From Alphaproteobacteria bacterium (lineage in GTDB: Bacteria; Pseudomonadota; Alphaproteobacteria; ATCC43930; CGMCC-115725): a DNA stretch of 64,000 bases. This document shows positions 1 through 64,000 of the stretch, piece by piece; within the stretch, counting starts at the first letter, position 1; every line of letters starts with the position of its first letter. A program made the translations under genes and the position numbers. The notes below the pieces were generated by a model, which did no database searches, was not told where the DNA came from, and saw nothing but the letters and a program-made list of their open reading frames with translations. The stretch covers positions 1 to 64,000 of the forward strand of contig JAFAYW010000294.1 in assembly GCA_019240125.1 (NCBI GenBank), read 5' to 3'.

Positions 1-1851
1 AGCCCGGTCTGGGCCAAGATCGTCAATGCCCTGACCGATGCCGAGGCACGCGCGATCGGGTTCGACATCATCTTCAGCTATTCGGCCAATCGCTTTCCTG
101 GCCTTGAAGGCCAGTACGACCGTGAGTTCCTCGCGGCGATTGCACGAGCGCGAGGCAAGATTGTCTTGGCGCGCTCGGCGGGATCTTATCCGGCTCTGCC
201 CTATGTCGCGGCGGTCTTCGACCCCACGACCGACGCCGGCAAGCCTGAACCCGGGGGCATCGCCTATGCCGAGCTCGCGCCGGATGCGGACGGCATTTTC
301 CGCCGGGTCGGCGCGCAGGTTGATAGTGCGGACGGGCGACCGTTGCCGACATTGGCGCACGCGCTGCTCGACCGTGGTCACGGCCCGACGATGCCACAGC
401 AGGTGATGCTGGCGCCGCGACAGTCGCTCGAAGCCATACCGACCTATCGTCTGATCGATGTGCTGCGGTGTCTCGATCGCGATCCGGCAGCCATAAAGCG
501 GGTGTTTGGCGGCAAAACCGTCCTGCTCGGGACCACCCTCGCCGAGGAAGACCGCAAGCGCAGCCCCGATCGCTTTATGCAACCACCGGGTCGACAGCCG
601 CTCGAGGTCGGCGCCTGTCATCTGCTTCAGCTGGGTGCCTCCGACCCCGGCAGCGGCACCGTCCCTGGCGTCTTTATCCACGCGGCGGCGATCGGTTCGG
701 TATTGAACGGCAATCTGATCAACCCGGTCTCACCGCCGGGACGCGCCGCCGCGGCGGCCGGCCTGGCCGTCGGGGGTGGGTTGCTCGGCTTTTCGCTGGC
801 GCCACTCTACGGCGTCTTCGCGGTCACGGTGCTGGCCATGATGTGCCTGGCCACAACGCCCCTGCTGATCGGTTACGGATTGTGGTTCCCGGCCGTTTTG
901 CCCGCGATCGCCGCGCCGATCGCGACGGCGGTCGCCTATGTCGTGCGCTTTGTGATCGAGGATCGGCGGCGGCGGCGGGTTCAGCAGGCGTTCGGGCATT
1001 ATCTCGCCCCGGCAATCGTCGAGAGGCTGAGCGAGTCCGAGGCAGCGCTGCAGCTCGGCGGCGAGGAACGCGACATCACCGTGATGTTTGCTGATCTGTC
1101 CGGCTTCACGGCGCTGTCGGGCAGGGTCGGGCCGACCGAATTGATGACCGTCACCAATGCCTATCTCGCGATCATCGTCGCCGCTGTCGAAGCCACGGGC
1201 GGCTATGTCGACAAGTTCATCGGCGACGCGGTGATGGGCATCTGGGGCGCTCCCGGCACCGACCCCGATCATGCCGCCGCCGCCGCGCGCGCGGCGCTCG
1301 CTGTCGTCGCGGAGATAACGCGCGCCAAAGCAGCCGCCGACGCCAGGGGGCAACCCGGTTACTCGGTAAAGATCGGCGTCAACAGCGGCCGCGCCGTGGT
1401 CGGCAATGTCGGCGCCGAGAAGCGCTACAACTACACCGCGGTCGGCGAGACCGTGAACATCGCCGCCCGCCTCGAAAGCGTGCCGGGCGATTACGCGTGC
1501 CGCATCGTCATCGGCCCCGCCACCGCGGCCACCATCGCCGACCGCTTCGTGCTGAACGAACTCGACTGGATCAAGGTCAAGGGCAAGGAGGAGCCATTCG
1601 CCATCTTCGAACTGCTCGGCGAGCGCGGCGGCAACAGTGCTGCGATACTCGGCTACGAGGAGCAGTTTCAAGCGGCCTTGCGACTCTATCGCGCGGGAGA
1701 GTTTAAGCGCGCGGCAGCAAGCTGGCGCGCGCTGACGCACCCGCAATTTCCGGAGGTGTCGCCGCCATCGATCATGGCAGATCGCGCTGCCGCCTTAAAC
1801 CGCGAACCACGGGCTGTCTGGGACGGCGTCTATGTGAAAGAGACGAAATAA
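1..1851 (+). CDS. CHASE2-domain adenylate cyclase (5' end missing)
   Basis: The frame is open from base 1, so the gene begins outside the window; the TTG at 166 in the ORF track is internal. In window numbering, residues 1-240 resemble an extracytoplasmic CHASE2 sensor domain (AIGFDIIFS near the start). About three membrane helices follow (roughly 248-320), then a basic stretch and a class III nucleotide cyclase domain (about 350-540). Metal-binding aspartates sit in FADLSGF and DKFIGD. The lysine of DKFIGD and the threonine of YNYTAVGETVN favour ATP over GTP, and NIAARLE supplies the transition-state Asn and Arg. The protein should make cAMP at the inner membrane in response to an unknown periplasmic signal. 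A cNMP-binding antiporter about 11 kb away is a possible effector, but that link is inference. A strong hairpin follows the stop. Confidence 0.93.
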   Translation, partial: SPVWAKIVNALTDAEARAIGFDIIFSYSANRFPGLEGQYDREFLAAIARARGKIVLARSAGSYPALPYVAAVFDPTTDAGKPEPGGIAYAELAPDADGIFRRVGAQVDSADGRPLPTLAHALLDRGHGPTMPQQVMLAPRQSLEAIPTYRLIDVLRCLDRDPAAIKRVFGGKTVLLGTTLAEEDRKRSPDRFMQPPGRQPLEVGACHLLQLGASDPGSGTVPGVFIHAAAIGSVLNGNLINPVSPPGRAAAAAGLAVGGGLLGFSLAPLYGVFAVTVLAMMCLATTPLLIGYGLWFPAVLPAIAAPIATAVAYVVRFVIEDRRRRRVQQAFGHYLAPAIVERLSESEAALQLGGEERDITVMFADLSGFTALSGRVGPTELMTVTNAYLAIIVAAVEATGGYVDKFIGDAVMGIWGAPGTDPDHAAAAARAALAVVAEITRAKAAADARGQPGYSVKIGVNSGRAVVGNVGAEKRYNYTAVGETVNIAARLESVPGDYACRIVIGPATAATIADRFVLNELDWIKVKGKEEPFAIFELLGERGGNSAAILGYEEQFQAALRLYRAGEFKRAAASWRALTHPQFPEVSPPSIMADRAAALNREPRAVWDGVYVKETK

Positions 1852-2203
1852 GTGCGGGGTAGGGCGACGAGTTCGTCTTCTCGCCATGCTGAGCGCTTTC
1901 GCGCGTACATTGGCATTGGCCTACAGAAGCGACTGGGGTCACATTGGTGACCGCACCGATGACAAACTGGTGCCGCAAGGTCGTCTACAGAAATTGCGCA
2001 ATGACAAGCCCGCGCAACGGATGGCGGCTTGGGGCACGAAGCGTAGTTCGCGCCGCACCGGGTTTCGTCCGCTGCGTGACCGGAACTGAGACCATTGCCG
2101 AGGTGCTGTTGAACCCGTCACGCCCCAACTTACAGATGCGTGCGTGACGGGTACGCTCTGCCGGCGACCAAGTCCGGCCAAGGCGATTAATTACCGGTGC
2201 TGC
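1852..2203. other. Intergenic region between convergent genes
   Basis: I see no convincing gene in these 352 bases. The small ORFs here lack good ribosome sites and recognisable composition. The only clear structure is the inverted repeat at 2113-2152, annotated separately. Confidence 0.6.
2113..2152. terminator. Terminator-like hairpin between convergent genes
   Basis: ACCCGTCACGC (2113-2123) and GCGTGACGGGT (2142-2152) form a perfect 11-bp inverted repeat with an 18-base loop. It lies between the convergent cyclase and amidohydrolase genes, where a bidirectional terminator would be expected. No T-tract follows on either strand, so it may instead block RNA decay or be a protein-binding palindrome. 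Confidence 0.5.
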
Positions 2204-3967
2204 CTAGTTCGTACCAGCCTGGTAAAGCGGGCCGCGGACGATTTGGCCGGGGAGGGCGTCGGTCAGGACTCCGTTATCGAGCAGCACCGTGCCGTTGACG
2301 ATGACGTGATCGATGCCCTCGGCCTCGCGCTTGACCTCGATCCCGCCGCCCGGCAATGACGCTACCGGCTCCCGCGCCTTGGGGGCGATCGTGTCGGGAT
2401 CGAAGATCGTGATGTCGGCGATCTTCCCGGCCGCGATAAAGCCGCGGTCGGTGATGTCGTGCATCAGCGCGGTCTTGCCCGTCAGGCGATAGACCGCCTC
2501 TTCGAGGGTCAGCGCCTGCTGCTCGCGCACCCAATGCCCCAGGAGCTGCGTGCTGGTCTCATGTCGGTCCGCGGTGTGCGGTCGGCCGCCGCCATCGCTG
2601 GTGCCGATGACGGTGAATTGCGAGCCCAGGATGTGCTTCTGCGTTTTCGGATCGTTGTTGCGGTCGACCATTTGGAAGCAGGTCTGCAGATCCTCGTCGA
2701 GGGAGAGATCGAGAAAGGCATCCATGATGCCCTTGTTCTGCTCCTTGGCGATCTGCTCGATGCTCTTCCCGGCGAGGTGGCGGTTCTGCCCCTTGGCGGT
2801 CATGAACACCTCGATGAGGTCCCAGCGCCGATTGAACAGGCCGCGCGAACGGCCGCGCCGGTCGGTCACCCCGCCTTCCTGCGCGACGGTTCCCTCTACC
2901 GCCTCGGCCGACATTGCCTTGCGGATTTCGGGGTCCCGGAAAGCGCGCATCCGGTCCTGATAGGGCAGGGCCATGACCCGGTCCCAGGTCGGCATGCCAC
3001 GGAAGAAGCCTTGCGGATCGGTGATGTCTTCGTCCTGCGGGACGTTGAGGCCGCGCTCCAGGTTGAAGATCGCTCCGGCGACGGTCGATAAGCATGAGCC
3101 ATAGCAGCGTGCCCCGCTGTTGAATCCGTCCTCCAGCCACTTGAGATGCTCGACCCATTCGTCCGGATTGCTGATCGGATCGGACATCAGGTTGTAGATC
3201 GACGGCCGGCCGGTGCGTGCCGCCAACTCGCGAGCAACGGCGCGGGTCTGCTTGGTGCCGCCTGGGGCGCCGCCGGCAACCTGGAAGACCCCGGTGCCGA
3301 GATCGCCCAGCACGCTGGCAAGCGCCCAGCGCTCGTCGTCGTCGCAGTGCCCGGCGGGGTCGCCGCGGTCCTTCGGCGCGGTCGAGAACCCGAGCGCGCC
3401 GTCGTGCATCGCGTCGCGGATCAACCGCTGCATCGTCGCGATTTCGTCGTCGGTCGCCTTGACGCGCTCGCTCGAGGCATCGCCCATCACGTAGCGGCGA
3501 ATACCCGAATGGCCGACCAAGGTGCCGACATTGATGCCGCGTTTTTTGCCAAGCGCGTCCAGGTATTCCCCGACCGACTCCCAGGTCACGTCGACACCGG
3601 CCTTCAACACCGGCAGCGGGATCTGCTCGGCATCGGAAAAGAATTCGAGGTACCACTCGCCGTCGCCGGGCCGCACCGGCGCGATGACCTGGCCGCACTG
3701 GCCGACGATGACCGTCGTGTGGCCGTTATGCAACCACGAGCCGCAATAGGGGTCCCACACCGCTTGCGGATCGAAATGCGTGTGATGGTCGATAAAGCCC
3801 GGCGCGACGACCCGACCAGCGGCGTCGATCGTGCGCTTGGCGGCGGCGCCGTTGGCCTTGCCGACGCCGACGATCTTGCCGTCCTGAACTGCCACATCGG
3901 CATGGAACGCCGGAGCGCCAGAGCCATCGACAACGCGCCCGTTTTTGATAAGCAGATCGTACGCCAT
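2204..3967 (-). CDS. N-acyl-D-amino-acid deacylase family amidohydrolase
   Basis: This 587-residue protein has the layout of the D-aminoacylase branch of the amidohydrolase superfamily. A beta-sandwich N-terminus (YDLLIKNGRVVDG) leads into the metal-binding APGFIDHHTHFD motif. The central barrel carries GHSGIRR, and TSDGGGRPHT near residue 475 supplies the late catalytic Asp. The family hydrolyses N-acyl-D-amino acids or related cyclic amides in the cytoplasm with a zinc centre. The ORF track starts 20 codons upstream, but ATG 3967 is preceded by AGGAGG at good spacing and begins the conserved sequence. It is transcribed alone. Substrate specificity cannot be read here; dihydropyrimidinase-like or other amide substrates are possible. 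Confidence 0.88.
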   Translation of the reverse strand: MAYDLLIKNGRVVDGSGAPAFHADVAVQDGKIVGVGKANGAAAKRTIDAAGRVVAPGFIDHHTHFDPQAVWDPYCGSWLHNGHTTVIVGQCGQVIAPVRPGDGEWYLEFFSDAEQIPLPVLKAGVDVTWESVGEYLDALGKKRGINVGTLVGHSGIRRYVMGDASSERVKATDDEIATMQRLIRDAMHDGALGFSTAPKDRGDPAGHCDDDERWALASVLGDLGTGVFQVAGGAPGGTKQTRAVARELAARTGRPSIYNLMSDPISNPDEWVEHLKWLEDGFNSGARCYGSCLSTVAGAIFNLERGLNVPQDEDITDPQGFFRGMPTWDRVMALPYQDRMRAFRDPEIRKAMSAEAVEGTVAQEGGVTDRRGRSRGLFNRRWDLIEVFMTAKGQNRHLAGKSIEQIAKEQNKGIMDAFLDLSLDEDLQTCFQMVDRNNDPKTQKHILGSQFTVIGTSDGGGRPHTADRHETSTQLLGHWVREQQALTLEEAVYRLTGKTALMHDITDRGFIAAGKIADITIFDPDTIAPKAREPVASLPGGGIEVKREAEGIDHVIVNGTVLLDNGVLTDALPGQIVRGPLYQAGTN

Positions 3968-4609
3968 GACGTTCCCTCCTGTTGCCTCGGTGTTCTTGAG
4001 CGGGGAGGCGGTCGAGGCTCGCTTCAATCGGCGATTTTTAAGGTGACCGTAACCCTGCCTTTGTCGATGTTCAATCGAGGCTACGGTATCAAGGCCTAAG
4101 CAACAAGATGCGCCGAGTGAGGGCGGCGTATGTCCAAAAAGTGGAAGTGGTTATGACCTACCGATGTCGGCATGGCCCTCCCTCGGGCATCGGTGGTTCT
4201 CCAGGAACACACGGCAGGGCGCAATCAAGAGGTCTGGCGCGAGGATACTGGAGGGTAGTAGAGGCGGGATCATCTGTGGTCCCTCCTGCGGCAGTCGTCC
4301 GCTCGAGCACCGCCAGTCGTACCGCCAAATCCTGGAGACCGGTTCTCCGTTATGTTTCGCGGCGGCGATTATGGCAGCCAGAGTGGCGGAGGGGTTTCTT
4401 TTGCTTATCGTCCACCTGAAGCGCAGTACATTATGGTGTTTGCTGGTTACGCGCGCGCCGCGGAGACCAACCTATTCAATGGCGGTGTAGCGTTTTCATT
4501 CCACTAACCGAGGCAGATGTTACCAAAGCGGGCGCAAGTCGATATTGCAGGCAACCGATACCGCCCAAAGCGTTCACCATATATAGGGATTGAGAGCGGC
4601 GCACATCGG
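3968..4609. other. Intergenic region without a supported gene
   Basis: Two overlapping ORFs of just over 100 codons (4108-4419 and 4164-4490) have no ribosome site, hydrophobic pattern or recognisable motif, and I leave them out. A 7-bp inverted repeat (ACCGATG at 4160, CATCGGT ending 4194) with an inner GCCC/GGGC pair could fold. The base composition is more mixed than in the flanking genes. Nothing else is visible. Confidence 0.5.
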
Positions 4610-5008
4610 CTACGGGATCTGCGGCTTCATATGATCCGCGGTCTTGAAGTAGCGTTTGGCGTAGGCTACCAGCGCAGCATCGCTCGGATGGTCGACCGTC
4701 TCGACGCCAGCGACGATGCCGATCAGTCGGGGATCGTGGTGGTGGATATGCTTCAGGAGCTCGATCTTCGCATTTGACGGGCCAGTGATGAGAACAGCGC
4801 CGGCACCGGCTACCGCCTCGATCACCTGGTGCAGAAAGTCCTGGTCCTCCGCGGCGTGGCCGCTGCCGACGGTATGGGCTCTGTGATGAAGATGTCGGGT
4901 TGGGCTGTCGGGGTGAAGTACCAGCCGATCGACGTCGTCGCGCCCGAACTGAAATATGCGAGCCTCAAGGTGATCGATCCAGATCACCGCGTGATAGTGG
5001 CTTCTCAT
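4610..5008 (-). CDS. Bacterial eRF1-like (translational machinery family) protein
   Basis: This is a 132-residue cytoplasmic protein that starts MRSHYHAVIWIDH. It contains HLHHRAHTVGSGHAAED, LITGPSNAKIELLKHI and VETVDHPSDAALVAYAK. The pattern matches the small family annotated as translational machinery or bacterial archaeo-eukaryotic release-factor-1-like proteins; its biochemical role is not established. The ORF track begins 33 codons upstream, but ATG 5008 starts the conserved part and follows AAGGAAG. A perfect 14-base tandem repeat lies 14-41 bases upstream of this ATG. The next gene upstream on the same strand is a universal stress protein, 104 bases away, so the two could be co-expressed under stress. 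Confidence 0.75.
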   Translation of the reverse strand: MRSHYHAVIWIDHLEARIFQFGRDDVDRLVLHPDSPTRHLHHRAHTVGSGHAAEDQDFLHQVIEAVAGAGAVLITGPSNAKIELLKHIHHHDPRLIGIVAGVETVDHPSDAALVAYAKRYFKTADHMKPQIP

Positions 5009-5021
5009 GGCGTGCTTCCTT

Positions 5022-5049
5022 ATGCAGGAGATGTCATGCAGGAGATGTC
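5022..5049. repeat. Perfect 2 x 14-bp tandem repeat in the leader of the eRF1-like gene
   Basis: ATGCAGGAGATGTC occurs twice with no spacer (5022-5035 and 5036-5049), just upstream of ATG 5008 on the minus strand. It could be a doubled regulatory site or a recent slippage duplication. Confidence 0.85.
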
Positions 5050-5112
5050 GCTGTTTCTGATTTGCTGACTCGGGGCTCACTGCCGCGTGATCCGGCAAAT
5101 CCGGCATCCCTG

Positions 5113-5988
5113 TCAGTGCGCGAATAGCACCGAAATTGCAGCGTCACCGAGAATTTGCCGGGTGAAGCCGCCAAATACCCACTCACGCAAGCGGCTGTGA
5201 CCGTACGCGCCCAGCACGACCAGATTCGCACCCCTGCGCTGTGCCGTCTGCATTAGCGCTGCCACCGGGTCGAGCGGGCCCGAGCGAACGCGTTCGATCT
5301 CGGCATGCACGCCGTGCCAGCCGAGATAGCGCGAAAGCTTGTCGGTATCGTCGGCGATACTTTCATCCTCCTCCACAATCGTCACCGCCGTAACGCGCTC
5401 GGCTCGCCGGAGAAATGGCATCGCAGCCGTTACCGCGCGCCCGGTCTGGGGTGTCGCCTTCCAGGCGATGACGATGTTATCGAGGTCGGTTTTCGGCGCC
5501 TCCGTCGCGGGAACCAGTAGCGGGCGACCGCTATCCATCAGAAGGGCCTCCAGCAACGGGCGCATGCTGGTGTCTTCCTCTGGGCCGCGCGATGCGACGA
5601 CGAGGTCGGCGGTTATCGCATAACGTAGCAGCCAGGCAATTTCCTGTCCCGTTTCGACATGCATCTGCGCCGAGGCTGTCTCGCGCGCTGAATTCTGGTT
5701 TGCGTTGTCCGGGAACGCCTCCCGCTTTAGAAACGCGGCAAACGCCTCACGGGCCACGGCCGCTCGCTCATCCGCACCGCGTTCGAGGTCGTCGATCAGA
5801 CTTGGCACCAGCACACCGGCTGATCCACTCGCATCAGAGGTCATATTGACGGCGACCTCTACCGGGTCCAACCGTACATGCACGGCATCGATATGCGCAT
5901 TGAACGCACGCGCGATGATCGATGCTGCCGCCAGGGAGCGATCGTCGAGACCGGTCGGCGTCAGGGGAACGAGTATTGTCTTGATCAT
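5113..5988 (-). CDS. Tandem universal stress protein
   Basis: This protein of 291 residues has two Usp folds. The N-terminal half starts MIKTILVPLTP. The C-terminal half starts near NIVIAWKATPQ and ends with the nucleotide-binding signature GAYGHSRLREWVFGG followed by TRQIL. The intact G-x-G-H-S pattern suggests that at least the C-terminal domain binds ATP. The start at 5988 is set by GGAGGG upstream; the 12 extra codons in the ORF track are unlikely. Family members act in the cytoplasm during growth arrest, oxygen limitation or redox stress. An FNR-like palindrome lies about 430 bases upstream, too far to assign to this promoter with confidence. Confidence 0.92.
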   Translation of the reverse strand: MIKTILVPLTPTGLDDRSLAAASIIARAFNAHIDAVHVRLDPVEVAVNMTSDASGSAGVLVPSLIDDLERGADERAAVAREAFAAFLKREAFPDNANQNSARETASAQMHVETGQEIAWLLRYAITADLVVASRGPEEDTSMRPLLEALLMDSGRPLLVPATEAPKTDLDNIVIAWKATPQTGRAVTAAMPFLRRAERVTAVTIVEEDESIADDTDKLSRYLGWHGVHAEIERVRSGPLDPVAALMQTAQRRGANLVVLGAYGHSRLREWVFGGFTRQILGDAAISVLFAH

Positions 5989-6412
5989 GGCGTATCCCTC
6001 CGCGTTGTCCTGATGCTGTTGCAATCCTCATTTGCACTCTGTTGTGCCGATTGTGCGTGTCTGCACCGGAGTAACGGCTCCGATGTGGAGTGGGAGCCGC
6101 GATGATGTGGTCATGCTGAAAACCCGACGGGGGCGGGCGGCGGGTGCCGATGCTCTGCAGCACCACCGAAGCATCGAGCGCGCCGGCCTGCGCCGTGGTC
6201 TGCAGATAGCGGCTGCAGCGCCACAGATTACGATGAACGGCTTGACCATCGCTTGCGTCATCCTCCCGGGATAGCTTTAACGATGGCGACCGCGGCGCTC
6301 GCTCGCTATTCGCAATGGTCCTTACGCAAAACTACGTACGGCACGTATCTGACAGTGCCCGAAGGGACAGTGCCGCATCCACGATCCGGTTGCGGTGTCT
6401 GCCGGGGGGGGG
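5989..6412. other. Intergenic region upstream of the stress-protein gene
   Basis: I see no gene here. The stretch runs from the stress-protein start toward the palindrome at 6413-6446. Ten consecutive G residues (6404-6413) abut that palindrome and would be prone to slippage. Confidence 0.5.
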
Positions 6413-6446
6413 GCGACCGAAATTGATCCAGTTCAATGCCGGTCGC
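6413..6446. promoter_or_regulatory. Nested palindrome with FNR/CRP-type core
   Basis: The core at 6423-6436 reads TTGATCCAGTTCAA, one base from the FNR consensus TTGAT-N4-ATCAA. It is embedded in perfect outer arms GCGACCG (6413-6419) and CGGTCGC (6440-6446) that share its centre at 6429.5. On the plus strand GATTAT at 6458-6463 has four of six matches to a -10 box. If it is used, transcription would begin near 6470 with the FNR core at about -41, the classic class II activator position. The likely targets are the small ORF at 6493 and the ABC operon starting at 6738. The outer arms could also form an RNA hairpin. No regulator gene is in the window. Confidence 0.5.
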
Positions 6447-6492
6447 ACTGGTTCAGCGATTATCGGCACCTCATTAACGTCTGGGTGCTGCC

Positions 6493-6651
6493 ATGACATC
6501 CTGGCTGATATGCTTCAGCGCCAGCGCGCTGGCCGCGGTTGCCGCTTTGATCACTGTCAGTAGCCACAGTCCGCCGAAAATCGTCTCCGTCAGCTTGCCG
6601 GACAGTGAATACGAGCGCTCCGCCTACCGGCGGTCCGGCCTCAGCACGTGA
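6493..6651 (+). CDS. Possible small membrane or secreted protein (52 aa)
   Basis: This ORF is too short for the ORF track. It encodes MTSWLICFSASALAAVAALI followed by a polar tail ending in SGLST. The hydrophobic N-terminus looks like a signal anchor or signal peptide. It begins about 23 bases after the start site predicted from the FNR-like box. The ribosome site is poor (GGGTG), and I recognise no family. It could be a real leader gene of the downstream ABC operon or simply an open frame. Confidence 0.3.
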   Translation: MTSWLICFSASALAAVAALITVSSHSPPKIVSVSLPDSEYERSAYRRSGLST

Positions 6652-6737
6652 GGTATCCCTGTAGCCGTTGAGCAACGCCGACGACGTAAACGGATCGCCC
6701 ACCCCGCCATGCGTGTCATAGCTCCCGCAGGTTTTGC

Positions 6738-7898
6738 ATGAGCAATCAGCTAGCCCCGGCGCCAGAGGTATCACCGCAGCAGGAACCACCGACGTTAATC
6801 GAGCAGGGAAGGGCTGCGGTACCTTCGGTGATCTATCCCCGCGCGTTGCCGGCGCCGCGCAGACCGGTGTCGCCGATGGTCTTCGTGGCGGTAGTGCTTC
6901 TGTTGGCGGCCGCAGCGGGTTATTGGTGGTTACACTCCGCACCCGCGCTGCCGGCTGGGTTTGCCTTGGGTAACGGGCGCCTAGAGGCCGACGCGATCGA
7001 TATCGACACAAAATTCGCCGGCCGTGTCGCGGAGCTTCTTGTCGATGAAGGCGACCAGGTGAAGAAGGGCCAGGTCGTTGCTGTAATGGACTCGCGCGAC
7101 CTGCAAGCCCAATTGAAGCAGTCGCAAGAGGTAGTGCTGCAGGCCCAGCACGCGCTGCAACAAGCCCGGGAAAATTACACGCAGCAGCAAACGGTCGTGA
7201 GATTGGCGGCGCAGGAGGTCGAGCGAACCAGCTATCTTGTGCCCCGCGGCTATGCCACCCAGGAAGCCCTCGACCAGCGCAAGCAGCAACTGGACAGCGC
7301 GGCGGCCTCCCTCAACGGTGCCACCGCCGCGGTCGGCGCGGCCGAGCACGCCGCCGACGCCGCGACCCATCAGGTCGAGCTGTACCAGGTGAATATCGCC
7401 GACAACTCGCTGACTGCTCCAAAGGATGGCCCGATTGAGTACCGCGTCGCCAATGTCGGCGAGGTCCTGCCGGCTGGCGGCAAGGTGTTCACGATGCTGG
7501 ATGCCTCGTATCTCTATATGGACATCTATCTGCCGACGGCGGAGGCCGGACGGATCCGCATCGGGTCCGAGGCCCGCATCGTCCTCGACGCCTATCCCGG
7601 ACATGTGATCCCGGCCAACATCGTATTCATCGCCAGTCAGGCGCAATTCACCCCCAAGACCGTCGAGACAACGAGCGAGCGGGACAAGTTGATGTTTCGT
7701 ATTCGGGTCCGGATCGATCCGGATCGCCTGAAGGGGCGCGAGGCGATGGTCAGGAGCGGATTGCCCGGGGTCGCCTACGCGCGGATCGATTCCTCAGCCG
7801 TATGGCCAGCGAATCTGCAGCCCAGCCCACCGCCAGCCGTAAGCGAAACGGCGCCGTCCCCAGCATCGGCCGCCGCCGTTGCCAATGCATCGCGATGA
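6738..7898 (+). CDS. yhiI: HlyD-family periplasmic adaptor (YhiI-like)
   Basis: This 386-residue membrane-fusion protein has a short cytoplasmic N-terminus and one membrane helix (about 46-66, [17 protein letters not shown]). A biotinyl-lipoyl-like half motif follows ([20 protein letters not shown]), then a long Gln/Ala-rich coiled-coil hairpin (about 115-215), the second lipoyl half and beta-barrel regions. Such adaptors bridge an inner-membrane exporter to an outer-membrane channel. The next gene overlaps it by ATGA, so it is translationally coupled to the RbbA-like ATPase. The order adaptor - fused ATPase/permease - ABC2 permease matches the enteric yhiI-rbbA-yhhJ cluster. The C-terminal tail is rich in Pro, Ala and Ser. 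No outer-membrane TolC gene is nearby. Confidence 0.9.
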
Positions 7899-10633
7899 GC
7901 GATGCCGGCCAGCCCGTCGCGCGGCTGACCAATGTCACGCAGCGCTACGGCAAGATCGTCGCGCTTGATGGGGTCACGTTCGAAATTCCGCGGGGTTGCC
8001 TCGTCGGATTGATCGGGCCGGATGGTGTCGGCAAATCGACGCTGCTGGCGATCCTGGCCGGCGCCCGGCGCCTGCAGGCTGGCGCGGCCTCGGTCTTGGA
8101 TGGCGATATCGCGGATCGACGGCATCGCGCTGCTGTCTGTCCGCGCATCGCCTACATGCCGCAGGGTCTCGGCAGGAATCTGTATCCCGACCTCAGCATC
8201 CGCGAAAACATCGCCTTTTTCGGACGGCTGTTCGGCCACTCGGCCGCGGAGCGCGACGCGCGTATCGACGAGTTGCTCGATAGCACCGGGCTCGCGCCAT
8301 TCGCCAGCCGTCCGGCGCGGAAATTATCCGGCGGGATGCGGCAGAAGCTCGGCCTGTGCTGCTCCTTGATCCATGACCCCGACCTATTGATCCTCGACGA
8401 GCCGACCACCGGTGTCGATCCGTTGTCGCGCCGTCAGTTCTGGGAACTTATCGACCGCATTCGGGCGCGGCGCTCCGGGATCAGCGTCATTGTCGCGACC
8501 GCCTACATGGAGGAGGCCGAGCGCTTCGATTGGCTCGCGGCGATGTATGCTGGCCGGATAATCGCGACCGGATCGCCCGCCGAACTAAAGCTCGCGACGC
8601 ATCGTCCCAGCGTCGAGGAAGCGTTCATCGCCGTGTTGCCCGAGCCGGTGCGTGCTGGCCGGCGGACACTGATCGTGCCGCCGCGGTCGGGCACGGAAAA
8701 CGAAACCGTTATCGTGGCGCGCGATCTGACGCGGCTGTTTGGCAATTTCACCGCGGTCGACCACGTCAACTTCTCGATCGCGCGCGGCGAGATTTTCGGT
8801 TTTGTCGGCTCGAACGGGTGCGGCAAGACCACGACCATGAAGATGCTGACCGGCCTTCTGCCCGCCAGCGAGGGCGAGGCTCTGCTGTTCGGCCGCCCGC
8901 TCGACGCGCATGACCTCGGTGCGCGTAAGAAGGTCGGCTACATGTCGCAGGCTTTCTCGCTCTATACCGTGCTGACGGTGCGGCAGAACCTCGATCTGCA
9001 CGCCCGCCTGTTTCATCTGCCCCGGCAGATGGCCCGCCAACGCATCGCCGAGCTTGTCGAGCGTTTTGGATTGGGTGACCATTTCGACCATCGCGCGCAG
9101 GAGTTGCCGCTCGGTATTCGTCAGCGTCTGTCTCTCGCGGTCGCCATCGTGCATCAGCCCGAGATACTGATCCTCGACGAGCCCACCTCCGGTGTCGATC
9201 CGCTGGCGCGCGACGCATTCTGGTCGTTGTTGATCGACCTTTCGCGCAATGAGCATGTGACGATTTTCGTCTCCACCCACTTCATGAACGAGGCGCAGCG
9301 CTGCGACCGCATCTCGCTGATGGATTCCGGCAGGGTGCTCGCGACCGATACACCGGCCGGGCTGGTTGAGCGGCGAGGTACGGCGACGCTGGAAGATGCC
9401 TTTATCGCCTACCTTGAAGAAGCCGCTGGAGATCCCGCCCCGTCGCAGCGGCAACCAGCGCCGGCTCCTGTCGTCGCTAACGAAGCGCGGCATGAGCAAC
9501 CTGCGTCGGCATTCAGTCTCGCTCGCCTTGCCGCTTGTACGATCCGCGAAACCCTGGAGTTGCTGCGCGACCCGATCCGCCTCGGCTTTGCGGTTTTCGG
9601 CACGACATTTCTGATGCTCGTGCTCGGGTTCGGCATTTCCACCGACGTCAACAACCTGACCTTCGCCGTGCTCGACCACGATGGCACGCATGAGAGTCGG
9701 GCTTATCTGGAGGAACTGCGCGGTTCTTCCTATTTCGCCGAGAAACCGCCCGTCGCGGATTATGCCGCCCTCGAAGCGCGGCTCGCGGATGGCGAGATCG
9801 ACGCGGCAATCGAGATTCCGCCCGGTTTCGGCCGCGACATCGCTCGCGGACGCCCCGTCTCGGTAGCGGCCTGGGTCGACGGTGCGAGGCCCTTTGTCGC
9901 CCAGACCATCCGCGGCTACCTGCAAGGGATGCATCAGCTTTATCTGGAAGATCCCATCCTCACGACGACGCGCTCCAGTCGAGGCTCCCCCGCCATCGTG
10001 GAAGTGCGGCTGACGTACAATCAGAATTTCGAGAGCGTCAACGCGATGGTTCCAGCACAGATCGCGCTGCAGCTCGCATTGTTCCCGGCGATCCTGATGG
10101 CGCTTGCGATCGTGCGTGAAAAGGAACTCGGATCGATCACCAATCTGTATGTCACGCCCGTGACCCGGGTCGAATTCCTGCTGGGCAAGCAGGTGCCATA
10201 CATCGCGCTGGCTCTGGTGAATTTCGCCCTGATGATGCTGATGGCGCAGTTCGTGTTTGCAGTGCCGCTGAAGGGAAGCTTGCCGGTTCTGGTACTCGGC
10301 GCAGCCATCTACGTCACCGCGACCACCGCCTATGGCATGCTGATCTCGGCCTTCGCGCGTACCCAGATCGCGGCGCTGTTCGGCACGGCGATCATGACGA
10401 TGCTGCCCGCGACGATGTTCGCCGGCATGCTGGTGCCCGTGTCGTCGCTGACCGGAATGGCACGGGTGATGGGCCGGTTGTTCCCGATGTCGTATTTTCT
10501 GCCGGTCAGCGTCGGCGCCTTCACCAAGGGACTTGGCTTCTCCGATCTGGTTACGAATATCGGGGTGCTTTTCCTCTTCATTCCCGGGCTCACCCTGTTG
10601 AACCTGCTGCTGCTGCGAAAGCAGGAGCGATAA
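7895..10633 (+). CDS. rbbA: RbbA-like double-ATPase ABC transporter fused to an ABC2 permease
   Basis: The gene gives 912 residues when started at ATG 7895, which overlaps the adaptor stop as ATGA; the ORF track start at 7802 lies inside the adaptor gene. The length is close to that of E. coli RbbA/YhiH as I recall it. The first ABC domain has Walker [10 protein letters not shown] (about residue 42), signature LSGGMRQKL and Walker [15 protein letters not shown]. The second has GSNGCGKTT (about 305), a degenerate signature LPLGIRQRL and [14 protein letters not shown]. An ABC2-type membrane domain fills about 550-912. In E. coli RbbA binds ribosomes, but the operon context with an adaptor and a second permease indicates export. 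The uneven signatures suggest one weaker ATP site. Confidence 0.9.
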
Positions 10634-10634
10634 C

Positions 10635-11756
10635 GTGGCGGCCCTGGCGAACATCTTTTGGCTGGGTACAAAGGAATTGCGCAGCTTTCTGCGCGATTAC
10701 GTATTGCTGGGCCTTGTCATCTATTCGTTCTCGCTTGCCATCATCGCGCAATCGCAGAGCAGTTCGCAGGAGGTCCACAACGCCTCGGTCGCGATCGCCG
10801 ACGAGGACCATTCCGACCTGACCCGGCGGATCGCACAGGCGTTTTTGTCACCCTATTTCCAGAAGCCTCAGCTCATCGACGTGCGCGATATCGTCTCCGC
10901 GATGAATGCCGGCCGGTATACCTTTGTCATCGATATACCGCCCAACTTCACGCGCGATCTGCTCCGCGGACGGCAGCCCCGGATGCAGCTCGATGTCGAT
11001 GCTACGGCTATGGTGCAGGCCGGGCTCGGTGCAAGCTATGCCGGGCAGATCATCAACACCGAGATCACCGATTACCTGTCGCATACGGAAGCGAGCTCCG
11101 TCAGCCCGATCGATCTGATCGTGCGCATCGCGTTTAATCCCAATGTCGAGACAGCGTGGTTCAGCAGCATCATGGGCATCATCAACAGCATCACGATGCT
11201 GGCGATTGTCCTTGCCGGAGCCGCGGTGGTGCGCGAACGCGAACACGGCACGATGGATCATCTGCTGGTGATGCCGTTGACCCCGCTCGAGATCGCGATG
11301 TCGAAAATCTGGGCCAACAGCCTGGTTATTCTCATCGCCACCGGTTTGTCGCTTTACCTGACAGTTCGCGGCTTGCTGCACATCCCGATCGCCGGATCGA
11401 TCCCCCTGTTTCTCAGCGGCGTCGCGATATATCTGTTCTTCGCGACCGCCATCGGCATCTTCCTCGGAACAGTCGCGCGTTCCATGCCGCAGCTCGGGCT
11501 CCTCTATCTCCTCGTCTATGTACCGCTCGCGATGCTGTCGGGCAGCAATACACCCTTGGAAAGCATGCCGCCCTGGCTGGCGACGCTCCTGCAGGTCTCA
11601 CCGACCGTGCATTTTGTATCGTCTGCGCAGGCCATCCTCTATCGCGGCGCCGGCTTCTCCATGGTCTGGCCGAAATTCGCGATCGTGGCGATGATCGGAG
11701 GCGTCTTTCTCGGCCTGGCGCTGCTGCGCTTCCGCCGGGTTGCGGCGTCCGCGTGA
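10635..11756 (+). CDS. yhhJ: ABC2-type permease (YhhJ-like)
   Basis: This is a 373-residue inner-membrane permease. One N-terminal helix (about 20-40) is followed by a large periplasmic loop with IADEDHSDLTRRI. Five or so helices lie after residue 170, including the family motif REREHGTMDHLLVMPLTPLE. It starts with GTG one base after the stop of the rbbA-like gene, with AGGAG just upstream, so it is the third gene of the operon. It probably pairs with the permease half fused to the double ATPase to make a heterodimeric exporter. The substrate is unknown; drugs, polymers or lipids are all possible for this family. Confidence 0.9.
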   Translation: MAALANIFWLGTKELRSFLRDYVLLGLVIYSFSLAIIAQSQSSSQEVHNASVAIADEDHSDLTRRIAQAFLSPYFQKPQLIDVRDIVSAMNAGRYTFVIDIPPNFTRDLLRGRQPRMQLDVDATAMVQAGLGASYAGQIINTEITDYLSHTEASSVSPIDLIVRIAFNPNVETAWFSSIMGIINSITMLAIVLAGAAVVREREHGTMDHLLVMPLTPLEIAMSKIWANSLVILIATGLSLYLTVRGLLHIPIAGSIPLFLSGVAIYLFFATAIGIFLGTVARSMPQLGLLYLLVYVPLAMLSGSNTPLESMPPWLATLLQVSPTVHFVSSAQAILYRGAGFSMVWPKFAIVAMIGGVFLGLALLRFRRVAASA

Positions 11757-11817
11757 AATACGTCGCAATTTTCTGAGCTGTGCGTTCCTACCACGGCAAA
11801 CCCACCGCCGGGAGCCG

Positions 11818-12159
11818 CTAACGGCGTCCGCGCAGGCTGAGGATGAAACTGGCGAGATCACTGGCCTGCGCACTGCTTAGCGTCGGGTATGGCATGTTGC
11901 TGCGCGGATGGTAGGTCGTCAGAAAAGCCTGCAACGATGCGAAGCTCGCCGTCGGACGGTTTGCGATGTCGGCGAAGCTCGGCCCATAGCCGGGCACCAG
12001 GGGCGCCAGCTGGCCCGCAGCAACAATGTGGCATGCGTCGCAGGTGTGGAGAGCCATCTCGCGGCCGGCCTGCGGATTGGGTCGATATTGCTGGAGCTGA
12101 GCTGTTGCCGTTCCCGCCATCAGGATCAAGCCAAGAGGCAACCATCGGAAAAGGTGCAT
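11818..12159 (-). CDS. Small periplasmic c-type cytochrome
   Basis: The protein has 113 residues with a signal peptide (MHLFRWLPLGLILMAGTATA). The single haem site CDACH lies near residue 40, and a likely methionine ligand lies in SNMPYP near residue 88. The final helix runs ASDLASFILSL. This is a class I monohaem cytochrome c that should shuttle electrons in the periplasm. It stands alone and converges on the ABC permease gene. No oxidase or dehydrogenase partner is adjacent, so its redox partner is unknown. Confidence 0.88.
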   Translation of the reverse strand: MHLFRWLPLGLILMAGTATAQLQQYRPNPQAGREMALHTCDACHIVAAGQLAPLVPGYGPSFADIANRPTASFASLQAFLTTYHPRSNMPYPTLSSAQASDLASFILSLRGRR

Positions 12160-12456
12160 CGCTAATCCCCACTATTACCAGGCAAACTTGCGAGGTGTTT
12201 ACCTCGCGCGCAATCGCTAAAACGGGTTGGCGCCATCGCCTGCCGTGAGCGATATCTCGCCAGGTGCGCCTGCGATGCGGCCATTTCGGCGCGCCGGTAA
12301 ACTGCGCGATCCAGGGATGTGCGATCTGGAGGCAGCAACCGCCTCAAAGCCGAATTCATCGGATGAGACACTTGAATGGCAAGGCGTATTGCATCAAAGA
12401 CCTTGGGCGAAGGGAATGACGTCGAAGCCGCTGCCAAGCCCGGGAATATCTGGCCG

Positions 12457-12858
12457 ATGACGAGACTCACGCTGCGTATCGATTTCGACCAGGGCCGTGC
12501 CGTGGGGCCGGGCAAGATCAAACTGCTCGAATGGGTCGATGCGCTCGGGTCGATTTCGGCGGCTGGCCGCAAGATGGGCATGTCGTATCGCCGGGCCTGG
12601 CTGCTCGTCGACAGCCTTAACCGATGCTTTCGGGAGCCGCTGGTCGCCTCGCACACCGGCGGCGCCAATGGTGGCGGCGCGGCGCTGACTCCCGCCGGGG
12701 TGGCCGTTGTGCGCCACTACCGCGCGGTTGAGGCGGCAGCACAGGCGGCAGGTGCATCGCATATCGACGCGCTGACCCAGGCATTGGCGGAGCGCTCGCC
12801 AGAAAGCCCGGATACCGTCGAGAAGTCGGTGCATCCGCCGCCGCTCAGCGTCAGGTAA
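12457..12858 (+). CDS. ModE-like winged-helix regulator (N-terminal domain only)
   Basis: This protein has 133 residues. The sequence GPGKIKLLEWVDALGSISAAGRKMGMSYRRAW gives the LysR-like winged helix of molybdate regulator ModE, with FREPLVASHTGG in the wing. The C-terminal molbindin domains that sense molybdate are missing, as in the short ModE-like family. The ORF track start at 12376 adds 27 residues without family character; ATG 12457 begins the conserved part, although its ribosome site is weak. A BisC/TorA-type molybdoenzyme is encoded at 45.4 kb, but a regulatory link is only a guess. The 297 bases between this start and the cytochrome gene hold nothing else that I can support. Confidence 0.75.
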   Translation: MTRLTLRIDFDQGRAVGPGKIKLLEWVDALGSISAAGRKMGMSYRRAWLLVDSLNRCFREPLVASHTGGANGGGAALTPAGVAVVRHYRAVEAAAQAAGASHIDALTQALAERSPESPDTVEKSVHPPPLSVR

Positions 12859-12859
12859 T

Positions 12860-12894
12860 ATCCCCGCCGGAATGTCTCGGTCGCAGCCGGGGAT
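12860..12894. terminator. Terminator-like inverted repeat between convergent genes
   Basis: ATCCCCG (12860-12866) and CGGGGAT (12888-12894) form a 7-bp stem just after the ModE-like stop and before the antiporter stop on the other strand. There is no T-run, so the call is tentative. Confidence 0.35.
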
Positions 12895-12907
12895 CGCAGC
12901 GAGTGGC

Positions 12908-15406
12908 TTATGCGGAGGCGGCCGCCGCTGCGCCGCCGGTGGCCCGTATTGCCGCTATCTGCTCGATTTCGGCTTTGGCGTCGGGATATTTGACCAGGAA
13001 GCCGTCGAAATCCGCCGCCGATAGGACCAGAGCGCGTCCATACCCCAGTGACACCACATCGGCCTGTCGGGGACGATGCGTCAGGAGTGCCATCTCGCCG
13101 ACAAACTCGCCGCTGCCGATGCGAACCCGCTCGCTCGGCAACCGCACTTCGACCGCTCCGGATGAAATGAAATACATTCCCTTGCCGCGCTCGCCTTTGC
13201 GGATGAGGACTTCGTCCGGCAACAACAGACGGGGTTGAAACAGACGCACAAGGGCGGCGAGCTGGGCCACGTCCAAGCCGGCAAACATCTCGAATGAGCC
13301 GATCAGCTCTTTGGGATCCAGACCAAGATCGAGAAAACCGGGTCCGGCGACATGAAGGCGGGTTTCTTCGTGCTCGCGTTCCAGATCGTCGAGCAGCTCG
13401 CCGCCGATCAAGCCTTCCTCGAACAGGTTGCGATAGCGCGACGCCAGCAGTCTAAATCCCACCTGTTGCAGGAAGCGGCGTTCCAACTCGCTCGCGTGAC
13501 TGGGATATTGCAGGCGCAGGGCATCAAGGGACCTGACGGTTGCCTCGGCGCGCTCCAGCACCACCTTGCCGAGTTGCTCCGCGACCTGATCGCCCAGCAA
13601 CGCCGACAGGCGCGTCTGTACGAAGGCGGCAAGTTCCTCCAGAGCCAGGCGGCGCAGAAGGAGAGTCTCGAAACGGATCGATAATTCGCGCTGCAGAGGA
13701 GCATCGATGTGCATGGTCCGATGCAGGAAATGGGCGATCCGGAATGCCCGCGAAAAGCCGAGCAATGCCTGCGCTGCCTGTTCATAGGCGATCAGGCCCT
13801 CGGTCCGCGCGGCGTCCAGGATGACATTCGTGTTGCTGAGAAGCCGCTCGACCGCCGTCGCGGAAACCGTGTTTTGTTCGTGATGGTCGAGGATGATGCG
13901 CTGTTCCTGGTTTGCCAGGGCGATGAGTCCGATATCGAGTCGATCCTCATCCGAAATGGCCTGTTCAAACCCAGCTCCCGCTTGCAACGCTTCGATGCGC
14001 CGCTCGATACCGTGGCTGGCGGCTCGGACGGCGGTTGGAGCGACCTGATATGTCCGCGCCGTATCCCGGATCACGTCGTTCACCTCCGCGAGCGACAAGG
14101 CCAGCACCTTGTCGCGCACCGCCTGGTTCAGCGGCGATAAGCGGTTCAGCTGGAGGATGCGCATGACCGGCCGCAATGTCAGGCCGTTCACCAGCAGCGT
14201 GAACAGAACGAACCCGGTTGCCATCACGGCAACGAAGTCCTTGCTGGCCGAGTCGATGTCGGGGTTCTCGGTAACCGACAGCGCCAGCGCCAGGGTGAGT
14301 GCGCCGCGCAGGCCGCCCCAGGTGATCGCTAGTTTGTAGGCGCCGCTGACCTTCTGGCTCAGTCGCAGCCTGCTCAGGATCGGCAATACGCCAAACAACA
14401 CGGCGGCGCGCGCGGCAAACGCCGCCACGAGCGCTACCGGTAACAATAACAGGTCGCGTGCTTCCACCCCGTGAAGCAGCTTTGGGACAAGCGTGGAGGC
14501 GATCACGAAGATCAGCGAGCTTGCCCAGAATCCCGTCTGCTCCCACACCCGCTCAAGGTAGCGCCAGCTCGCCGGGCGCATCCGCACTCGGGCACGCGCG
14601 CCGCCGATCAACCCGGCACTCGCCACCGCCACGACGCCGGAGACGTCGAATACATCGTCGCCCACCAGATACACGATGTAGGCCATCGCGACCGACAGGG
14701 TGACTTCGGCCATGCGCGAGCCTCGGAGCAGCGGCAGGATGGCGCCGAACAGGTAGCCGGCCACGCCACCGACAAACAGGCCTCCAAGAAACGAGACGAA
14801 GAAATGCGAGATGCCGTCGGCAAGGCTTGGATGTGTGGTGCCGATCAGCATCTCCAGCAGCATCGAGAACAAGACGATCGCCGCCGCGTCGTTGAGGAGG
14901 CTTTCACCCTCCAGCAGCCGCGTGAGGCGGGGCGGTGCCCCTAGATCATGAAAAATCGCAATCACCGCCGCCGGATCGGTCGTCGCGACGATCGCGCCAA
15001 GGATCAGCGCGAGGATCAGCGGCACGCCAAACAGAGACAGGCTGAACCCGATCGCCGCCGCCGCCGCAAACACCGCAAGCACCGCGAGAGTAAGGATCGG
15101 CGCCGCATCCCGAGCGATTTCGCGCAAGTCAATCGTCAGCGCCGCATGGAAAAGCAAGATCGGCAGGAATATGACGAGAAACACCGATGCGCTGATCGGT
15201 AACTCGACAATGGGCCTCACCACATCGTCAAAAACATTGGTAAAGGTGGTGTAAAGCAAGAACGACGATATTGCTCCGACCGTCACGCCAACAACAGCGA
15301 GCAACACGCTGTACGGCAGATGCAACCGCACTGCCATTGGTTGAATCAGGCTGATCAGCAGAAGAAAGCCCGCGATTACGAGCGTAATACTGGCGATGCT
15401 GCTCAA
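12908..15406 (-). CDS. CPA1 Na+/H+ antiporter with C-terminal cyclic-nucleotide-binding domain
   Basis: This 832-residue protein has a CPA1/NhaP-type membrane domain of about 12 helices over the first 415 residues. TTDPAAVIAIFHDLG and EGESLLNDAAAIVLF carry the conserved Asp and Asn-Asp ion-binding residues. A long helical linker leads to a cNMP-binding domain at about 705-820, with the phosphate-binding-type segment GEFVGEMALLTHRPRQADV. It should exchange Na+ or K+ for protons at the inner membrane under control of cAMP or cGMP. The start is a TTG at 15406 with a strong AAGGGGA site; the first internal ATG would delete the first helix. The nearby CHASE2 adenylate cyclase could supply the ligand. 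Confidence 0.9.
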   Translation of the reverse strand: MSSIASITLVIAGFLLLISLIQPMAVRLHLPYSVLLAVVGVTVGAISSFLLYTTFTNVFDDVVRPIVELPISASVFLVIFLPILLFHAALTIDLREIARDAAPILTLAVLAVFAAAAAIGFSLSLFGVPLILALILGAIVATTDPAAVIAIFHDLGAPPRLTRLLEGESLLNDAAAIVLFSMLLEMLIGTTHPSLADGISHFFVSFLGGLFVGGVAGYLFGAILPLLRGSRMAEVTLSVAMAYIVYLVGDDVFDVSGVVAVASAGLIGGARARVRMRPASWRYLERVWEQTGFWASSLIFVIASTLVPKLLHGVEARDLLLLPVALVAAFAARAAVLFGVLPILSRLRLSQKVSGAYKLAITWGGLRGALTLALALSVTENPDIDSASKDFVAVMATGFVLFTLLVNGLTLRPVMRILQLNRLSPLNQAVRDKVLALSLAEVNDVIRDTARTYQVAPTAVRAASHGIERRIEALQAGAGFEQAISDEDRLDIGLIALANQEQRIILDHHEQNTVSATAVERLLSNTNVILDAARTEGLIAYEQAAQALLGFSRAFRIAHFLHRTMHIDAPLQRELSIRFETLLLRRLALEELAAFVQTRLSALLGDQVAEQLGKVVLERAEATVRSLDALRLQYPSHASELERRFLQQVGFRLLASRYRNLFEEGLIGGELLDDLEREHEETRLHVAGPGFLDLGLDPKELIGSFEMFAGLDVAQLAALVRLFQPRLLLPDEVLIRKGERGKGMYFISSGAVEVRLPSERVRIGSGEFVGEMALLTHRPRQADVVSLGYGRALVLSAADFDGFLVKYPDAKAEIEQIAAIRATGGAAAAASA

Positions 15407-15749
15407 GATTTCCCCTTCTGACTTAGGTCAGGTTGAATTGCGACAGGCGCCGCCGGCTCAGCCCAAGAACATGGGAAATATCTGAATCCCCTTAAGATAC
15501 GATTGATCGGCCTGCTAAGGGCACCATCATCCCACGCGTGTGTTTGTCGGATAGAAGGTGATGGCTTTGACGTGAATCGTAAGCCTCACCTTCGTGTAGC
15601 CCGAGGTCATCTTTGATTTCGCCGCGCTCGCCGGCGTGGGGTGCTCGGACCATCCCGAGTTCATTTCGGCGGTTGCTTGCCCCGTTAAGCGGGGATCGCG
15701 CCGCCCGTCGCCGCGCGGGCCAATCAGCTACTGGTCGCCTGCCCGATGC
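15407..15749. other. Intergenic region with a bulged hairpin
   Basis: I see no gene here. AAGGTGATGGCTT (15555-15567) and AAGCCTCACCTT (15581-15592) form a 12-bp stem with one bulged base and a 13-base loop. It lies downstream of gspK and upstream of the antiporter on the same strand. It could end the gsp transcript or sit in the antiporter leader. A smaller CCCTTA/TAAGGG pair lies nearby. Confidence 0.5.
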
Positions 15750-16619
15750 TCACTGCCACGGCTCGACGCCGTCGTTCCAGGCCATCACGGAGTATCCGGA
15801 CGCGTCGATATGCACGACAGCCGTTCGAGTAATGTCGGCATTGCCGGGACCTTGCGCGACGGCATGGATCCTGATGGTGCGGCCATCGTCGCCTTGCGCC
15901 TGTGTCGCCGCAGAATCCGGGCCGCCTTGCTGCAACAGTGCCAATGCCTTGACGACGAGCGGGTCGGCGCTGGCCGAATCGGGTATGGCGGGACCAAACA
16001 GCGTCAGATGAGGCCGCATCGCCGCCGCCAAAGCCGGTGTCATGCCCCGCACGCGTGAGAGTTCGCTCATGCTCTCGAAGGGTGAATGCGGCGGGTAGTC
16101 CGAGACCTCGCCAGCGGCCACCTGATTTGCCAATGTCGTTTCCGCCCCTGGTCCAAGTGGCAATCCGACCCAATCGGCGATGGCGGCAGCGATGTTTGCC
16201 GATATTTGAGGATCGGTGCCGAGGACGCGCAGAAGCGCGGCGACGAGCAGGGGGGAGGCCAGGTTAGGGTTGATGCGGTCAGCTTCATTTTCGAGAACGA
16301 CCGTGACCCTGCTGCCGCCGATATCGACTTCCTGCCGCGCTCCGAACGGTGACTGGGCATCCGACCCGGTGCCCAGCAGGCTGAAAACCGACTGGTAGAT
16401 GGCGCCGTCCGCGGCCTCGCGTGCCGCCGCGTTGCTGGCGATATTGCCGGCAATGCGGATTTCGGTGCTGCCGCTCGCCGTCAGATGTGCGATCAGGAAT
16501 GAGATCAGCACGAGGGTCCACAACACGATCAGCAGCGCAAATCCGCGCTGTCGCGGCGTTGCCGCGGCGGCCGGGAAGTGCCCCGTTGCCCGGCGGAACC
16601 AGCCTGCGGGCGGCGTCAT
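15750..16619 (-). CDS. gspK: Type II secretion minor pseudopilin GspK
   Basis: The protein has 289 residues. A pseudopilin leader ends RQRG and is followed by the hydrophobic FALLIVLWTLVLISFLIAHL. The mature protein has the GspK features: the N-terminal helix lacks the Glu5 typical of other pseudopilins, and the large globular domain contains ADGAIYQSVFSLLG and a helix-hairpin-like SMSELSRVRGMTP. GspK caps the pseudopilus tip with GspI and GspJ. I chose ATG 16619; a TTG at 16652 overlapping the upstream stop is the alternative. It is the last gene of the left gsp operon. Confidence 0.87.
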   Translation of the reverse strand: MTPPAGWFRRATGHFPAAAATPRQRGFALLIVLWTLVLISFLIAHLTASGSTEIRIAGNIASNAAAREAADGAIYQSVFSLLGTGSDAQSPFGARQEVDIGGSRVTVVLENEADRINPNLASPLLVAALLRVLGTDPQISANIAAAIADWVGLPLGPGAETTLANQVAAGEVSDYPPHSPFESMSELSRVRGMTPALAAAMRPHLTLFGPAIPDSASADPLVVKALALLQQGGPDSAATQAQGDDGRTIRIHAVAQGPGNADITRTAVVHIDASGYSVMAWNDGVEPWQ

Positions 16620-16641
16620 GGTTGCCGGAACCGCTGTTCCA

Positions 16642-17169
16642 TCAGTGTCCAAGCGGCCGCAACGGCGACAAGGGCGCGGTATGCCCCGTGCGAGCGCCGC
16701 CCGTGGTTGGCATCATCGGCTGCGGCGCATCGATCGTGGGGTCCGGCAGGTTCTCAGGTCCCAGGGGCGCCGGCTTCAAGAGATCGCGCCCGGGGCGCGG
16801 CTCCAGCGTTCGGATGCCGCCGGGTCCGCTGACCGACACCGCCATTGCGGAGATGCTGTCGAGCCGCCAGCCGTTCAGGGTGTCGCCCTCGCTGCGCACT
16901 ACCGCCTTGCCGTCCGGCACCGCGAAAATCGCCAGCCGATGGTTCGGCGCCACGACGATACCTGACAGCCGCGCTTCCGTCTGCTCCGGGGCGGTCGAGG
17001 CGGCGTCGGCAGGGCGGCCACTATTCGCCTCCGCCCGCGAATCGGATGCGGTCATCTGGCCACCCAGCGCCAGGATAATGGCAAAGACCGCCGGGGATTT
17101 GCGGTAAGTGATGCGTCGACATGCACTCGACCGCCGCCATACGCGCGCACCGAACCGACCAGAACTCAA
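16642..17169 (-). CDS. GspC/GspN-like secretion protein (HR-type domain), copy 1
   Basis: This protein of 175 residues has a basic N-terminus and one hydrophobic helix (SPAVFAIILALGG), then an Ala/Pro-rich linker. A compact domain of about 65 residues follows, containing LSGIVVAPNHRLAIFAV, NGWRLDSI and SGPGGIRTLEP. The domain resembles the homology region of GspC, which contacts the secretin, and is clearly paralogous to the protein at 31323-31901. There is no PDZ or second coiled-coil domain. The TTG start at 17169 follows GAGGA by 10 bases and gives the full membrane anchor. It sits between gspJ and gspK. A GspN-type label is also possible. Confidence 0.65.
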   Translation of the reverse strand: MSSGRFGARVWRRSSACRRITYRKSPAVFAIILALGGQMTASDSRAEANSGRPADAASTAPEQTEARLSGIVVAPNHRLAIFAVPDGKAVVRSEGDTLNGWRLDSISAMAVSVSGPGGIRTLEPRPGRDLLKPAPLGPENLPDPTIDAPQPMMPTTGGARTGHTAPLSPLRPLGH

Positions 17170-17267
17170 GGGGGGACAATCCTCAGACGATAGTTGCCGC
17201 TGCGTCGAAGCGGGGCCAGCGCGGCAACGGTTGACTTAGTTCCGGCCCCGGTCATCGGCTGCGGCAA

Positions 17268-17876
17268 TCAAAGGCGCGGTGAGATTATCAGATCGGGCCA
17301 GCGCCTGGCCTCGGCGGTGGCGTAAGTTTCTCGCACGCGAATCAGTTCGGGCAGCTCAGGGCCGTTCCATCGCGCCAGCCAGGTTGCCGACGCATTCGGG
17401 GCGATGCGGCCCCAATAGGCGAACTCAAGGTGGCTGACGCCGGGAGTCAGCGGCGTCACGGTGGGCGTCGGCTCGGGACCGGTCGCACCGTGCACGTGCG
17501 GTACCCACGAAATCACCACTTGGCCGCCGCGCAACAGGATCGTCATGTCGGCCAACCGCCCCGACCCGAGACCGGTCGACAGCCATCCGGTCAGGGTCAG
17601 GCTATCTGCCTCGCCTTTGAACCCGAGCGATTCCCCAGCACCAAGCGCGGCCGGCTGCGCCGGTATGGTCGTTAGAATGCTGCGGAGAACGCGGGTGCCG
17701 GCATCGAGGTCCGCGGTGTCAGCGATGCGACGGGATTGCCGGTCCCAGAACTGCAAGCCGGTGCGGACGCCTTGCACCAGCGCCAGGAACAGGAAGCTCA
17801 GCACCGTGAGCGCGACCAGCATTTCGAGCAGGGTGAACCCGCGCTGGCGCTGTCCGGATGACGGGCACGCGGTCAT
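17268..17876 (-). CDS. gspJ: Type II secretion minor pseudopilin GspJ
   Basis: The protein has 202 residues. The prepilin signature QRQRG/FTLLEMLVALTVLSF includes Glu5 after the cleavage site. RIADTADLDAGTRVLRSIL and the late FAYWGRIAPNASATWLARW fit the GspJ family. It forms the pseudopilus tip complex with GspI and GspK after processing by a prepilin peptidase. ATG 17876 overlaps the gspI stop as ATGA, showing translational coupling; the 58 extra codons in the ORF track lie within gspI. Confidence 0.87.
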   Translation of the reverse strand: MTACPSSGQRQRGFTLLEMLVALTVLSFLFLALVQGVRTGLQFWDRQSRRIADTADLDAGTRVLRSILTTIPAQPAALGAGESLGFKGEADSLTLTGWLSTGLGSGRLADMTILLRGGQVVISWVPHVHGATGPEPTPTVTPLTPGVSHLEFAYWGRIAPNASATWLARWNGPELPELIRVRETYATAEARRWPDLIISPRL

Positions 17877-18304
17877 TGCTGGCTTGGCGCGGGGACCAGG
17901 CGCCGCGTCTCCAGAGTGACGGATCGGGCGCGCAGCCCCGATCGCCATGCGATCGTAGAGTCGATCGCGTAAATGGCCATTGCCGACGAGCCATTCGGGG
18001 CTGCCGCCCCGGCGGCGGTCCGCGCCAGAGGCCGGGCACGCAGCTCCCAACGGAAACCGTCCCCGTCATCACCGGCCGCCAGGCCGGAGGCGATGACTCC
18101 GGACTGCGCGAAGGCTGCAAGGTGCGACTGTGCCCGCTCGACCGCCTCGTCGACCCGTGAGGCCGTGTCGGCCGCGAAGAGCCCGCCGCGCCCCGCCTCG
18201 AACAGACCGACCAGGGCCAGCATCGCGATAACCAGCGCGATGACGACCTCAAGCAACGTGAAGCCGGCTGTCCCGCGCGAGGGTTCAGCCGGCGTCAGCA
18301 ACAC
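17873..18304 (-). CDS. gspI: Type II secretion minor pseudopilin GspI
   Basis: This is a 143-residue pseudopilin with a short leader ending in Gly and the motif FTLLEVVIALVIAMLAL. GspI nucleates the pseudopilus tip. It starts with GTG at 18304, which places the leader at typical length, and is coupled to gspJ by an ATGA overlap. It follows gspE after 89 bases. The assignment rests on size and gene order (E-I-J-x-K), since minor pseudopilins are poorly conserved. Confidence 0.82.
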   Translation of the reverse strand: MLLTPAEPSRGTAGFTLLEVVIALVIAMLALVGLFEAGRGGLFAADTASRVDEAVERAQSHLAAFAQSGVIASGLAAGDDGDGFRWELRARPLARTAAGAAAPNGSSAMAIYAIDSTIAWRSGLRARSVTLETRRLVPAPSQQ

Positions 18305-18393
18305 CGATCTGCCCGATCGGTCGAGCCACCCGGATCACGGCTGAGCCGCTGCGCTCCGCCAGGGATCTCTGGCCGGCGGAAGAGCATTGGCCG

Positions 18394-20151
18394 TCACGCC
18401 TCGCCGCGGATGCAGCGCGCAACTTCCTCGACCGTCGTATCGCCGTCCAGAACCGCCGCCAGCCCGGCATCGAACAGGGTTCGCATCCCGTCCTCGACCG
18501 CGGCGCGCTCGATCGCGCTCTGGTCAGCGCGTTCGATGATCAGGCGATCGGTGGCGCGGGTCGGCACCAGCAGTTCGGCGATGGCGCGGCGGCCGCGATA
18601 TCCGGTGCCGCGGCATTCGCCGCAACCCACCGCCCGGTAATACGGCCGATACACTGCGTCCGCCGCGATCCGGTCGAGGCCGAAGCGCTCGACCAACACC
18701 GGTGGCATCGGTTCGGCCGCCTTGCAGTGCGGGCACAGCCGCCGCACCAGTCGCTGCGCCAAAACTCCCTTCAGCGTGGCTGAGATCAGATAATCCTCGA
18801 CCCCCATGTCGCGCATCCGAGTGATGGTCGCCGCCGCGGAATTGGTATGCAGGGTCGACAGCACGAGATGCCCGGTCAGCGATGCCTGCACCGCGATCTC
18901 GGCGGTCTCCAGATCTCGGATCTCGCCGATCATGATAACATCGGGGTCCTGGCGCAGGATCGAGCGCAGCAGGCTGACAAAATCCAGCCCGATCTGCGGC
19001 TTGACCTGGATCTGGTTGATCCCCGCCAGCTGGTATTCTATCGGGTCCTCGACCGTGACGATGTTGCGGGCGATCGAGTTCAATTGCAGTAGCCCGGCAT
19101 AAAGCGTCGTCGTCTTGCCGCTCCCGGTCGGCCCCGTGACGAGAACCAGCCCATTTGGCAGATCGAGCAATCGCCGCAGGTCCGTGACGATCCCTTCCGG
19201 CAGCCCGAGCCTGCCGAAATCGAGATCAACCGCGCTGCGGTCGAGCACCCGCAAGACGACACTTTCGCCGTGCAGCGACGGGACGGTGGAGACGCGCAGA
19301 TCAATCTCATGGCCGCGTACCGTCAGACGGATACGGCCATCCTGCGGCAGGCGCCGCTCGGCGATATCGAGCCGCGCCATGATCTTGATGCGCGACACGA
19401 TCGCCGCGGTCAGCCGCGTTGGCGGGGGCTCGGCCTCGTGCAATACGCCATCGTAGCGATAACGCACCCGCAGCCGGTCTTCGAATGGCTCGATATGCAC
19501 ATCCGAGGCATGCGTCTCGACAGCCCGCGCGATCAGCTGGTTGACGAGGCGGATGACCGGCGCCTCGCTGGCGAGATCACGCAGTCGTTCGGCATCCGCG
19601 TCGGCATCGTCGTCGTCTTCGGCGTCGCCGGCGATAGCCTCGTCGATTGCGTCGGCACCGTCCGACTCGGCATAAAGCCGATCGAGCGCGGCGTCGAGTT
19701 CGATCGGCACCGCCACCGCGATCTCGACCCGGCATCCCAACGCCGCGGCAATGGCGGCCGGCGTGAACTGGTCGAGAGGGTCGGCCAATGCCACCGCCAC
19801 CCGGTCGTCGTACGCCGCGATCGGGATGGCGTGCGCCTTGCGCAAAAACTTTGCCTTCAGGCGGTCGGTGAACAGCGCGACCGCGGGATAGTCGCTGGCC
19901 CCGACGAGCGGGGCGGCGAGCAGCTGGGACAGCGCCTCGGCAAGGCTGCGCTCGCTGACCATTCCCAACTGGGTCAGCACCCGGTGCAATCGCTCGCCGG
20001 TCTCGGCCTCGACGCGTCGGGCGCGCTCCAGCAGCCGCCGGTCGATGGCGCCGTTTTCCACCAGCAGCTCGCCAAGCCGCGCGGCAGCATCACCGGCGGT
20101 GTCGGGTAGAAGCGCGCCGGGCTTCGGCGCCGCGTAGACATCGATGCTCAT
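18394..20151 (-). CDS. gspE: Type II secretion assembly ATPase GspE
   Basis: The protein has 585 residues. An N-terminal GspE/PilB-type helical domain (RLGELLVENGAI) precedes a second N-domain with an acidic Asp/Glu-rich insert near residue 185. The ATPase core has Walker A GPTGSGKTTTLYA (about 338), an Asp box, Walker B VIMIGEIRDLETAE and the His box LSTLHTNSA. The tetracysteine zinc motif reads CPHC...CGEC (about 472-516). It powers pseudopilus extension at the inner membrane. ATG 20151 is preferred over a TTG 17 codons upstream, although both ribosome sites are weak. It heads the left gsp operon and is divergent from gspF. Confidence 0.93.
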   Translation of the reverse strand: MSIDVYAAPKPGALLPDTAGDAAARLGELLVENGAIDRRLLERARRVEAETGERLHRVLTQLGMVSERSLAEALSQLLAAPLVGASDYPAVALFTDRLKAKFLRKAHAIPIAAYDDRVAVALADPLDQFTPAAIAAALGCRVEIAVAVPIELDAALDRLYAESDGADAIDEAIAGDAEDDDDADADAERLRDLASEAPVIRLVNQLIARAVETHASDVHIEPFEDRLRVRYRYDGVLHEAEPPPTRLTAAIVSRIKIMARLDIAERRLPQDGRIRLTVRGHEIDLRVSTVPSLHGESVVLRVLDRSAVDLDFGRLGLPEGIVTDLRRLLDLPNGLVLVTGPTGSGKTTTLYAGLLQLNSIARNIVTVEDPIEYQLAGINQIQVKPQIGLDFVSLLRSILRQDPDVIMIGEIRDLETAEIAVQASLTGHLVLSTLHTNSAAATITRMRDMGVEDYLISATLKGVLAQRLVRRLCPHCKAAEPMPPVLVERFGLDRIAADAVYRPYYRAVGCGECRGTGYRGRRAIAELLVPTRATDRLIIERADQSAIERAAVEDGMRTLFDAGLAAVLDGDTTVEEVARCIRGEA

Positions 20152-20332
20152 GTGATGGGCGATCTTCGCAGAGATGGCCGGCTCTGTCGATGCGGGCCGC
20201 AATCGCGCCGTGCCCGCTTATGGCTGCGGCCGGCGATTTTCGCTAATGTGAGACCGGTCGTACCGGCCGACACAGGCACCACGCGTCGCGCGCGAGTCGG
20301 ATCACACAGCGCAGCTAACTCGGTAGAGCAGG

Positions 20333-21556
20333 ATGCCGCAATTTCGCTGGTCGGCGGTCGATGGCGGCGGTGTCGTCGGACACGGCGTCATCGATGCGCC
20401 CGACCGTGGCAGCGCGGTCGAGCGGCTGCAGCGGCAAGGCCGCATCGTCCTCCGTGCCGACCCGATCGAGGGGCGTGCCGGCTGGCGGCATCTGCTCGAC
20501 ATCAACCTGACCAGCGAGCGCGGCCTCGATTCCGCGACGCTGTGCGAGGTGACGCGCGAGCTGGCGACGATGCTGGCCGCTGGCCAGGATCTCGATCGCG
20601 CGTTGCGGTTCGTCGCCGAGCATACGCCCCGCGCCCGCACGCGCGTCATTCTCCAGCGGGTACGCGACAAGGTGCGTGATGGCAGTTCGCTCGCGGCGGC
20701 GCTCGCCGGCGAGCCGAGGAGTTTTTCGCGGCTCTACATCGGGCTGGTTCGCGCCGGGGAGGCGGGCGGCTCCCTGCCGGCGACACTCGACCGGCTGGCC
20801 TCGCTGCTCGAACGCGAGCGCAGCCTCAATACCAGCCTGCGCGCCGCGCTGGTCTACCCGGTTATCCTGGTGCTCGCGGCGATCGGATCGATCGTGCTGC
20901 TGCTGGAGTATGTTCTGCCGCAATTTGTCCCGGTCTTCGAGCAGGCTGGTGCGAAACTGCCGGCTTCGACGCGCATCCTGATCGCGCTGGGCGATGCGGT
21001 CCGGGTCGCCGGGCCCTGGGCAATAATAGGCCTGCTGGTGGCCGTCGTGGTGGGACGCCGGGTGATCGCACAGCCGGCCGCCCGGACGCGCGTTGACTAT
21101 TGGCTCCTGCGGCTTCCTGGCCTTGGCCTGTTGACTCGCGAGACCATTGCGGGGCGGCTGACGCGGACTCTCGGCAGTCTCTTACAGAATGGCGTGGCGT
21201 TGATGCCGGCACTGATCATCGCGCGCGACGCGCTCGGCAATCTCGCCGCTGCGGCGGCGGTCGACGCCGCGGCAACCACTGCGAAAGGGGGCGGCGGGCT
21301 GGCCGCTCCGCTGGCCGCCTCGGGCCTGTTCCCGCCGCGCATGACGCACCTGCTGCAACTTGGCGAGGAGGCGGCGCAGCTTGCCGCGATGTCGTTGAAG
21401 GCGGCCGACATCCATGAAGAGCGCGCACGCCTGATGACCCAGCGCCTGGTCGCGCTGACGGTGCCTGTCATCACAATCCTGATGGGGGCCGCGGTCGCCG
21501 GCATTATCGGTTCGCTGCTTACCGCGATGCTGAGCCTCAACGATCTCGCGATGTAG
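20333..21556 (+). CDS. gspF: Type II secretion inner-membrane platform protein GspF
   Basis: The protein has 407 residues. Two homologous GspF domains contain LCEVTRELATMLAAGQDLD and LTRTLGSLLQNGVALMPALI. Membrane helices lie near 175-200, 225-245 and 380-405. GspF is the polytopic platform that couples the GspE motor to the pseudopilus. It is transcribed away from gspE across a 181-base divergent spacer, an unusual split because the two are normally adjacent on the same strand. It converges on the TPR gene, and the 39-base gap shows no clear terminator. Confidence 0.92.
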   Translation: MPQFRWSAVDGGGVVGHGVIDAPDRGSAVERLQRQGRIVLRADPIEGRAGWRHLLDINLTSERGLDSATLCEVTRELATMLAAGQDLDRALRFVAEHTPRARTRVILQRVRDKVRDGSSLAAALAGEPRSFSRLYIGLVRAGEAGGSLPATLDRLASLLERERSLNTSLRAALVYPVILVLAAIGSIVLLLEYVLPQFVPVFEQAGAKLPASTRILIALGDAVRVAGPWAIIGLLVAVVVGRRVIAQPAARTRVDYWLLRLPGLGLLTRETIAGRLTRTLGSLLQNGVALMPALIIARDALGNLAAAAAVDAAATTAKGGGGLAAPLAASGLFPPRMTHLLQLGEEAAQLAAMSLKAADIHEERARLMTQRLVALTVPVITILMGAAVAGIIGSLLTAMLSLNDLAM

Positions 21557-21595
21557 CCGGTCACGACCCTCGAAGGCTCGGGTGGCCGGGGGACC

Positions 21596-22837
21596 CTACT
21601 TGGGCAGGCTCGGCGCTGTGCCGACGGGTTGCCCTGCCAGCCTGTCCTTGGGGAGCGCCTCAACCTGCTGCAGCTGGCGCTCGATCTTCTTGTCTTCGAG
21701 ATGGTTGCGGGCGGCCCAGTCGATGACGGGCTGAGCCGCCGGCGCGTCATGGCAGGCAATCGCCGCCGCCAGGAAGACATAAGCATCGTAGGGCGATTTG
21801 TGGGTCGTCCAGTTTTGCTGGGCGAAGTCGAGCGCGTGTCGGCTGTCGTGCTCGATCTCCAGGGTAAAGCGAGAGGCATCTCTAAGATGCAGCACATCGC
21901 CCTGCTGCTGGGCCGCCACGAAGCGGGAAGCCAAATCGGCCCGATCGTTTCGGAACCCGGGGTCGCCGGTGATCTGCTCGGCCAATACCAGCCGTAGATA
22001 CAACGCGTCGATTCGTTCGAAACCGCGCAACAGACGCAGCACGATTGCCGCGCCCGCATGATCGAGCAGGTAATCGGCGTAGACCGTGAGCGCGTATACA
22101 TTGCGCGGGTCCAATGCCAGCGCCTGCTTCAGGTAATCCGTCGCGCGCGGATCATCGCGGCGGACCGCGATCTCACCCAGGATGGTCAGCGCCCATAAAA
22201 GCTGGGCGGAGTCCGTTGTCGGCATATGCGCGATGGCGTCTGACAGCGCCGTGAAGCTGGCGTCGCTTTCCCCGGTCTGGGAGTCGACGCTGGCACGACA
22301 GGCCGCCGCCGTCAGACCGGGGCGGATGCGACCGAAGCGGGCGCAGGAATCCTTGGCCGTATCGAACTCGCCGGTCGCTTCCGCAACGCTCGCGAGGAGA
22401 AGCAGGGCCCCCGGATTCTCCGGCTCGTCGTGCAAGACCTCGCGAAGTTGCGCGGTGGCGCCGGCAAAATCGTGTTGCGCCTGCAGGATTCGCGCTCGCA
22501 TGATGCGCAGGGCAGGGGAGGCCGGTTCGTCCGACCACCAGCGCGCCAGCGTGCCGCGCGCATATCCGACAAAGCGCGGATCAGCCTCCGCGACTCCCAT
22601 GGCAAGCTGCCGTGCCGCCAGGTTCATCGCCAGCTGCTGACTGCTCGGGTCAGTCGCGAGCTGACCCGCGAGACTGCGCATCTGCCGCATCCGCGGGTCG
22701 GCGTTTGGTAGACCCGTTTCGAGGATCTGCGCGTCATCGGTCGGGACAAATGGCGCCGCCGACGCCGCGGCGAGCGTCAGGCAGGGGGCACCCACGACAA
22801 ACCCGGCGCCCAAGGCGAAGCGGATCAGCCTCGACAC
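21596..22837 (-). CDS. Exported TPR-repeat protein
   Basis: This 413-residue protein has a signal peptide (GAGFVVGAPCLTLAAASAAP) and a helical-repeat body with TPR-like segments. One runs ARILQAQHDFAGATAQLREVL, another DYLKQALALDPRNVYALTVY. It probably acts in the periplasm as a protein-binding scaffold. The start is GTG 22837. It is divergent from the HupE operon. TPR, HupE/UreJ and DUF4331 genes occur together here; I recall such neighbourhoods in other bacteria but cannot check. A chaperone or adaptor role for the DUF4331 or propeller proteins is possible. Confidence 0.8.
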   Translation of the reverse strand: MSRLIRFALGAGFVVGAPCLTLAAASAAPFVPTDDAQILETGLPNADPRMRQMRSLAGQLATDPSSQQLAMNLAARQLAMGVAEADPRFVGYARGTLARWWSDEPASPALRIMRARILQAQHDFAGATAQLREVLHDEPENPGALLLLASVAEATGEFDTAKDSCARFGRIRPGLTAAACRASVDSQTGESDASFTALSDAIAHMPTTDSAQLLWALTILGEIAVRRDDPRATDYLKQALALDPRNVYALTVYADYLLDHAGAAIVLRLLRGFERIDALYLRLVLAEQITGDPGFRNDRADLASRFVAAQQQGDVLHLRDASRFTLEIEHDSRHALDFAQQNWTTHKSPYDAYVFLAAAIACHDAPAAQPVIDWAARNHLEDKKIERQLQQVEALPKDRLAGQPVGTAPSLPK

Positions 22838-23002
22838 GGATACGCTACTCGCTGGCTGATCTCATAGATCGACATCGTAGCCCGATTATAGCCGCACTCG
22901 GCGAGCGATTGCGCTTCAGCCTTGTCAAGAAACCCCGCCGCACACCATTCTTCAGCGGCGCGCGGCCGAATGCCGGCGAGATCAATTGGATAGGGCGCCG
23001 GC

Positions 23003-23620
23003 ATGAGCCGCATAGGCACCGCTACGTCGATGGCGGCACTCCCATTGATGACCGTCGCCTTAATGATCTCCGCCGCCGGGCCGGCCTTGGCCCACACCGG
23101 CGATGGCGGCGCGTCGGGCTTTGTTCCCGGGTTTCTGCACCCGCTATCCGGATTTGACCACCTGCTCGCCATGGTGAGCGTCGGTATCTGGGGCGCCGAA
23201 CTTGGCGCGCCGGCGATCTGGCTGTTGCCGATAACATTTCCTCTGGTCATGGCGTTTGGCGGCGTGCTCGGGGTCATTGGGATGCCATTGCCGGGCACCG
23301 AGCTGCTGATCGCGCTCTCCGTCCTGGTGCTGGGGAGCCTGGTTGCCTGGGGGAGGCGGATTCCTCTGGGGGTTGCGATGGTCGTTGTCGCCATTTTCGC
23401 GATCGCGCACGGTCATGCGCATGGCGTAGAGCTGCCGAGTTCGGCCGATGCCATCGGGTTTACCGTGGGGTTTGTGATCGCCACCGGATTGCTGCATCTC
23501 GCTGGCATCGTCATCGGGCTGGTAAGCCGCTGGCCGATCGGGGTTACGGCGATCCGCGTCTGCGGCGTGCTGGTGGCCGTTGCCGGCGGCTATTTTCTTC
23601 TCGGTCACGCCCCTGCGTGA
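23003..23620 (+). CDS. HupE/UreJ-family membrane protein
   Basis: The protein has 205 residues with a signal peptide ending near PALAHTGD and about five further membrane helices. The family motif HPLSGFDHLLAMVSVGIWGA is intact, and a His-rich AHGHAHGVE segment lies near residue 135. HupE/UreJ proteins are small permeases associated with nickel or cobalt supply to hydrogenase and urease, but no such enzyme is encoded here. It is first in a three-gene coupled set; its stop overlaps the next GTG start as GTGA. Confidence 0.87.
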   Translation: MSRIGTATSMAALPLMTVALMISAAGPALAHTGDGGASGFVPGFLHPLSGFDHLLAMVSVGIWGAELGAPAIWLLPITFPLVMAFGGVLGVIGMPLPGTELLIALSVLVLGSLVAWGRRIPLGVAMVVVAIFAIAHGHAHGVELPSSADAIGFTVGFVIATGLLHLAGIVIGLVSRWPIGVTAIRVCGVLVAVAGGYFLLGHAPA

Positions 23621-24246
23621 GCGGCAAGCGCGTTCCATTAACAGCGCAATGGCTCGGCTTGGCTCTTATCGTCGGGTTGCTGCCGGCTCGCGCCGAAGCG
23701 CACACCGCGTTGCAGAGCATGGGCAGCTTTTGGGCAGGGGTGGCCCACCTGCTGACCTCATTCGATCAGGTGGGATTCCTGCTCGGCCTGGCGATCTGGA
23801 CGCGATTTCACGAACAGCGCCTCGATGCCCTCGTCATCGCCGCGGCCTTTGTCGCGGTCAACGCCGGCGCGTTTATCGGCGCGGCCTTTGTACAGCCTAA
23901 CACCTTCGACCTCACCGGCCCGCTGGCTGCTTTGTTGATCATCGTCGGCGCGGCTGGCGCGGCGCGGCTGCGAACCGGCGCCGCAGCTCTGATTGGAGTC
24001 ACCGCTATCGGCGGCGCCATGGCAGGAAGCGTAGCAGCCGACGCGGCCGCAGGCTTTACGCTGGCGCTGTTTGCCGCTGGCGGTGGGCTCGCGGCCTCGG
24101 CAGTGCTGAGCTACGGGCTGCTGGCGATGCGCCGGGTCGAGGTCGAATGGGGCTACATCGCGCTGCGTGCCGGGTCGAGCTGGGTCGCGGCGATCGGCCT
24201 GATGGTCCTGGCGCTTGCCATCGCACGTCATTTCGGCCGGGTGTGA
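23617..24246 (+). CDS. HupE/UreJ-like membrane protein, second copy
   Basis: This 209-residue membrane protein starts with GTG inside the stop of the previous gene. It has a signal peptide (LALIVGLLPARAEAHT) and about six hydrophobic helices. SFWAGVAHLLTSFDQVGFLLGLAIW is a diverged form of the HupE motif, with Gln in place of the usual His after Asp. The motif change suggests altered metal coordination or substrate. It probably works with its two neighbours, since all three are translationally coupled. Confidence 0.75.
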   Translation: MSGKRVPLTAQWLGLALIVGLLPARAEAHTALQSMGSFWAGVAHLLTSFDQVGFLLGLAIWTRFHEQRLDALVIAAAFVAVNAGAFIGAAFVQPNTFDLTGPLAALLIIVGAAGAARLRTGAAALIGVTAIGGAMAGSVAADAAAGFTLALFAAGGGLAASAVLSYGLLAMRRVEVEWGYIALRAGSSWVAAIGLMVLALAIARHFGRV

Positions 24247-25385
24247 TGCGGCATCTCTGGGTGCTGGTCCTGCTGGCGCTGTCGCTGGGAGGGCCGGCTC
24301 AGGCTCACCTCGCGTCCGACAGTTATCTGCGAATCGAAATCGCCGGCGACGGGCGTATCAGCGGGCAGTGGGATATCGCCTTGCGCGACCTCGATGTGGC
24401 CGTCGGTCTTGATGCCGATCAGGATGGCACGATCACCTGGGGCGAACTGCGCGCGCAGCAACAGGCGGTCGAAAACTACGCCTTCAGCCGGTTGACCATT
24501 GCCCGAGGTGCGCAGGCCTGCCGGCTGCTTCCGACAACGCTGATGGTCGATCGCCATGCCGGAAGTACCTATGCCGTGCTCCCCTTCGGTGCCGAGTGCC
24601 CCGCCGAGGGTGAATTTTCGCTGCGTTATCGCCTGCTCTTCGACCTCGACCCCAGTCATCGCGGGCTGCTGACGATCGATGATCGCGGCGTCACAACAGC
24701 CGAAGTCTTGACGCCAGAGCATGCCGAAGTGGCGCTCGGTCGCGGCCCGCAAGGATTTGTCTATCGCGCGCTGCAGTTCCTCGAGCTCGGATTCGACCAC
24801 ATCCTGCTCGGCTATGACCACCTGCTGTTCGTCTCGGTGCTGCTGGTCACCGCCGTCTTCGATCGCGCCGGTTCCACGCACCTGGTGCCGATCGACAATC
24901 TGGGACGCGTCGTCGGGGAGACGGCGAAAACCCTGACCGCGTTCACCCTGGCGCACGCGACCGTTCTGATACCGGCCGTGCTTGGGGTGATCAACGTGCC
25001 CGCCCGGCTGGTCGAACCGGCGGTCGCGCTGACCATCATCCTGGCCGGACTCGATAATCTTCGCTCGATTCTGCCGCGCCTGCGCTGGCAGGTGGCGTTT
25101 TTCTTCGGCCTCGTTCATGGGCTTTCATTCGCCAGCGCGCTTGGTCCGATGCGATTGCACCCCGCCGATCTCGCGCTGGCGCTGGCGTGTTTCAACCTGG
25201 GTGTCGAGGGTGGTCAGCTCGCCCTCGCGGCGCTGGTGATACCGACGGCCTTCGCCCTGCGTAAAGAGTTCGCCTACCGCGTCCTCGTCGTGCCTGTCAT
25301 CTCGCTCGGAGCGGCCGCCTTGGCAGGGGTATGGTTGATCGATCGGGTGTTCGGGCTTGATATCCTGTCGCTTCAACCGCGCTAG
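24246..25385 (+). CDS. HupE/UreJ-2 family protein with extracytoplasmic EF-hand domain
   Basis: The protein has 379 residues from ATG 24246, which overlaps the preceding stop as TGATG; the ORF track start is 33 codons too early. A signal peptide (LLALSLGGPAQAH) leads to an extracytoplasmic domain of about 160 residues. A canonical EF-hand loop DADQDGTITWGE sits at about 56-67. The C-terminal half has about seven helices and the motif LELGFDHILLGYDHLLF, typical of the HupE/UreJ_2 family. Calcium binding outside the membrane is likely from the loop; the transported substrate is unknown. Confidence 0.83.
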   Translation: MRHLWVLVLLALSLGGPAQAHLASDSYLRIEIAGDGRISGQWDIALRDLDVAVGLDADQDGTITWGELRAQQQAVENYAFSRLTIARGAQACRLLPTTLMVDRHAGSTYAVLPFGAECPAEGEFSLRYRLLFDLDPSHRGLLTIDDRGVTTAEVLTPEHAEVALGRGPQGFVYRALQFLELGFDHILLGYDHLLFVSVLLVTAVFDRAGSTHLVPIDNLGRVVGETAKTLTAFTLAHATVLIPAVLGVINVPARLVEPAVALTIILAGLDNLRSILPRLRWQVAFFFGLVHGLSFASALGPMRLHPADLALALACFNLGVEGGQLALAALVIPTAFALRKEFAYRVLVVPVISLGAAALAGVWLIDRVFGLDILSLQPR

Positions 25386-25591
25386 CATGCCCCCCCAGTT
25401 GGGGCGCCAGATGGCCTCGTTTATCAACTTGTTAGTCACGCCCGGCCGCTCCCGGCGACGGAGACTTCCGGTTCAGAGAAGACGTGGGCGGAACTAAGGG
25501 GTTTCCGAGTTGGCGGATAACCGAAAGCGTCAGTTGCACCGACATGAAAAAAATTTAACAATCCAAGAACATGACGAGACGAGGTGATCGT

Positions 25592-27334
25592 ATGAAGCGT
25601 CTCAAGACGGCTGCATCGTGGCGGGTTTCCCTGCTACTGGCCACATTGAGTATTTGCGGGGTCGCGGCTGAATCCCGCGCCCAGGGAATCTACGTTGCCA
25701 GCCAAGACAGTTCGGTCCTGTCGGTTGTCAATGGCGCTGCTCTGGCGCTGACGGCGACAATCCCGACCGGCAGCGCACCCCTTGGGGTTGCTGTGACGAC
25801 GGACGGCTCGACCGTGCTGGTCGCCAACTCCGGCAGCAATACCGTGTCGATTATTGACGCCGCGAGCGGCGTGGTCTCGGCGACGGTAGCCGTCGGCAAG
25901 CAGCCGAGCGGCATCGCCGTCGCGCCGAATGGCGCGACCGCTTATGTTGCTAATACGCTCGACAATACCGTTTCAGTTATATCGGTAGCGACCGCCAAGG
26001 TCGTCGCGACCGTGCCGGTCGGGTTGTCGCCCTTCGGTGTCGCCGTGACGCCCAACGGCGCTGCGGTTTATGTCGCCAACAGCTTCGACAACACCGTCTC
26101 GGCGATCTCGGGGGCTAATAACACCGTTTCAGCGACCGTTCCGGTCGGCGCCTCGCCGAGCGGCGTCGCCGCTTCGCCCGACGGCTCGACCGTGTACGTG
26201 ACGAACACGTTAGACAACACAGTGTCGGCGATCGCGGTCTCCAGCAACTCGGTCACGTCCACGATCGCGGTCGGCGCCCATCCCTTCGGCATCGCCAGCT
26301 CGGCTGACAGCACCAGGGTGTATGTCGCCAACATGCAGGACGGCAACCTGTCGGTTGCGCCTGTTGCTGGCGGCTCGCCATCGACGGTGACGTTGGGTGG
26401 CGCTCCCTATGGCGTAAGCCTCAGCCCGGACGGGACCCAGATCTACGTCGTGAACCCGGGCGTCAGAACGCTGGCGATCATCAGTGCGTCGAGCACCACC
26501 GTCACGGCTTCCGTTTCGGTCCCGGGCAAGCCGGCCTCGCTCGGTGTGTTTGCCGGCGCGAAGACTCCAGCCAGTTCGGCCCTTGTTGCGGCGATCCTGC
26601 CGCTGAGCCGCTCTGTCGGCGTCGGCAATACCTCATCGGTTTTCGCGACCGTGCTCAATTCGAAGAGCACCGCGCTGACCGGCTGCCAGGTGTCGTTCGC
26701 GTCCGCGCCTACCGGGCTGACGGTCGCCTATCAGACGACGAACGCCAGCAACCAGCCGACCGGCTCCGCCAACCAGCCTTTCGGGCTGGCGGCGAATGGC
26801 TCGCAATCTCTGGTCCTGACGTTCAACGATGCCAACGCCCTGCAGACCAGCTCGCAGCCGCTGCTCTTTCAGTGCACAGGGACTTCTCCGGCGGCGATCG
26901 TCGCGGGTCTGGACCTTCCTGTCCTGACCTTCTCGACCACTCCGACGCCCGACATCATCCCGATCAGCGCGACTGCCACGAATGACGGGATCCTGACGGT
27001 TCCGGTTAATGGGGCTGGTGCCTTTGCGGTTGCCGCGATTGATATCGGGGCGGCCGGCTCGCTGACGGCTCTTGTCGATACGCAGGGCGTGCCGTTGCCG
27101 CTCACGCTGACGATCTGTCAGTCCAACGCCAGCAATAACGGCGCGTGCAGCAGCACCCTCAACTCGACGGCGCCGGCGACGTTCGCGACTAACGGCACAC
27201 TGACCTACTCGGTCTTTGTGACTCCGACCGGCGCCATTCCGTTTTCGCCGGGAACATCGCGCATCTTCGTCCGGTTCGTCGATGCCAACAACGTTGCATA
27301 CGGGGCGACGAGCGTCGCTGTCCGGACGAATTAA
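25592..27334 (+). CDS. Exported YVTN-family beta-propeller protein
   Basis: The protein has 580 residues. A signal peptide (VSLLLATLSICGVAAESRAQ) is followed by about seven YVTN repeats (about 32-316), each like VAVTPDGSTVLVANSGSNTV. These should close a single beta-propeller. Residues about 325-580 form a different beta-rich, Ser/Thr/Ala-rich region without a family I recognise. ATG 25592 is chosen over 25571 because GAGGTGAT lies five bases before it. It lies between the two halves of the T2SS, six bases or so from the DUF4331 gene on the same strand, and is a strong candidate secretion client or surface-binding protein. Confidence 0.85.
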   Translation: MKRLKTAASWRVSLLLATLSICGVAAESRAQGIYVASQDSSVLSVVNGAALALTATIPTGSAPLGVAVTTDGSTVLVANSGSNTVSIIDAASGVVSATVAVGKQPSGIAVAPNGATAYVANTLDNTVSVISVATAKVVATVPVGLSPFGVAVTPNGAAVYVANSFDNTVSAISGANNTVSATVPVGASPSGVAASPDGSTVYVTNTLDNTVSAIAVSSNSVTSTIAVGAHPFGIASSADSTRVYVANMQDGNLSVAPVAGGSPSTVTLGGAPYGVSLSPDGTQIYVVNPGVRTLAIISASSTTVTASVSVPGKPASLGVFAGAKTPASSALVAAILPLSRSVGVGNTSSVFATVLNSKSTALTGCQVSFASAPTGLTVAYQTTNASNQPTGSANQPFGLAANGSQSLVLTFNDANALQTSSQPLLFQCTGTSPAAIVAGLDLPVLTFSTTPTPDIIPISATATNDGILTVPVNGAGAFAVAAIDIGAAGSLTALVDTQGVPLPLTLTICQSNASNNGACSSTLNSTAPATFATNGTLTYSVFVTPTGAIPFSPGTSRIFVRFVDANNVAYGATSVAVRTN

Positions 27335-27345
27335 GGGGAATGCCA

Positions 27346-28524
27346 ATGACCCGTAAACCGAATGGATCTGGCGCTCAGGACGAGAAGCGTCCGTTCTTTC
27401 TGATGCGCAATATTGCTCTCGCGATTTCGGCCGTGGCTCTTCTCTCAGGCGCCCCGCCCGCGCTCGCCGCCGATCACCGGGATTCGCCGTCCGTTGATGA
27501 GGACATCACGACTGACATCAATGATGTCTTCATGTTCCGCGATCCAGCAGACGCCACGAAGCTGGTGCTCGTCATGACGACCCACCCCCTGTCGGACCCA
27601 AAATTCGCATCGTCATATCATTACAACTCGAACGCGCTGTATCGCTTCAATCTGCATACGAACACCACCGCGGTTCCTACCAGTTCGATCGACTTTACGT
27701 TTTCGCCGACGACGACGGATGCCAGCGGCAAGCAGCAGCAGACCTTCACGGCCTATCTGCCGCACGGCGTTACCGTGACTGGCCCAGTGACGATGGGTAG
27801 CACGACTTCGCCGACGCCGCCGACGCCGATCGTAACCAGTTCCCCCGGCGGCATTCAGATATATGCCGGCCCCCGCGAGGACCCGTTCGTTTTCGATCTC
27901 GTTGGGTTTAATCGCTTCGCGGCCGGTCTCACCCCTAACTTTACCGGAAACAACGCGTTTGCTGGCTTTAACGTAAATGCCATCGTCATCGAACTTCCGA
28001 CCGCAATGGTCGTTGGTTCGGCACAGAAATTCGGGATGTGGGGTACGACATTTACAGCCGGCAGTTCGCGCGCCCAGCTGACCCAGATTGATCGTATGGG
28101 AAACCCGGCCATCAATACGGCGCTGATCCCCACCGGATTGAAGGATGCCTTCAACGCAGGGATACCGCAAAATGACGCGCGTGATTTCGCCCCGACCATC
28201 CTGAAAACACTGAGTGCGTTCAACACGCCACCAGCGAATGTCGCAATCCTTGCCTCCGTCGGCGTGCCGGACACTCTGAAAATCGATTTGAGCAAACCGG
28301 ATGGTTTTCCCAACGGCCGCCGTCTGCAAGATCGGGTGCTCGATATCGAAATTCAGCTGATCTCAGGTAACAGCTCGTTCACCGATGGGACGGGTCCGCA
28401 GCAGGCGGCCAAAGTTTATCTGACGACGTTCCCTTATCTGGGACCGCCTTGCCAGGCTACGCCGACCGCAGGCACCGCGGCGCCCGGCGATTGTGCTGCC
28501 ACTGCGATGGTCAGCTCACCTTAG
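27346..28524 (+). CDS. DUF4331 exported protein
   Basis: The protein has 392 residues. The signal segment (NIALAISAVALLSGAPPALA) leads directly into ADHRDSP and TDINDVFMFRDPADATKLVL, the hallmark N-terminus of DUF4331. DPFVFDLVGFNRF and the late GRRLQDRVLDIEIQLI are also family-like. The function of the family is not known. I prefer ATG 27346 to 27340 because AAGGGG is then seven bases away. It directly follows the YVTN propeller gene, likely as an operon, and a strong hairpin follows its stop. Its place between the gsp halves suggests export by this T2SS; that is inference. Confidence 0.88.
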   Translation: MTRKPNGSGAQDEKRPFFLMRNIALAISAVALLSGAPPALAADHRDSPSVDEDITTDINDVFMFRDPADATKLVLVMTTHPLSDPKFASSYHYNSNALYRFNLHTNTTAVPTSSIDFTFSPTTTDASGKQQQTFTAYLPHGVTVTGPVTMGSTTSPTPPTPIVTSSPGGIQIYAGPREDPFVFDLVGFNRFAAGLTPNFTGNNAFAGFNVNAIVIELPTAMVVGSAQKFGMWGTTFTAGSSRAQLTQIDRMGNPAINTALIPTGLKDAFNAGIPQNDARDFAPTILKTLSAFNTPPANVAILASVGVPDTLKIDLSKPDGFPNGRRLQDRVLDIEIQLISGNSSFTDGTGPQQAAKVYLTTFPYLGPPCQATPTAGTAAPGDCAATAMVSSP

Positions 28525-29075
28525 GAACTGCACATCCCCCGTATCGCCAAGCGAACAGGAATACGGGGGATAGCGATCGTTGCCATCGCGACATGCTGCG
28601 ACGAAGACATCACCCGTTAGTAGGCCGCTATCATTAGCGGCCGGTTTGCATTCGGGCGTCCCGGTGACTCGCATGACGGCGACGCCGGACCCACCGGCAA
28701 TGTGCCGCCACGCGATGACAAACCGACAATCGGAACCGTCTAAACGAGCATATGGCTCCGCATCACCGACATATTGGTGGCGCGGGCTTTTTCTCCGGCA
28801 AGTCAAGTAAGAAAATGGCGCGAGAACTGGGCAACCTTGTTCTCTATGACCACTGACGGGCGGTCCACCCAGCTTCACTGTCGTTACTGCCGCTCACTGC
28901 TCCCGGCCCGTCGACCGGGAGTTGATAAAGACAGCCGGTGTCCGACTGCCATTTACCGCGACGTGCGGTTTATCGCCGTGGAGCGTCAGCGCGCTCGCAG
29001 CGGATCACCGGATTCCGATATCCCGATGCATGCGAGTTGATCTTGCCGCCACCCGCGGCCGCTTCCTTGGAAGCC
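28525..29075. other. Intergenic region between convergent DUF4331 and gspD genes
   Basis: No gene is supported in these 551 bases. Short ORFs on both strands lack ribosome sites and family motifs. The hairpin at 28534-28571 is the only obvious element. The composition is slightly less GC-rich than the flanks, which could mark a decayed gene. Confidence 0.5.
28534..28571 (+). terminator. Strong hairpin after the DUF4331 gene
   Basis: ATCCCCCGTAT (28534-28544) and ATACGGGGGAT (28561-28571) form a perfect 11-bp stem with a 16-base loop, starting nine bases after the stop. There is no T-tract. It is probably a terminator or 3'-end stabiliser for the propeller-DUF4331 transcript. Confidence 0.6.
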
Positions 29076-31319
29076 TCACAATCCATTCGGGTTGGACCGT
29101 CCGTTAACCGGACGCCGTTGCAACTCGCTCGGGGTGATGGCCGCGTCGAACAAGTGACTCCGCAGGTCTTCGGTCAGGTTTCGGGCATCGCGCTGATCCT
29201 GAACGACATGCGGGGTGATCAGGATCAGCAACTCGGTCCGCGCGCGGGAGTCTGATTGGCTCGACAGCAAGGTGCTGACCAGCGGCACGTCCTTGAGGAA
29301 GGGGATGCCGTTATTGTCGTCCTGCGCATTGTCCCGGATCAGCCCGGCCAGGGCGACGGTCGAGCCGTTCTGCACCGCCACCCGCGTGCGCAGGATACGG
29401 TCGTTGAAGGTCGGCGATCCCGTCGCCGTATTTGCAGCAGGCGGCGCCACGTCACTGACCTCCTGCGCCACGTCCAGGGTCACCATGCCGCTGGCGTTGA
29501 TATGCGGTGTCACCTGCATGATCACGCCGGTCGCGTGATAGTCGATGCTGTTAACCACCGGCGCTCCGGCGGTGAGGGTGCTTGTCGCCGTTCCGGTCAA
29601 AATCGGCACCTGCTGGCCCACCTGGAGCCGGGCGGGCTCGTTATCCATGACAAAGACCTGTGGCGCGGACAGAACCCGAACCTTGGTGACGTCCGATAAA
29701 GCCTGCAGGATAAAATGCGGCGACTTGCTGATCGCGAAGCCGACGAGGCCAGTCGGAGCGAGCGCACTGGGAGGAAACGCCGGGATGGCCCCTAGTGTTT
29801 CGGCGGCATGATCCAGCTTGAAGAAGAACTGCGTGCCGTACTGCAGCTCGCCGTTCAGATCGACTTCCGCGATGGTGGCGTCGATGAGCACCTGTAGGGG
29901 CGTGATATCGACCTTGCTCAGCATGTCTTCCACCATGGCGTACTCGCCGGGTGTCGCGTAGATCAGCAGAGAATTGTTGCGCTGGTTCGCGAGAATACGA
30001 ATGCGCTCTTCGTTGCCGCCGGATGTGCCGCCCGACAACGCTTCCACGGCCGGTTGCTGTGACCCCGACGCCGGTGTTGCCCCGGCTGTGGTGGGTTTGT
30101 TCTGAAAACTGCCGACGGTGCTGGATGCCGTTCCAGAAAGCCCGGGCAACCCGGAGTTCTGGGAACCGCCGGCGCTATTCGGCCCGCCTGTATTGGACAG
30201 GCTGCCGCTGCTGGCGAGGGTCGCCGTGTCCGCGCCGGGCGGCGTACTGCCGGTTTGTGGGCTGGCGCTGACGTTTCCGGGCGTAAAGGCACGTTGCAAC
30301 AGATTGGCGAGATCGGAGCTCTGGCCATTTTGCACGGAGTAAACGTGCCAGCTCCGGGCACTTGCATCCTCGGCGCGCGCCTGCAGGCTGAAAAAGCGCC
30401 GGGCGGCGGCGAGGTAGCGCGGCTGTGCCGAGGCCACGAGTACCGCGTTGGCGCGGGGCAACGGGACGATATGCACCAGATCGGCGAGCGGCGCGTCGCT
30501 GCCCGCCTGCAATGCCTTTTCCAAGGCGGCCGCGGTTCGGGCGATATCGCCCTCGCTGGCGGGGAACAGCGCGAAGGATTGACCAGCCAGGGTGTCGACA
30601 TCAAAGGAGCGCACGAGGCCGGCGATCGCCTGGCGGGCGCTCTGGCTGCCATTGATGATCAGCGCATTGCGGCCGGGATCCGCTGTCAATTTGCTGCCAT
30701 CGGCAAGATAGGGTTGCAGGGTCTTGGCCAGATCGCGGGCCGAGGCATATCGCAATACGATGACCTCGGCGCCGGCACCCGACGTGCCGGAGGTGACCGC
30801 GTTGCTGACCCCAGCCGCGGCGACGGGAACCACTGAATACAGACCGTCCTTGCGGATCAGCGTCGCGCCGTTCTGATTGAGCAATGTCTCAAGCGTCGGC
30901 AATAGCGCGGTGCGGGGAAGAGGCCTCCCGGTATCCAGGGTCGCGGTTCCGTGGACACTTGGATCAATCGTGTAATTCAGCTTCAGCGTGGTCCCGAGAA
31001 TGACGCGGGTGACCTCGCGGATATCGGTATCGGCGAAATTCAGCGTCACATCGGCGGGTCCCGCTTCCGCGACGAGGGGGCTGGAGCCGGCTGACCGGCC
31101 AGGTGCGGCGCCGGCGCCGGCGTCACTCCCGGTGGACTGATACACCGTCCGGTTCGGGCGCGCGGTTACCACCTTGCTCGTGCTGCGCCCCGCCGGTTGC
31201 AGCGAAGTGCCTTGTCCAAGCGACGGGAGGTCCAGCCGCGGCGCATTCTGGCAACCCACCAGAAGCCCGAGTGCCCCGTACCCGCAAACCGTAAACCTGC
31301 GCCAACAACTCATCGACAT
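29076..31319 (-). CDS. gspD: Type II secretion secretin GspD (predicted lipoprotein)
   Basis: The protein has 747 residues. The N-terminus contains a lipobox (GLLVGC, Cys23), so this secretin may be lipid-anchored like HxcQ of Pseudomonas. An N0/STN domain (DVTLNFADTDIREVTRVIL) and N1-N3 domains span about 90-340. A Gly/Ser/Thr-rich linker covers about 345-440, and the secretin domain covers about 475-715 with VLIDATIAEVDLNGELQYG and VPLVSTLLSSQSDSRARTELLILITP. It forms the outer-membrane channel. ATG 31319 lies four bases after the upstream stop; an ATG two codons later is also possible. It ends the right gsp operon. Confidence 0.93.
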   Translation of the reverse strand: MSMSCWRRFTVCGYGALGLLVGCQNAPRLDLPSLGQGTSLQPAGRSTSKVVTARPNRTVYQSTGSDAGAGAAPGRSAGSSPLVAEAGPADVTLNFADTDIREVTRVILGTTLKLNYTIDPSVHGTATLDTGRPLPRTALLPTLETLLNQNGATLIRKDGLYSVVPVAAAGVSNAVTSGTSGAGAEVIVLRYASARDLAKTLQPYLADGSKLTADPGRNALIINGSQSARQAIAGLVRSFDVDTLAGQSFALFPASEGDIARTAAALEKALQAGSDAPLADLVHIVPLPRANAVLVASAQPRYLAAARRFFSLQARAEDASARSWHVYSVQNGQSSDLANLLQRAFTPGNVSASPQTGSTPPGADTATLASSGSLSNTGGPNSAGGSQNSGLPGLSGTASSTVGSFQNKPTTAGATPASGSQQPAVEALSGGTSGGNEERIRILANQRNNSLLIYATPGEYAMVEDMLSKVDITPLQVLIDATIAEVDLNGELQYGTQFFFKLDHAAETLGAIPAFPPSALAPTGLVGFAISKSPHFILQALSDVTKVRVLSAPQVFVMDNEPARLQVGQQVPILTGTATSTLTAGAPVVNSIDYHATGVIMQVTPHINASGMVTLDVAQEVSDVAPPAANTATGSPTFNDRILRTRVAVQNGSTVALAGLIRDNAQDDNNGIPFLKDVPLVSTLLSSQSDSRARTELLILITPHVVQDQRDARNLTEDLRSHLFDAAITPSELQRRPVNGRSNPNGL

Positions 31320-31322
31320 AAG

Positions 31323-31901
31323 CTAATCCCGATTGCGACGGGCCGTCTGCTCGGCCGTAGCGCCCAGTGTCGCGCTGCTCGGTGGTTGCGGCGGCGCGGC
31401 CTGCGGCGGTCGCGTATTGCTGGCTGATTGCGATAGGGGGCGCGAATTGGCATCGGGTTTCGGCTGCAGCGTCCGAACGCCGTCGGGGCCGCTCAGCGAG
31501 ACCTCCAACGGTGTTATCGCCTCGACCCGCCAGCCATTGATTTCCTCACCCTCGCCAACCATAAGCGACTTGGAGCCATTCACCGCAAAGATTGCGACGC
31601 GACGATCCTCGTTGACCATAATTCCCGCCAGGCGTTTGTCAGTGAGGTCGGATTGACGCGCCGACTGGCCGGCATCGGGCGGGCGCCGGCCAGGACTGAA
31701 AAGGGGCCGGTTCAACGCCGTCGATATCAGGGTGTCGGCATCGGCGGACATCAGTTTTCCACGCACGGGCGCGGGTTGAACCCGCGGTGCGGCCGAAATA
31801 GCAGGGCCGTTGGGCGGGGTGCTGCCCTGCATCTCGAGCAAAACCACGCCCGCGAACAGGGCACACGCGCCAGCCAGGCAGAGGGTCCGCACATCGATCA
31901 T
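31323..31901 (-). CDS. GspC/GspN-like secretion protein (HR-type domain), copy 2
   Basis: The protein has 192 residues. A membrane anchor (LCLAGACALFAGVVLLE) is followed by a Pro-rich linker containing LISTALNRPLFSPGRRPP, as in GspC. The homology-region-like domain contains LAGIMVNEDRRVAIFAV, NGWRVEAITPLEVSLSG and VRTLQP. The tail is rich in Pro, Ala and Ser. It is clearly related to the protein at 16642-17169. Position directly before gspD and after gspM (ATGA overlap) argues for a GspC role, linking the inner-membrane platform to the secretin, without the usual PDZ domain. Confidence 0.72.
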   Translation of the reverse strand: MIDVRTLCLAGACALFAGVVLLEMQGSTPPNGPAISAAPRVQPAPVRGKLMSADADTLISTALNRPLFSPGRRPPDAGQSARQSDLTDKRLAGIMVNEDRRVAIFAVNGSKSLMVGEGEEINGWRVEAITPLEVSLSGPDGVRTLQPKPDANSRPLSQSASNTRPPQAAPPQPPSSATLGATAEQTARRNRD

Positions 31902-32491
31902 CGCTTGGCGGCGAGGTCGGTCGTCGTGTCACCCCGCAAGCCGTAGATCTCGATCGACGCTTCGGTGATCTCGGCATTAGCCGGGCTGGCCTGCCGGGTG
32001 ACGGTATGAATCTGTATATTGTCGACGATGAGGGGTGGCCGTACCCCTTCGATACCGGCCAGCAGCTTGATCAACCCCGAGTAGGGAGCGCTTAACGCGA
32101 GCCGCACGCCAATGCGGCGGAATGGCCCCTGGGGTTGCGAGGGCAGGCTCTCGGTGCTGCCGATCGTGATGCCGCCGGCGGAGGCCAACTCCTCGATTTT
32201 GCCCTGCAGAGCGGCCGCCGCGATTGCATCGTTGTCGCCGTCCAGCAAGGTCTTGTCGTCCTTTGCCGCGTTGCGCAATTCGGCCGCGCGCGTCTTCAGT
32301 TCCGGGAGCTGTGCGGCAAGCGCCGTCTGCTTCTCGACCAACATATGTTGCCGGTCGATCAAGGCCTCGCGGTCGGCGTAAAGTTCGAGCAGCGGCACGA
32401 TCACCGCGGCATAAAGCACGGCCAATACAACGAGCAGCAGCCCGATCGCCAACCCTCGACCGCGCCAGCCCGTCGGAAGCGGCGGCGTCAT
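31898..32491 (-). CDS. gspM: Type II secretion protein GspM
   Basis: The protein has 197 residues. A short N-terminal cytoplasmic segment leads to one membrane helix (LAIGLLLVVLAVLYAAVIVPLL), then a coiled coil (about 40-80) and a small ferredoxin-like periplasmic domain containing VRLALSAPYSGLIKLLAGIE. This is the GspM/PilO layout. GspM stabilises GspL in the inner-membrane platform. Both ends overlap neighbours as ATGA (gspL upstream, the C-like gene downstream), so translation is tightly coupled. Confidence 0.85.
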   Translation of the reverse strand: MTPPLPTGWRGRGLAIGLLLVVLAVLYAAVIVPLLELYADREALIDRQHMLVEKQTALAAQLPELKTRAAELRNAAKDDKTLLDGDNDAIAAAALQGKIEELASAGGITIGSTESLPSQPQGPFRRIGVRLALSAPYSGLIKLLAGIEGVRPPLIVDNIQIHTVTRQASPANAEITEASIEIYGLRGDTTTDLAAKR

Positions 32492-33525
32492 GACGGCGGT
32501 CTCCCCAGTTCAGTCACGATCGTGAAGACTTCAACCCTCTGCGCCGCAAGGCGGGTAACCGGCGCCGCAAAAGTTGGATTGCGGAAACGGGCGTCGGCTG
32601 CGATCAATCCGATCAGCTTGGCGGCGCTGGCCGACCTGCCGCTGAGGGTCACTTTGCGCTGGCGTATCTCGATATCCGTCAGATAGGTGTCATCGGGCAG
32701 CAGTCGCGTCAGCATCGCGAGGACATCGAGAGGCCGCGCTGTCGCTTGCGCCATATCGTCCATGGCACCGGCATTGCGGGTATAACCATCGATCTCGTGC
32801 CGCAAAGGTTCTGCTGTCGACATGGCCGCCTTGCTCGTTTCCAGCTCCCGCGAGACTTGGCCGAGCTGTACGGACTGCTTGATCAGCGGCGTGACGCAGG
32901 CGGCGAAGGCAAGACAGGCACACGCAATTGCTAGCGGTTTGATTAACCTCCCACTGTTACCGAGTCTCGGGCGTTCGTTCCCGAGCGGCAGCAGGATGAC
33001 ATTTGCCCCAACGCCCTCGAGTTCCGCCCAGCGAGGCACGATCCCGACGCCCGCAAGCTGATCAAGTAGTGGCGCCAGATGGCTTTTGGGTACCAACCAG
33101 AGGGCGACATGCATGAGCCCGCGTTGCCGGTCGGTCGAAGCGATGTGGTAGGTCCAGTACACTTCCTCCGCGGTGAACGGAGTTTCCCGATCCATTTCAA
33201 AGGCCAGAACCTGGCTGAGATCAGCCTGCGCCGCCAGCGGCAGCGACAGCTCCTTCGTCAGAATTTCGGTCGGCGCCAGACGCAGTATGGCGCCGAATTC
33301 ACGGGTTTCCGGAAAGGCCTTCAGCGCGGGATCGTCCGCGCGGCATTCGACCAGCTCGCGTTCCTCGCCCTGTCGGCGCAGGGAAAAACGCAGCGTGCCC
33401 GTATCGCCGCCGCCGGCGGGACGGACCAGGATCGCGTCGGCTCTCCTTTGGCTGGATGCGCGCAAACCCGCCGGCAAAAGCTCGGCGAGCTGGCTCATCC
33501 ACCATGTTAAGAAAGCCGCGATCAT
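32488..33525 (-). CDS. gspL: Type II secretion protein GspL (PilM/PilN-like)
   Basis: The protein has 345 residues. The cytoplasmic part contains LSLPLAAQADLSQVLAFEMDRETPF, typical of the actin-like GspL/PilM fold. A single membrane helix (about 207-225, LAIACACLAFAACVTPLI) is followed by a periplasmic coiled coil and a PilN-like domain with LPDDTYLTDIEIRQRKVTLSG. GspL recruits the GspE ATPase to the membrane. It overlaps gspM as ATGA. It is separated from gspH by 160 bases without a clear gene. Confidence 0.85.
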   Translation of the reverse strand: MIAAFLTWWMSQLAELLPAGLRASSQRRADAILVRPAGGGDTGTLRFSLRRQGEERELVECRADDPALKAFPETREFGAILRLAPTEILTKELSLPLAAQADLSQVLAFEMDRETPFTAEEVYWTYHIASTDRQRGLMHVALWLVPKSHLAPLLDQLAGVGIVPRWAELEGVGANVILLPLGNERPRLGNSGRLIKPLAIACACLAFAACVTPLIKQSVQLGQVSRELETSKAAMSTAEPLRHEIDGYTRNAGAMDDMAQATARPLDVLAMLTRLLPDDTYLTDIEIRQRKVTLSGRSASAAKLIGLIAADARFRNPTFAAPVTRLAAQRVEVFTIVTELGRPPS

Positions 33526-33685
33526 CTTGTTTTAGTCTCGACGCGCCCTGGCATCATGTTGCCGATCAAGCGCTTAACCTCACACGCCGCGCCAATACGT
33601 GCAAGATCGGCAAGATTCGTGACCGTGCGGCGACATCTGCGACCTGATCAGCAGCATTTATTTATCGAAAGCCACCCGGCGATGG

Positions 33686-34150
33686 CTACCGGATGTCGGC
33701 GACGCTGACACGTCCAGTCAACCACTCGACGCCGACGGCGACGCGCCGCACGCCATTGTCGAGGATGATGCGGCCGCCCGTCGAACTGCCATCCGGGTTG
33801 AACCCGATACCGCCGGTCTCAGCGCTCTGGCGCTCTCCGGCGATCGTCGTCAGTTGCAGCCCTAATGCCGGCGGCAGCGGCCGGGCGGGCCCGAGACCGG
33901 CCTGATAGCGATGTGTCGCGAGATCGAGAACAAAATTGGTTCGACGGTTGTCGACGATTGCGCCTGACCTCGCGAGGCGAAGCTGCGCCGCCAGCTCTGC
34001 CGCTGTCGCATCGATGTTCGGCCGGCTGAGGGGCATGCGTGTGCCGACAATGAGTGCGAGCGAAAATCCCATGATCGCCAATACGACGAGGAGTTCGAGC
34101 AATGTGAAGCCGGTATCGCTCTGCCGCGGTTCACGGATGCCCGCGATCAT
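33686..34150 (-). CDS. gspH: Type II secretion pseudopilin GspH
   Basis: This 154-residue pseudopilin has a leader ending SDTG and the motif FTLLELLVVLAIMGFSLALI. AAELAAQLRLARSGAIVDNR and the late GIGFNPDGSSTGGRIILDN match the GspH/FimT family. The start at ATG 34150 is seven bases after the stop of the STN protein; the ORF track start lies inside that gene. The leader of 14 residues is slightly long but acceptable. It is the only pseudopilin in the right cluster. GspG, the major pseudopilin, is absent from the window, and this protein is too GspH-like to be it. Confidence 0.85.
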   Translation of the reverse strand: MIAGIREPRQSDTGFTLLELLVVLAIMGFSLALIVGTRMPLSRPNIDATAAELAAQLRLARSGAIVDNRRTNFVLDLATHRYQAGLGPARPLPPALGLQLTTIAGERQSAETGGIGFNPDGSSTGGRIILDNGVRRVAVGVEWLTGRVSVADIR

Positions 34151-34157
34151 GCCCGGT

Positions 34158-34931
34158 TTAGCGGCTGCAGGCCGGCCCGACGCACACCGATCGAAGGGCA
34201 GCGGATAGTGACGACACATTCGACAATGCCATTCGGGTCGCATTGCCCATCGCGGTGTCACCCGCTGTTGCAGCCGCGGCTGTCGCCGCCGCCGATGGGT
34301 AGGAAGAGGCGGCGACGGCGCTACCTGTCGAGGAGGCTGATGGGGTCGAGCCCAGCGCCACCTGGGCGCGCAAGAGGCGGCTTACCTTGCCAGAGGTTGC
34401 CGCCAAGGCCGCCGCCATCGGTGTCGGGCCGGCGCTCGTCGCAGCGGCTGGCGGCAGCGACGCAGCCGGCATTGCGCTGGACGTCGGCGTGCCTGCTGGC
34501 GCCGCCGCGTCGCCTCCCATCGCCGTCATCGTGCGCGGTTCGGGATCGATGAAAACCAATCGTTCGAGATGGGTGCCTTCGCCGATCAGCAGGAAGTTCA
34601 GACGACCCAGCGCGTCACTCCGCAGCACGTCGCCAAGCTCGCCGTGCAGGTTTGTCGTCACCGTCTGATTGTTGTCGATCGGCAGATGCTCGATCTCGAA
34701 CCCGAGTTGGTTACTCAACTGCGTGAGCACATCGCTGACCCGCGCGTGGTTTGCCGACAGCGAGATGATCGGCAATTGGCTCTCGTCGATCGTGATCGTG
34801 GCAGCGTCGGGCGACGGCGTCTGGGCGGCATCACACCGCGCCGGCCGTGGCAGAAAAAACGCCAGGAGGGCGCAGAACAGCAGCAGAAGTGATGCTCGAC
34901 AAACGGTCATACCGCGCGACCTGTGCATCAT
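34158..34931 (-). CDS. Exported STN-domain protein heading the right gsp operon
   Basis: The protein has 257 residues from ATG 34931 (start uncertain; 34910 and GTG 34955 are alternatives). The signal segment reads ASLLLLFCALLAFFLPRPA. A single secretin/TonB N-terminal (STN/N0-like) domain follows, with ISLSANHARVSDVLTQLSNQ, and runs to about residue 125. The rest is a low-complexity Ala/Ser/Thr/Pro-rich region ending in CVGPAC. No secretin pore or TonB barrel follows. It may be a separate N0-like module, a secretin partner or an adaptor for clients. I do not recognise it as a standard Gsp subunit. Confidence 0.7.
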   Translation of the reverse strand: MMHRSRGMTVCRASLLLLFCALLAFFLPRPARCDAAQTPSPDAATITIDESQLPIISLSANHARVSDVLTQLSNQLGFEIEHLPIDNNQTVTTNLHGELGDVLRSDALGRLNFLLIGEGTHLERLVFIDPEPRTMTAMGGDAAAPAGTPTSSAMPAASLPPAAATSAGPTPMAAALAATSGKVSRLLRAQVALGSTPSASSTGSAVAASSYPSAAATAAAATAGDTAMGNATRMALSNVSSLSAALRSVCVGPACSR

Positions 34932-35310
34932 GAACCCTAAAATCCCCCGCCGCACGCCGCCCGGGTGAACTCCAAGCAGAAGAGACAGCGCGACTCGCGA
35001 TCACGCGATCAAAAGGCGACAGCGCTATTTTACTCTGATCTGCTGGTCTGAGCCACCATGCTGCTCAGGCTGGTCGCGTCATGCCGCGCGGCTTGTGCGT
35101 TGGCAATCGGGTCGCTGGCGATGCTAGTTTCCGCCCCGCAGCCATGGGTCAGGGTCAGGTGTCACAGACAAGCGTTTCCAGCCTTATCAACCGCGCCAAG
35201 CCTAGGGCGCGCGATGTATCCGTCAGCGAAGGACCAGATTTCGTCGCGCTGCGAACACGTCAAAACCCGGTATTGGCGCTCGACTCCCGCGACGATCGAT
35301 CCGCCCCGAG
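34932..35310. other. Divergent intergenic region between the gsp operon and the methyltransferase gene
   Basis: This 379-base spacer should hold promoters for both directions. Two plus-strand ORFs (35058-35492 and 35081-35314) have no ribosome site or family character and run into the methyltransferase gene. I cannot place promoter boxes with confidence. Confidence 0.5.
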
Positions 35311-37176
35311 ATGACGGCATTCAAGCAGGCGATCGCCGACCGCTCGCTCACTCTGTGGCGGAATTTGACCCAGACGCTTGGCAAGGTCCGCGTGCCGTCC
35401 CATCCGACGAGCGCGGCCAGCGCCGGCAACCAGATCGAGTGGCTGGGTGGCGAGGTTTGGCAATCGGTCTGCCCACTATGCTTCTGCGCTGAAAACCAGA
35501 CCGCCTTTGTCGAGATTGTGCTGGGTGAGACCGCACGCCGGCTGCTCGGCGAGGCCAAGATTACCCTGGTGCGCTGCCCGGCTTGTCAGGTGCGGTACGC
35601 CTCGCCGGGCTGCTCGGTCTCCTACACCGAGGCCGACCGCAGCGCCTTGAAATTCTATCTCGAACAGGGTGCCGGCATTCGGTCGATGCTTGAACCGCTG
35701 CAGCTCGCCGATGCTCGTCCCGTTGCGCGCTATCTCGAAATCGGCTGCAGTTATGGGTTCTCCATGGACTACGCGCGTCGAGTGCTGGGCTGGGACGTGC
35801 GCGGCTTTGATCCGGGTGGGCTTGCCCTCGCGGGAAAGGACCAGTTGGGGCTCCCGATCGAGAACGGGTATCTGGACGCGAGCGCGGCGACAGGCGATTT
35901 CGACCTCGTATTCTGTTCCGAGGTGATCGAGCATATCCCCGACCCTCAGCAATACATGGGCTTGATGCGGCGGTCTCTCAGCAGCGGCGGTCTGGCGTTG
36001 CTGACGACCCCCGACGGCGACTGCTTGCGCCCGGATATGCCGGCGGAAGCATTGCTGCCGATCATCAGCCCCGGCCATCACGTGATTTTATACAACGCCC
36101 GTTCGCTCGAATTTCTCCTTCGCCAGTCCGGCTTCACGCATACCCGTCTTGAACAGAACGGCAACCAGTTGCGGGCCGCCGCCTCGGATGTGCCGTTTTC
36201 CGGCTCGGCCGTCTACTTTACGGCGGCGCGTTATCGGGATTACCTGACGCAGGCGGTCGCGCAGCGCCCCGCAGACGACATTCTCTATGGCGGTCTGGTT
36301 TATCGCTTGCTGAAGGAAGAAACCAACGGCGGCCGGTTCGGTGAAGCGCAGCGGTGGTACGACGTGCTGCGCGACCTTTACCGCGATCGCTATCGCATCG
36401 ATATCGACAACCCTGCCGCGCTGGTTTTTCAGTTTCCCGGCGCAGCGTCGTTTGACGAGTTCGGGCGGCGCTGGCCGTACAACCTCGCCGGCATCTGGTA
36501 TTGCCGCGGCATTATTCAACTTATCGAGGAACGGCGGCCAAGGGACGCCGCCCCAACGCTGATGGCTGCGATCTCGTTCGGCGAGGCGCTGCGCAACCAG
36601 TTGCGTTCGATCGGGACCGATGACCTGGAGACTGCCCAGCTCTGCCGGGAAGCCGAGATCGCGCGCATTTCGGCACTCGCCCAGTTTGATGCCGAGCGGG
36701 CGCTTGACGCCGTATTTGCGCTGCGGCCCGGGCTGGACGGTCCCAATTCCACGCGCTTTCGCGCCCACGCGCAACGCGCCCGCGCGCGGCTGTTCGCGGA
36801 TTTAATCAACTGCGGGCATCATGCGCTGGCCGAACGGCTGCTCGAGACCGGTCCCGCACCGATCGACGAGGCCATGCGCGCGGATGATCTCGCCGCGATC
36901 TGCGCGTGGGGCATTTATCTGCTGACCGAAAAGGGTCGGCATGTCGAGGCCGGCAGGGTGTTCCGTCGCCTCTGGCAGGCCGCGCGCGAAAGCGGCCGCC
37001 ATAACGATCTGTTGTGGACGGCGCGGTTTCATCAAGGTCTCGCGGCGCTTTACATCGGTGAAACCGACAAGGCACATGAAGTCGCTTACGAGATTGCCCA
37101 TCCGCCGCCGGATTGGGGATCGGTCCCCGGCCATATTGCCTGCCGGATCGACGAACTCTCGAAAGCGGGGACTTAG
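35311..37176 (+). CDS. Zinc-finger SAM methyltransferase with helical-repeat C-terminus
   Basis: The protein has 621 residues. An N-terminal four-cysteine finger (CPLC at about 54, CPAC at about 90) precedes a class I methyltransferase domain. That domain has motif I ARYLEIGCSYGFSMDYA (about 139), the acidic loop WDVRGFDPGG, and motif IV DLVFCSEVIEHIPDP. This finger-plus-methyltransferase pairing is common in sugar C-methyltransferases and polysaccharide clusters. Residues about 320-621 are Ala/Arg-rich helices that look like TPR units. ATG 35311 has a modest CGAG site. It is the first of three plus-strand genes that appear to build or modify a glycan. Confidence 0.82.
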   Translation: MTAFKQAIADRSLTLWRNLTQTLGKVRVPSHPTSAASAGNQIEWLGGEVWQSVCPLCFCAENQTAFVEIVLGETARRLLGEAKITLVRCPACQVRYASPGCSVSYTEADRSALKFYLEQGAGIRSMLEPLQLADARPVARYLEIGCSYGFSMDYARRVLGWDVRGFDPGGLALAGKDQLGLPIENGYLDASAATGDFDLVFCSEVIEHIPDPQQYMGLMRRSLSSGGLALLTTPDGDCLRPDMPAEALLPIISPGHHVILYNARSLEFLLRQSGFTHTRLEQNGNQLRAAASDVPFSGSAVYFTAARYRDYLTQAVAQRPADDILYGGLVYRLLKEETNGGRFGEAQRWYDVLRDLYRDRYRIDIDNPAALVFQFPGAASFDEFGRRWPYNLAGIWYCRGIIQLIEERRPRDAAPTLMAAISFGEALRNQLRSIGTDDLETAQLCREAEIARISALAQFDAERALDAVFALRPGLDGPNSTRFRAHAQRARARLFADLINCGHHALAERLLETGPAPIDEAMRADDLAAICAWGIYLLTEKGRHVEAGRVFRRLWQAARESGRHNDLLWTARFHQGLAALYIGETDKAHEVAYEIAHPPPDWGSVPGHIACRIDELSKAGT

Positions 37177-37187
37177 ACCCTCTTGCC

Positions 37188-37223
37188 GAGGCGAGTCCGG
37201 TCCGAAACCGGGCTTCCCGCCTC
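37188..37223. terminator. Two-tier inverted repeat after the methyltransferase gene
   Basis: Outer arms GAGGCG/CGCCTC (37188-37193 and 37218-37223) enclose inner arms CCGGT/ACCGG. It lies 11 bases after the stop. There is no T-run, so it may be an attenuating or stabilising hairpin. Confidence 0.3.
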
Positions 37224-37297
37224 AATCATCAGTGTCTCATTCGCCACTGAGTTGTAATCTTTATGAAAATATCGCCGGCGAGTATGTTGTCCGGGAA

Positions 37298-39991
37298 ATG
37301 GCAGCGACGCGATATCTTTCCCCGTTAGTAGCAGTCGCCGAGGCGTCGCGGCAGCGCTATGCGGCTTACGTAATTCGCCGCGCCGATGCACGGCGCGACC
37401 GGGGTGATTTTGCCCGCGCGGCCGGACTTTATCTTCGTGCCGTCGCGCTCGATCCGCGCCGGCCGGAAATCCGGGTCCAGCTTGGCCATATGCTGAAGGA
37501 ACTGTCGCGGTTTCAGGAGGCAGAAGCGGCCTATCGTCAGGCTTTGGCCATGGCGTCCGACGATGCGGACAGTCATCTGCAGCTTGGCCATCTGATGAAA
37601 CTTCTGGGCCGGCTCGACGAGGCAATAGCGGCTTATCGAAGCGCGCAATTGCTGGATCCTGAGGATGGCGCCGCCGCCGCGGAGCTGGCGGTGCTGGGAG
37701 TTTGCCCATCGGACGAACCGGAGCAAGCTGAGCGCTTCAAATTGCAAGCCCGCATCCGCAACGCGGATCGGCTGCGCGATGCCCACAAACCGGAGGAAGC
37801 GGCCGAAGCCTACAAAGTGGTGCTCGAAACGTCGCCCGATTTGATCGACATTCGCATTCAATATGGCAACATGCTGAAGGATGCCGGCCGCGTCGCCGAA
37901 GCCGAGACCGCGTACCGCACGGCGCTGGCCCAACGCCCCGATCTTGCCGAGATCAATCTGCAGCTCGGCCACGCGCTGAAGTTGCAGGGCAAACGAGACG
38001 ATGCGCTCGCGGCTTACCGGCGTGCCGCGGCATTGCAACCATCGCTCGAGGCGGCCTGGACGGAACTGCTCGGGTTCAACAGCGTGCAGCAACGCGATGC
38101 GCTTGAGTCGCGGCTGGCACGGGGCGGCGTCGAGGCGCTTCTCGGGGTTGCTGACGAGGTCGACAGGCTGGTGCGCGGCGTCGCCCGCCTCAACGAGGTC
38201 CTACCAAGCCTCTGCGCCCAGATCGGCTTTCCTCTATCAGCCTATGACCGGTTTCGCCGAATTTACGATGTGCCACCGCCTCCTGAAACCAGTCCAACAC
38301 CCCGGATCGCGATCCTGCTGTCGGCGACCGGGTGCGAATTGGAAGCGCTTCAGCTGATCATCGCCTCCGTTGTCGCCCAGAACTATCAGGCCTGGCAGCT
38401 TTATGTGATCGGCAGCGATGTCCGTCACCGCGCGATTGTGGAACGAGCCGGCGCCGGCGACGGTCGTCTTACCTGGGTGTCGAAAACGCACGATCACCCG
38501 GTCCCGGTCGCGGAGTGCCGATCCGCGCTGAAGCTGTCGGCGGACTGGTTTTTGTTTTTGGCGCCCGATTATGGGCTGCACCCTCATGCGCTGGGATGGT
38601 TCGCCGCAGTCGCCGGTCAGGTTCAGGCGCACGCCTTTGTCATGGACGAGGAAACACTCACCTATTCAGCGACGAGTACACCGACACGCTGCGAACCGCA
38701 CCTGCGGCAGGCGGTCGATTTCGACACATTGCTCGAGCACAACCCCTATGGCGACACGGTCCTGGTCGAGGCTGGCGCCTATCGCAAAGTCGCCGCGGAT
38801 CTGTCACTCGACGCGCTCATCACGGCCCGGCATTCGTTGCTGTTGCAGCTCGCCGCTACCGGTACAGTGGGACATTTGCCGCTCCCGTTGGTCGCTCGAC
38901 TTGTGGCGACCGGAGACAGCAATGGCGACACTTCGGCCAGACGCGGCGATTGGCGCAAGCAGGTCATCCATCCCGTTCTCGACGTTACACGGCCGAGTGG
39001 CAACGGGCAGCAACGTGGTCTTGAAGTGATCTCCCAGGAAGATCGGCATGCAACGATCACCGTTATCGTGCCGACCCGCGACAACGCCGGCGATGTTATG
39101 GATCTTGTCGAGAGCCTGCGGCGCTCGGCGGACCGCGTCGATAGCCATAACGTCATCATCCTTGATAATGGCAGCCGGCGGCCCGAGACCCTCGCGATCC
39201 TCGAGAGTTTGGGGAACGCTCCGGATATCGAAGTCGTCCGTATGGATGAACCCTTCAACTGGTCGCGGTTGAACAACCGGGCAGCAGCCATGAGCCGCGC
39301 GGACCTCCTGGTCTTTGCCAACGATGACACGCTGATGTTGAGCAAAGGCTGGGACCGGCAATTGCGCCTATTGCTGGGGCGGGGTGAGGTGGGCGCGGTT
39401 GGCGCGCGGCTGCTGTACCCTGACGGGTCCCTGCAGCATGGCGGGATCATTCTGGGATCGATCGATATCGATGCGCATGACGGCCGTCACGAACCCGGTG
39501 CCAGCGCCGGCCCTTGCCATCGTTGGCAGGTGACGCGGGCAGTCAGCGCGGTGACGGGTGCCTTTCTCGCGGTCCGCCGCGAGTTGTTCGAGACCGCCGG
39601 CGGCTTTGACGAGATCAACCTGACCGTCGCCTATAGCGATATCGACTTTGCCCTGAAGCTGCGCGCGCTCGGCCATAAGATTTTGTGGACGCCGCACATC
39701 ACCCTGCGACACTTCGAGTCCAAGAGTCGAGGGCTCGACCATCTTGACCGGGAGAAAAGCGCGCGCCTTCAGGCCGAGCGAATGTTCATGCGGCAGCGCT
39801 GGGGAAATGCCCTGGACACCGACCCGACGGTCAATCCGACCTGGCATTCCGCGGAGACACCATTCAAGTTGATCTCCGCCCCCTCGGACGCCCGGCTGTG
39901 GCGACATATACAGCTCTGCGCTGCCGCCAATCCCTGGTTGCCTGCTCCCGCCATTGACTTTACGGATACCCGCGTCCGCGCCGCCGAATAA
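37298..39991 (+). CDS. TPR-domain GT2 glycosyltransferase
   Basis: The protein has 897 residues. About six TPR units occupy residues 20-260 (for example IRVQLGHMLKELSRFQEAEA and ADSHLQLGHLMKLLGRLDEA). A less conserved middle region (about 330-570) resembles a degenerate glycosyltransferase fold. A GT2 domain runs about 584-820 with ITVIVPTRDNAGDV, IILDNGS and the nucleotide-sugar-binding FANDDT. Conserved YSDIDFALKLRALGHKILWTP follows. ATG 37298 is the first in-frame ATG after the previous gene; the ORF track start is inside that gene. It probably transfers sugar to a polymer or protein recruited by the TPR domain. Confidence 0.82.
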   Translation: MAATRYLSPLVAVAEASRQRYAAYVIRRADARRDRGDFARAAGLYLRAVALDPRRPEIRVQLGHMLKELSRFQEAEAAYRQALAMASDDADSHLQLGHLMKLLGRLDEAIAAYRSAQLLDPEDGAAAAELAVLGVCPSDEPEQAERFKLQARIRNADRLRDAHKPEEAAEAYKVVLETSPDLIDIRIQYGNMLKDAGRVAEAETAYRTALAQRPDLAEINLQLGHALKLQGKRDDALAAYRRAAALQPSLEAAWTELLGFNSVQQRDALESRLARGGVEALLGVADEVDRLVRGVARLNEVLPSLCAQIGFPLSAYDRFRRIYDVPPPPETSPTPRIAILLSATGCELEALQLIIASVVAQNYQAWQLYVIGSDVRHRAIVERAGAGDGRLTWVSKTHDHPVPVAECRSALKLSADWFLFLAPDYGLHPHALGWFAAVAGQVQAHAFVMDEETLTYSATSTPTRCEPHLRQAVDFDTLLEHNPYGDTVLVEAGAYRKVAADLSLDALITARHSLLLQLAATGTVGHLPLPLVARLVATGDSNGDTSARRGDWRKQVIHPVLDVTRPSGNGQQRGLEVISQEDRHATITVIVPTRDNAGDVMDLVESLRRSADRVDSHNVIILDNGSRRPETLAILESLGNAPDIEVVRMDEPFNWSRLNNRAAAMSRADLLVFANDDTLMLSKGWDRQLRLLLGRGEVGAVGARLLYPDGSLQHGGIILGSIDIDAHDGRHEPGASAGPCHRWQVTRAVSAVTGAFLAVRRELFETAGGFDEINLTVAYSDIDFALKLRALGHKILWTPHITLRHFESKSRGLDHLDREKSARLQAERMFMRQRWGNALDTDPTVNPTWHSAETPFKLISAPSDARLWRHIQLCAAANPWLPAPAIDFTDTRVRAAE

Positions 39992-40036
39992 GCCGTCCCA
40001 AGGCTGAGCCGCGCAAAAACGTTGAGGCTTATCAAG

Positions 40037-43000
40037 ATGCGAGTTCTGGCTGGCCTCCGGCCGCCGGCGACCCTGCGCGATGTCCTGAGGCGAGGCGACG
40101 CGGCAAATCGACGACAGGCGTGGAGCGAAGCGGAAGCGGCCTATCGGGAAGCGCTGGCGCGCGACCCAACTCTGGCTGCGATCTGGGTTCAATACGGGCA
40201 TGCTCTTAAGGAGCAGGGCAAGTTACACGAGGCAGAGGAGGCATACCGCCGGTCGCTGGCGTTGCGGGCGGATGTGGCCGATACGCACCTGCAACTCGGT
40301 CATGTCCTGAAATTGCGGCAGCGCCCGGACGAGGCGGCCGACGCTTATCTTTCGTCCTATCGCCTCGACGGCGCCTTGCCCTATCCGGCCCTCGAACTAT
40401 CAACGCTCGACGTCGCCCTTCCGGCGACGCCGCCGCGCTCCAGTGATCAGGCCGGCGCGGCTCCGGCTGCCCAAAACGCCGCCTCCCATTCCGCCGAAGA
40501 GGCCACCAGCTGTCCGGTTTGTACAAAGTTGGCAGCCGAATATGGACTAAACCCGGATGTCCTGAGGTTATTCGACGCTCGTTACTACTTCTATGCGCAT
40601 GCCGCGGTCAGGCAGGCTGTCGGCACACCGAATGTGCATGCGTGCTTGGCTCATTTCTGCCAAGTGGGCATTCGTTCCCTTTATACATTCGCGCCCGACT
40701 TGCAGTTCGACGCCTCCTTTTACAGCGAAACCTATATCGGGTATCAGATTACGGCCGAAAATGCCTATTGGCATTGGCTTGGTGTCGGTATTGGGAGATC
40801 GGCGTTACCAAACCCGGAGAGTTGGGTCCGTGATCTCCTTGATGATCCGAGGATCTCACTGCGTGGCATTGACTTCGATTTGTATAGGGGATTCTTCTAT
40901 CCCACTGAAGTCAAAGTTCGATGGGTTGATCTGTTTACGCGGTTCGTTGATGAGGACATTTTACGGCCTGGTCCACATCTTCCGATAACTGCCGAGACAG
41001 TCGAGTTCTTCATTGCCGTAGCGGGCCGCTTCGAGTTCAAAGAAGAATACGACTCCGCTGCCCGCCTCTATGGTCGAGTTCTATTGGATGTACCGCAGCA
41101 CCGGCGAGGTCTCGACAGATATGCCAAATTCCTGATTGGTCGCCAACAGTTCCTGGAGGCCCTTCAACTATATAACAAGGCGGCCAAGAATCATCCGAAG
41201 ACACCGCCACGGTTGCTCGGGCAGGCGCAATGCTATGAGGCGCTCGGAGATTATCAGAATGCGTTGCGCATTTTACGGGATGGCCAGGTCCATTTCCCGG
41301 CAGTACCCGATTTTCTTGACCGCCTCCGGGCCCTCAGCGACAAGTTCCTGCACCAGCGGTGGAATGAAGGAATTGCGCTTGGCGTGCAAGGCGAAGACGA
41401 CCGCACCCAGCAACTGTTACACGATGCCTGTGCATTTCTGGTAGGCCTTATTCCAATATCGGACTGTCTGCCCATCGGTGAAATCAAGTCAGTTGCCATT
41501 GTGGGTGTGCACAGCGTGCCGCAATGTTACTTCTATCGTATTGAACAAAAGACAGAGCAGCTTGAGGCAGCCGGGTATCAGGTGGAAGTATTCGACGTCG
41601 ATCACGACTTGCTCAAATTTTTTGAACGCCTTCAAGTATTTGATGCTGTTATTTTCTACCGTGTGCCGGCTTGGGGCAAGGTTATTGAAGCCGTCACACG
41701 GGCGCGCGAGCTCGGTTGTGCCACATTCTACGATATGGATGATCTGATCTTCACGGACGAAGATTTCCCCGACCGATTTGAGAGCTTCGGGGGATTGATA
41801 AGCCGTGAAGACCATGTCGGTCTGAAATTGGGTGTGCCGCTTTACCGCACGGCAATGTCGCTGTGCGACTACGGGATCGCCTCAACACCGTTGCTTGCCA
41901 GGCAAATGGCGGGGGTAGTGCGAACGGGGAGGGTGTATGTACATCGTAACGGATTCGGTAGAACTCACGAACGCTATGCCGCCGATGCAACGGCGCGGCC
42001 AGACAACGACCGCGTGATCATCTTCTACGGCTCGGGTACGAAGTCACATAAGGAGGATTTCCAGGAACTTGTACAGCCCGCGCTGATTGAAGCCGTCAGG
42101 CGACACGGTGATCGGATCAAGATCGTCTTGGCGGGCTATAATGTCCTTACAGAGGAACTACGCTCTATCGAAGACAATCTCTGCCTGATCGATCCGCTAT
42201 GGGATTACCACGAATATTGGGCTGTCCTTCGCAATGTCGATATCAATCTGGCGGTCCTCAAGCCAAATTTGATGACGGATTGCAAAAGCGAAATCAAGTG
42301 GCTCGAGGCGGCGTTGTTCGGGGTGCCATCGATTGTAAGCGGCTCCGCGGTTTACCGCGATATCGTCGACCCCGGCAGCAGCGGGCTCATCTGTGACACG
42401 GTGGACGACTGGATCGCGGCGTTGGAGCTGTTGATCAACGATCCTGAACGCCGGCGCGAGATCGGCGACACTGCCAGGCGGCGCGTCATAGCCGATTATG
42501 GATTGGACCGCATGAGCTACAATCTCAGGCGGATCATGGACGACGTTGCCAGACCTCCTGCGCGCGTCCGACCGGTAATCCTGATTGTAAATGTGTTTTA
42601 TCCGCCGCTGCGGATTGGTGGTGTGACACGTCTGGTCGAGGATCATGTCGCCCGGTTTCGTGACAAATACGCCAGTGAGTTCGATGTGGAGATATTCACC
42701 ACGCACATCGAGGCGGGAGAGGAATACAAGCTCAAAGCCTATGTTCAGGATGGCGTGAGAGTGGTCAGCATGGGGCTGCGTTCTGCCCCCGATGCCGATG
42801 CTCCGATTGATGATGTGTCGGCGTCGAGTATCTTCGACAAATTTCTGGAAACCAAGGAATTTTCCCTGGTTCACTTCCACTGCATTCAAGGGTTGACTGC
42901 GTCTATTGTTGAGGCGACACGCGAAAGAGCCATACCTTATATTATATCGCTCCACGATGGCTGGTGGATATCAGAGTATCAGTTCATCGTGGACCGTAGT

Positions 43001-43786
43001 GGAGCATCCGTCCTGTACAAATACGATGATCCGATCGCCGTCTTAGAGTCGCAGGGAGTCAGCGCGTATACGCGCCTGATGAAGCTGCGGCGGCCGCTGT
43101 TCGGCGCATCAGCTTTGTTTGCCGTTTCAGCAAAACTTGCGCAACTTTACACGGACTGTGGCGTACCGAACGTTTCGGCGATTGAGAACGGCATTAGCGA
43201 TTTGCCGCGTGTGGAGCGCAGGCGGTCATCCGACGCTCGCGTCCGACTCGGGTTTGTCGGCGGCCTGGTCAACGCAAAAGGATTTGACTTGATCCGATAC
43301 GCGCTGTTGGCGGGGAACTATCGACATCTTCGTCTATGCGTCGTCGAGACGGCGCGCGACCCGGGTGATGTAAGGAGCGAAACCTGGAACACCACACCGG
43401 TCGATTTCATTCCCAAGGTGACAGAGGCGGAGATCGGGCAGCTCTACGGTAATATCGATGTATTGCTGGCTCCGTCCGTCTGCATTGAGAGCTATGGTCT
43501 GGCAACCCGCGAAGCGTTGCATTTTGGGTGTTGGGTTATTGCTTCCGATCGCGGCAGCATCGGGGATTGCGTTACGGAAGGGCAGAACGGCTTTGTCATC
43601 GACGTGTCGGATCCGGCGGCGTTGATCAACATCCTTCGCCTGATCGATGACAGCCCCGAGCGCTTTCTGGAGCCGCCAGAACTGAACGTCGTTTTCCGTA
43701 AATCCTATGAACAGGCGGATGATCTCGCCGGTTTCTACAAGGGCATCATCGACAAGGCATCATCGGCCAGGGCATCGGCCGCATGA
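40037..43786 (+). CDS. Giant TPR protein with two GT-B glycosyltransferase modules
   Basis: The protein has 1249 residues. TPR units (1-120) closely resemble those of the preceding gene. A segment at about 180-260 (LFDARYYFYAHAAVRQ and FDASFYSETYIGYQ) looks like the short repeats found in multidomain glycosyltransferases. More TPR-like helices lie at about 330-460. The first GT-B module (about 484-840) has SEIKWLEAALFGVPSIVSG. The second, GT4-like (about 847-1240), has FYPPLRIGGVTRLVEDH and ESYGLATREALHFGCWVIASD. From about 40500 on the DNA is visibly poorer in G+C than its neighbours, suggesting a recombinant gene. The TTG at 40022 is rejected for ATG 40037, which has GAGG upstream. Confidence 0.85.
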   Translation: MRVLAGLRPPATLRDVLRRGDAANRRQAWSEAEAAYREALARDPTLAAIWVQYGHALKEQGKLHEAEEAYRRSLALRADVADTHLQLGHVLKLRQRPDEAADAYLSSYRLDGALPYPALELSTLDVALPATPPRSSDQAGAAPAAQNAASHSAEEATSCPVCTKLAAEYGLNPDVLRLFDARYYFYAHAAVRQAVGTPNVHACLAHFCQVGIRSLYTFAPDLQFDASFYSETYIGYQITAENAYWHWLGVGIGRSALPNPESWVRDLLDDPRISLRGIDFDLYRGFFYPTEVKVRWVDLFTRFVDEDILRPGPHLPITAETVEFFIAVAGRFEFKEEYDSAARLYGRVLLDVPQHRRGLDRYAKFLIGRQQFLEALQLYNKAAKNHPKTPPRLLGQAQCYEALGDYQNALRILRDGQVHFPAVPDFLDRLRALSDKFLHQRWNEGIALGVQGEDDRTQQLLHDACAFLVGLIPISDCLPIGEIKSVAIVGVHSVPQCYFYRIEQKTEQLEAAGYQVEVFDVDHDLLKFFERLQVFDAVIFYRVPAWGKVIEAVTRARELGCATFYDMDDLIFTDEDFPDRFESFGGLISREDHVGLKLGVPLYRTAMSLCDYGIASTPLLARQMAGVVRTGRVYVHRNGFGRTHERYAADATARPDNDRVIIFYGSGTKSHKEDFQELVQPALIEAVRRHGDRIKIVLAGYNVLTEELRSIEDNLCLIDPLWDYHEYWAVLRNVDINLAVLKPNLMTDCKSEIKWLEAALFGVPSIVSGSAVYRDIVDPGSSGLICDTVDDWIAALELLINDPERRREIGDTARRRVIADYGLDRMSYNLRRIMDDVARPPARVRPVILIVNVFYPPLRIGGVTRLVEDHVARFRDKYASEFDVEIFTTHIEAGEEYKLKAYVQDGVRVVSMGLRSAPDADAPIDDVSASSIFDKFLETKEFSLVHFHCIQGLTASIVEATRERAIPYIISLHDGWWISEYQFIVDRSGASVLYKYDDPIAVLESQGVSAYTRLMKLRRPLFGASALFAVSAKLAQLYTDCGVPNVSAIENGISDLPRVERRRSSDARVRLGFVGGLVNAKGFDLIRYALLAGNYRHLRLCVVETARDPGDVRSETWNTTPVDFIPKVTEAEIGQLYGNIDVLLAPSVCIESYGLATREALHFGCWVIASDRGSIGDCVTEGQNGFVIDVSDPAALINILRLIDDSPERFLEPPELNVVFRKSYEQADDLAGFYKGIIDKASSARASAA

Positions 43787-43929
43787 CGGCCAAGGCCGAT
43801 CCCGGCTGAAGACCGGCTAACGATTGGGCGATTGGGCGAGACTCGTTGCGTGTCCTGGGTCGCGCGGCGCTATCATGGTACGAACCAAGGGTGGCGGATC
43901 AGCCGAGGACCGGGGCGGGGAGGGAAACC

Positions 43930-44133
43930 ATGCCGATTGTCGAGGAGTACGGCGCGATTGCCAAACGGCTGCGTGAGCTCCAGACCGCATCTGCGAAGAG
44001 CGTCGACGTCATCTCAGACCTGGAGCACTGGCGCGACGCAGCGCGTGAAACCGCTCGTGTCTATGTCGAAACCCGGCGGCGCGGTCTAGTTACCGGTGCC
44101 CGGCGACACAGATTTCCACAACCGACCGACTGA
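43930..44133 (+). CDS. Small hypothetical protein (67 aa)
   Basis: This short helical, charged protein begins MPIVEEYGAIAKRLRELQ and ends with an Arg-rich tail. Amphipathic helices dominate and no membrane segment is present. ATG 43930 is preceded by an excellent GGGGAGGG site, better than many long genes in the window, which is the main reason to accept it. The ORF track version starts 28 codons earlier without support. I do not recognise a family. It follows the glycosyltransferase gene by about 140 bases and converges on the dioxygenase gene. Confidence 0.6.
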   Translation: MPIVEEYGAIAKRLRELQTASAKSVDVISDLEHWRDAARETARVYVETRRRGLVTGARRHRFPQPTD

Positions 44134-44236
44134 ACCAGAGGCGCCATGCCGCGGCGAAATGCGCTTGGCATAATCGCCCCACACTGAACCGGCTTGGGCG
44201 AAGGTGGCGCAAACAGCGGGAAATTCCCTGAAACGG

Positions 44237-45202
44237 TTATTCCGCCGCTGCGAGCATCTTGAGCTCTTCGGTCGCCGACAGGATCGGCACCCCCTCGATC
44301 GATTTTGACGGCTGGCCATCCACACCAACCAACGGTTTTCCGACCAAGGTCACGCGGTAGAGCTGGCGGTCAAAATCGGATTCGAAGATGTCGGTTGGCG
44401 CCAGATGCACAGTCGAGCGGTTGTCCCAGAACGCGATATCGCCAGCGTTCCACTTGAAGCGCACGGTGTATTCCGGCCGCGTCACGTGCTCCCACAGGAT
44501 TTCGAGGATTTTCTGGCTCTCGCGCGGAGTCAGGCCGACGATCGATTTGAGGAATGACGGGCTGACATAGAGGATGCGCTCGCCGGTTTCGGCGTGGACC
44601 GTCACGATCGGATGCTCGCTTTCGAGCGCGCGCCGCTTGACCCGGTTTTTGTACTCGTCGCTGCGATTGGTGTCGGCGGCGCGCGAGCCGAACTGGTGGA
44701 TGCCGCGCAGCCCGTCGACAAACGCGCGCATCACCGGCGACAGCGCCATATAGGCGGCGTTGAGGTTGGTCCAGAACGTGTCGCCGCCATAGGGCGGGAT
44801 CGTCACGCCGCGCAGGATCGAGGCCATCGGCGGATTGACCGCGGCGGTGATGTCGGCATGCCAGCCGGTCCACGGTGTCACCATCTGAGCCTTACGGTTT
44901 TCGTTGGCGAGCCGGTTCTTCGCGACCGAATAGATTTCCGGATGGTCATCGAGGTGACCGAGCACGGCGTGGCCGATCGTCGGCTCGCCAAATTGCCGCG
45001 CCATTGCGACATGCTGGGCGTGATCGAGGTGCTGGTTGCGGAAGAACACGACCTTCCATTTCAGAAAGGCGTCGCGAACCTCCTTCACCTGCTGCGCCGG
45101 CAGGGGCTTCGTCAGATCGACGCCGCGGATTTCCGCGCCGATATGCAGCGTGAGCGGGACAAGCTCGATGCTCTGGGGCTGCGTCTGTTGCAAAAGCGAC
45201 AT
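44237..45202 (-). CDS. TauD/TfdA-family 2-oxoglutarate dioxygenase
   Basis: This 321-residue protein is the classic TauD type. WHADIT (about residue 113) gives the HxD iron ligands, STVHLAP the distal His, and QLYRVTL the Arg that binds 2-oxoglutarate. YGGDTFWTNLNAAY is the usual family core. Such enzymes hydroxylate substrates such as taurine, alkylsulfonates, 2,4-D or carnitine precursors in the cytoplasm. It is divergent from the molybdoenzyme gene across a 216-base spacer, so the two may share control. The substrate is unknown, and no taurine transporter is adjacent. Confidence 0.9.
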   Translation of the reverse strand: MSLLQQTQPQSIELVPLTLHIGAEIRGVDLTKPLPAQQVKEVRDAFLKWKVVFFRNQHLDHAQHVAMARQFGEPTIGHAVLGHLDDHPEIYSVAKNRLANENRKAQMVTPWTGWHADITAAVNPPMASILRGVTIPPYGGDTFWTNLNAAYMALSPVMRAFVDGLRGIHQFGSRAADTNRSDEYKNRVKRRALESEHPIVTVHAETGERILYVSPSFLKSIVGLTPRESQKILEILWEHVTRPEYTVRFKWNAGDIAFWDNRSTVHLAPTDIFESDFDRQLYRVTLVGKPLVGVDGQPSKSIEGVPILSATEELKMLAAAE

Positions 45203-45418
45203 CTGTGGTCTCCTCCATTCGCGGCGGTGACCGCACCGCGTTTTCGACAGATTGCGGCAATCGCCTGACTCGGCACAATAGGCCGCACCTCACAGCAGCC
45301 AAGCTATGTACGGGCGTCCGCCTTCAACGGAACCGGCTTGCTGCGGCGCACAATACTGTTGCGGCCACGAAATCAATCTCTAACCTGCTGGGAAACCGGG
45401 GTAGAGGCGGCGAGCAAT

Positions 45419-47728
45419 ATGGCGGTGCGATACACGGCCTCGCATTGGGGCATCTACGAGGTCGAGACAAACCCAGGCTTGCCGCCGAAACTGCGCCCGT
45501 TTCACCGAGATCCCGACCCATCGCCGATTGGACTGTATCAGCTCGACCCGGCGGTGCAGCGAATGCGCGTCGCGCGTCCGGCGGTGCGCCGCGGCTATCT
45601 CGAACACGGCCCCGATGCCGATCGCAGCGGGCGCGGCCGTGAGCCCTTTGTCGAGGTCGACTGGCCGGTCGCGCTTGATCTGGTGGCTGGCGAACTGACC
45701 CGGGTCAAGCAGGCCTACGGCAACGCGGCGATCTTCGGTGGCTCCTATGGCTGGGCCAGTGCCGGCCGCTTCCACCATGCGCAAAGCCAGGTGCATCGGT
45801 TTCTGAACGCGTTCGGCGGGTATGTGCGCCACGTCGACAGCTATAGCCTGGGCGCGGCGCGGGTCTTGATGCCGCACATCGTCGCCTCGATGGACGAACT
45901 CTGCGCGACCCATACGAGCTGGGACGTTCTCGCCGAGCACACGCAGCTTTTCGTCGCGTTTGGCGGCCTGCCCTTGAAGAACACGCAGATTTCATCCGGT
46001 GGCGCCGGCGACCATCGCGTGCGCGACGGGTTGCGCGGCATGGCAAGAGCGGGGGTTCGCTTTGTCAATGTCAGCCCGGTCGCCGACAATATCGATGTAG
46101 GGTCGCCACAATCGGTCGAGTGGCTGGCGGTGCGGCCGAACACCGACACCGCGCTGATGCTGGGGCTGGCCTATGTGCTGGAGCGCGACGGGCTGGCCGA
46201 TGCCGCGTTTCTTGCCCGGTACTGCGCCGGCTACCCGGTGTTCCAGCGCTACCTGCTCGGCGAGACCGACGGGCAGCCAAAAACTCCACGCTGGGCCGAG
46301 GCGATCTGCGGCGTGGCGGCGGCGCGGATCGAGGCATTGGCGCAGGAAATGGCCAGCCGCCGTACGATGATCAACATCGCTTATGCGTTGCAACGCGCCT
46401 CGCACGGCGAGCAGCCGTTCTGGATGCTGGTCACCCTGGCGGCGATGCTGGGCCAGATCGGCTTGCCGGGCGGCGGGTTTGGCGTCGGCTATGGCGCGAT
46501 GAACATGATGGGTAGCCCGCACCCGCGCTTTGCCGGCCCGACCCTGCCGCAGGGGCCGAACGGGGTGAAGGATTTCATCCCGGTGGCGCGCATCGCCGAC
46601 ATGCTGCTGAACCCCGGCGCGGCATTCACCTATAACGGCGAGACGCATAAATACGCCGACATCAAGCTGGTCTATTGGGCGGGCGGCAACCCCTACCACC
46701 ACCACCAGGACCTCAACCGGCTGCGCCAGGCTTGGGAGCGGCCGGAGACGATCGTCGTCCACGAGCAATACTGGACAGCGACCGCCAAGCACGCCGACAT
46801 CGTCCTGCCGGCGACAACCGCGCTCGAACGCAACGACATAAACGCCGCGACCCGCGAAGGCTTCCTGATCGCGATGCAGCAGGCGGTCGAGCCGCATGGC
46901 GAAGCGCGCAACGATTACCGCATCTTCGCCGATCTGTCGGCGCGGCTCGGCACACGCGAAATCTTCACCGAGGGTCTGAGCGAGGCCGCCTGGCTCAGGC
47001 GGCTTTATGACGAAGGCGCCGAACGCGCGTTGACCGTCGGTGTCGAGATGCCGCCCTTCGATGCGTTTTGGGAAGCCGGCTTCGTCGAGTTCTCCGGCCA
47101 GGATGAGTCCGTTGTGATGCTCGAAAACTTCAGGCGCGATCCCGATTATTTCAGGCTGCGCACACCCTCCGGCAAGATCGAGATCTTCTCGGAACGTATC
47201 GCCGGATTTGGCCTCGCCGACTGCCCTGGCTACCCCGTCTGGTTGCCGCCTGCCGAGTGGCGGGGTGCCGACAAGGCGGCACGGTATCCGCTCCACCTGT
47301 TGTCGGATCAGCCGGCGCGGCAGTTGCACAGCCAGCTCGATCACAGCCCGCACAGCACCGCGTTGCGCATCGAAGGCCGGGCGCCGGTCTATCTCAACCC
47401 GCGCGATGCGGCGGCGCGCGGCATCGCTGCTGGTGACATCGTCGAGGTGTTTAACGACCGTGGCGCCTGCCTGGCGGGCGCGGTGGTGAGCGATGACATC
47501 GCCCCGGGTGTTGCACGGCTGTCGACCGGCGCCTGGTTCGACCCGGGCGGCGGCAACTCACCTGAGCGGCACGGCAACCCGAACGTGTTGACGCTCGACC
47601 GCGGCGCCTCCTCGTTCTCGCAGGGCTGCGCGGCGCAGACCTGCCTGGTCGAGGTGCGGTCGTTTGGCGGCACACTGCCGGCATTGGAAGCGCATCGACC
47701 GCCGCAATTGTTGCACGCGGCTGAGTAG
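45419..47728 (+). CDS. BisC/TorA-type molybdopterin oxidoreductase
   Basis: The protein has 769 residues. It lacks an N-terminal iron-sulfur cysteine motif and a Tat signal, as in cytoplasmic biotin sulfoxide reductase BisC. GGSYGWASAGRFHHAQSQ contains the serine that ligates molybdenum in the DMSO-reductase type III group. AAMLGQIGLPGGGFGVGYG, KHADIVLPATTALERND and SDQPARQLHSQLDHSPHS are cofactor-binding regions. It should reduce S- or N-oxides with a bis-MGD cofactor. I start at ATG 45419; the ORF track extension has no motif. A salvage or detoxification role beside the oxygenases is plausible. Confidence 0.88.
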   Translation: MAVRYTASHWGIYEVETNPGLPPKLRPFHRDPDPSPIGLYQLDPAVQRMRVARPAVRRGYLEHGPDADRSGRGREPFVEVDWPVALDLVAGELTRVKQAYGNAAIFGGSYGWASAGRFHHAQSQVHRFLNAFGGYVRHVDSYSLGAARVLMPHIVASMDELCATHTSWDVLAEHTQLFVAFGGLPLKNTQISSGGAGDHRVRDGLRGMARAGVRFVNVSPVADNIDVGSPQSVEWLAVRPNTDTALMLGLAYVLERDGLADAAFLARYCAGYPVFQRYLLGETDGQPKTPRWAEAICGVAAARIEALAQEMASRRTMINIAYALQRASHGEQPFWMLVTLAAMLGQIGLPGGGFGVGYGAMNMMGSPHPRFAGPTLPQGPNGVKDFIPVARIADMLLNPGAAFTYNGETHKYADIKLVYWAGGNPYHHHQDLNRLRQAWERPETIVVHEQYWTATAKHADIVLPATTALERNDINAATREGFLIAMQQAVEPHGEARNDYRIFADLSARLGTREIFTEGLSEAAWLRRLYDEGAERALTVGVEMPPFDAFWEAGFVEFSGQDESVVMLENFRRDPDYFRLRTPSGKIEIFSERIAGFGLADCPGYPVWLPPAEWRGADKAARYPLHLLSDQPARQLHSQLDHSPHSTALRIEGRAPVYLNPRDAAARGIAAGDIVEVFNDRGACLAGAVVSDDIAPGVARLSTGAWFDPGGGNSPERHGNPNVLTLDRGASSFSQGCAAQTCLVEVRSFGGTLPALEAHRPPQLLHAAE

Positions 47729-47745
47729 GCTCGGCGCGAGATGCG

Positions 47746-49302
47746 TCAATGCGCGTCGGCGGGGGCCGGTTTCGGCGCGACTTTGCGCAACAGCGGCACC
47801 GCCAATGTGGCGATGACAAAGGCCAGCATGATGGCGCGGAACGCGTCGGCATAGGCCAGCGTCGCGGCCTCCCGATAGGCGAGCTGCCACAGCTGTTTCA
47901 GGGCCGCGACGTGGCCGGCATCGGTGCCGCCCAGCGCCGCGGCGTAGCGCGCGCTAAGCCCCTGCACCATGTGCTGCATCGGGATGTTGGCCGGTGTTAG
48001 ATGCGATGCGATATCATGGAAGTGTGAGTTCGTGCGGATGTTGAGGATGGCGCCGCCCAGCGCGATGCCGACCGCGCCGCCCATGTTGCGCATCATGTTG
48101 AAGAGGCCGCTGGCATATTGCAGCCGTGCCATCGGCAAACTGCCGAGGCCAAGCGTCACCGCCGGCGCTACCGCGAAGACCTGCGGGAAGCCGCGCAGAA
48201 TCTGTGGCACCAGCAATTCGGCACCGCCCCAATCGTGGGTGATATAGCTGAAGGACCACATCGACACGCCGAACATCGCCAGGCCAAACATCATCAGCCA
48301 GCGCAGATCGACCCGTTTGCCCAGGGCGACATAGATCGGTACGCCGACCAGCGACGCGACGCCGGTCGAAAAGATCGCGACACCGGTCTGCCAGGCGCTG
48401 AAGCCGCGCACATAGCCGAGAAACAGCGGCGTCAGGTAGATCGTCGAGAAGATGCCGATCCCGGTCACGAAAGACAGGAAACAGCCCAGCGCGAAGTTAC
48501 GGTCCTGCAACGCACGCAGCTCGACGACAGGCCGCTCGACCGACAGGCTGCGCCAGATGAACAGCGCGAGGGATATGCCGGCGATCCAGGCGCAGTCGCG
48601 GATTGTGCTGTCGTCAAACCAGTTCCACCGCGCGCCCTCTTCCAGCACGTATTCGAGCGTGCCCAGCGCCGCTGCCATCAGGGCGATTGCGGGATAATCC
48701 GCACCCTTAAGCAGGGTCAGGTCTGGCTTGTCGATTTTCACCAGCAACGGCACCGCGATTGCCACCGCCGCGCCCGGCAGCAGGTTGATATAGAACAGCC
48801 AGTGCCAATCGAGCGTGTCGGTGATCCAGCCGCCGATCACCGGTCCGAGAGTCGGCGCGACCGAGGCGATCGTGCCTACCACCGCGGCCGCGTAAACCCG
48901 TCGCTGCCCATCGAAATAATGGAAGGACGAGGTGAAGACGGTCGGGATCATCGATGCGCCAAGCAGGCCTTGCAGTGCCCGGAACACGATCATGCTCTCG
49001 ATATTCCAGGCCATGCCGCACAGCAGACTGGCGATGGTGAACCCGGCGGCCGAGGCAGCGAACAGCCAGCGTGTCGAAAACACCCGGGTCAGCCAGCCGG
49101 ATAACGGGATGACAATGATCTCGGCGATCAGATAGGCGGTCTGTACCCAGCTGATATCGTCCTGTGCCGCCGACAGACCGCCACCAATCTGCTGCAATGA
49201 CGCGGCGACGATCTGGATGTCGAGCAGCGCCACAAACATGCCGACGCACATCACCGCAAACGGCACGATGCTGCGCAGGAAGGATTGGTTCTCGGCACTC
49301 AT
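47746..49302 (-). CDS. emrB: DHA2-family drug efflux transporter (EmrB-like)
   Basis: This 518-residue inner-membrane protein has about 14 helices. DHA2/EmrB motifs include LDIQIVAASLQQIGGGLSAA (motif D1), WVQTAYLIAEIIVIPLSGWL (motif A region) and GPVIGGWITDTLDWHWLFYI (motif C). It exports hydrophobic compounds by proton antiport, with an EmrA-type adaptor and an outer-membrane channel. It is the last gene of hxlR-emrA-emrB. The 183 bases between emrA and emrB hold a GC-rich repeat split by an insertion. It converges on the molybdoenzyme gene with only 17 bases between stops. Confidence 0.9.
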   Translation of the reverse strand: MSAENQSFLRSIVPFAVMCVGMFVALLDIQIVAASLQQIGGGLSAAQDDISWVQTAYLIAEIIVIPLSGWLTRVFSTRWLFAASAAGFTIASLLCGMAWNIESMIVFRALQGLLGASMIPTVFTSSFHYFDGQRRVYAAAVVGTIASVAPTLGPVIGGWITDTLDWHWLFYINLLPGAAVAIAVPLLVKIDKPDLTLLKGADYPAIALMAAALGTLEYVLEEGARWNWFDDSTIRDCAWIAGISLALFIWRSLSVERPVVELRALQDRNFALGCFLSFVTGIGIFSTIYLTPLFLGYVRGFSAWQTGVAIFSTGVASLVGVPIYVALGKRVDLRWLMMFGLAMFGVSMWSFSYITHDWGGAELLVPQILRGFPQVFAVAPAVTLGLGSLPMARLQYASGLFNMMRNMGGAVGIALGGAILNIRTNSHFHDIASHLTPANIPMQHMVQGLSARYAAALGGTDAGHVAALKQLWQLAYREAATLAYADAFRAIMLAFVIATLAVPLLRKVAPKPAPADAH

Positions 49303-49350
49303 TGGCCTGTGTCCTTCACAATCGGATCGGTGGCTAAAGGTCCCTCACAT

Positions 49351-49464
49351 TGCCCCTCTCCCCGCTCGCGGGGCGCGGGAACGCTGTTGACCTAGCTTCA
49401 CAAAACTTCAGCGCTCGGTGTGGGGACTGTCATTGCAACTGCGCTAGAGGGACGGGGTGAGGGG
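49351..49464. repeat. GC-rich intergenic repeat interrupted by about 72 bp
   Basis: The left part (49351-49373, ending CCCGCTCGCGGGG) and the right part (49446-49464, AGAGGGACGGGGTGAGGGG) together match the type of the intact element at 53772-53810. The 72 bases between them have a different, less GC-rich composition. It looks like one repeat copy split by an insertion. It sits inside the emrA-emrB spacer. Confidence 0.5.
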
Positions 49465-49485
49465 CCGCCACTGCACGTCGCCGGC

Positions 49486-50580
49486 CTAGCGGCCATCGCG
49501 GGTATCGACTGACGCGACGACCGATAGGCCGGCGCGCAGCAGGCCGAGCGTGCCGCCCTCGTCACCGAGAGCGACGCGGACGGGGACGCGCTGCACGATC
49601 TTGGTAAAGTTGCCGGTGGCGTTTTCCGCCGGGATCACCGCGAAAACCGAGCCGGTAGCCGGCGCCAGGCTCTGCACGCGACCGTGGAACACCCGGCCCG
49701 GAAATACATCGGCGATAATGTTTACGTCCTGCCCTGGCCGCATATGGGCGAGCTGATCTTCCTTGAAATTGGCGTCGACCCACAGCCCCTGCGACGGCAC
49801 CACCGACAGCAGCGTCGTGCCGGTCGTCACATAGGCGCCGACCTGCGCCCCGCGCGCCCCGACATAGCCGTCGATCGGCGCGTTGATGTGCGTATAGCCG
49901 AGATCGAGCACGGCGGTTTCGCGATCGGCCTTGGCCTGGGCGAGGCTCGCCTCGGTTTCGGCGATCTGCGTGTCGATCACCGTCAGCTTCTGGCGCGACG
50001 CGGCCAGTGTCGCCTCGGCGGCCTGCACGCCGGCTTGTGCCTGACGATCGGCGGTGAAGGCCTTCTGGTCGTTCTGCGCCGAGCCATAGCTGGTCAACGC
50101 CAGATTGTGGTAGCGGTCGGCGTCGATGCGGGCATAGCCGGCAGTGGCTTTCGCCGAAGCAAGGCTCGCCGCCATCTGGTCGATCGTCGATTGCTGCATC
50201 GTGTATTCGGCGTGCAAATTGGCGAGCGCCGCGGTTTCGTGCTGCACCGCCGCCTCGGCATGCGCGAGCTTCGCCCTATAGTCGCGATCGTCGAGCTCGA
50301 TCATCGGATCGCCGGCATGCACGAACTGATTATCGGTGACGAGGATCTTCGACACGAAACCGGCGACATGCGGCGACAAGGCCGTGACATTGCCACCGAC
50401 GTAGGCGTCGTCGGTGCTTTCTAAGAAGCGGCCGACGGTCCACCACTGCCAGCCATAGGCGAGCGCCGCGGGCACCAGGATGATCGCGAGCAAGGCCGCG
50501 ATCATCTGCTTGCGGGTGAGGCGGACCAGCGAGCGGCCGGGCGCGGCGAGGGTGCCGCGTTCGACAACGGTGCTACTCAT
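49486..50580 (-). CDS. emrA: EmrA-like HlyD-family efflux adaptor
   Basis: The protein has 364 residues. A short cytoplasmic N-terminus and one membrane helix (IAALLAIILVPAALAYGWQW) lead to the EmrA hallmark RFLESTDDAYVGGNVTALSP. A lipoyl half, a long coiled-coil hairpin, and the second half with TTLLSVVPSQGLWVDANFKE follow. It connects the DHA2 pump to an outer-membrane channel. ATG 50580 is inside the end of the regulator gene (8-base overlap), indicating coupling; the ORF track start is 55 codons too early. Confidence 0.9.
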   Translation of the reverse strand: MSSTVVERGTLAAPGRSLVRLTRKQMIAALLAIILVPAALAYGWQWWTVGRFLESTDDAYVGGNVTALSPHVAGFVSKILVTDNQFVHAGDPMIELDDRDYRAKLAHAEAAVQHETAALANLHAEYTMQQSTIDQMAASLASAKATAGYARIDADRYHNLALTSYGSAQNDQKAFTADRQAQAGVQAAEATLAASRQKLTVIDTQIAETEASLAQAKADRETAVLDLGYTHINAPIDGYVGARGAQVGAYVTTGTTLLSVVPSQGLWVDANFKEDQLAHMRPGQDVNIIADVFPGRVFHGRVQSLAPATGSVFAVIPAENATGNFTKIVQRVPVRVALGDEGGTLGLLRAGLSVVASVDTRDGR

Positions 50581-51121
50581 GGGGGGCTCCCTCATTCGCA
50601 GGGGAAATGTTGGAGTCGCGCGCGGCGCGCTCGCGCTGCTGCGCCGCGAATTCGAGCTTGCGGCGCACGCCTTCGCCCGCGGCGGGCCCGGGGATGTAGA
50701 CAAAGTCGGGCGGCTGGATCGGTCGGCCGCTGCGGCGATCGACAACCACGGGATCGGCTTGCTCGCCGGTTTCGGCGTCGACCAGGGCGACGCTCAGCCC
50801 CTCGGGCGCGAAATGCCTGTTGCCCCAGGCGAGCAGGGTCAACAACACCGGACGGAAATCGCGGCCGCGCTCGGTGAGCAGATATTCGTAGCGCGGCGGC
50901 CGTTCATTGTACTGGCGCCGTTCGAGAAGCCCGCCTTCAACCAGCGCGTTGAGCCGCCGCGTCAGGATGTTTGGCGCGATCTCGAGGCTTTTCTGGAACT
51001 CGTCAAACCGGCTGAGCCCATGAAACGCGTCGCGCAGGATCAGAATGCTCCACCACTCGCCGACATGTTCGAGGCCCCGCGCGACCGGGCACTGCATGTT
51101 GCCGAAGCTCTTCCGTTCCAC
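50573..51121 (-). CDS. HxlR-family transcriptional regulator
   Basis: The protein has 182 residues from GTG 51121, giving the family N-terminus VERKSFGNMQCPVARGLEHV. The cysteine in NMQCPVA is the residue often used for redox or electrophile sensing in HxlR/YodB proteins. The winged helix contains LSRFDEFQKSLEIAPNILTRRL and the wing RYEYLLTERGRDF. The start is preceded by AAGGG, and the ORF track start at 51196 would translate through the operator. Two identical palindromes lie 13-51 bases upstream, so it probably represses its own operon with emrA and emrB and is relieved by a toxic compound. Confidence 0.88.
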   Translation of the reverse strand: MERKSFGNMQCPVARGLEHVGEWWSILILRDAFHGLSRFDEFQKSLEIAPNILTRRLNALVEGGLLERRQYNERPPRYEYLLTERGRDFRPVLLTLLAWGNRHFAPEGLSVALVDAETGEQADPVVVDRRSGRPIQPPDFVYIPGPAAGEGVRRKLEFAAQQRERAARDSNISPANEGAPHE

Positions 51122-51133
51122 CGCGTAACCCTT

Positions 51134-51172
51134 ACTTGCATGACGCAAGTCAGTAACTTGCATGACGCAAGT
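51134..51172. promoter_or_regulatory. Doubled palindromic operator of the HxlR-emrAB operon
   Basis: ACTTGCATGACGCAAGT occurs at 51134-51150 and again identically at 51156-51172, separated by CAGTA. Each copy is a palindrome with ACTTGC/GCAAGT arms. The 22-bp centre spacing is about two helical turns, putting two dimers on the same face of the DNA. The location just before the regulator start is typical of autoregulation. Confidence 0.85.
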
Positions 51173-51274
51173 AGGATGGCTCGGGGCAGGCGTCAATAGG
51201 GCGGTTGCGATTTATCTGGATTGTGCCGGTTCGCTGAGCCGAGCCTGGTGGCACGCCGTTTGCCCGGCTCGCGC

Positions 51275-52618
51275 ATGAACAAGCGGCGGATGCACCTCGC
51301 TTTCGACCTCTCCTACATTCATATGGAGGGGCGCTGGCGCATGCCGGGAGCAGCGCTGGGCCGCTACCCCGATGTGGCGGCGTTCGAGGAAATCGCCCGC
51401 ATCGCGGAGCGCGGTCTTCTCGACATGCTTTTTTCCGGCGACGGAACCGGGGTGCCGAGCACCTGGCAGGGCAGTCGCGACGCGGCAGTGCGCTGGGGCG
51501 TCAGCTGGCCGCGCCAGGATCTGGCACCGCTGGCGGTGGCGATGTCACGGGTGACGCAGCATCTCGGCTTCGGCATCACCTATTCGACCACCTTCATGCA
51601 CCCCTATTACCTGGCGCGGCTGTTCAACTCGCTCGACCATGTCACCGGCGGGCGCATCGCGTTTAACGTGATCACCTCAACGCGGCGCTCGGACTACGCC
51701 AATTATGGCTATGACCACATCGTCGATCATGGCCAGCGTTATGACCGCATGGAGGAGTTTATCGATGTCTGCCGGGCCTTGTGGAACTCGGTCGAGCCCG
51801 ACGCCATGGTCTGGGACGCGGCGACCGGACAGGTCGGCGACCCGACAAAGGTTCACGATGTCGAACACCGCGGCCGCTTCTTCAATGTCAGCGGCCCGCT
51901 AAACACGCCGCCGTCGCCGCAGGGCCGTCCCATCCTGTTGCAGGCTGGAAACTCACCGCGCGGGGTCCGGGCGTCGGCCTATGTCGCCGATATGGCGTTT
52001 GGCGCCGACATGCCGCTGGAACTGCAGATCGCACAGCGCAAGGCGCTTGACGAGGCGGTGACGGCGCTGGGGCGCGATCCACAGGGCATGAGCATCGTGT
52101 GGCAACAGCCCTGTGTCGTACGCGAGACCGAGCAGGAGGCGGTGGCGCATCGCGAGCGCCTGCTGAGCGCCATTCCGCCAGAGGGGGTCGGCGTCTACCT
52201 GTCGCACAATGCCGGCTACGATTTCTCGACATTGCCGGAGCGCTTCACGCTCGGCGAGCTGCATCGCGAGATTATCGCCAGCCAGGCGTCTCCGGGCGGC
52301 TTCGTGCGCGAGATGGTGACGCGTTTCGGCGCCGATACCGAGATGACGCGAGCGGAATTCTTCGATTATGGCCGGCTGTTCGCCACCAGCTACACACGAA
52401 CCCTGGCCGGCAACCCCGCGCAGGTCGCCGACATCCTCGAGGAGAAATTCGAGGCTACTGGCAGTCGCGGCGGCTTCATGCTGGGGCATGTCGTGTCGAT
52501 GCCGACCGATCTCGCCGCGATTGCCGATCTGTTGGTGCCGGAATTGCAGCGGCGCGGTCGCTATCGCCGCGCATATAAGGGGTTTACGCTGCGCGAAAAT
52601 CTGTTCGACGACGATTGA
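51275..52618 (+). CDS. LLM-class flavin monooxygenase (NtaA/SnaA/DszA family), copy 1
   Basis: The protein has 447 residues in a bacterial luciferase-like TIM barrel. HLAFDLSYIHMEGRWRMPG at the start, GITYSTTFMHPYYLARLFNS and HVTGGRIAFNVITS are characteristic of the NtaA/SnaA/DszA group. PSPQGRPILLQAGNSPRG is the FMN-site segment. These enzymes use FMNH2 from a separate reductase to oxidise nitrilotriacetate, EDTA, dibenzothiophene sulfone or similar substrates. No reductase gene is in the window. ATG 51275 is chosen on conservation; its ribosome site is weak. It is about 25 bases upstream of the TauD-like gene and probably co-transcribed. Confidence 0.9.
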   Translation: MNKRRMHLAFDLSYIHMEGRWRMPGAALGRYPDVAAFEEIARIAERGLLDMLFSGDGTGVPSTWQGSRDAAVRWGVSWPRQDLAPLAVAMSRVTQHLGFGITYSTTFMHPYYLARLFNSLDHVTGGRIAFNVITSTRRSDYANYGYDHIVDHGQRYDRMEEFIDVCRALWNSVEPDAMVWDAATGQVGDPTKVHDVEHRGRFFNVSGPLNTPPSPQGRPILLQAGNSPRGVRASAYVADMAFGADMPLELQIAQRKALDEAVTALGRDPQGMSIVWQQPCVVRETEQEAVAHRERLLSAIPPEGVGVYLSHNAGYDFSTLPERFTLGELHREIIASQASPGGFVREMVTRFGADTEMTRAEFFDYGRLFATSYTRTLAGNPAQVADILEEKFEATGSRGGFMLGHVVSMPTDLAAIADLLVPELQRRGRYRRAYKGFTLRENLFDDD

Positions 52619-52642
52619 TGCCACCGCCGAGGTGACCCGCAA

Positions 52643-53737
52643 ATGCTCGCGACCCATAACGCCGCCACTGAGACCCCGCCGCCGATGACGTCGCGCCGGC
52701 CCGTCGAGGGACCCTCCGCCTGGTTTGCCGCCGATATGCGGGCGCGCCAGGACGAGTGGACCTACTGTCTGTCGCCAACCGAGGTGGCGGAGATCGAAAC
52801 GGCGGTGCGCGAGGTGCGTGCCCGCGGGCTGGAGCTCGCCGATACCCGCGCCGAGGATTTTCCGCTGCCCACCCTGGCGCCGGTTTTGCGGCAGTTGCGC
52901 GATGAGGTGTTGCACGGCCGCGGCTTTGTCCTGTTGCGCGGCATGCCGGTCGAAAACCGGCCAATCGCCGAAAGTGCCACAGCCTATTGGGGCGTCGGCG
53001 CGCATTTTGGCAAGGCACGCTCGCAGAATGCCAAGGGGCATCTGCTGGGGCATGTCTACGATCTCGGCGACAGCAGCGAAACCAATCCCAATGTGCGCAG
53101 CTATGCCACCGCCGAGCGGCAGAATTTCCATATCGATCGCTGCGACGTGGTGGCGTTGCTGTGCCTGCGGCGCGCCAAATCGGGCGGCCTCTCGGCGCTC
53201 GTGAGCTCGATGACGATGCACAATGTCATGTTGGAACGGCGCCCCGACCTATTGGAGCGGCTGTACCAGCCATTCGCCGTCGATCGCCGCGGCGAGGTTC
53301 CGGAAGGGAAGGGGCCATATTACGAGGCGCCGATTTACAATGAACATGACGGCACGGTGTCGGTGATCTACTCGCGCCAGTACATCAACTCGGCGCAGCG
53401 CTTTCTTGAAGCGCGGCGGCTGACGCCAGAAGACCACGAGGCTTTGGTGATGTTCAATCAACTGGCGGCCGACCCGGAACTGTGCCTCGACATGAGTTTC
53501 ATGCCCGGCGATGTGCAATTTCTGCACAACCACACGATCCTGCACGCCCGCACCGGTTATGAGGACTGGCCCGATATCGAACGCAAACGGCACCTGCTGC
53601 GGTTGTGGCTGTCGCCCGACGGCGCCCGCCCGCTGCCGCCCGTCTTCACTGAAGTCTATGGCGCGCTGACGATCGGCGATCGCGGCGGCATCATCTGCAA
53701 GGAAACTCGCCTGCACGCCCCGCTCGAACCGGCCTGA
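52643..53737 (+). CDS. TauD-like Fe/2-oxoglutarate oxygenase, copy 2
   Basis: The protein has 364 residues. NFHIDRCDVVALLCL provides the HxD iron ligands, LHNHTILHARTGYED the distal His, and KRHLLRLWLSPDGARPLPP the 2-oxoglutarate Arg. The first 110 residues contain EVLHGRGFVLLRGMPVE. It belongs to a branch distinct from classic TauD and resembles the protein at 60864-61940 in the spacing of its motifs and the SRQYINSAQRF-type segment. It is 24 bases downstream of the flavin monooxygenase, suggesting consecutive oxidations of one substrate. An ATG at residue 15 is an alternative start. Confidence 0.87.
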   Translation: MLATHNAATETPPPMTSRRPVEGPSAWFAADMRARQDEWTYCLSPTEVAEIETAVREVRARGLELADTRAEDFPLPTLAPVLRQLRDEVLHGRGFVLLRGMPVENRPIAESATAYWGVGAHFGKARSQNAKGHLLGHVYDLGDSSETNPNVRSYATAERQNFHIDRCDVVALLCLRRAKSGGLSALVSSMTMHNVMLERRPDLLERLYQPFAVDRRGEVPEGKGPYYEAPIYNEHDGTVSVIYSRQYINSAQRFLEARRLTPEDHEALVMFNQLAADPELCLDMSFMPGDVQFLHNHTILHARTGYEDWPDIERKRHLLRLWLSPDGARPLPPVFTEVYGALTIGDRGGIICKETRLHAPLEPA

Positions 53738-53771
53738 GCACCTCTCCGGTGGCACTGAACATCGCTGATCG

Positions 53772-53810
53772 CTCCCTCCCTTGCTTGCGGGGGAGGGCTG
53801 GGGTGAGGGT
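53772..53810. repeat. Intact GC-rich hairpin repeat between convergent genes
   Basis: CCCTCCC (53774-53780) pairs with GGGAGGG (53791-53797) around a 10-base loop, followed by CTGGGGTGAGGGT. Elements of this type are scattered in many GC-rich proteobacterial genomes. Here it could also act as a terminator. An interrupted relative lies at 49351-49464. The rest of the 53738-54028 spacer shows no gene. Confidence 0.6.
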
Positions 53811-54028
53811 AATCCGCCGGTGCATCCGCACCCAAGGCAGGTAAAGTGAGCTAGGGTAGGACGGATGCATTTGCTTCCATGGTGTTCCTCACCAATACCA
53901 TTGGCGTGCCTGCTGCCGGACGCGACCCCTGCTTCCTAAAAATCGAGTTTGGAGTAAACAGGGTGGACGTTAGGCGCTCGAACGTATCGTATCCGCCCTA
54001 TCGGGGAGGCGTTTCTCCGCATTGTAGC

Positions 54029-55387
54029 TCAGCTTGCCGCGGCGTAGCGGCTGGCGGGGCGTTCGAGGCCGAGATTGTCGCGTAACGTCGGCCCCTCGTA
54101 ATCCTCGCGGAACAGGGCGCGGTTCTGCAATTCGGGGACGACCAGCTCGACAAAATCGCTGAGCCCGCCGGGCAAGGTCGCGGGGTGTACGAGAAACCCA
54201 TCAACGCCGTAATCGCGGAACCACTCTTCCATGTCGTCGGCGATCTCAACCGCGGAGCCGATCAGGGTGCGCTGTCCGCGCGCGCCGGCAAAGCGTTGAT
54301 ATAACTGACGGATCGTCAGTTTTTCCTCGTGTGCCCAGCGCAGCACGTTGTTCATTGAGGTCTTGCCGGCGAGTGTACCGTAATGGTCAGGAATATCCGG
54401 CAGAGGCCCATCGAGGTCGTATTCCGACAAGTCGAACCCGCCGACGGCGTTGGTCAATAATTCGATCCCGACATCAGGATGAATGCTCTGCTGCAGCCGC
54501 TCGTACTTTTCCAGCGCCTCTTGCTTGGTGCGTCCGACGATCGCGTTGAGCCCGGGCATAATTTTCAGCGCTTCCGGCGGTCTACCATAGCGCGCCATGC
54601 GGCCCTTCAGGTCGCGGTAGAATTCCTGCGCACCGGCCAGTGAATGCTGCGGCGTAAACACCCCTTCGGCAAAACGCGCAGCTACCTCGCGGCCCGTCTC
54701 CGAGGAGCCGGCCTGGAACAGTACGGGATGGCCTTGCGGTGACCGGGCCACGTTGAGCGGGCCGCGCACCGAAAAATGCTCACCCTTGTGGTTGAGATGA
54801 TGCAGTTTCGCCGGGTCGAAATAACGCCCGCTGGCGCGGTCCCGGACAAACGCGTCATCGTCCCAGCTGTCCCACAGCCCCTGCACGATTTCGACGAACT
54901 CGACGGCCCGGTCGTAGCGCTCCTCGTGCTCGTAATGCTGTTCGCGGCCGAAATTGAATGCCTCGGATATGTTTGACGAGGTAACGACGTTCCAGCCGGC
55001 ACGGCCGTTACTGATGTGGTCGAGCGAGGCGAATTTGCGGGCGATATGATAGGGCTCGTTGTAGCTGGTGGTTGCGGTGGCCACGACGCCGATATGGCTG
55101 GTGACCGCCGCTATCGCGGGCAACAGCGTCAGCGGGTCGAAATAGGCCATGTATTGCGGCCAGCGGCTCAGCGCCGACAATTTGCCGTCGCGGGTCGCGA
55201 CCGCGTCGGCGACAAACATCAGGTCGAACTTGCCGTGCTCGGCGATCTGCGCGATTTCGGCATAGTGCCGGAAATTGGTGCCGGCATCGATCTGGGCCTC
55301 AGGCTGCAGCCAGGCCGCGACATGGTTGCCAGTCGGATGAAAGAAGGCGCCGAGCTTCAGCTTTTCGCCACGGCGTTGGTCCCGCAT
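54029..55387 (-). CDS. LLM-class flavin monooxygenase (NtaA/SnaA/DszA family), copy 2
   Basis: The protein has 452 residues. KLKLGAFFHPTGNHVAAWL begins the barrel; FDLMFVADAV, TTSYNEPYHIARKFASLDHI and NGRAGWNVVTS are family motifs. RSPQGHPVLFQAGSSETGRE is the FMN-site segment. It requires FMNH2 from a partner reductase. ATG 55387 has GGAGGG at proper spacing; the 60 extra residues in the ORF track come from the DUF1989 gene region. It is the third gene after hpaB-like and DUF1989 on the same strand. It is only distantly similar to copy 1, so the two probably act on different substrates or steps. Confidence 0.92.
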   Translation of the reverse strand: MRDQRRGEKLKLGAFFHPTGNHVAAWLQPEAQIDAGTNFRHYAEIAQIAEHGKFDLMFVADAVATRDGKLSALSRWPQYMAYFDPLTLLPAIAAVTSHIGVVATATTSYNEPYHIARKFASLDHISNGRAGWNVVTSSNISEAFNFGREQHYEHEERYDRAVEFVEIVQGLWDSWDDDAFVRDRASGRYFDPAKLHHLNHKGEHFSVRGPLNVARSPQGHPVLFQAGSSETGREVAARFAEGVFTPQHSLAGAQEFYRDLKGRMARYGRPPEALKIMPGLNAIVGRTKQEALEKYERLQQSIHPDVGIELLTNAVGGFDLSEYDLDGPLPDIPDHYGTLAGKTSMNNVLRWAHEEKLTIRQLYQRFAGARGQRTLIGSAVEIADDMEEWFRDYGVDGFLVHPATLPGGLSDFVELVVPELQNRALFREDYEGPTLRDNLGLERPASRYAAAS

Positions 55388-55445
55388 CGCACCCTCCAAC
55401 GCAAATGCCTCCCGGCCGGTGCAAAACCAAGGCCAGAGTTTGGGC

Positions 55446-56036
55446 CTAGTCGAGTATCTCATAATGCGCGGCGGTGGGGTGGAGCGCGGTGCCGTTGATC
55501 GGAATGATGTCCTGCGGGCAGGCCGAGAAGGCGACGATGCAATCCATCTCTGCGCGCAACACCACAAAGCTGCCGGGCGTGCTGACCGGCGGCAGAAACT
55601 CGATGCGCTGCCCGTCGAGCACGGGGATGTTCATGAACAGATTGAGCGGCGATGGCGTCTCGGGCGGGGTCATCCCAAGCTCCGCCAGCCCCGCGGCCAG
55701 ATTGTCGGTACAGTTGTCGTGATACTCGGCGCAGCCGAGCAGTTCATAGCGCCACCGGTCGCAGGCCGCGATCAGGGTGTCGTGAATGCCGCCGGACGTG
55801 TCCTCCATGACCCGCAGGATCGGCCGGCGCCGATTGGTGACCAGCACATCACCGGGCTTGGGGATGATGTGTCCCATCGCGACGCGGCTGTGCTCCATCG
55901 ACATGAATTCCGCAATGTCGGCGGCGTTAAAGCCCCACGTATCGACGACTTGCTGACCGTGCGTGTTGATCACCTTCACGCGTTGCCCTGGGCGAACTCG
56001 CGCTGCCCTGCCGCGCCGCGCCGGTATCTCGATCAT
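55446..56036 (-). CDS. DUF1989 (urea carboxylase-associated) protein
   Basis: The protein has 196 residues. RVRPGQRVKVINTHGQQVVD, DTWGFNA, EFMSMEHSRVA and CTDNLAAGLAELGM are DUF1989 hallmarks; GTALHPTAAHYEIL closes the domain. The family occurs beside urea carboxylase and allophanate hydrolase genes and in nitrogen-compound catabolism; its exact activity is not known to me. ATG 56036 overlaps the stop of the HpaB-like gene (ATGA), so the two are translationally coupled. No urea carboxylase is nearby, which points to a substrate other than urea. Confidence 0.88.
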   Translation of the reverse strand: MIEIPARRGRAARVRPGQRVKVINTHGQQVVDTWGFNAADIAEFMSMEHSRVAMGHIIPKPGDVLVTNRRRPILRVMEDTSGGIHDTLIAACDRWRYELLGCAEYHDNCTDNLAAGLAELGMTPPETPSPLNLFMNIPVLDGQRIEFLPPVSTPGSFVVLRAEMDCIVAFSACPQDIIPINGTALHPTAAHYEILD

Positions 56037-57487
56037 GGCTGCTGCTCCTCGACGCGGTCGGACAGGCCAGCCGCGCGTTTGACGAAGTCAAGCGGGCCGC
56101 TGAAGTCGAAGGCGTTGTAGACTGCGTTCAGGTGATTGAAGTGCGGCGCCTGGGCAAATTGCACAAAGGTCAGGCGGTGACCGGCGTAGTCCGAGTTGAG
56201 CAGGTCGCGCGCAAAGGCCAGCAGTTTGCGGCGATCATCGGCGGCCCAGTTGTCGTTGAGCGTATAGAATTTTTCGAGCCACTCGCGCGGCCCGTCTTCG
56301 GTGAACGAGGCGGCGTTCGGTGTGACGCAGATCTGGCCGCCGCACAGTTCGCGGGCGATGTGCATCATTTGCGGCAGGTTGGCACAGGCATGCACCCGCC
56401 CGGCATAAAGCAGCGACTGGTGCGGCATCAGAAGGCCGCCGGGGCTGCGTTGCGCTTGCGCGATCGCCGCGATCAGATGCGCGTTGATGCCCTCGCGATA
56501 GCACACCAGGTCGGCCAGCTTTTCGCGCACCGCCTGCAGTTTGTCGAGGCCGGTCTGGCGCGCATTCCATAGCGCCGCACCGATCAGCATGTCGGCGCTG
56601 TAGAGGATGCGCAGCGTGTAAGGAAAGGCCGAATAACGGTGCAATGTGCCGCGGATATACGCGGCCGCCCGGGTATGCCGATAGAAGAAAACGTCCTCCC
56701 AAGGGACCAGCACATTGTCGAATACGACCAGCGTATCGACTTCGTCGAAGCGGCTGGCGAGCGGGTAATCGGCGGCACTGCCGCGCCCGGCAAAGCTCGA
56801 CCGGCAGAGATGTTTCACCCCTGGCGCGCCCATCCTGACGATGCAGCCGACCGCGTAATTCGAGAGTTGCTCGTCGCTCCAGGCACCGATCGTGGGTTTC
56901 AGAAACGCCTGATCGGCATAGGAGGCGGCCGTTTCGTATTTGGCGCCGCGCAGGATGATGCCGGCGTCAGTCTCCTTCGCGACATGCACCATCATGTCGG
57001 GGTCCTGGTCCTGCGGCCGTTTCGAGCGGTCGCCCTTCGGATCGGTATTGGCCGAGACATGGAAGATGTCGTCCTCCAATACACGGCTGATATGACGCTC
57101 GATATTGTCGCCAAACCGCGGGTCGATCTGGTTGAGCACGCCGCGCCCGTCGAATAGCGACCACATCTCGCCGACCGTCTCGTCGCCGACCCGGGTGACG
57201 ACGCCGCCGATATCGTTGAGATAGTGGTCGAGCGCCCGCCACTTCTCGTGCCAGTGCTCCTGCTCGGTCGGCGGGCGCAGCAGTGTCGAACAGGTTTCAC
57301 CGGCCTTCTCGAAGGTCATCACCGGCTTCGAGGCCGCCTCGTGCGCCATGTCATACATGCGCGCCTTGGCATCGACGATCGGCCTGAAGGCCGTATGCGA
57401 CGTCACGTCCCTGACCCGCTCGCCGTCGATCCAGATCTCGCGGCCGTCGCGTAATCCGGCGCGGTACTGCTCCCCGGTTCTGATCAC
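56033..57487 (-). CDS. HpaB-family flavin-dependent oxygenase component
   Basis: The protein has 484 residues from GTG 57487, which has a GGAG site and begins VIRTGEQYRAGLRDGREIWI, the standard family N-terminus. AWSDEQLSNYAVGC, FDEVDTLVVFDNVLVPWEDV and HQSLLYAGRVHACANLP follow. This is an acyl-CoA-dehydrogenase-like oxygenase that uses FADH2 from a separate reductase (HpaC type) to hydroxylate phenols or related rings. The first 200 or so residues of the ORF track entry are out-of-gene sequence. It heads a minus-strand operon with DUF1989 and an LLM monooxygenase, divergent from an ABC importer operon. No HpaC-like gene is present. Confidence 0.9.
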   Translation of the reverse strand: MIRTGEQYRAGLRDGREIWIDGERVRDVTSHTAFRPIVDAKARMYDMAHEAASKPVMTFEKAGETCSTLLRPPTEQEHWHEKWRALDHYLNDIGGVVTRVGDETVGEMWSLFDGRGVLNQIDPRFGDNIERHISRVLEDDIFHVSANTDPKGDRSKRPQDQDPDMMVHVAKETDAGIILRGAKYETAASYADQAFLKPTIGAWSDEQLSNYAVGCIVRMGAPGVKHLCRSSFAGRGSAADYPLASRFDEVDTLVVFDNVLVPWEDVFFYRHTRAAAYIRGTLHRYSAFPYTLRILYSADMLIGAALWNARQTGLDKLQAVREKLADLVCYREGINAHLIAAIAQAQRSPGGLLMPHQSLLYAGRVHACANLPQMMHIARELCGGQICVTPNAASFTEDGPREWLEKFYTLNDNWAADDRRKLLAFARDLLNSDYAGHRLTFVQFAQAPHFNHLNAVYNAFDFSGPLDFVKRAAGLSDRVEEQQP

Positions 57488-57682
57488 GTCGCTCTCCGCT
57501 CGCGCTTCACTGCAACAGTGCTGTGCAAAGCATGCGCCTGTTGCGGATTTCCTGAGCAGCCGCAGCACGGAAGCGCGCCGGTGCGAGTGGCATGCCGCTT
57601 GCCAGCTAGCGCCCGAGCAGGGGCGGTAAGCCCGGTGGCGGCTGCGGCGAACAACAACGGAAGTCATCGACGGAGTGGATGG

Positions 57683-58486
57683 ATGGTAGTGCGCGCGCTG
57701 TCGCTGGTTCTTGGTCTGGTGGTCTTCACGATGGGAGCGACGCTCAGCCGGGCGCAAAGCGTTGAGACGGTCGACAAGGGCAAGCTCACCTGGGGCAGCG
57801 CGGCGACGTTTCCGCCTTTTGAGTCGATGGATAACGGCAAGGCCGTCGGCTTTGACATCGATGTGATGGATGCGATCGCCACAAAAATGAAGGTGACGTC
57901 CGCGATCAATCTGATGGAGTTCAAGGGGCTGATCCCCGCCGTACTCGGCAACCGGATCGATGCGATCGCCAGCGGGATGTACATCAACCCGGAACGCTCG
58001 CAGGTGGTGGATTTCGTCCCCTACCTGAAGGTCGGCAATCAGATGCTTGTGGCTAAAGGCAATCCGCTGCATCTGAGCACGCCGCAGGATTTGTGCGGCC
58101 ATAAACTCGCCGCGCCGGTCGGTACGATATACGAGAAGAACGCGCAGGCATTGGCTGCGGAGTGTCAGTCGGGCAGCAAGCCGGTGCTGACCGTGCTGAG
58201 CCTGCCCTCGACCGCGGCCGGTGCCTTCGCCCTCAAGGAGGGGCGGGCGGAAGCCATCATCGCCTCAACGCCCACGGTCGTTGCGCTGATCAAGGACTCG
58301 CCGGACGCGTTCGAAACGGCGGGCGATGTCTTCGACAACAATACCTTGCTCGGTATTGGTCTGCCAAAAGGTAAACCGGGGCTTAAAGACGCGGTCGACA
58401 CTGCCTTCAAGGCGATGGTTGCAGACGGCACCTACGCCAGTCTGCTCAAGAAATACAATTTTCCGGCTAGCAGTTCGCTGTTTTGA
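57683..58486 (+). CDS. Amino-acid-type ABC transporter binding protein, copy 1
   Basis: The protein has 267 residues. The signal peptide (ALSLVLGLVVFTMGATLSRA) is followed by the SBP type II fold with LTWGSAATFPPFESMDNGK, VGFDIDVMDAIA and LIPAVLGNRIDAIASGMYI. It captures a polar amino-acid-like ligand in the periplasm. ATG 57683 follows CGGAGTGG. It is first in a five-gene operon: two binding proteins, permease, ATPase and an Fe/2-oxoglutarate oxygenase. The next gene is a clear duplicate. CxxxC-type cysteines around DLCGHK and AAECQSG are shared by both copies and may form a disulfide. Confidence 0.92.
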   Translation: MVVRALSLVLGLVVFTMGATLSRAQSVETVDKGKLTWGSAATFPPFESMDNGKAVGFDIDVMDAIATKMKVTSAINLMEFKGLIPAVLGNRIDAIASGMYINPERSQVVDFVPYLKVGNQMLVAKGNPLHLSTPQDLCGHKLAAPVGTIYEKNAQALAAECQSGSKPVLTVLSLPSTAAGAFALKEGRAEAIIASTPTVVALIKDSPDAFETAGDVFDNNTLLGIGLPKGKPGLKDAVDTAFKAMVADGTYASLLKKYNFPASSSLF

Positions 58487-58535
58487 GTGCTTGCGGACAG
58501 ACCTCGCCACCAACCGAAGCCACCAACCGAAGAAG

Positions 58536-59351
58536 ATGGGAATGCTTGCTCGCCGCTTGAGTGTCATGAGTGCCGTCCTGTTCGTCGGCGCAATCTCCGC
58601 CATGCCCGCACGGGCGCAAACCTCCCTCGGCCTGATCGACCCGGCGAAACTCACCTGGGGCAACACCGGGGCGTTTCCGCCCTTTGAAGCGCTCGATAAC
58701 GGAAAGCCGATCGGGTTCGATATCGATCTTGTCGATGCGCTGCGGGCCAGGCTGAATTTGCAATCGGCGCCCGTCATGATCGACTTCAAGGGGCTGATCC
58801 CGGCGCTCCTGGGCGGTAGGCTCGATGCGATCGTCAGCGGTGTTTACATCAATCCGGAACGCAGCCAGGTCATCGATCTGATCCCGTATCTTCGGATTGG
58901 CGACTACATCACGGTGCCCAAGGGGAACCCCCTGCATCTCGCGAAACTCCTCGATCTTTGCGGCCACAAGATCGCCGCGGCGGTCGGCACGATTTTCGAA
59001 AAGCAGGCCCAGAAACTCGCGGCGGATTGCAAGACCGCCGGCCAGCCAGACCTGACGATCATCAGCCCGCCCGCCACCCCGGCCAGCGTCCTGATGCTCA
59101 AGGAAGGGCGTGCCGACGCAATCATCGTCCCCGTGCCGACGGCACTGGAGTTGATGAAGGGAACGCCCGGAGTCTTCGAGACGGCGGGTGAAGCGATCGA
59201 CAACAACACGCTGCTTGGCATTGGCGTCGCCAAAGGCAGGCCGGCGTTGAAGGAGGCGCTGGAGACCGCGCTCAAGGCCGTCGTCGCCGATGGCACATAC
59301 GGAAAGATCATCGAGAAATACGGGCTGCCTAAATCGAGCTCATTGTTCTGA
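58536..59351 (+). CDS. Amino-acid-type ABC transporter binding protein, copy 2
   Basis: The protein has 271 residues with a signal peptide (AVLFVGAISAMPARAQ). LTWGNTGAFPPFEALDNGK, IGFDIDLVDALRARL and LIPALLGGRLDAIVSGVYI align directly with copy 1, and YINPERSQV and CGHK are identical. About half of the residues appear shared. It should bind a related but perhaps not identical ligand. ATG 58536 is 49 bases after the stop of copy 1; the ORF track start lies inside that gene. Both proteins probably feed the single permease downstream. Confidence 0.92.
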   Translation: MGMLARRLSVMSAVLFVGAISAMPARAQTSLGLIDPAKLTWGNTGAFPPFEALDNGKPIGFDIDLVDALRARLNLQSAPVMIDFKGLIPALLGGRLDAIVSGVYINPERSQVIDLIPYLRIGDYITVPKGNPLHLAKLLDLCGHKIAAAVGTIFEKQAQKLAADCKTAGQPDLTIISPPATPASVLMLKEGRADAIIVPVPTALELMKGTPGVFETAGEAIDNNTLLGIGVAKGRPALKEALETALKAVVADGTYGKIIEKYGLPKSSSLF

Positions 59352-59378
59352 GACTGAGAGACGACACGGAGTCTGCAC

Positions 59379-60107
59379 ATGTCGATTTTCTCGCCGCATA
59401 TGCTGTTGGACTACCTGTTCAGCTTCAATTTCGCGCACGCCGCGCTGGTGACACTCTGGATCAGCCTGGCGTCGTTGCTGTGCGGCATGCTGATTGGGCT
59501 AACGCTCGCGGCGGGGCAGGAGGTGCCGTCACGTGCCGTCCGTGGCGTCATCATGTTCTATCTCTGGTTGTACCGCGGCACCCCGGTACTGTTGCAATTG
59601 GTATTTGCCTTCAACGTATTGCCGCTGTTCGGAATCGTGTTGCCGGCTTACGCATGCGCCGTCCTTGCTCTTGGGCTCAACGAGGGCGCCTACATGACCG
59701 AGATCATGCGCTCCGGCATTCGCGCCGTCGGCCCCGGCCAGCGGGTCGCGGCGCGCGCCCTTGGCATGGAGGAGCGGCAGATCATGCTGTGGGTGGTGTT
59801 GCCGCAAGCGCTGCGTATCGTCATTCCGCCAATCGGCAACCAGTTCAACGGCATGCTGAAACTGTCGGCCCTGGTGTCGGTGATCGGGGTGCAGGAACTG
59901 CTTCTGATCGCTGACCAGACCGCCTCGATGAACTTCCGCTTCCTCGAGACCCTGACCGTCGCCGGCCTCTACTACCTGGCGATGACGACGGTTCTGATGA
60001 TCATCCAGGGCTTTATCGAACAGCTCTGTCAGCGCCGGCGCGGCCGCACGCCGGTGCGGTCGGCCTTCAGGCTGCTTTCGCCCGCCAATCTCGGGATTGT
60101 CCGGTGA
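59379..60107 (+). CDS. Amino-acid-type ABC transporter permease
   Basis: The protein has 242 residues with about five membrane helices. LWLYRGTPVLLQLVF and the EAA loop GIRAVGPGQRVAARALGME are characteristic of the HisM/GlnP group. A single permease gene implies a homodimer. ATG 59379 has CGGAG upstream. It overlaps the ATPase gene by GTGA, so the pair is translationally coupled. Confidence 0.92.
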   Translation: MSIFSPHMLLDYLFSFNFAHAALVTLWISLASLLCGMLIGLTLAAGQEVPSRAVRGVIMFYLWLYRGTPVLLQLVFAFNVLPLFGIVLPAYACAVLALGLNEGAYMTEIMRSGIRAVGPGQRVAARALGMEERQIMLWVVLPQALRIVIPPIGNQFNGMLKLSALVSVIGVQELLLIADQTASMNFRFLETLTVAGLYYLAMTTVLMIIQGFIEQLCQRRRGRTPVRSAFRLLSPANLGIVR

Positions 60108-60853
60108 CGGTGCTGCTCGAAGGCACGGCCATTTGGAAAAGCTATGGTGACGATGAGGTTTTGAGGGGCGTTGACCTCAAGGTTCGCGAGGGCGAGTGCC
60201 TGGTGTTGATCGGACCGTCCGGGTCGGGCAAATCGACCTTGTTGCGGTGCCTTAATCTGCTGGAGCCGATCTCCTCCGGCAGCATCCTGTTTCGCGGTCA
60301 GGAGATCGCTGGTCTGCGCCGCGCCGCGGCGGCCGAGGTACGGCAGCATATCGGCATGGTGTTCCAGAGCTTTGAGCTGTTTCAGCACCTCTCAGCGGCC
60401 GACAATATCGCCTTGGCGCCGATCAAGGTGCGCAATGCGCCGCCCACCGAGGCACGCGATCTGGCGCGGCACCTGCTGCGCAAGGTGCATTTGCCCGACA
60501 AGGCCGAGATGTTCCCTGACGAATTGTCGGGCGGACAGCAGCAACGGGTAGCGATCGCCCGCGCGCTGGCAATGCAGCCCGCCCTGATGCTGTACGACGA
60601 GCCGACCAGTGCGCTCGACCCCGAGACGGTGGGTGAGGTGCTGGACGTGATGCAGGAACTTGCGGAAGACGGCATGACGAGTATCGTCGTTACGCACGAA
60701 ATGAGCTTTGCGCGGCGCGCCGCCGACAACGTCATCTTTCTCGATGGCGGCAAGATCGCGCATCGCGGGACGACCGAAGAATTCTTTGGGGACAACGTCC
60801 CCGAGCGAGTGGCGCGTTTTCTCGGCCGAATTTCCCGCGAAGCCGTGGCGTAG
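60104..60853 (+). CDS. Amino-acid-type ABC transporter ATPase
   Basis: The protein has 249 residues. Walker A GPSGSGKSTLLRCLN, Q-loop GMVFQSFELFQHL, signature LSGGQQQRVAIARALA, Walker B LMLYDEPTSALDP and the switch VVTHEMSFA are all intact, as in GlnQ/HisP. It energises uptake through the upstream permease. It starts with GTG in a GTGA overlap. The next gene begins 10 bases after its stop. Confidence 0.94.
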   Translation: MTVLLEGTAIWKSYGDDEVLRGVDLKVREGECLVLIGPSGSGKSTLLRCLNLLEPISSGSILFRGQEIAGLRRAAAAEVRQHIGMVFQSFELFQHLSAADNIALAPIKVRNAPPTEARDLARHLLRKVHLPDKAEMFPDELSGGQQQRVAIARALAMQPALMLYDEPTSALDPETVGEVLDVMQELAEDGMTSIVVTHEMSFARRAADNVIFLDGGKIAHRGTTEEFFGDNVPERVARFLGRISREAVA

Positions 60854-60863
60854 GGAGGGCAGG

Positions 60864-61940
60864 GTGCTGGATACGGCATTGCAGCTTATCGAAGGCCCTG
60901 CCGCCTGGCATGGTTCCGACCTTGCCGCCGACCCCTCCTGGCGCCGCACGCTGACCGCGGACGAGATCGGGGGGCTGGAACGGGCCGTCGCAGCCGCGGA
61001 GGCGCGAGGTATCGGCCCAACCGGCTTCGCCGCCGACGAATTCCCCGTACCGGAATTGCGGCCGGCCTTGCAGTGGCTCGCCGACCGGCTGGAACGTGGC
61101 CCGGGGGTGGCGAGGCTCAGCGGCATCCCGGTGGACCGCCTGCCGCGCGAGCGGCTGCAGCGTTTGTTCTGGGGGTTGTGCGTCAATCTCGGGACGCCGA
61201 TGTATCAGACTGCGGCTGGCGAAATCCTCGGCGAGGTCAAAGACGAGACCGGCACCGGCGCGGCATTGACCTATGACGGTCCCGGCCCGCTCAAATCGGC
61301 CCGCACCATCGCGCGCTCGACCGGCCCGCTGCGTTTCCACACCGATAAGACCGATATCATCTGCCTGCTCTGCGCCAGCAATGGCATCGCCGGCGGGCTC
61401 TCCAAGGTCGTCTCGAGCGTCACGATCCACAATGAGATTGCGCGCCGCCGCCCCGATCTGCTGCGCGTGCTCTACGAGCCCTACTGGCGCATGCGGCCCT
61501 ATGACGAGGAGGGCGATAGCGAGCGCGACGACCGCACCTTCCCGATGCCGGTTTTCGCGCGGGGGCCCGACGGCAGCTTCACCAGCCAGTATTCCCGCAC
61601 CTATATCAGTCAGGCGCAGGAAATCGCGAGCGTGCCGCGCCTCACCCCGGCACAGACCGAGGCGATGGATCTATTGCATGCGATTGGTGAGGAAGTGTGC
61701 CTGCAGATGCCGTTCGAGCCGGGCGACATCCAGTTCATGAACCAGCACGTCACCTATCATGGCCGCACCAGCTTCACCGACGATCCGGCCGCGGGCGCGC
61801 ATCGCGTCTTGATGCGCATCTGGCTGTCGGCCCCGTTCACACGGCCGTTGCCGGAAGGCCATACCGTGCAATGGGGCAATATCGCCGCCGGTGCTCTGCG
61901 CGGCGGAGCCGTCGCCGGCAAAAGTGCAGTAACCCGTTGA
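60864..61940 (+). CDS. TauD-like Fe/2-oxoglutarate oxygenase, copy 3
   Basis: The protein has 358 residues from GTG 60864, which has GGGAGGG nearby; the ORF track start is inside the ATPase gene. LRFHTDKTDIICLLC gives the HxD ligands, MNQHVTYHGRTSF the distal His, and AHRVLMRIWLSAPFTRPLPE the cofactor Arg. It resembles the protein at 52643-53737 in motif spacing and C-terminus. As the last gene of the importer operon it probably oxidises the imported compound. The substrate is not evident. Confidence 0.88.
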   Translation: MLDTALQLIEGPAAWHGSDLAADPSWRRTLTADEIGGLERAVAAAEARGIGPTGFAADEFPVPELRPALQWLADRLERGPGVARLSGIPVDRLPRERLQRLFWGLCVNLGTPMYQTAAGEILGEVKDETGTGAALTYDGPGPLKSARTIARSTGPLRFHTDKTDIICLLCASNGIAGGLSKVVSSVTIHNEIARRRPDLLRVLYEPYWRMRPYDEEGDSERDDRTFPMPVFARGPDGSFTSQYSRTYISQAQEIASVPRLTPAQTEAMDLLHAIGEEVCLQMPFEPGDIQFMNQHVTYHGRTSFTDDPAAGAHRVLMRIWLSAPFTRPLPEGHTVQWGNIAAGALRGGAVAGKSAVTR

Positions 61941-61958
61941 ATACGTGCCGATAAAAAA

Positions 61959-61982
61959 GAAGGCCGCCATCGGGCGGCCTTC
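61959..61982 (-). terminator. Rho-independent terminator of the VOC gene
   Basis: GAAGGCCGCC and GGCGGCCTTC form a perfect 10-bp stem with a four-base loop. On the minus strand it is followed by TTTTTTAT, so it is a classic intrinsic terminator for the gene at 62008-62376. On the plus strand it may also stop the importer operon, though without a T-tract. Confidence 0.92.
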
Positions 61983-62007
61983 GGCGTTAAGCGCGTCGGA
62001 AATCAGC

Positions 62008-62376
62008 TCACGGACGGGCCACACCAACCAGCTTATTGCCGTCGGGATCACGCAGATAGGCGAGGAAAGCGCCATTGGCGCGCACGCCCGGCGGATCCTC
62101 GATCGAGGTGCCACCATTCGCGACGCCAGCCTTGTGCCACGCCTCTGCCTGAGCCGCGTCCTTCATCGAAAACCCGATCGTGCCGCCATTGGCGTTACAG
62201 GCCGGCTTCCCGTCGATCGGCTTCGATACCATGAAGCGGCCGCCGTTATGCGAGTAGGCGAGGCGGCCCCTTGCGTCCTCGGTGGCCGGTTGAGCGCCCA
62301 TCGCGGTAAACAGCGCATCGTAGAATTTCTTTGATCGAGCGATGTCGTTACTGCCGATCATAATGTGGCTGAACAT
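62008..62376 (-). CDS. VOC-family (glyoxalase/extradiol-like) protein
   Basis: This 122-residue single vicinal-oxygen-chelate domain begins MFSHIMIGSNDIARSKKFYD. It contains MVSKPIDGKPA and GTIGFSMKDAAQAEAWHKAG, and ends with YLRDPDGNKLVGV. The pattern His...(His)...Glu is only partly visible, so a metal-dependent activity is not assured. Such proteins serve as isomerases, lyases, dioxygenases or drug-binding proteins. A strong terminator follows. It lies between the importer operon and the CmcJ-like gene. Confidence 0.88.
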   Translation of the reverse strand: MFSHIMIGSNDIARSKKFYDALFTAMGAQPATEDARGRLAYSHNGGRFMVSKPIDGKPACNANGGTIGFSMKDAAQAEAWHKAGVANGGTSIEDPPGVRANGAFLAYLRDPDGNKLVGVARP

Positions 62377-62427
62377 TCTGTTCTCTCCTCTTCAGAAAAA
62401 GGCATAGGCCCGGAAAAAGGCGTAGGC

Positions 62428-63705
62428 TCAGAAAAAAACATAGGATCGTACGACGACGTTCTTGCGGCAGGGAGCGTCGAGCGACACGGTCGGGTCGATG
62501 CATGCCGTATGGAACGACCAGCGCGACACCGAGCCGTCCGTCACCGAGTCGTAGCATTTGAGCATCGAGACCTCGGTCGGCTGCTGCCGCGGAATCCAAT
62601 ACCACTCGTGGTTCGGCCGATAGGTGAAGCGAGTGGTCTCGCCGACACGGTCGTCATAGATGCGGTAGTTGTTGATGTAGGGTTGGTCGGCAAAGGACGG
62701 CCACGCGCAGAGCACGAACGGGAATTGCTGGATCGTCTCGATCGGCTTGGCGAGGTTGATCGACATGAACCGCCGCGACATCTTTTTGTCGGCTTCGGCC
62801 TCGGTGTAGTTCTGCTGCCGGCCGAAATTGCGCAGGTTCCGGGTCAGCAATTCGCGGCAGCGCACGCGGCCGCTATTGTCGTTCAGGTCGTTGTGCACAA
62901 GATTGGCGTAGCGCGCGTTCACCCCAGGGTTCTTGCTGTCCTGGTCTTCGGTGCGATCGCCCTGATAGTCCTTGTCAAAGACATCGTGATTGTAGACCAG
63001 CGCATCGGTCGCATCGGGGAAGAAATCGAGCAGCAATTTCTCGATCTCCGGATAGAACACCCGCCGCACTTCCTCTGAATCATAGATGTTTTCGCATTTG
63101 GACTCGAGGTGCGCCAATGACAGGCCCAGCTTGTCCATGCATTCCGGGCTATTGGGCGAGAGGCCCGGGTAGTATTCGCCGATGCGCCTGGCATCGCGCA
63201 TGACCTGCGGAAAATAGAGATCGCGCCGCCGGTTACCCTCCTCGGCCGTGCGCAGGATCGCCGCCATTTCTGTGCGCTCCGGGTCATGCCAGACCGAGTT
63301 GGACGGCACCACGGAATAGCTCGGCCGCTCATGCACGGTGTAGGGCAGCGGCAATGCCAAGCCGCCTTCCGGCGCCTTGATGCTGTTCGACTGACGGATG
63401 TACTTGACGCAGTCATCATACTCGCGGAACGCCACGCCCCACTTCGTCTGGATCGGGCCGGACGGTGCCTTGGCGATCATCTCGATGACGCGTTCGCTTT
63501 CGCCTGTGGCGATCTCGGCGAGCGCGTCCTTCAGCGCTTCGTTGGTTCCGGCATCACCGTCGACCTCGAACGCCATGTAGGACAGGCCGCCATGTGCCGC
63601 GATCGGCTCCGGCTGCCCCGCCGTGCGCTGGAGCGGCGGTACGTAAACCGACGCTTTCTCTCCCTCTGCCCCTGCCTGATTGTCGGCGACATCGAGTGGG
63701 CTCAT
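62428..63705 (-). CDS. CmcJ/NvfI-family oxygenase
   Basis: This 425-residue protein ends with the block GETTRFTYRPNHEWYWIPRQ, MLKCYDSVTDG, FHTACIDP and VVVRSYVFF. That block is typical of the CmcJ/NvfI (GA4 desaturase-like) family, best known from fungal pathways and bacterial cephamycin synthesis. ANLVHNDLNDNSG provides an HxD-like pair and WSFHTA a distal His, consistent with a non-haem iron, 2-oxoglutarate-type site. The first 75 residues are an extension with no motif that I know. It is divergent from the Tat-exported binding protein. The product is unknown; an oxidation within the local catabolic route is likely. Confidence 0.78.
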   Translation of the reverse strand: MSPLDVADNQAGAEGEKASVYVPPLQRTAGQPEPIAAHGGLSYMAFEVDGDAGTNEALKDALAEIATGESERVIEMIAKAPSGPIQTKWGVAFREYDDCVKYIRQSNSIKAPEGGLALPLPYTVHERPSYSVVPSNSVWHDPERTEMAAILRTAEEGNRRRDLYFPQVMRDARRIGEYYPGLSPNSPECMDKLGLSLAHLESKCENIYDSEEVRRVFYPEIEKLLLDFFPDATDALVYNHDVFDKDYQGDRTEDQDSKNPGVNARYANLVHNDLNDNSGRVRCRELLTRNLRNFGRQQNYTEAEADKKMSRRFMSINLAKPIETIQQFPFVLCAWPSFADQPYINNYRIYDDRVGETTRFTYRPNHEWYWIPRQQPTEVSMLKCYDSVTDGSVSRWSFHTACIDPTVSLDAPCRKNVVVRSYVFF

Positions 63706-63877
63706 TGCACACCTCCGATTTATTCCGCCTCAACGTGGCATACCGAGCCGTCGATTTCCAGACCATGCTCCGAGGGCCTGCCAACCGAGCATGGCCACGC
63801 GGCCGCGCTTGTGCGGTAACCGCGGCGCTGTATCGTGACCCGTATGGTGCAAGAGGTACCGTATCAAGGGGGAAACG

Positions 63878-64000
63878 ATGGGGATCACGAGGCGACGCTT
63901 TGCACAAGGCGCGGCGGGGGCATTGGGCATCGCGCTGGCGCCGCGGCTGGTGACGCCCGCGATCGCTGAGACGGACCCGATCCGCATCGGCTGGCTCGGC
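63878..64000 (+). CDS. Tat-exported periplasmic binding protein (3' end missing)
   Basis: Only the first 41 residues are in the window. They form a twin-arginine signal (TRRRFAQGAAGALGIAL) with an Ala-rich hydrophobic core and cleavage near AIAETD. IRIGWLG follows, the usual first strand of branched-chain amino-acid or urea-type ABC binding proteins (type I fold). ATG 63878 has AAGGGGG at good spacing. The gene continues outside the window, probably with further transporter genes. It is too short for the ORF track as a real frame. Confidence 0.75.
   Translation, partial: MGITRRRFAQGAAGALGIALAPRLVTPAIAETDPIRIGWLG

Follow-up and report, generated by a model that had tools for sequence, protein, structure and literature searches.

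Described relatives of the regulator and its pump

The HxlR family and the EmrAB pump are already known, as is the notion that a repressor may head the operon of its own pump; several described systems lie close to the locus reported here. MarR/DUF24 regulators carry a conserved N-terminal cysteine and sit on DNA as dimers (PMC7835342). The Firmicutes thiol sensors of this type—YodB, CatR, HypR, QsrR and HxlR—belong to the same PF01638 fold family as the protein studied here; the YodB disulfide is formed between C6 and C101' (PMC10458429), and the formaldehyde mechanism of HxlR is a Cys11-Lys13 bridge (PMC7835342). EmrR (MprA)-EmrAB of E. coli and EmrR-EmrCAB of Chromobacterium likewise place a MarR-superfamily regulator over an EmrAB-type pump (PMC6249546); EmrR is a classical MarR protein, whereas our regulator is an HxlR/DUF24 protein that has its own operator. 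A redox-sensing MarR-type repressor, SydR of Sinorhizobium meliloti (PMC11633110), acts through a pair of identical perfect palindromes, TATCGCGATA, next to its own gene, and such a pair is present at our locus too; SydR differs, however, in family branch and motif, and its palindromes are bound independently and serve two divergent promoters.

We analysed a 64,000-nucleotide stretch of alphaproteobacterial DNA (hereafter, the window), the regulator of which matches the solved structures of YodB, HypR/YybR, HxlR and QsrR. The closest solved structure by sequence is PDB 4gcv (and 2f2e, PA1607), aligned over residues 2-167 with E=7e-54; the entry is named only as a 'putative transcription protein', and neither an operator nor a ligand was found for 4gcv here. 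The window regulator is unlike the Firmicutes DUF24 sensors in having a pump operon as its target, a different operator and one cysteine only. A literature search, which covered few subscription journals, found no paper that connects HxlR with EmrAB or with this operator.

A duplicated palindrome ahead of an hxlR-emrA-emrB operon

The features of the locus are as follows.

47746..49302, minus strand: emrB-like DHA2 MFS permease gene (TIGR00711 over cut-off, E=6.8e-108)
49486..50580, minus strand: emrA-like membrane-fusion protein gene (TIGR00998 E=9e-79, below the strict cut-off; PF16576 over cut-off)
50573..51121, minus strand: hxlR/DUF24 winged-helix regulator gene (182 aa, GTG start, single cysteine C11; PF01638 E=8.6e-22)
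51134..51150, no strand: predicted operator copy 2, proximal to hxlR (17-bp palindrome ACTTGCATGACGCAAGT; PWM score 24.5)
51156..51172, no strand: predicted operator copy 1, distal to hxlR (identical 17-bp palindrome; PWM score 24.5)
51275-52618, plus strand: NtaA/DmoA-type FMN monooxygenase gene, divergent from hxlR

The regulator scores 77.2 bits against PF01638, for which the curated cut-off is 20.8, and is the one HxlR protein recognisable in the 6.27-Mb genome. Its reading frame remains open upstream through the palindromes; the best-supported start is the GTG at 51121 on the minus strand, since 80 relatives start at the aligned codon (78 ATG, 2 GTG), mostly with the N-terminus M(Q/R)RKSFGxMQC. 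The start of emrA (ATG) shares 8 bp with the end of hxlR, and emrB comes next, so that an EmrA-type adaptor, despite its sub-threshold TIGR00998 score, adjoins an EmrB-type DHA2 permease in what can be called an EmrAB pump operon, as the sequence-only reading of this DNA had proposed. No outer-membrane channel gene was seen beside the operon, and such proteins are encoded elsewhere. On the far side of the palindromes, two NtaA/DmoA-type FMN monooxygenase genes and a TauD-family dioxygenase gene (51275-53737 and 54029-55567) form a possible catabolic cluster beside the efflux operon. A 796-aa ORF convergent with emrB (45338-47728, plus strand) looks, from its translation, like a molybdopterin oxidoreductase of the DMSO/TMAO/biotin sulfoxide reductase kind.

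The same reading had described two identical ACTTGC-N5-GCAAGT palindromes at 22-bp spacing just before the regulator start, and the exact sequence bears this out: the copies agree at 17/17 bases, lie 22 bp apart start to start, and leave 12 bp between the proximal copy and the GTG start codon. In a weight-matrix scan of the window, the next best score after the two palindromes was 6.0. The genome scan that had also been suggested was run with IUPAC patterns rather than the matrix; across 6.27 Mb, the exact motif occurred only at these two places, and a reversed control pattern gave 0 matches. As about 0.24 single sites per genome are expected by chance at the base composition of the window, a chance tandem pair is negligible. 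The exact tandem pattern, sought in 192 genomes, matched the window alone, because the relatives have degenerate arms and a spacing of about 32 bp.

Conservation and refinement of the predicted operator

To place the palindromes in a broader context, we collected 80 loci by protein similarity alone (61-78% identity), most of them from other taxa, and accepted as a site any sequence with ≤5 mismatches to ACTTGCATNATGCAAGT within 150 bp before hxlR. A matching palindrome was found in 70 of the 80 relatives, compared with 34 of 1600 shuffled sequences (2%)—a partly dependent test, given that the consensus was first seen in close relatives, some of which recur among the 80. Six to ten relatives were without a clear site. 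Column statistics revealed a nearly invariant centre, C-A-T-n-A-T-G, with AGT/ACT flanks favoured in the single-site class and a right arm that often reads ATAGT. The earlier description of the palindromes as an operator is supported by this conservation, but its unspecified N5 centre is not, as these positions are constrained. A better notation for the putative operator is ACTTGCAT-n-ATGCAAGT, in which each half-site measures 8 bp and the AGT/ACT flanks are weaker; the window sites depart from this form once (ACG for ATG).

Two further sets of palindromes were observed. Three loci (L042, L044 and L046) encode a different HxlR subfamily and have, before the HxlR paralogues, tandem palindromes of another sequence (AGTTCCGAAACGGAACT or variants) at a spacing of about 22-28 bp, which suggests that paired operators are usual in the HxlR family. 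An IMG/VR viral contig (L153) contains three near-identical ACTTGCAT-n-ATGCAAGT palindromes at 611, 1972 and 2660, two of them perfect and the third with a single mismatch, and a similar ...TCTCCA stretch comes after each; the three are probably a phage repeat that matches the operator by coincidence.

Promoter geometry and the atypical pair of the window

In 12/12 tandem pairs located before emrA, the -35 element (TTGCAT or TTGCAA) lies within the upstream site and is followed at 17 bp by TANANT; 1-2 bp further on comes the start of the second site, 32 bp from that of the first. A TANNNT hexamer occurred at such distances in 11 of 1580 control positions. A protein bound to the relatives' sites would cover both the -35 element and the start region, which argues for repression and accords, by way of this layout in relatives, with the repressor role assigned to HxlR in the initial reading. 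In the window itself, a sigma-70 scan around the sites recognised no promoter, and at 22 bp the two sites stand too close together to accommodate the -10 element that lies between the sites in relatives.

The window pair is also an outlier in other respects. Of 35 tandem pairs, 34 are spaced 29-39 bp apart and share 9-15 of 17 bases, compared with 22 bp and 17/17 in the window. The sole site of a same-genus relative (G002) aligns with the distal copy in the window, at an equal distance from a common TTGACG, and the proximal copy falls in an insertion relative to this genome. The pair thus probably arose by recent duplication, the proximal copy being the duplicate. Its spacing corresponds to about two helical turns instead of three, and both sites would still lie on one face of the DNA. 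In a protein tree, the place of the window protein came out without resolution.

The candidate sensor cysteine

The conserved N-terminal cysteine noted at the outset proved to be C11, located in helix 1, invariant in 81/81 proteins and the sole cysteine of the window protein. A YodB-type two-cysteine disulfide within the protein is ruled out on this ground. At position 13, all 81 proteins have I or V; the lysine two residues past the sensing cysteine is thus absent, and the formaldehyde-activated HxlR type, with its Cys11-Lys13 bridge, is likewise excluded. Sensing of electrophiles or drugs is plausible; alkylation, a mixed disulfide at C11 or a C11-C11' link are possible routes, as is direct binding of a pump substrate.

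Pump genes associated with the motif

The motif accompanies pump genes even where these are placed apart from the regulator gene. In 14 loci, most of them from betaproteobacteria, emrAB does not directly follow hxlR and a site or pair lies before emrA, with pairs at exactly 32-bp spacing in 12 of them; in one genome (G082), a perfect site precedes an emrA that is 131 kb from the hxlR orthologue and 51% identical to the window's emrA. Directly linked hxlR-emrA operons have pairs in 17/22 cases, and hxlR-MATE operons a single site in 13/14 and none in 1/14 (counts not corrected for relatedness). In the MATE group (L051:5534-6913, L067:5558-6979, L112:5501-6925 and L114:5504-6898), the HxlR gene overlaps a MATE-family pump gene that replaces emrA, and the single operator lies about 37 bp before hxlR.

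The motif had been put forward as searchable for a regulon. Among relatives, it does retrieve emrAB and MATE pump genes; in its own genome, no other good site emerged. Versions with ≤2 mismatches numbered 90 genome-wide, against 137 for the reversed control, and a degenerate form of the refined motif again returned just the two window sites. A wider regulon is therefore unsupported in this genome, where motif, regulator and pump are one local unit. Elsewhere, we observed a further site before a gene resembling, from its translation, a short-chain dehydrogenase (G018), an SDR gene divergent from hxlR (L061:3983-4822), and MaoC-like dehydratase genes in the same divergent position (L050:4442-4909, L063:4463-4945 and L098:4435-4971); the divergent dehydratase and dehydrogenase genes are a possible second target class.

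Weighing the explanations

We consider it highly probable that the palindromes serve the adjacent HxlR/DUF24 protein as tandem operators, through which it would repress its own hxlR-emrA-emrB operon. A homodimer would probably occupy each palindrome and, once bound, keep the operon repressed; an inducer would alter the dimer, which would then release the DNA and allow the pump to be made. The likeliest inducers are a thiol-reactive electrophile, which would attack the sole cysteine, or a pump substrate. The same sites might instead serve activation, with cysteine modification switching the pump on. The family includes activators, e.g., B. subtilis HxlR with formaldehyde (PMC7835342), and the unrecognised promoter and unusual site spacing of the window would fit such a role. 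Nevertheless, with one of the relatives' sites holding the -35 element and the other lying past the -10 element, a bound protein would block polymerase, and the formaldehyde bridge cannot form with I/V at residue 13, which makes activation improbable.

The palindromes also occupy the gap between two divergently oriented genes, with the FMN monooxygenase gene starting about 100 bp away, and could in principle serve mainly that gene or both directions at once. Yet the sites persist among the 80 relatives, only one of which has the monooxygenase near hxlR, and the sites go with emrA when emrA is elsewhere; we thus hold this explanation to be more improbable still than activation, although some control of both directions is conceivable. 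Virtually no credence can be given to a common genomic repeat or a chance match with no tie to HxlR: no support for it was found, two-mismatch versions being merely at background level, and both the uniqueness of the exact motif and its conservation at the same place before hxlR across several classes and phyla speak against it, to the point that both chance and a common repeat are ruled out. Repression of the pump operon by HxlR is hence the reading we retain.

A broader proposal, which we regard as evenly poised between right and wrong, is that the relatives form a large, apparently undescribed HxlR efflux regulog across Alpha- and Betaproteobacteria and a few other phyla, sharing the operator code defined above. 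Operator number would track pump type—tandem around the -10 element for most hxlR-emrAB operons, single for hxlR-MATE—and the window would be a variant in which duplication rebuilt the pair with a spacing of two helical turns, not three.

Implications

Through this analysis, a palindrome that carried no annotation becomes a well-supported predicted operator, for which there are now a precise consensus, a model of the promoter and a set of target pumps from many genomes. The inducer of a widespread, uncharacterised HxlR clade thereby becomes directly testable, and the window offers an example of a tandem operator seemingly re-made recently at a new spacing.
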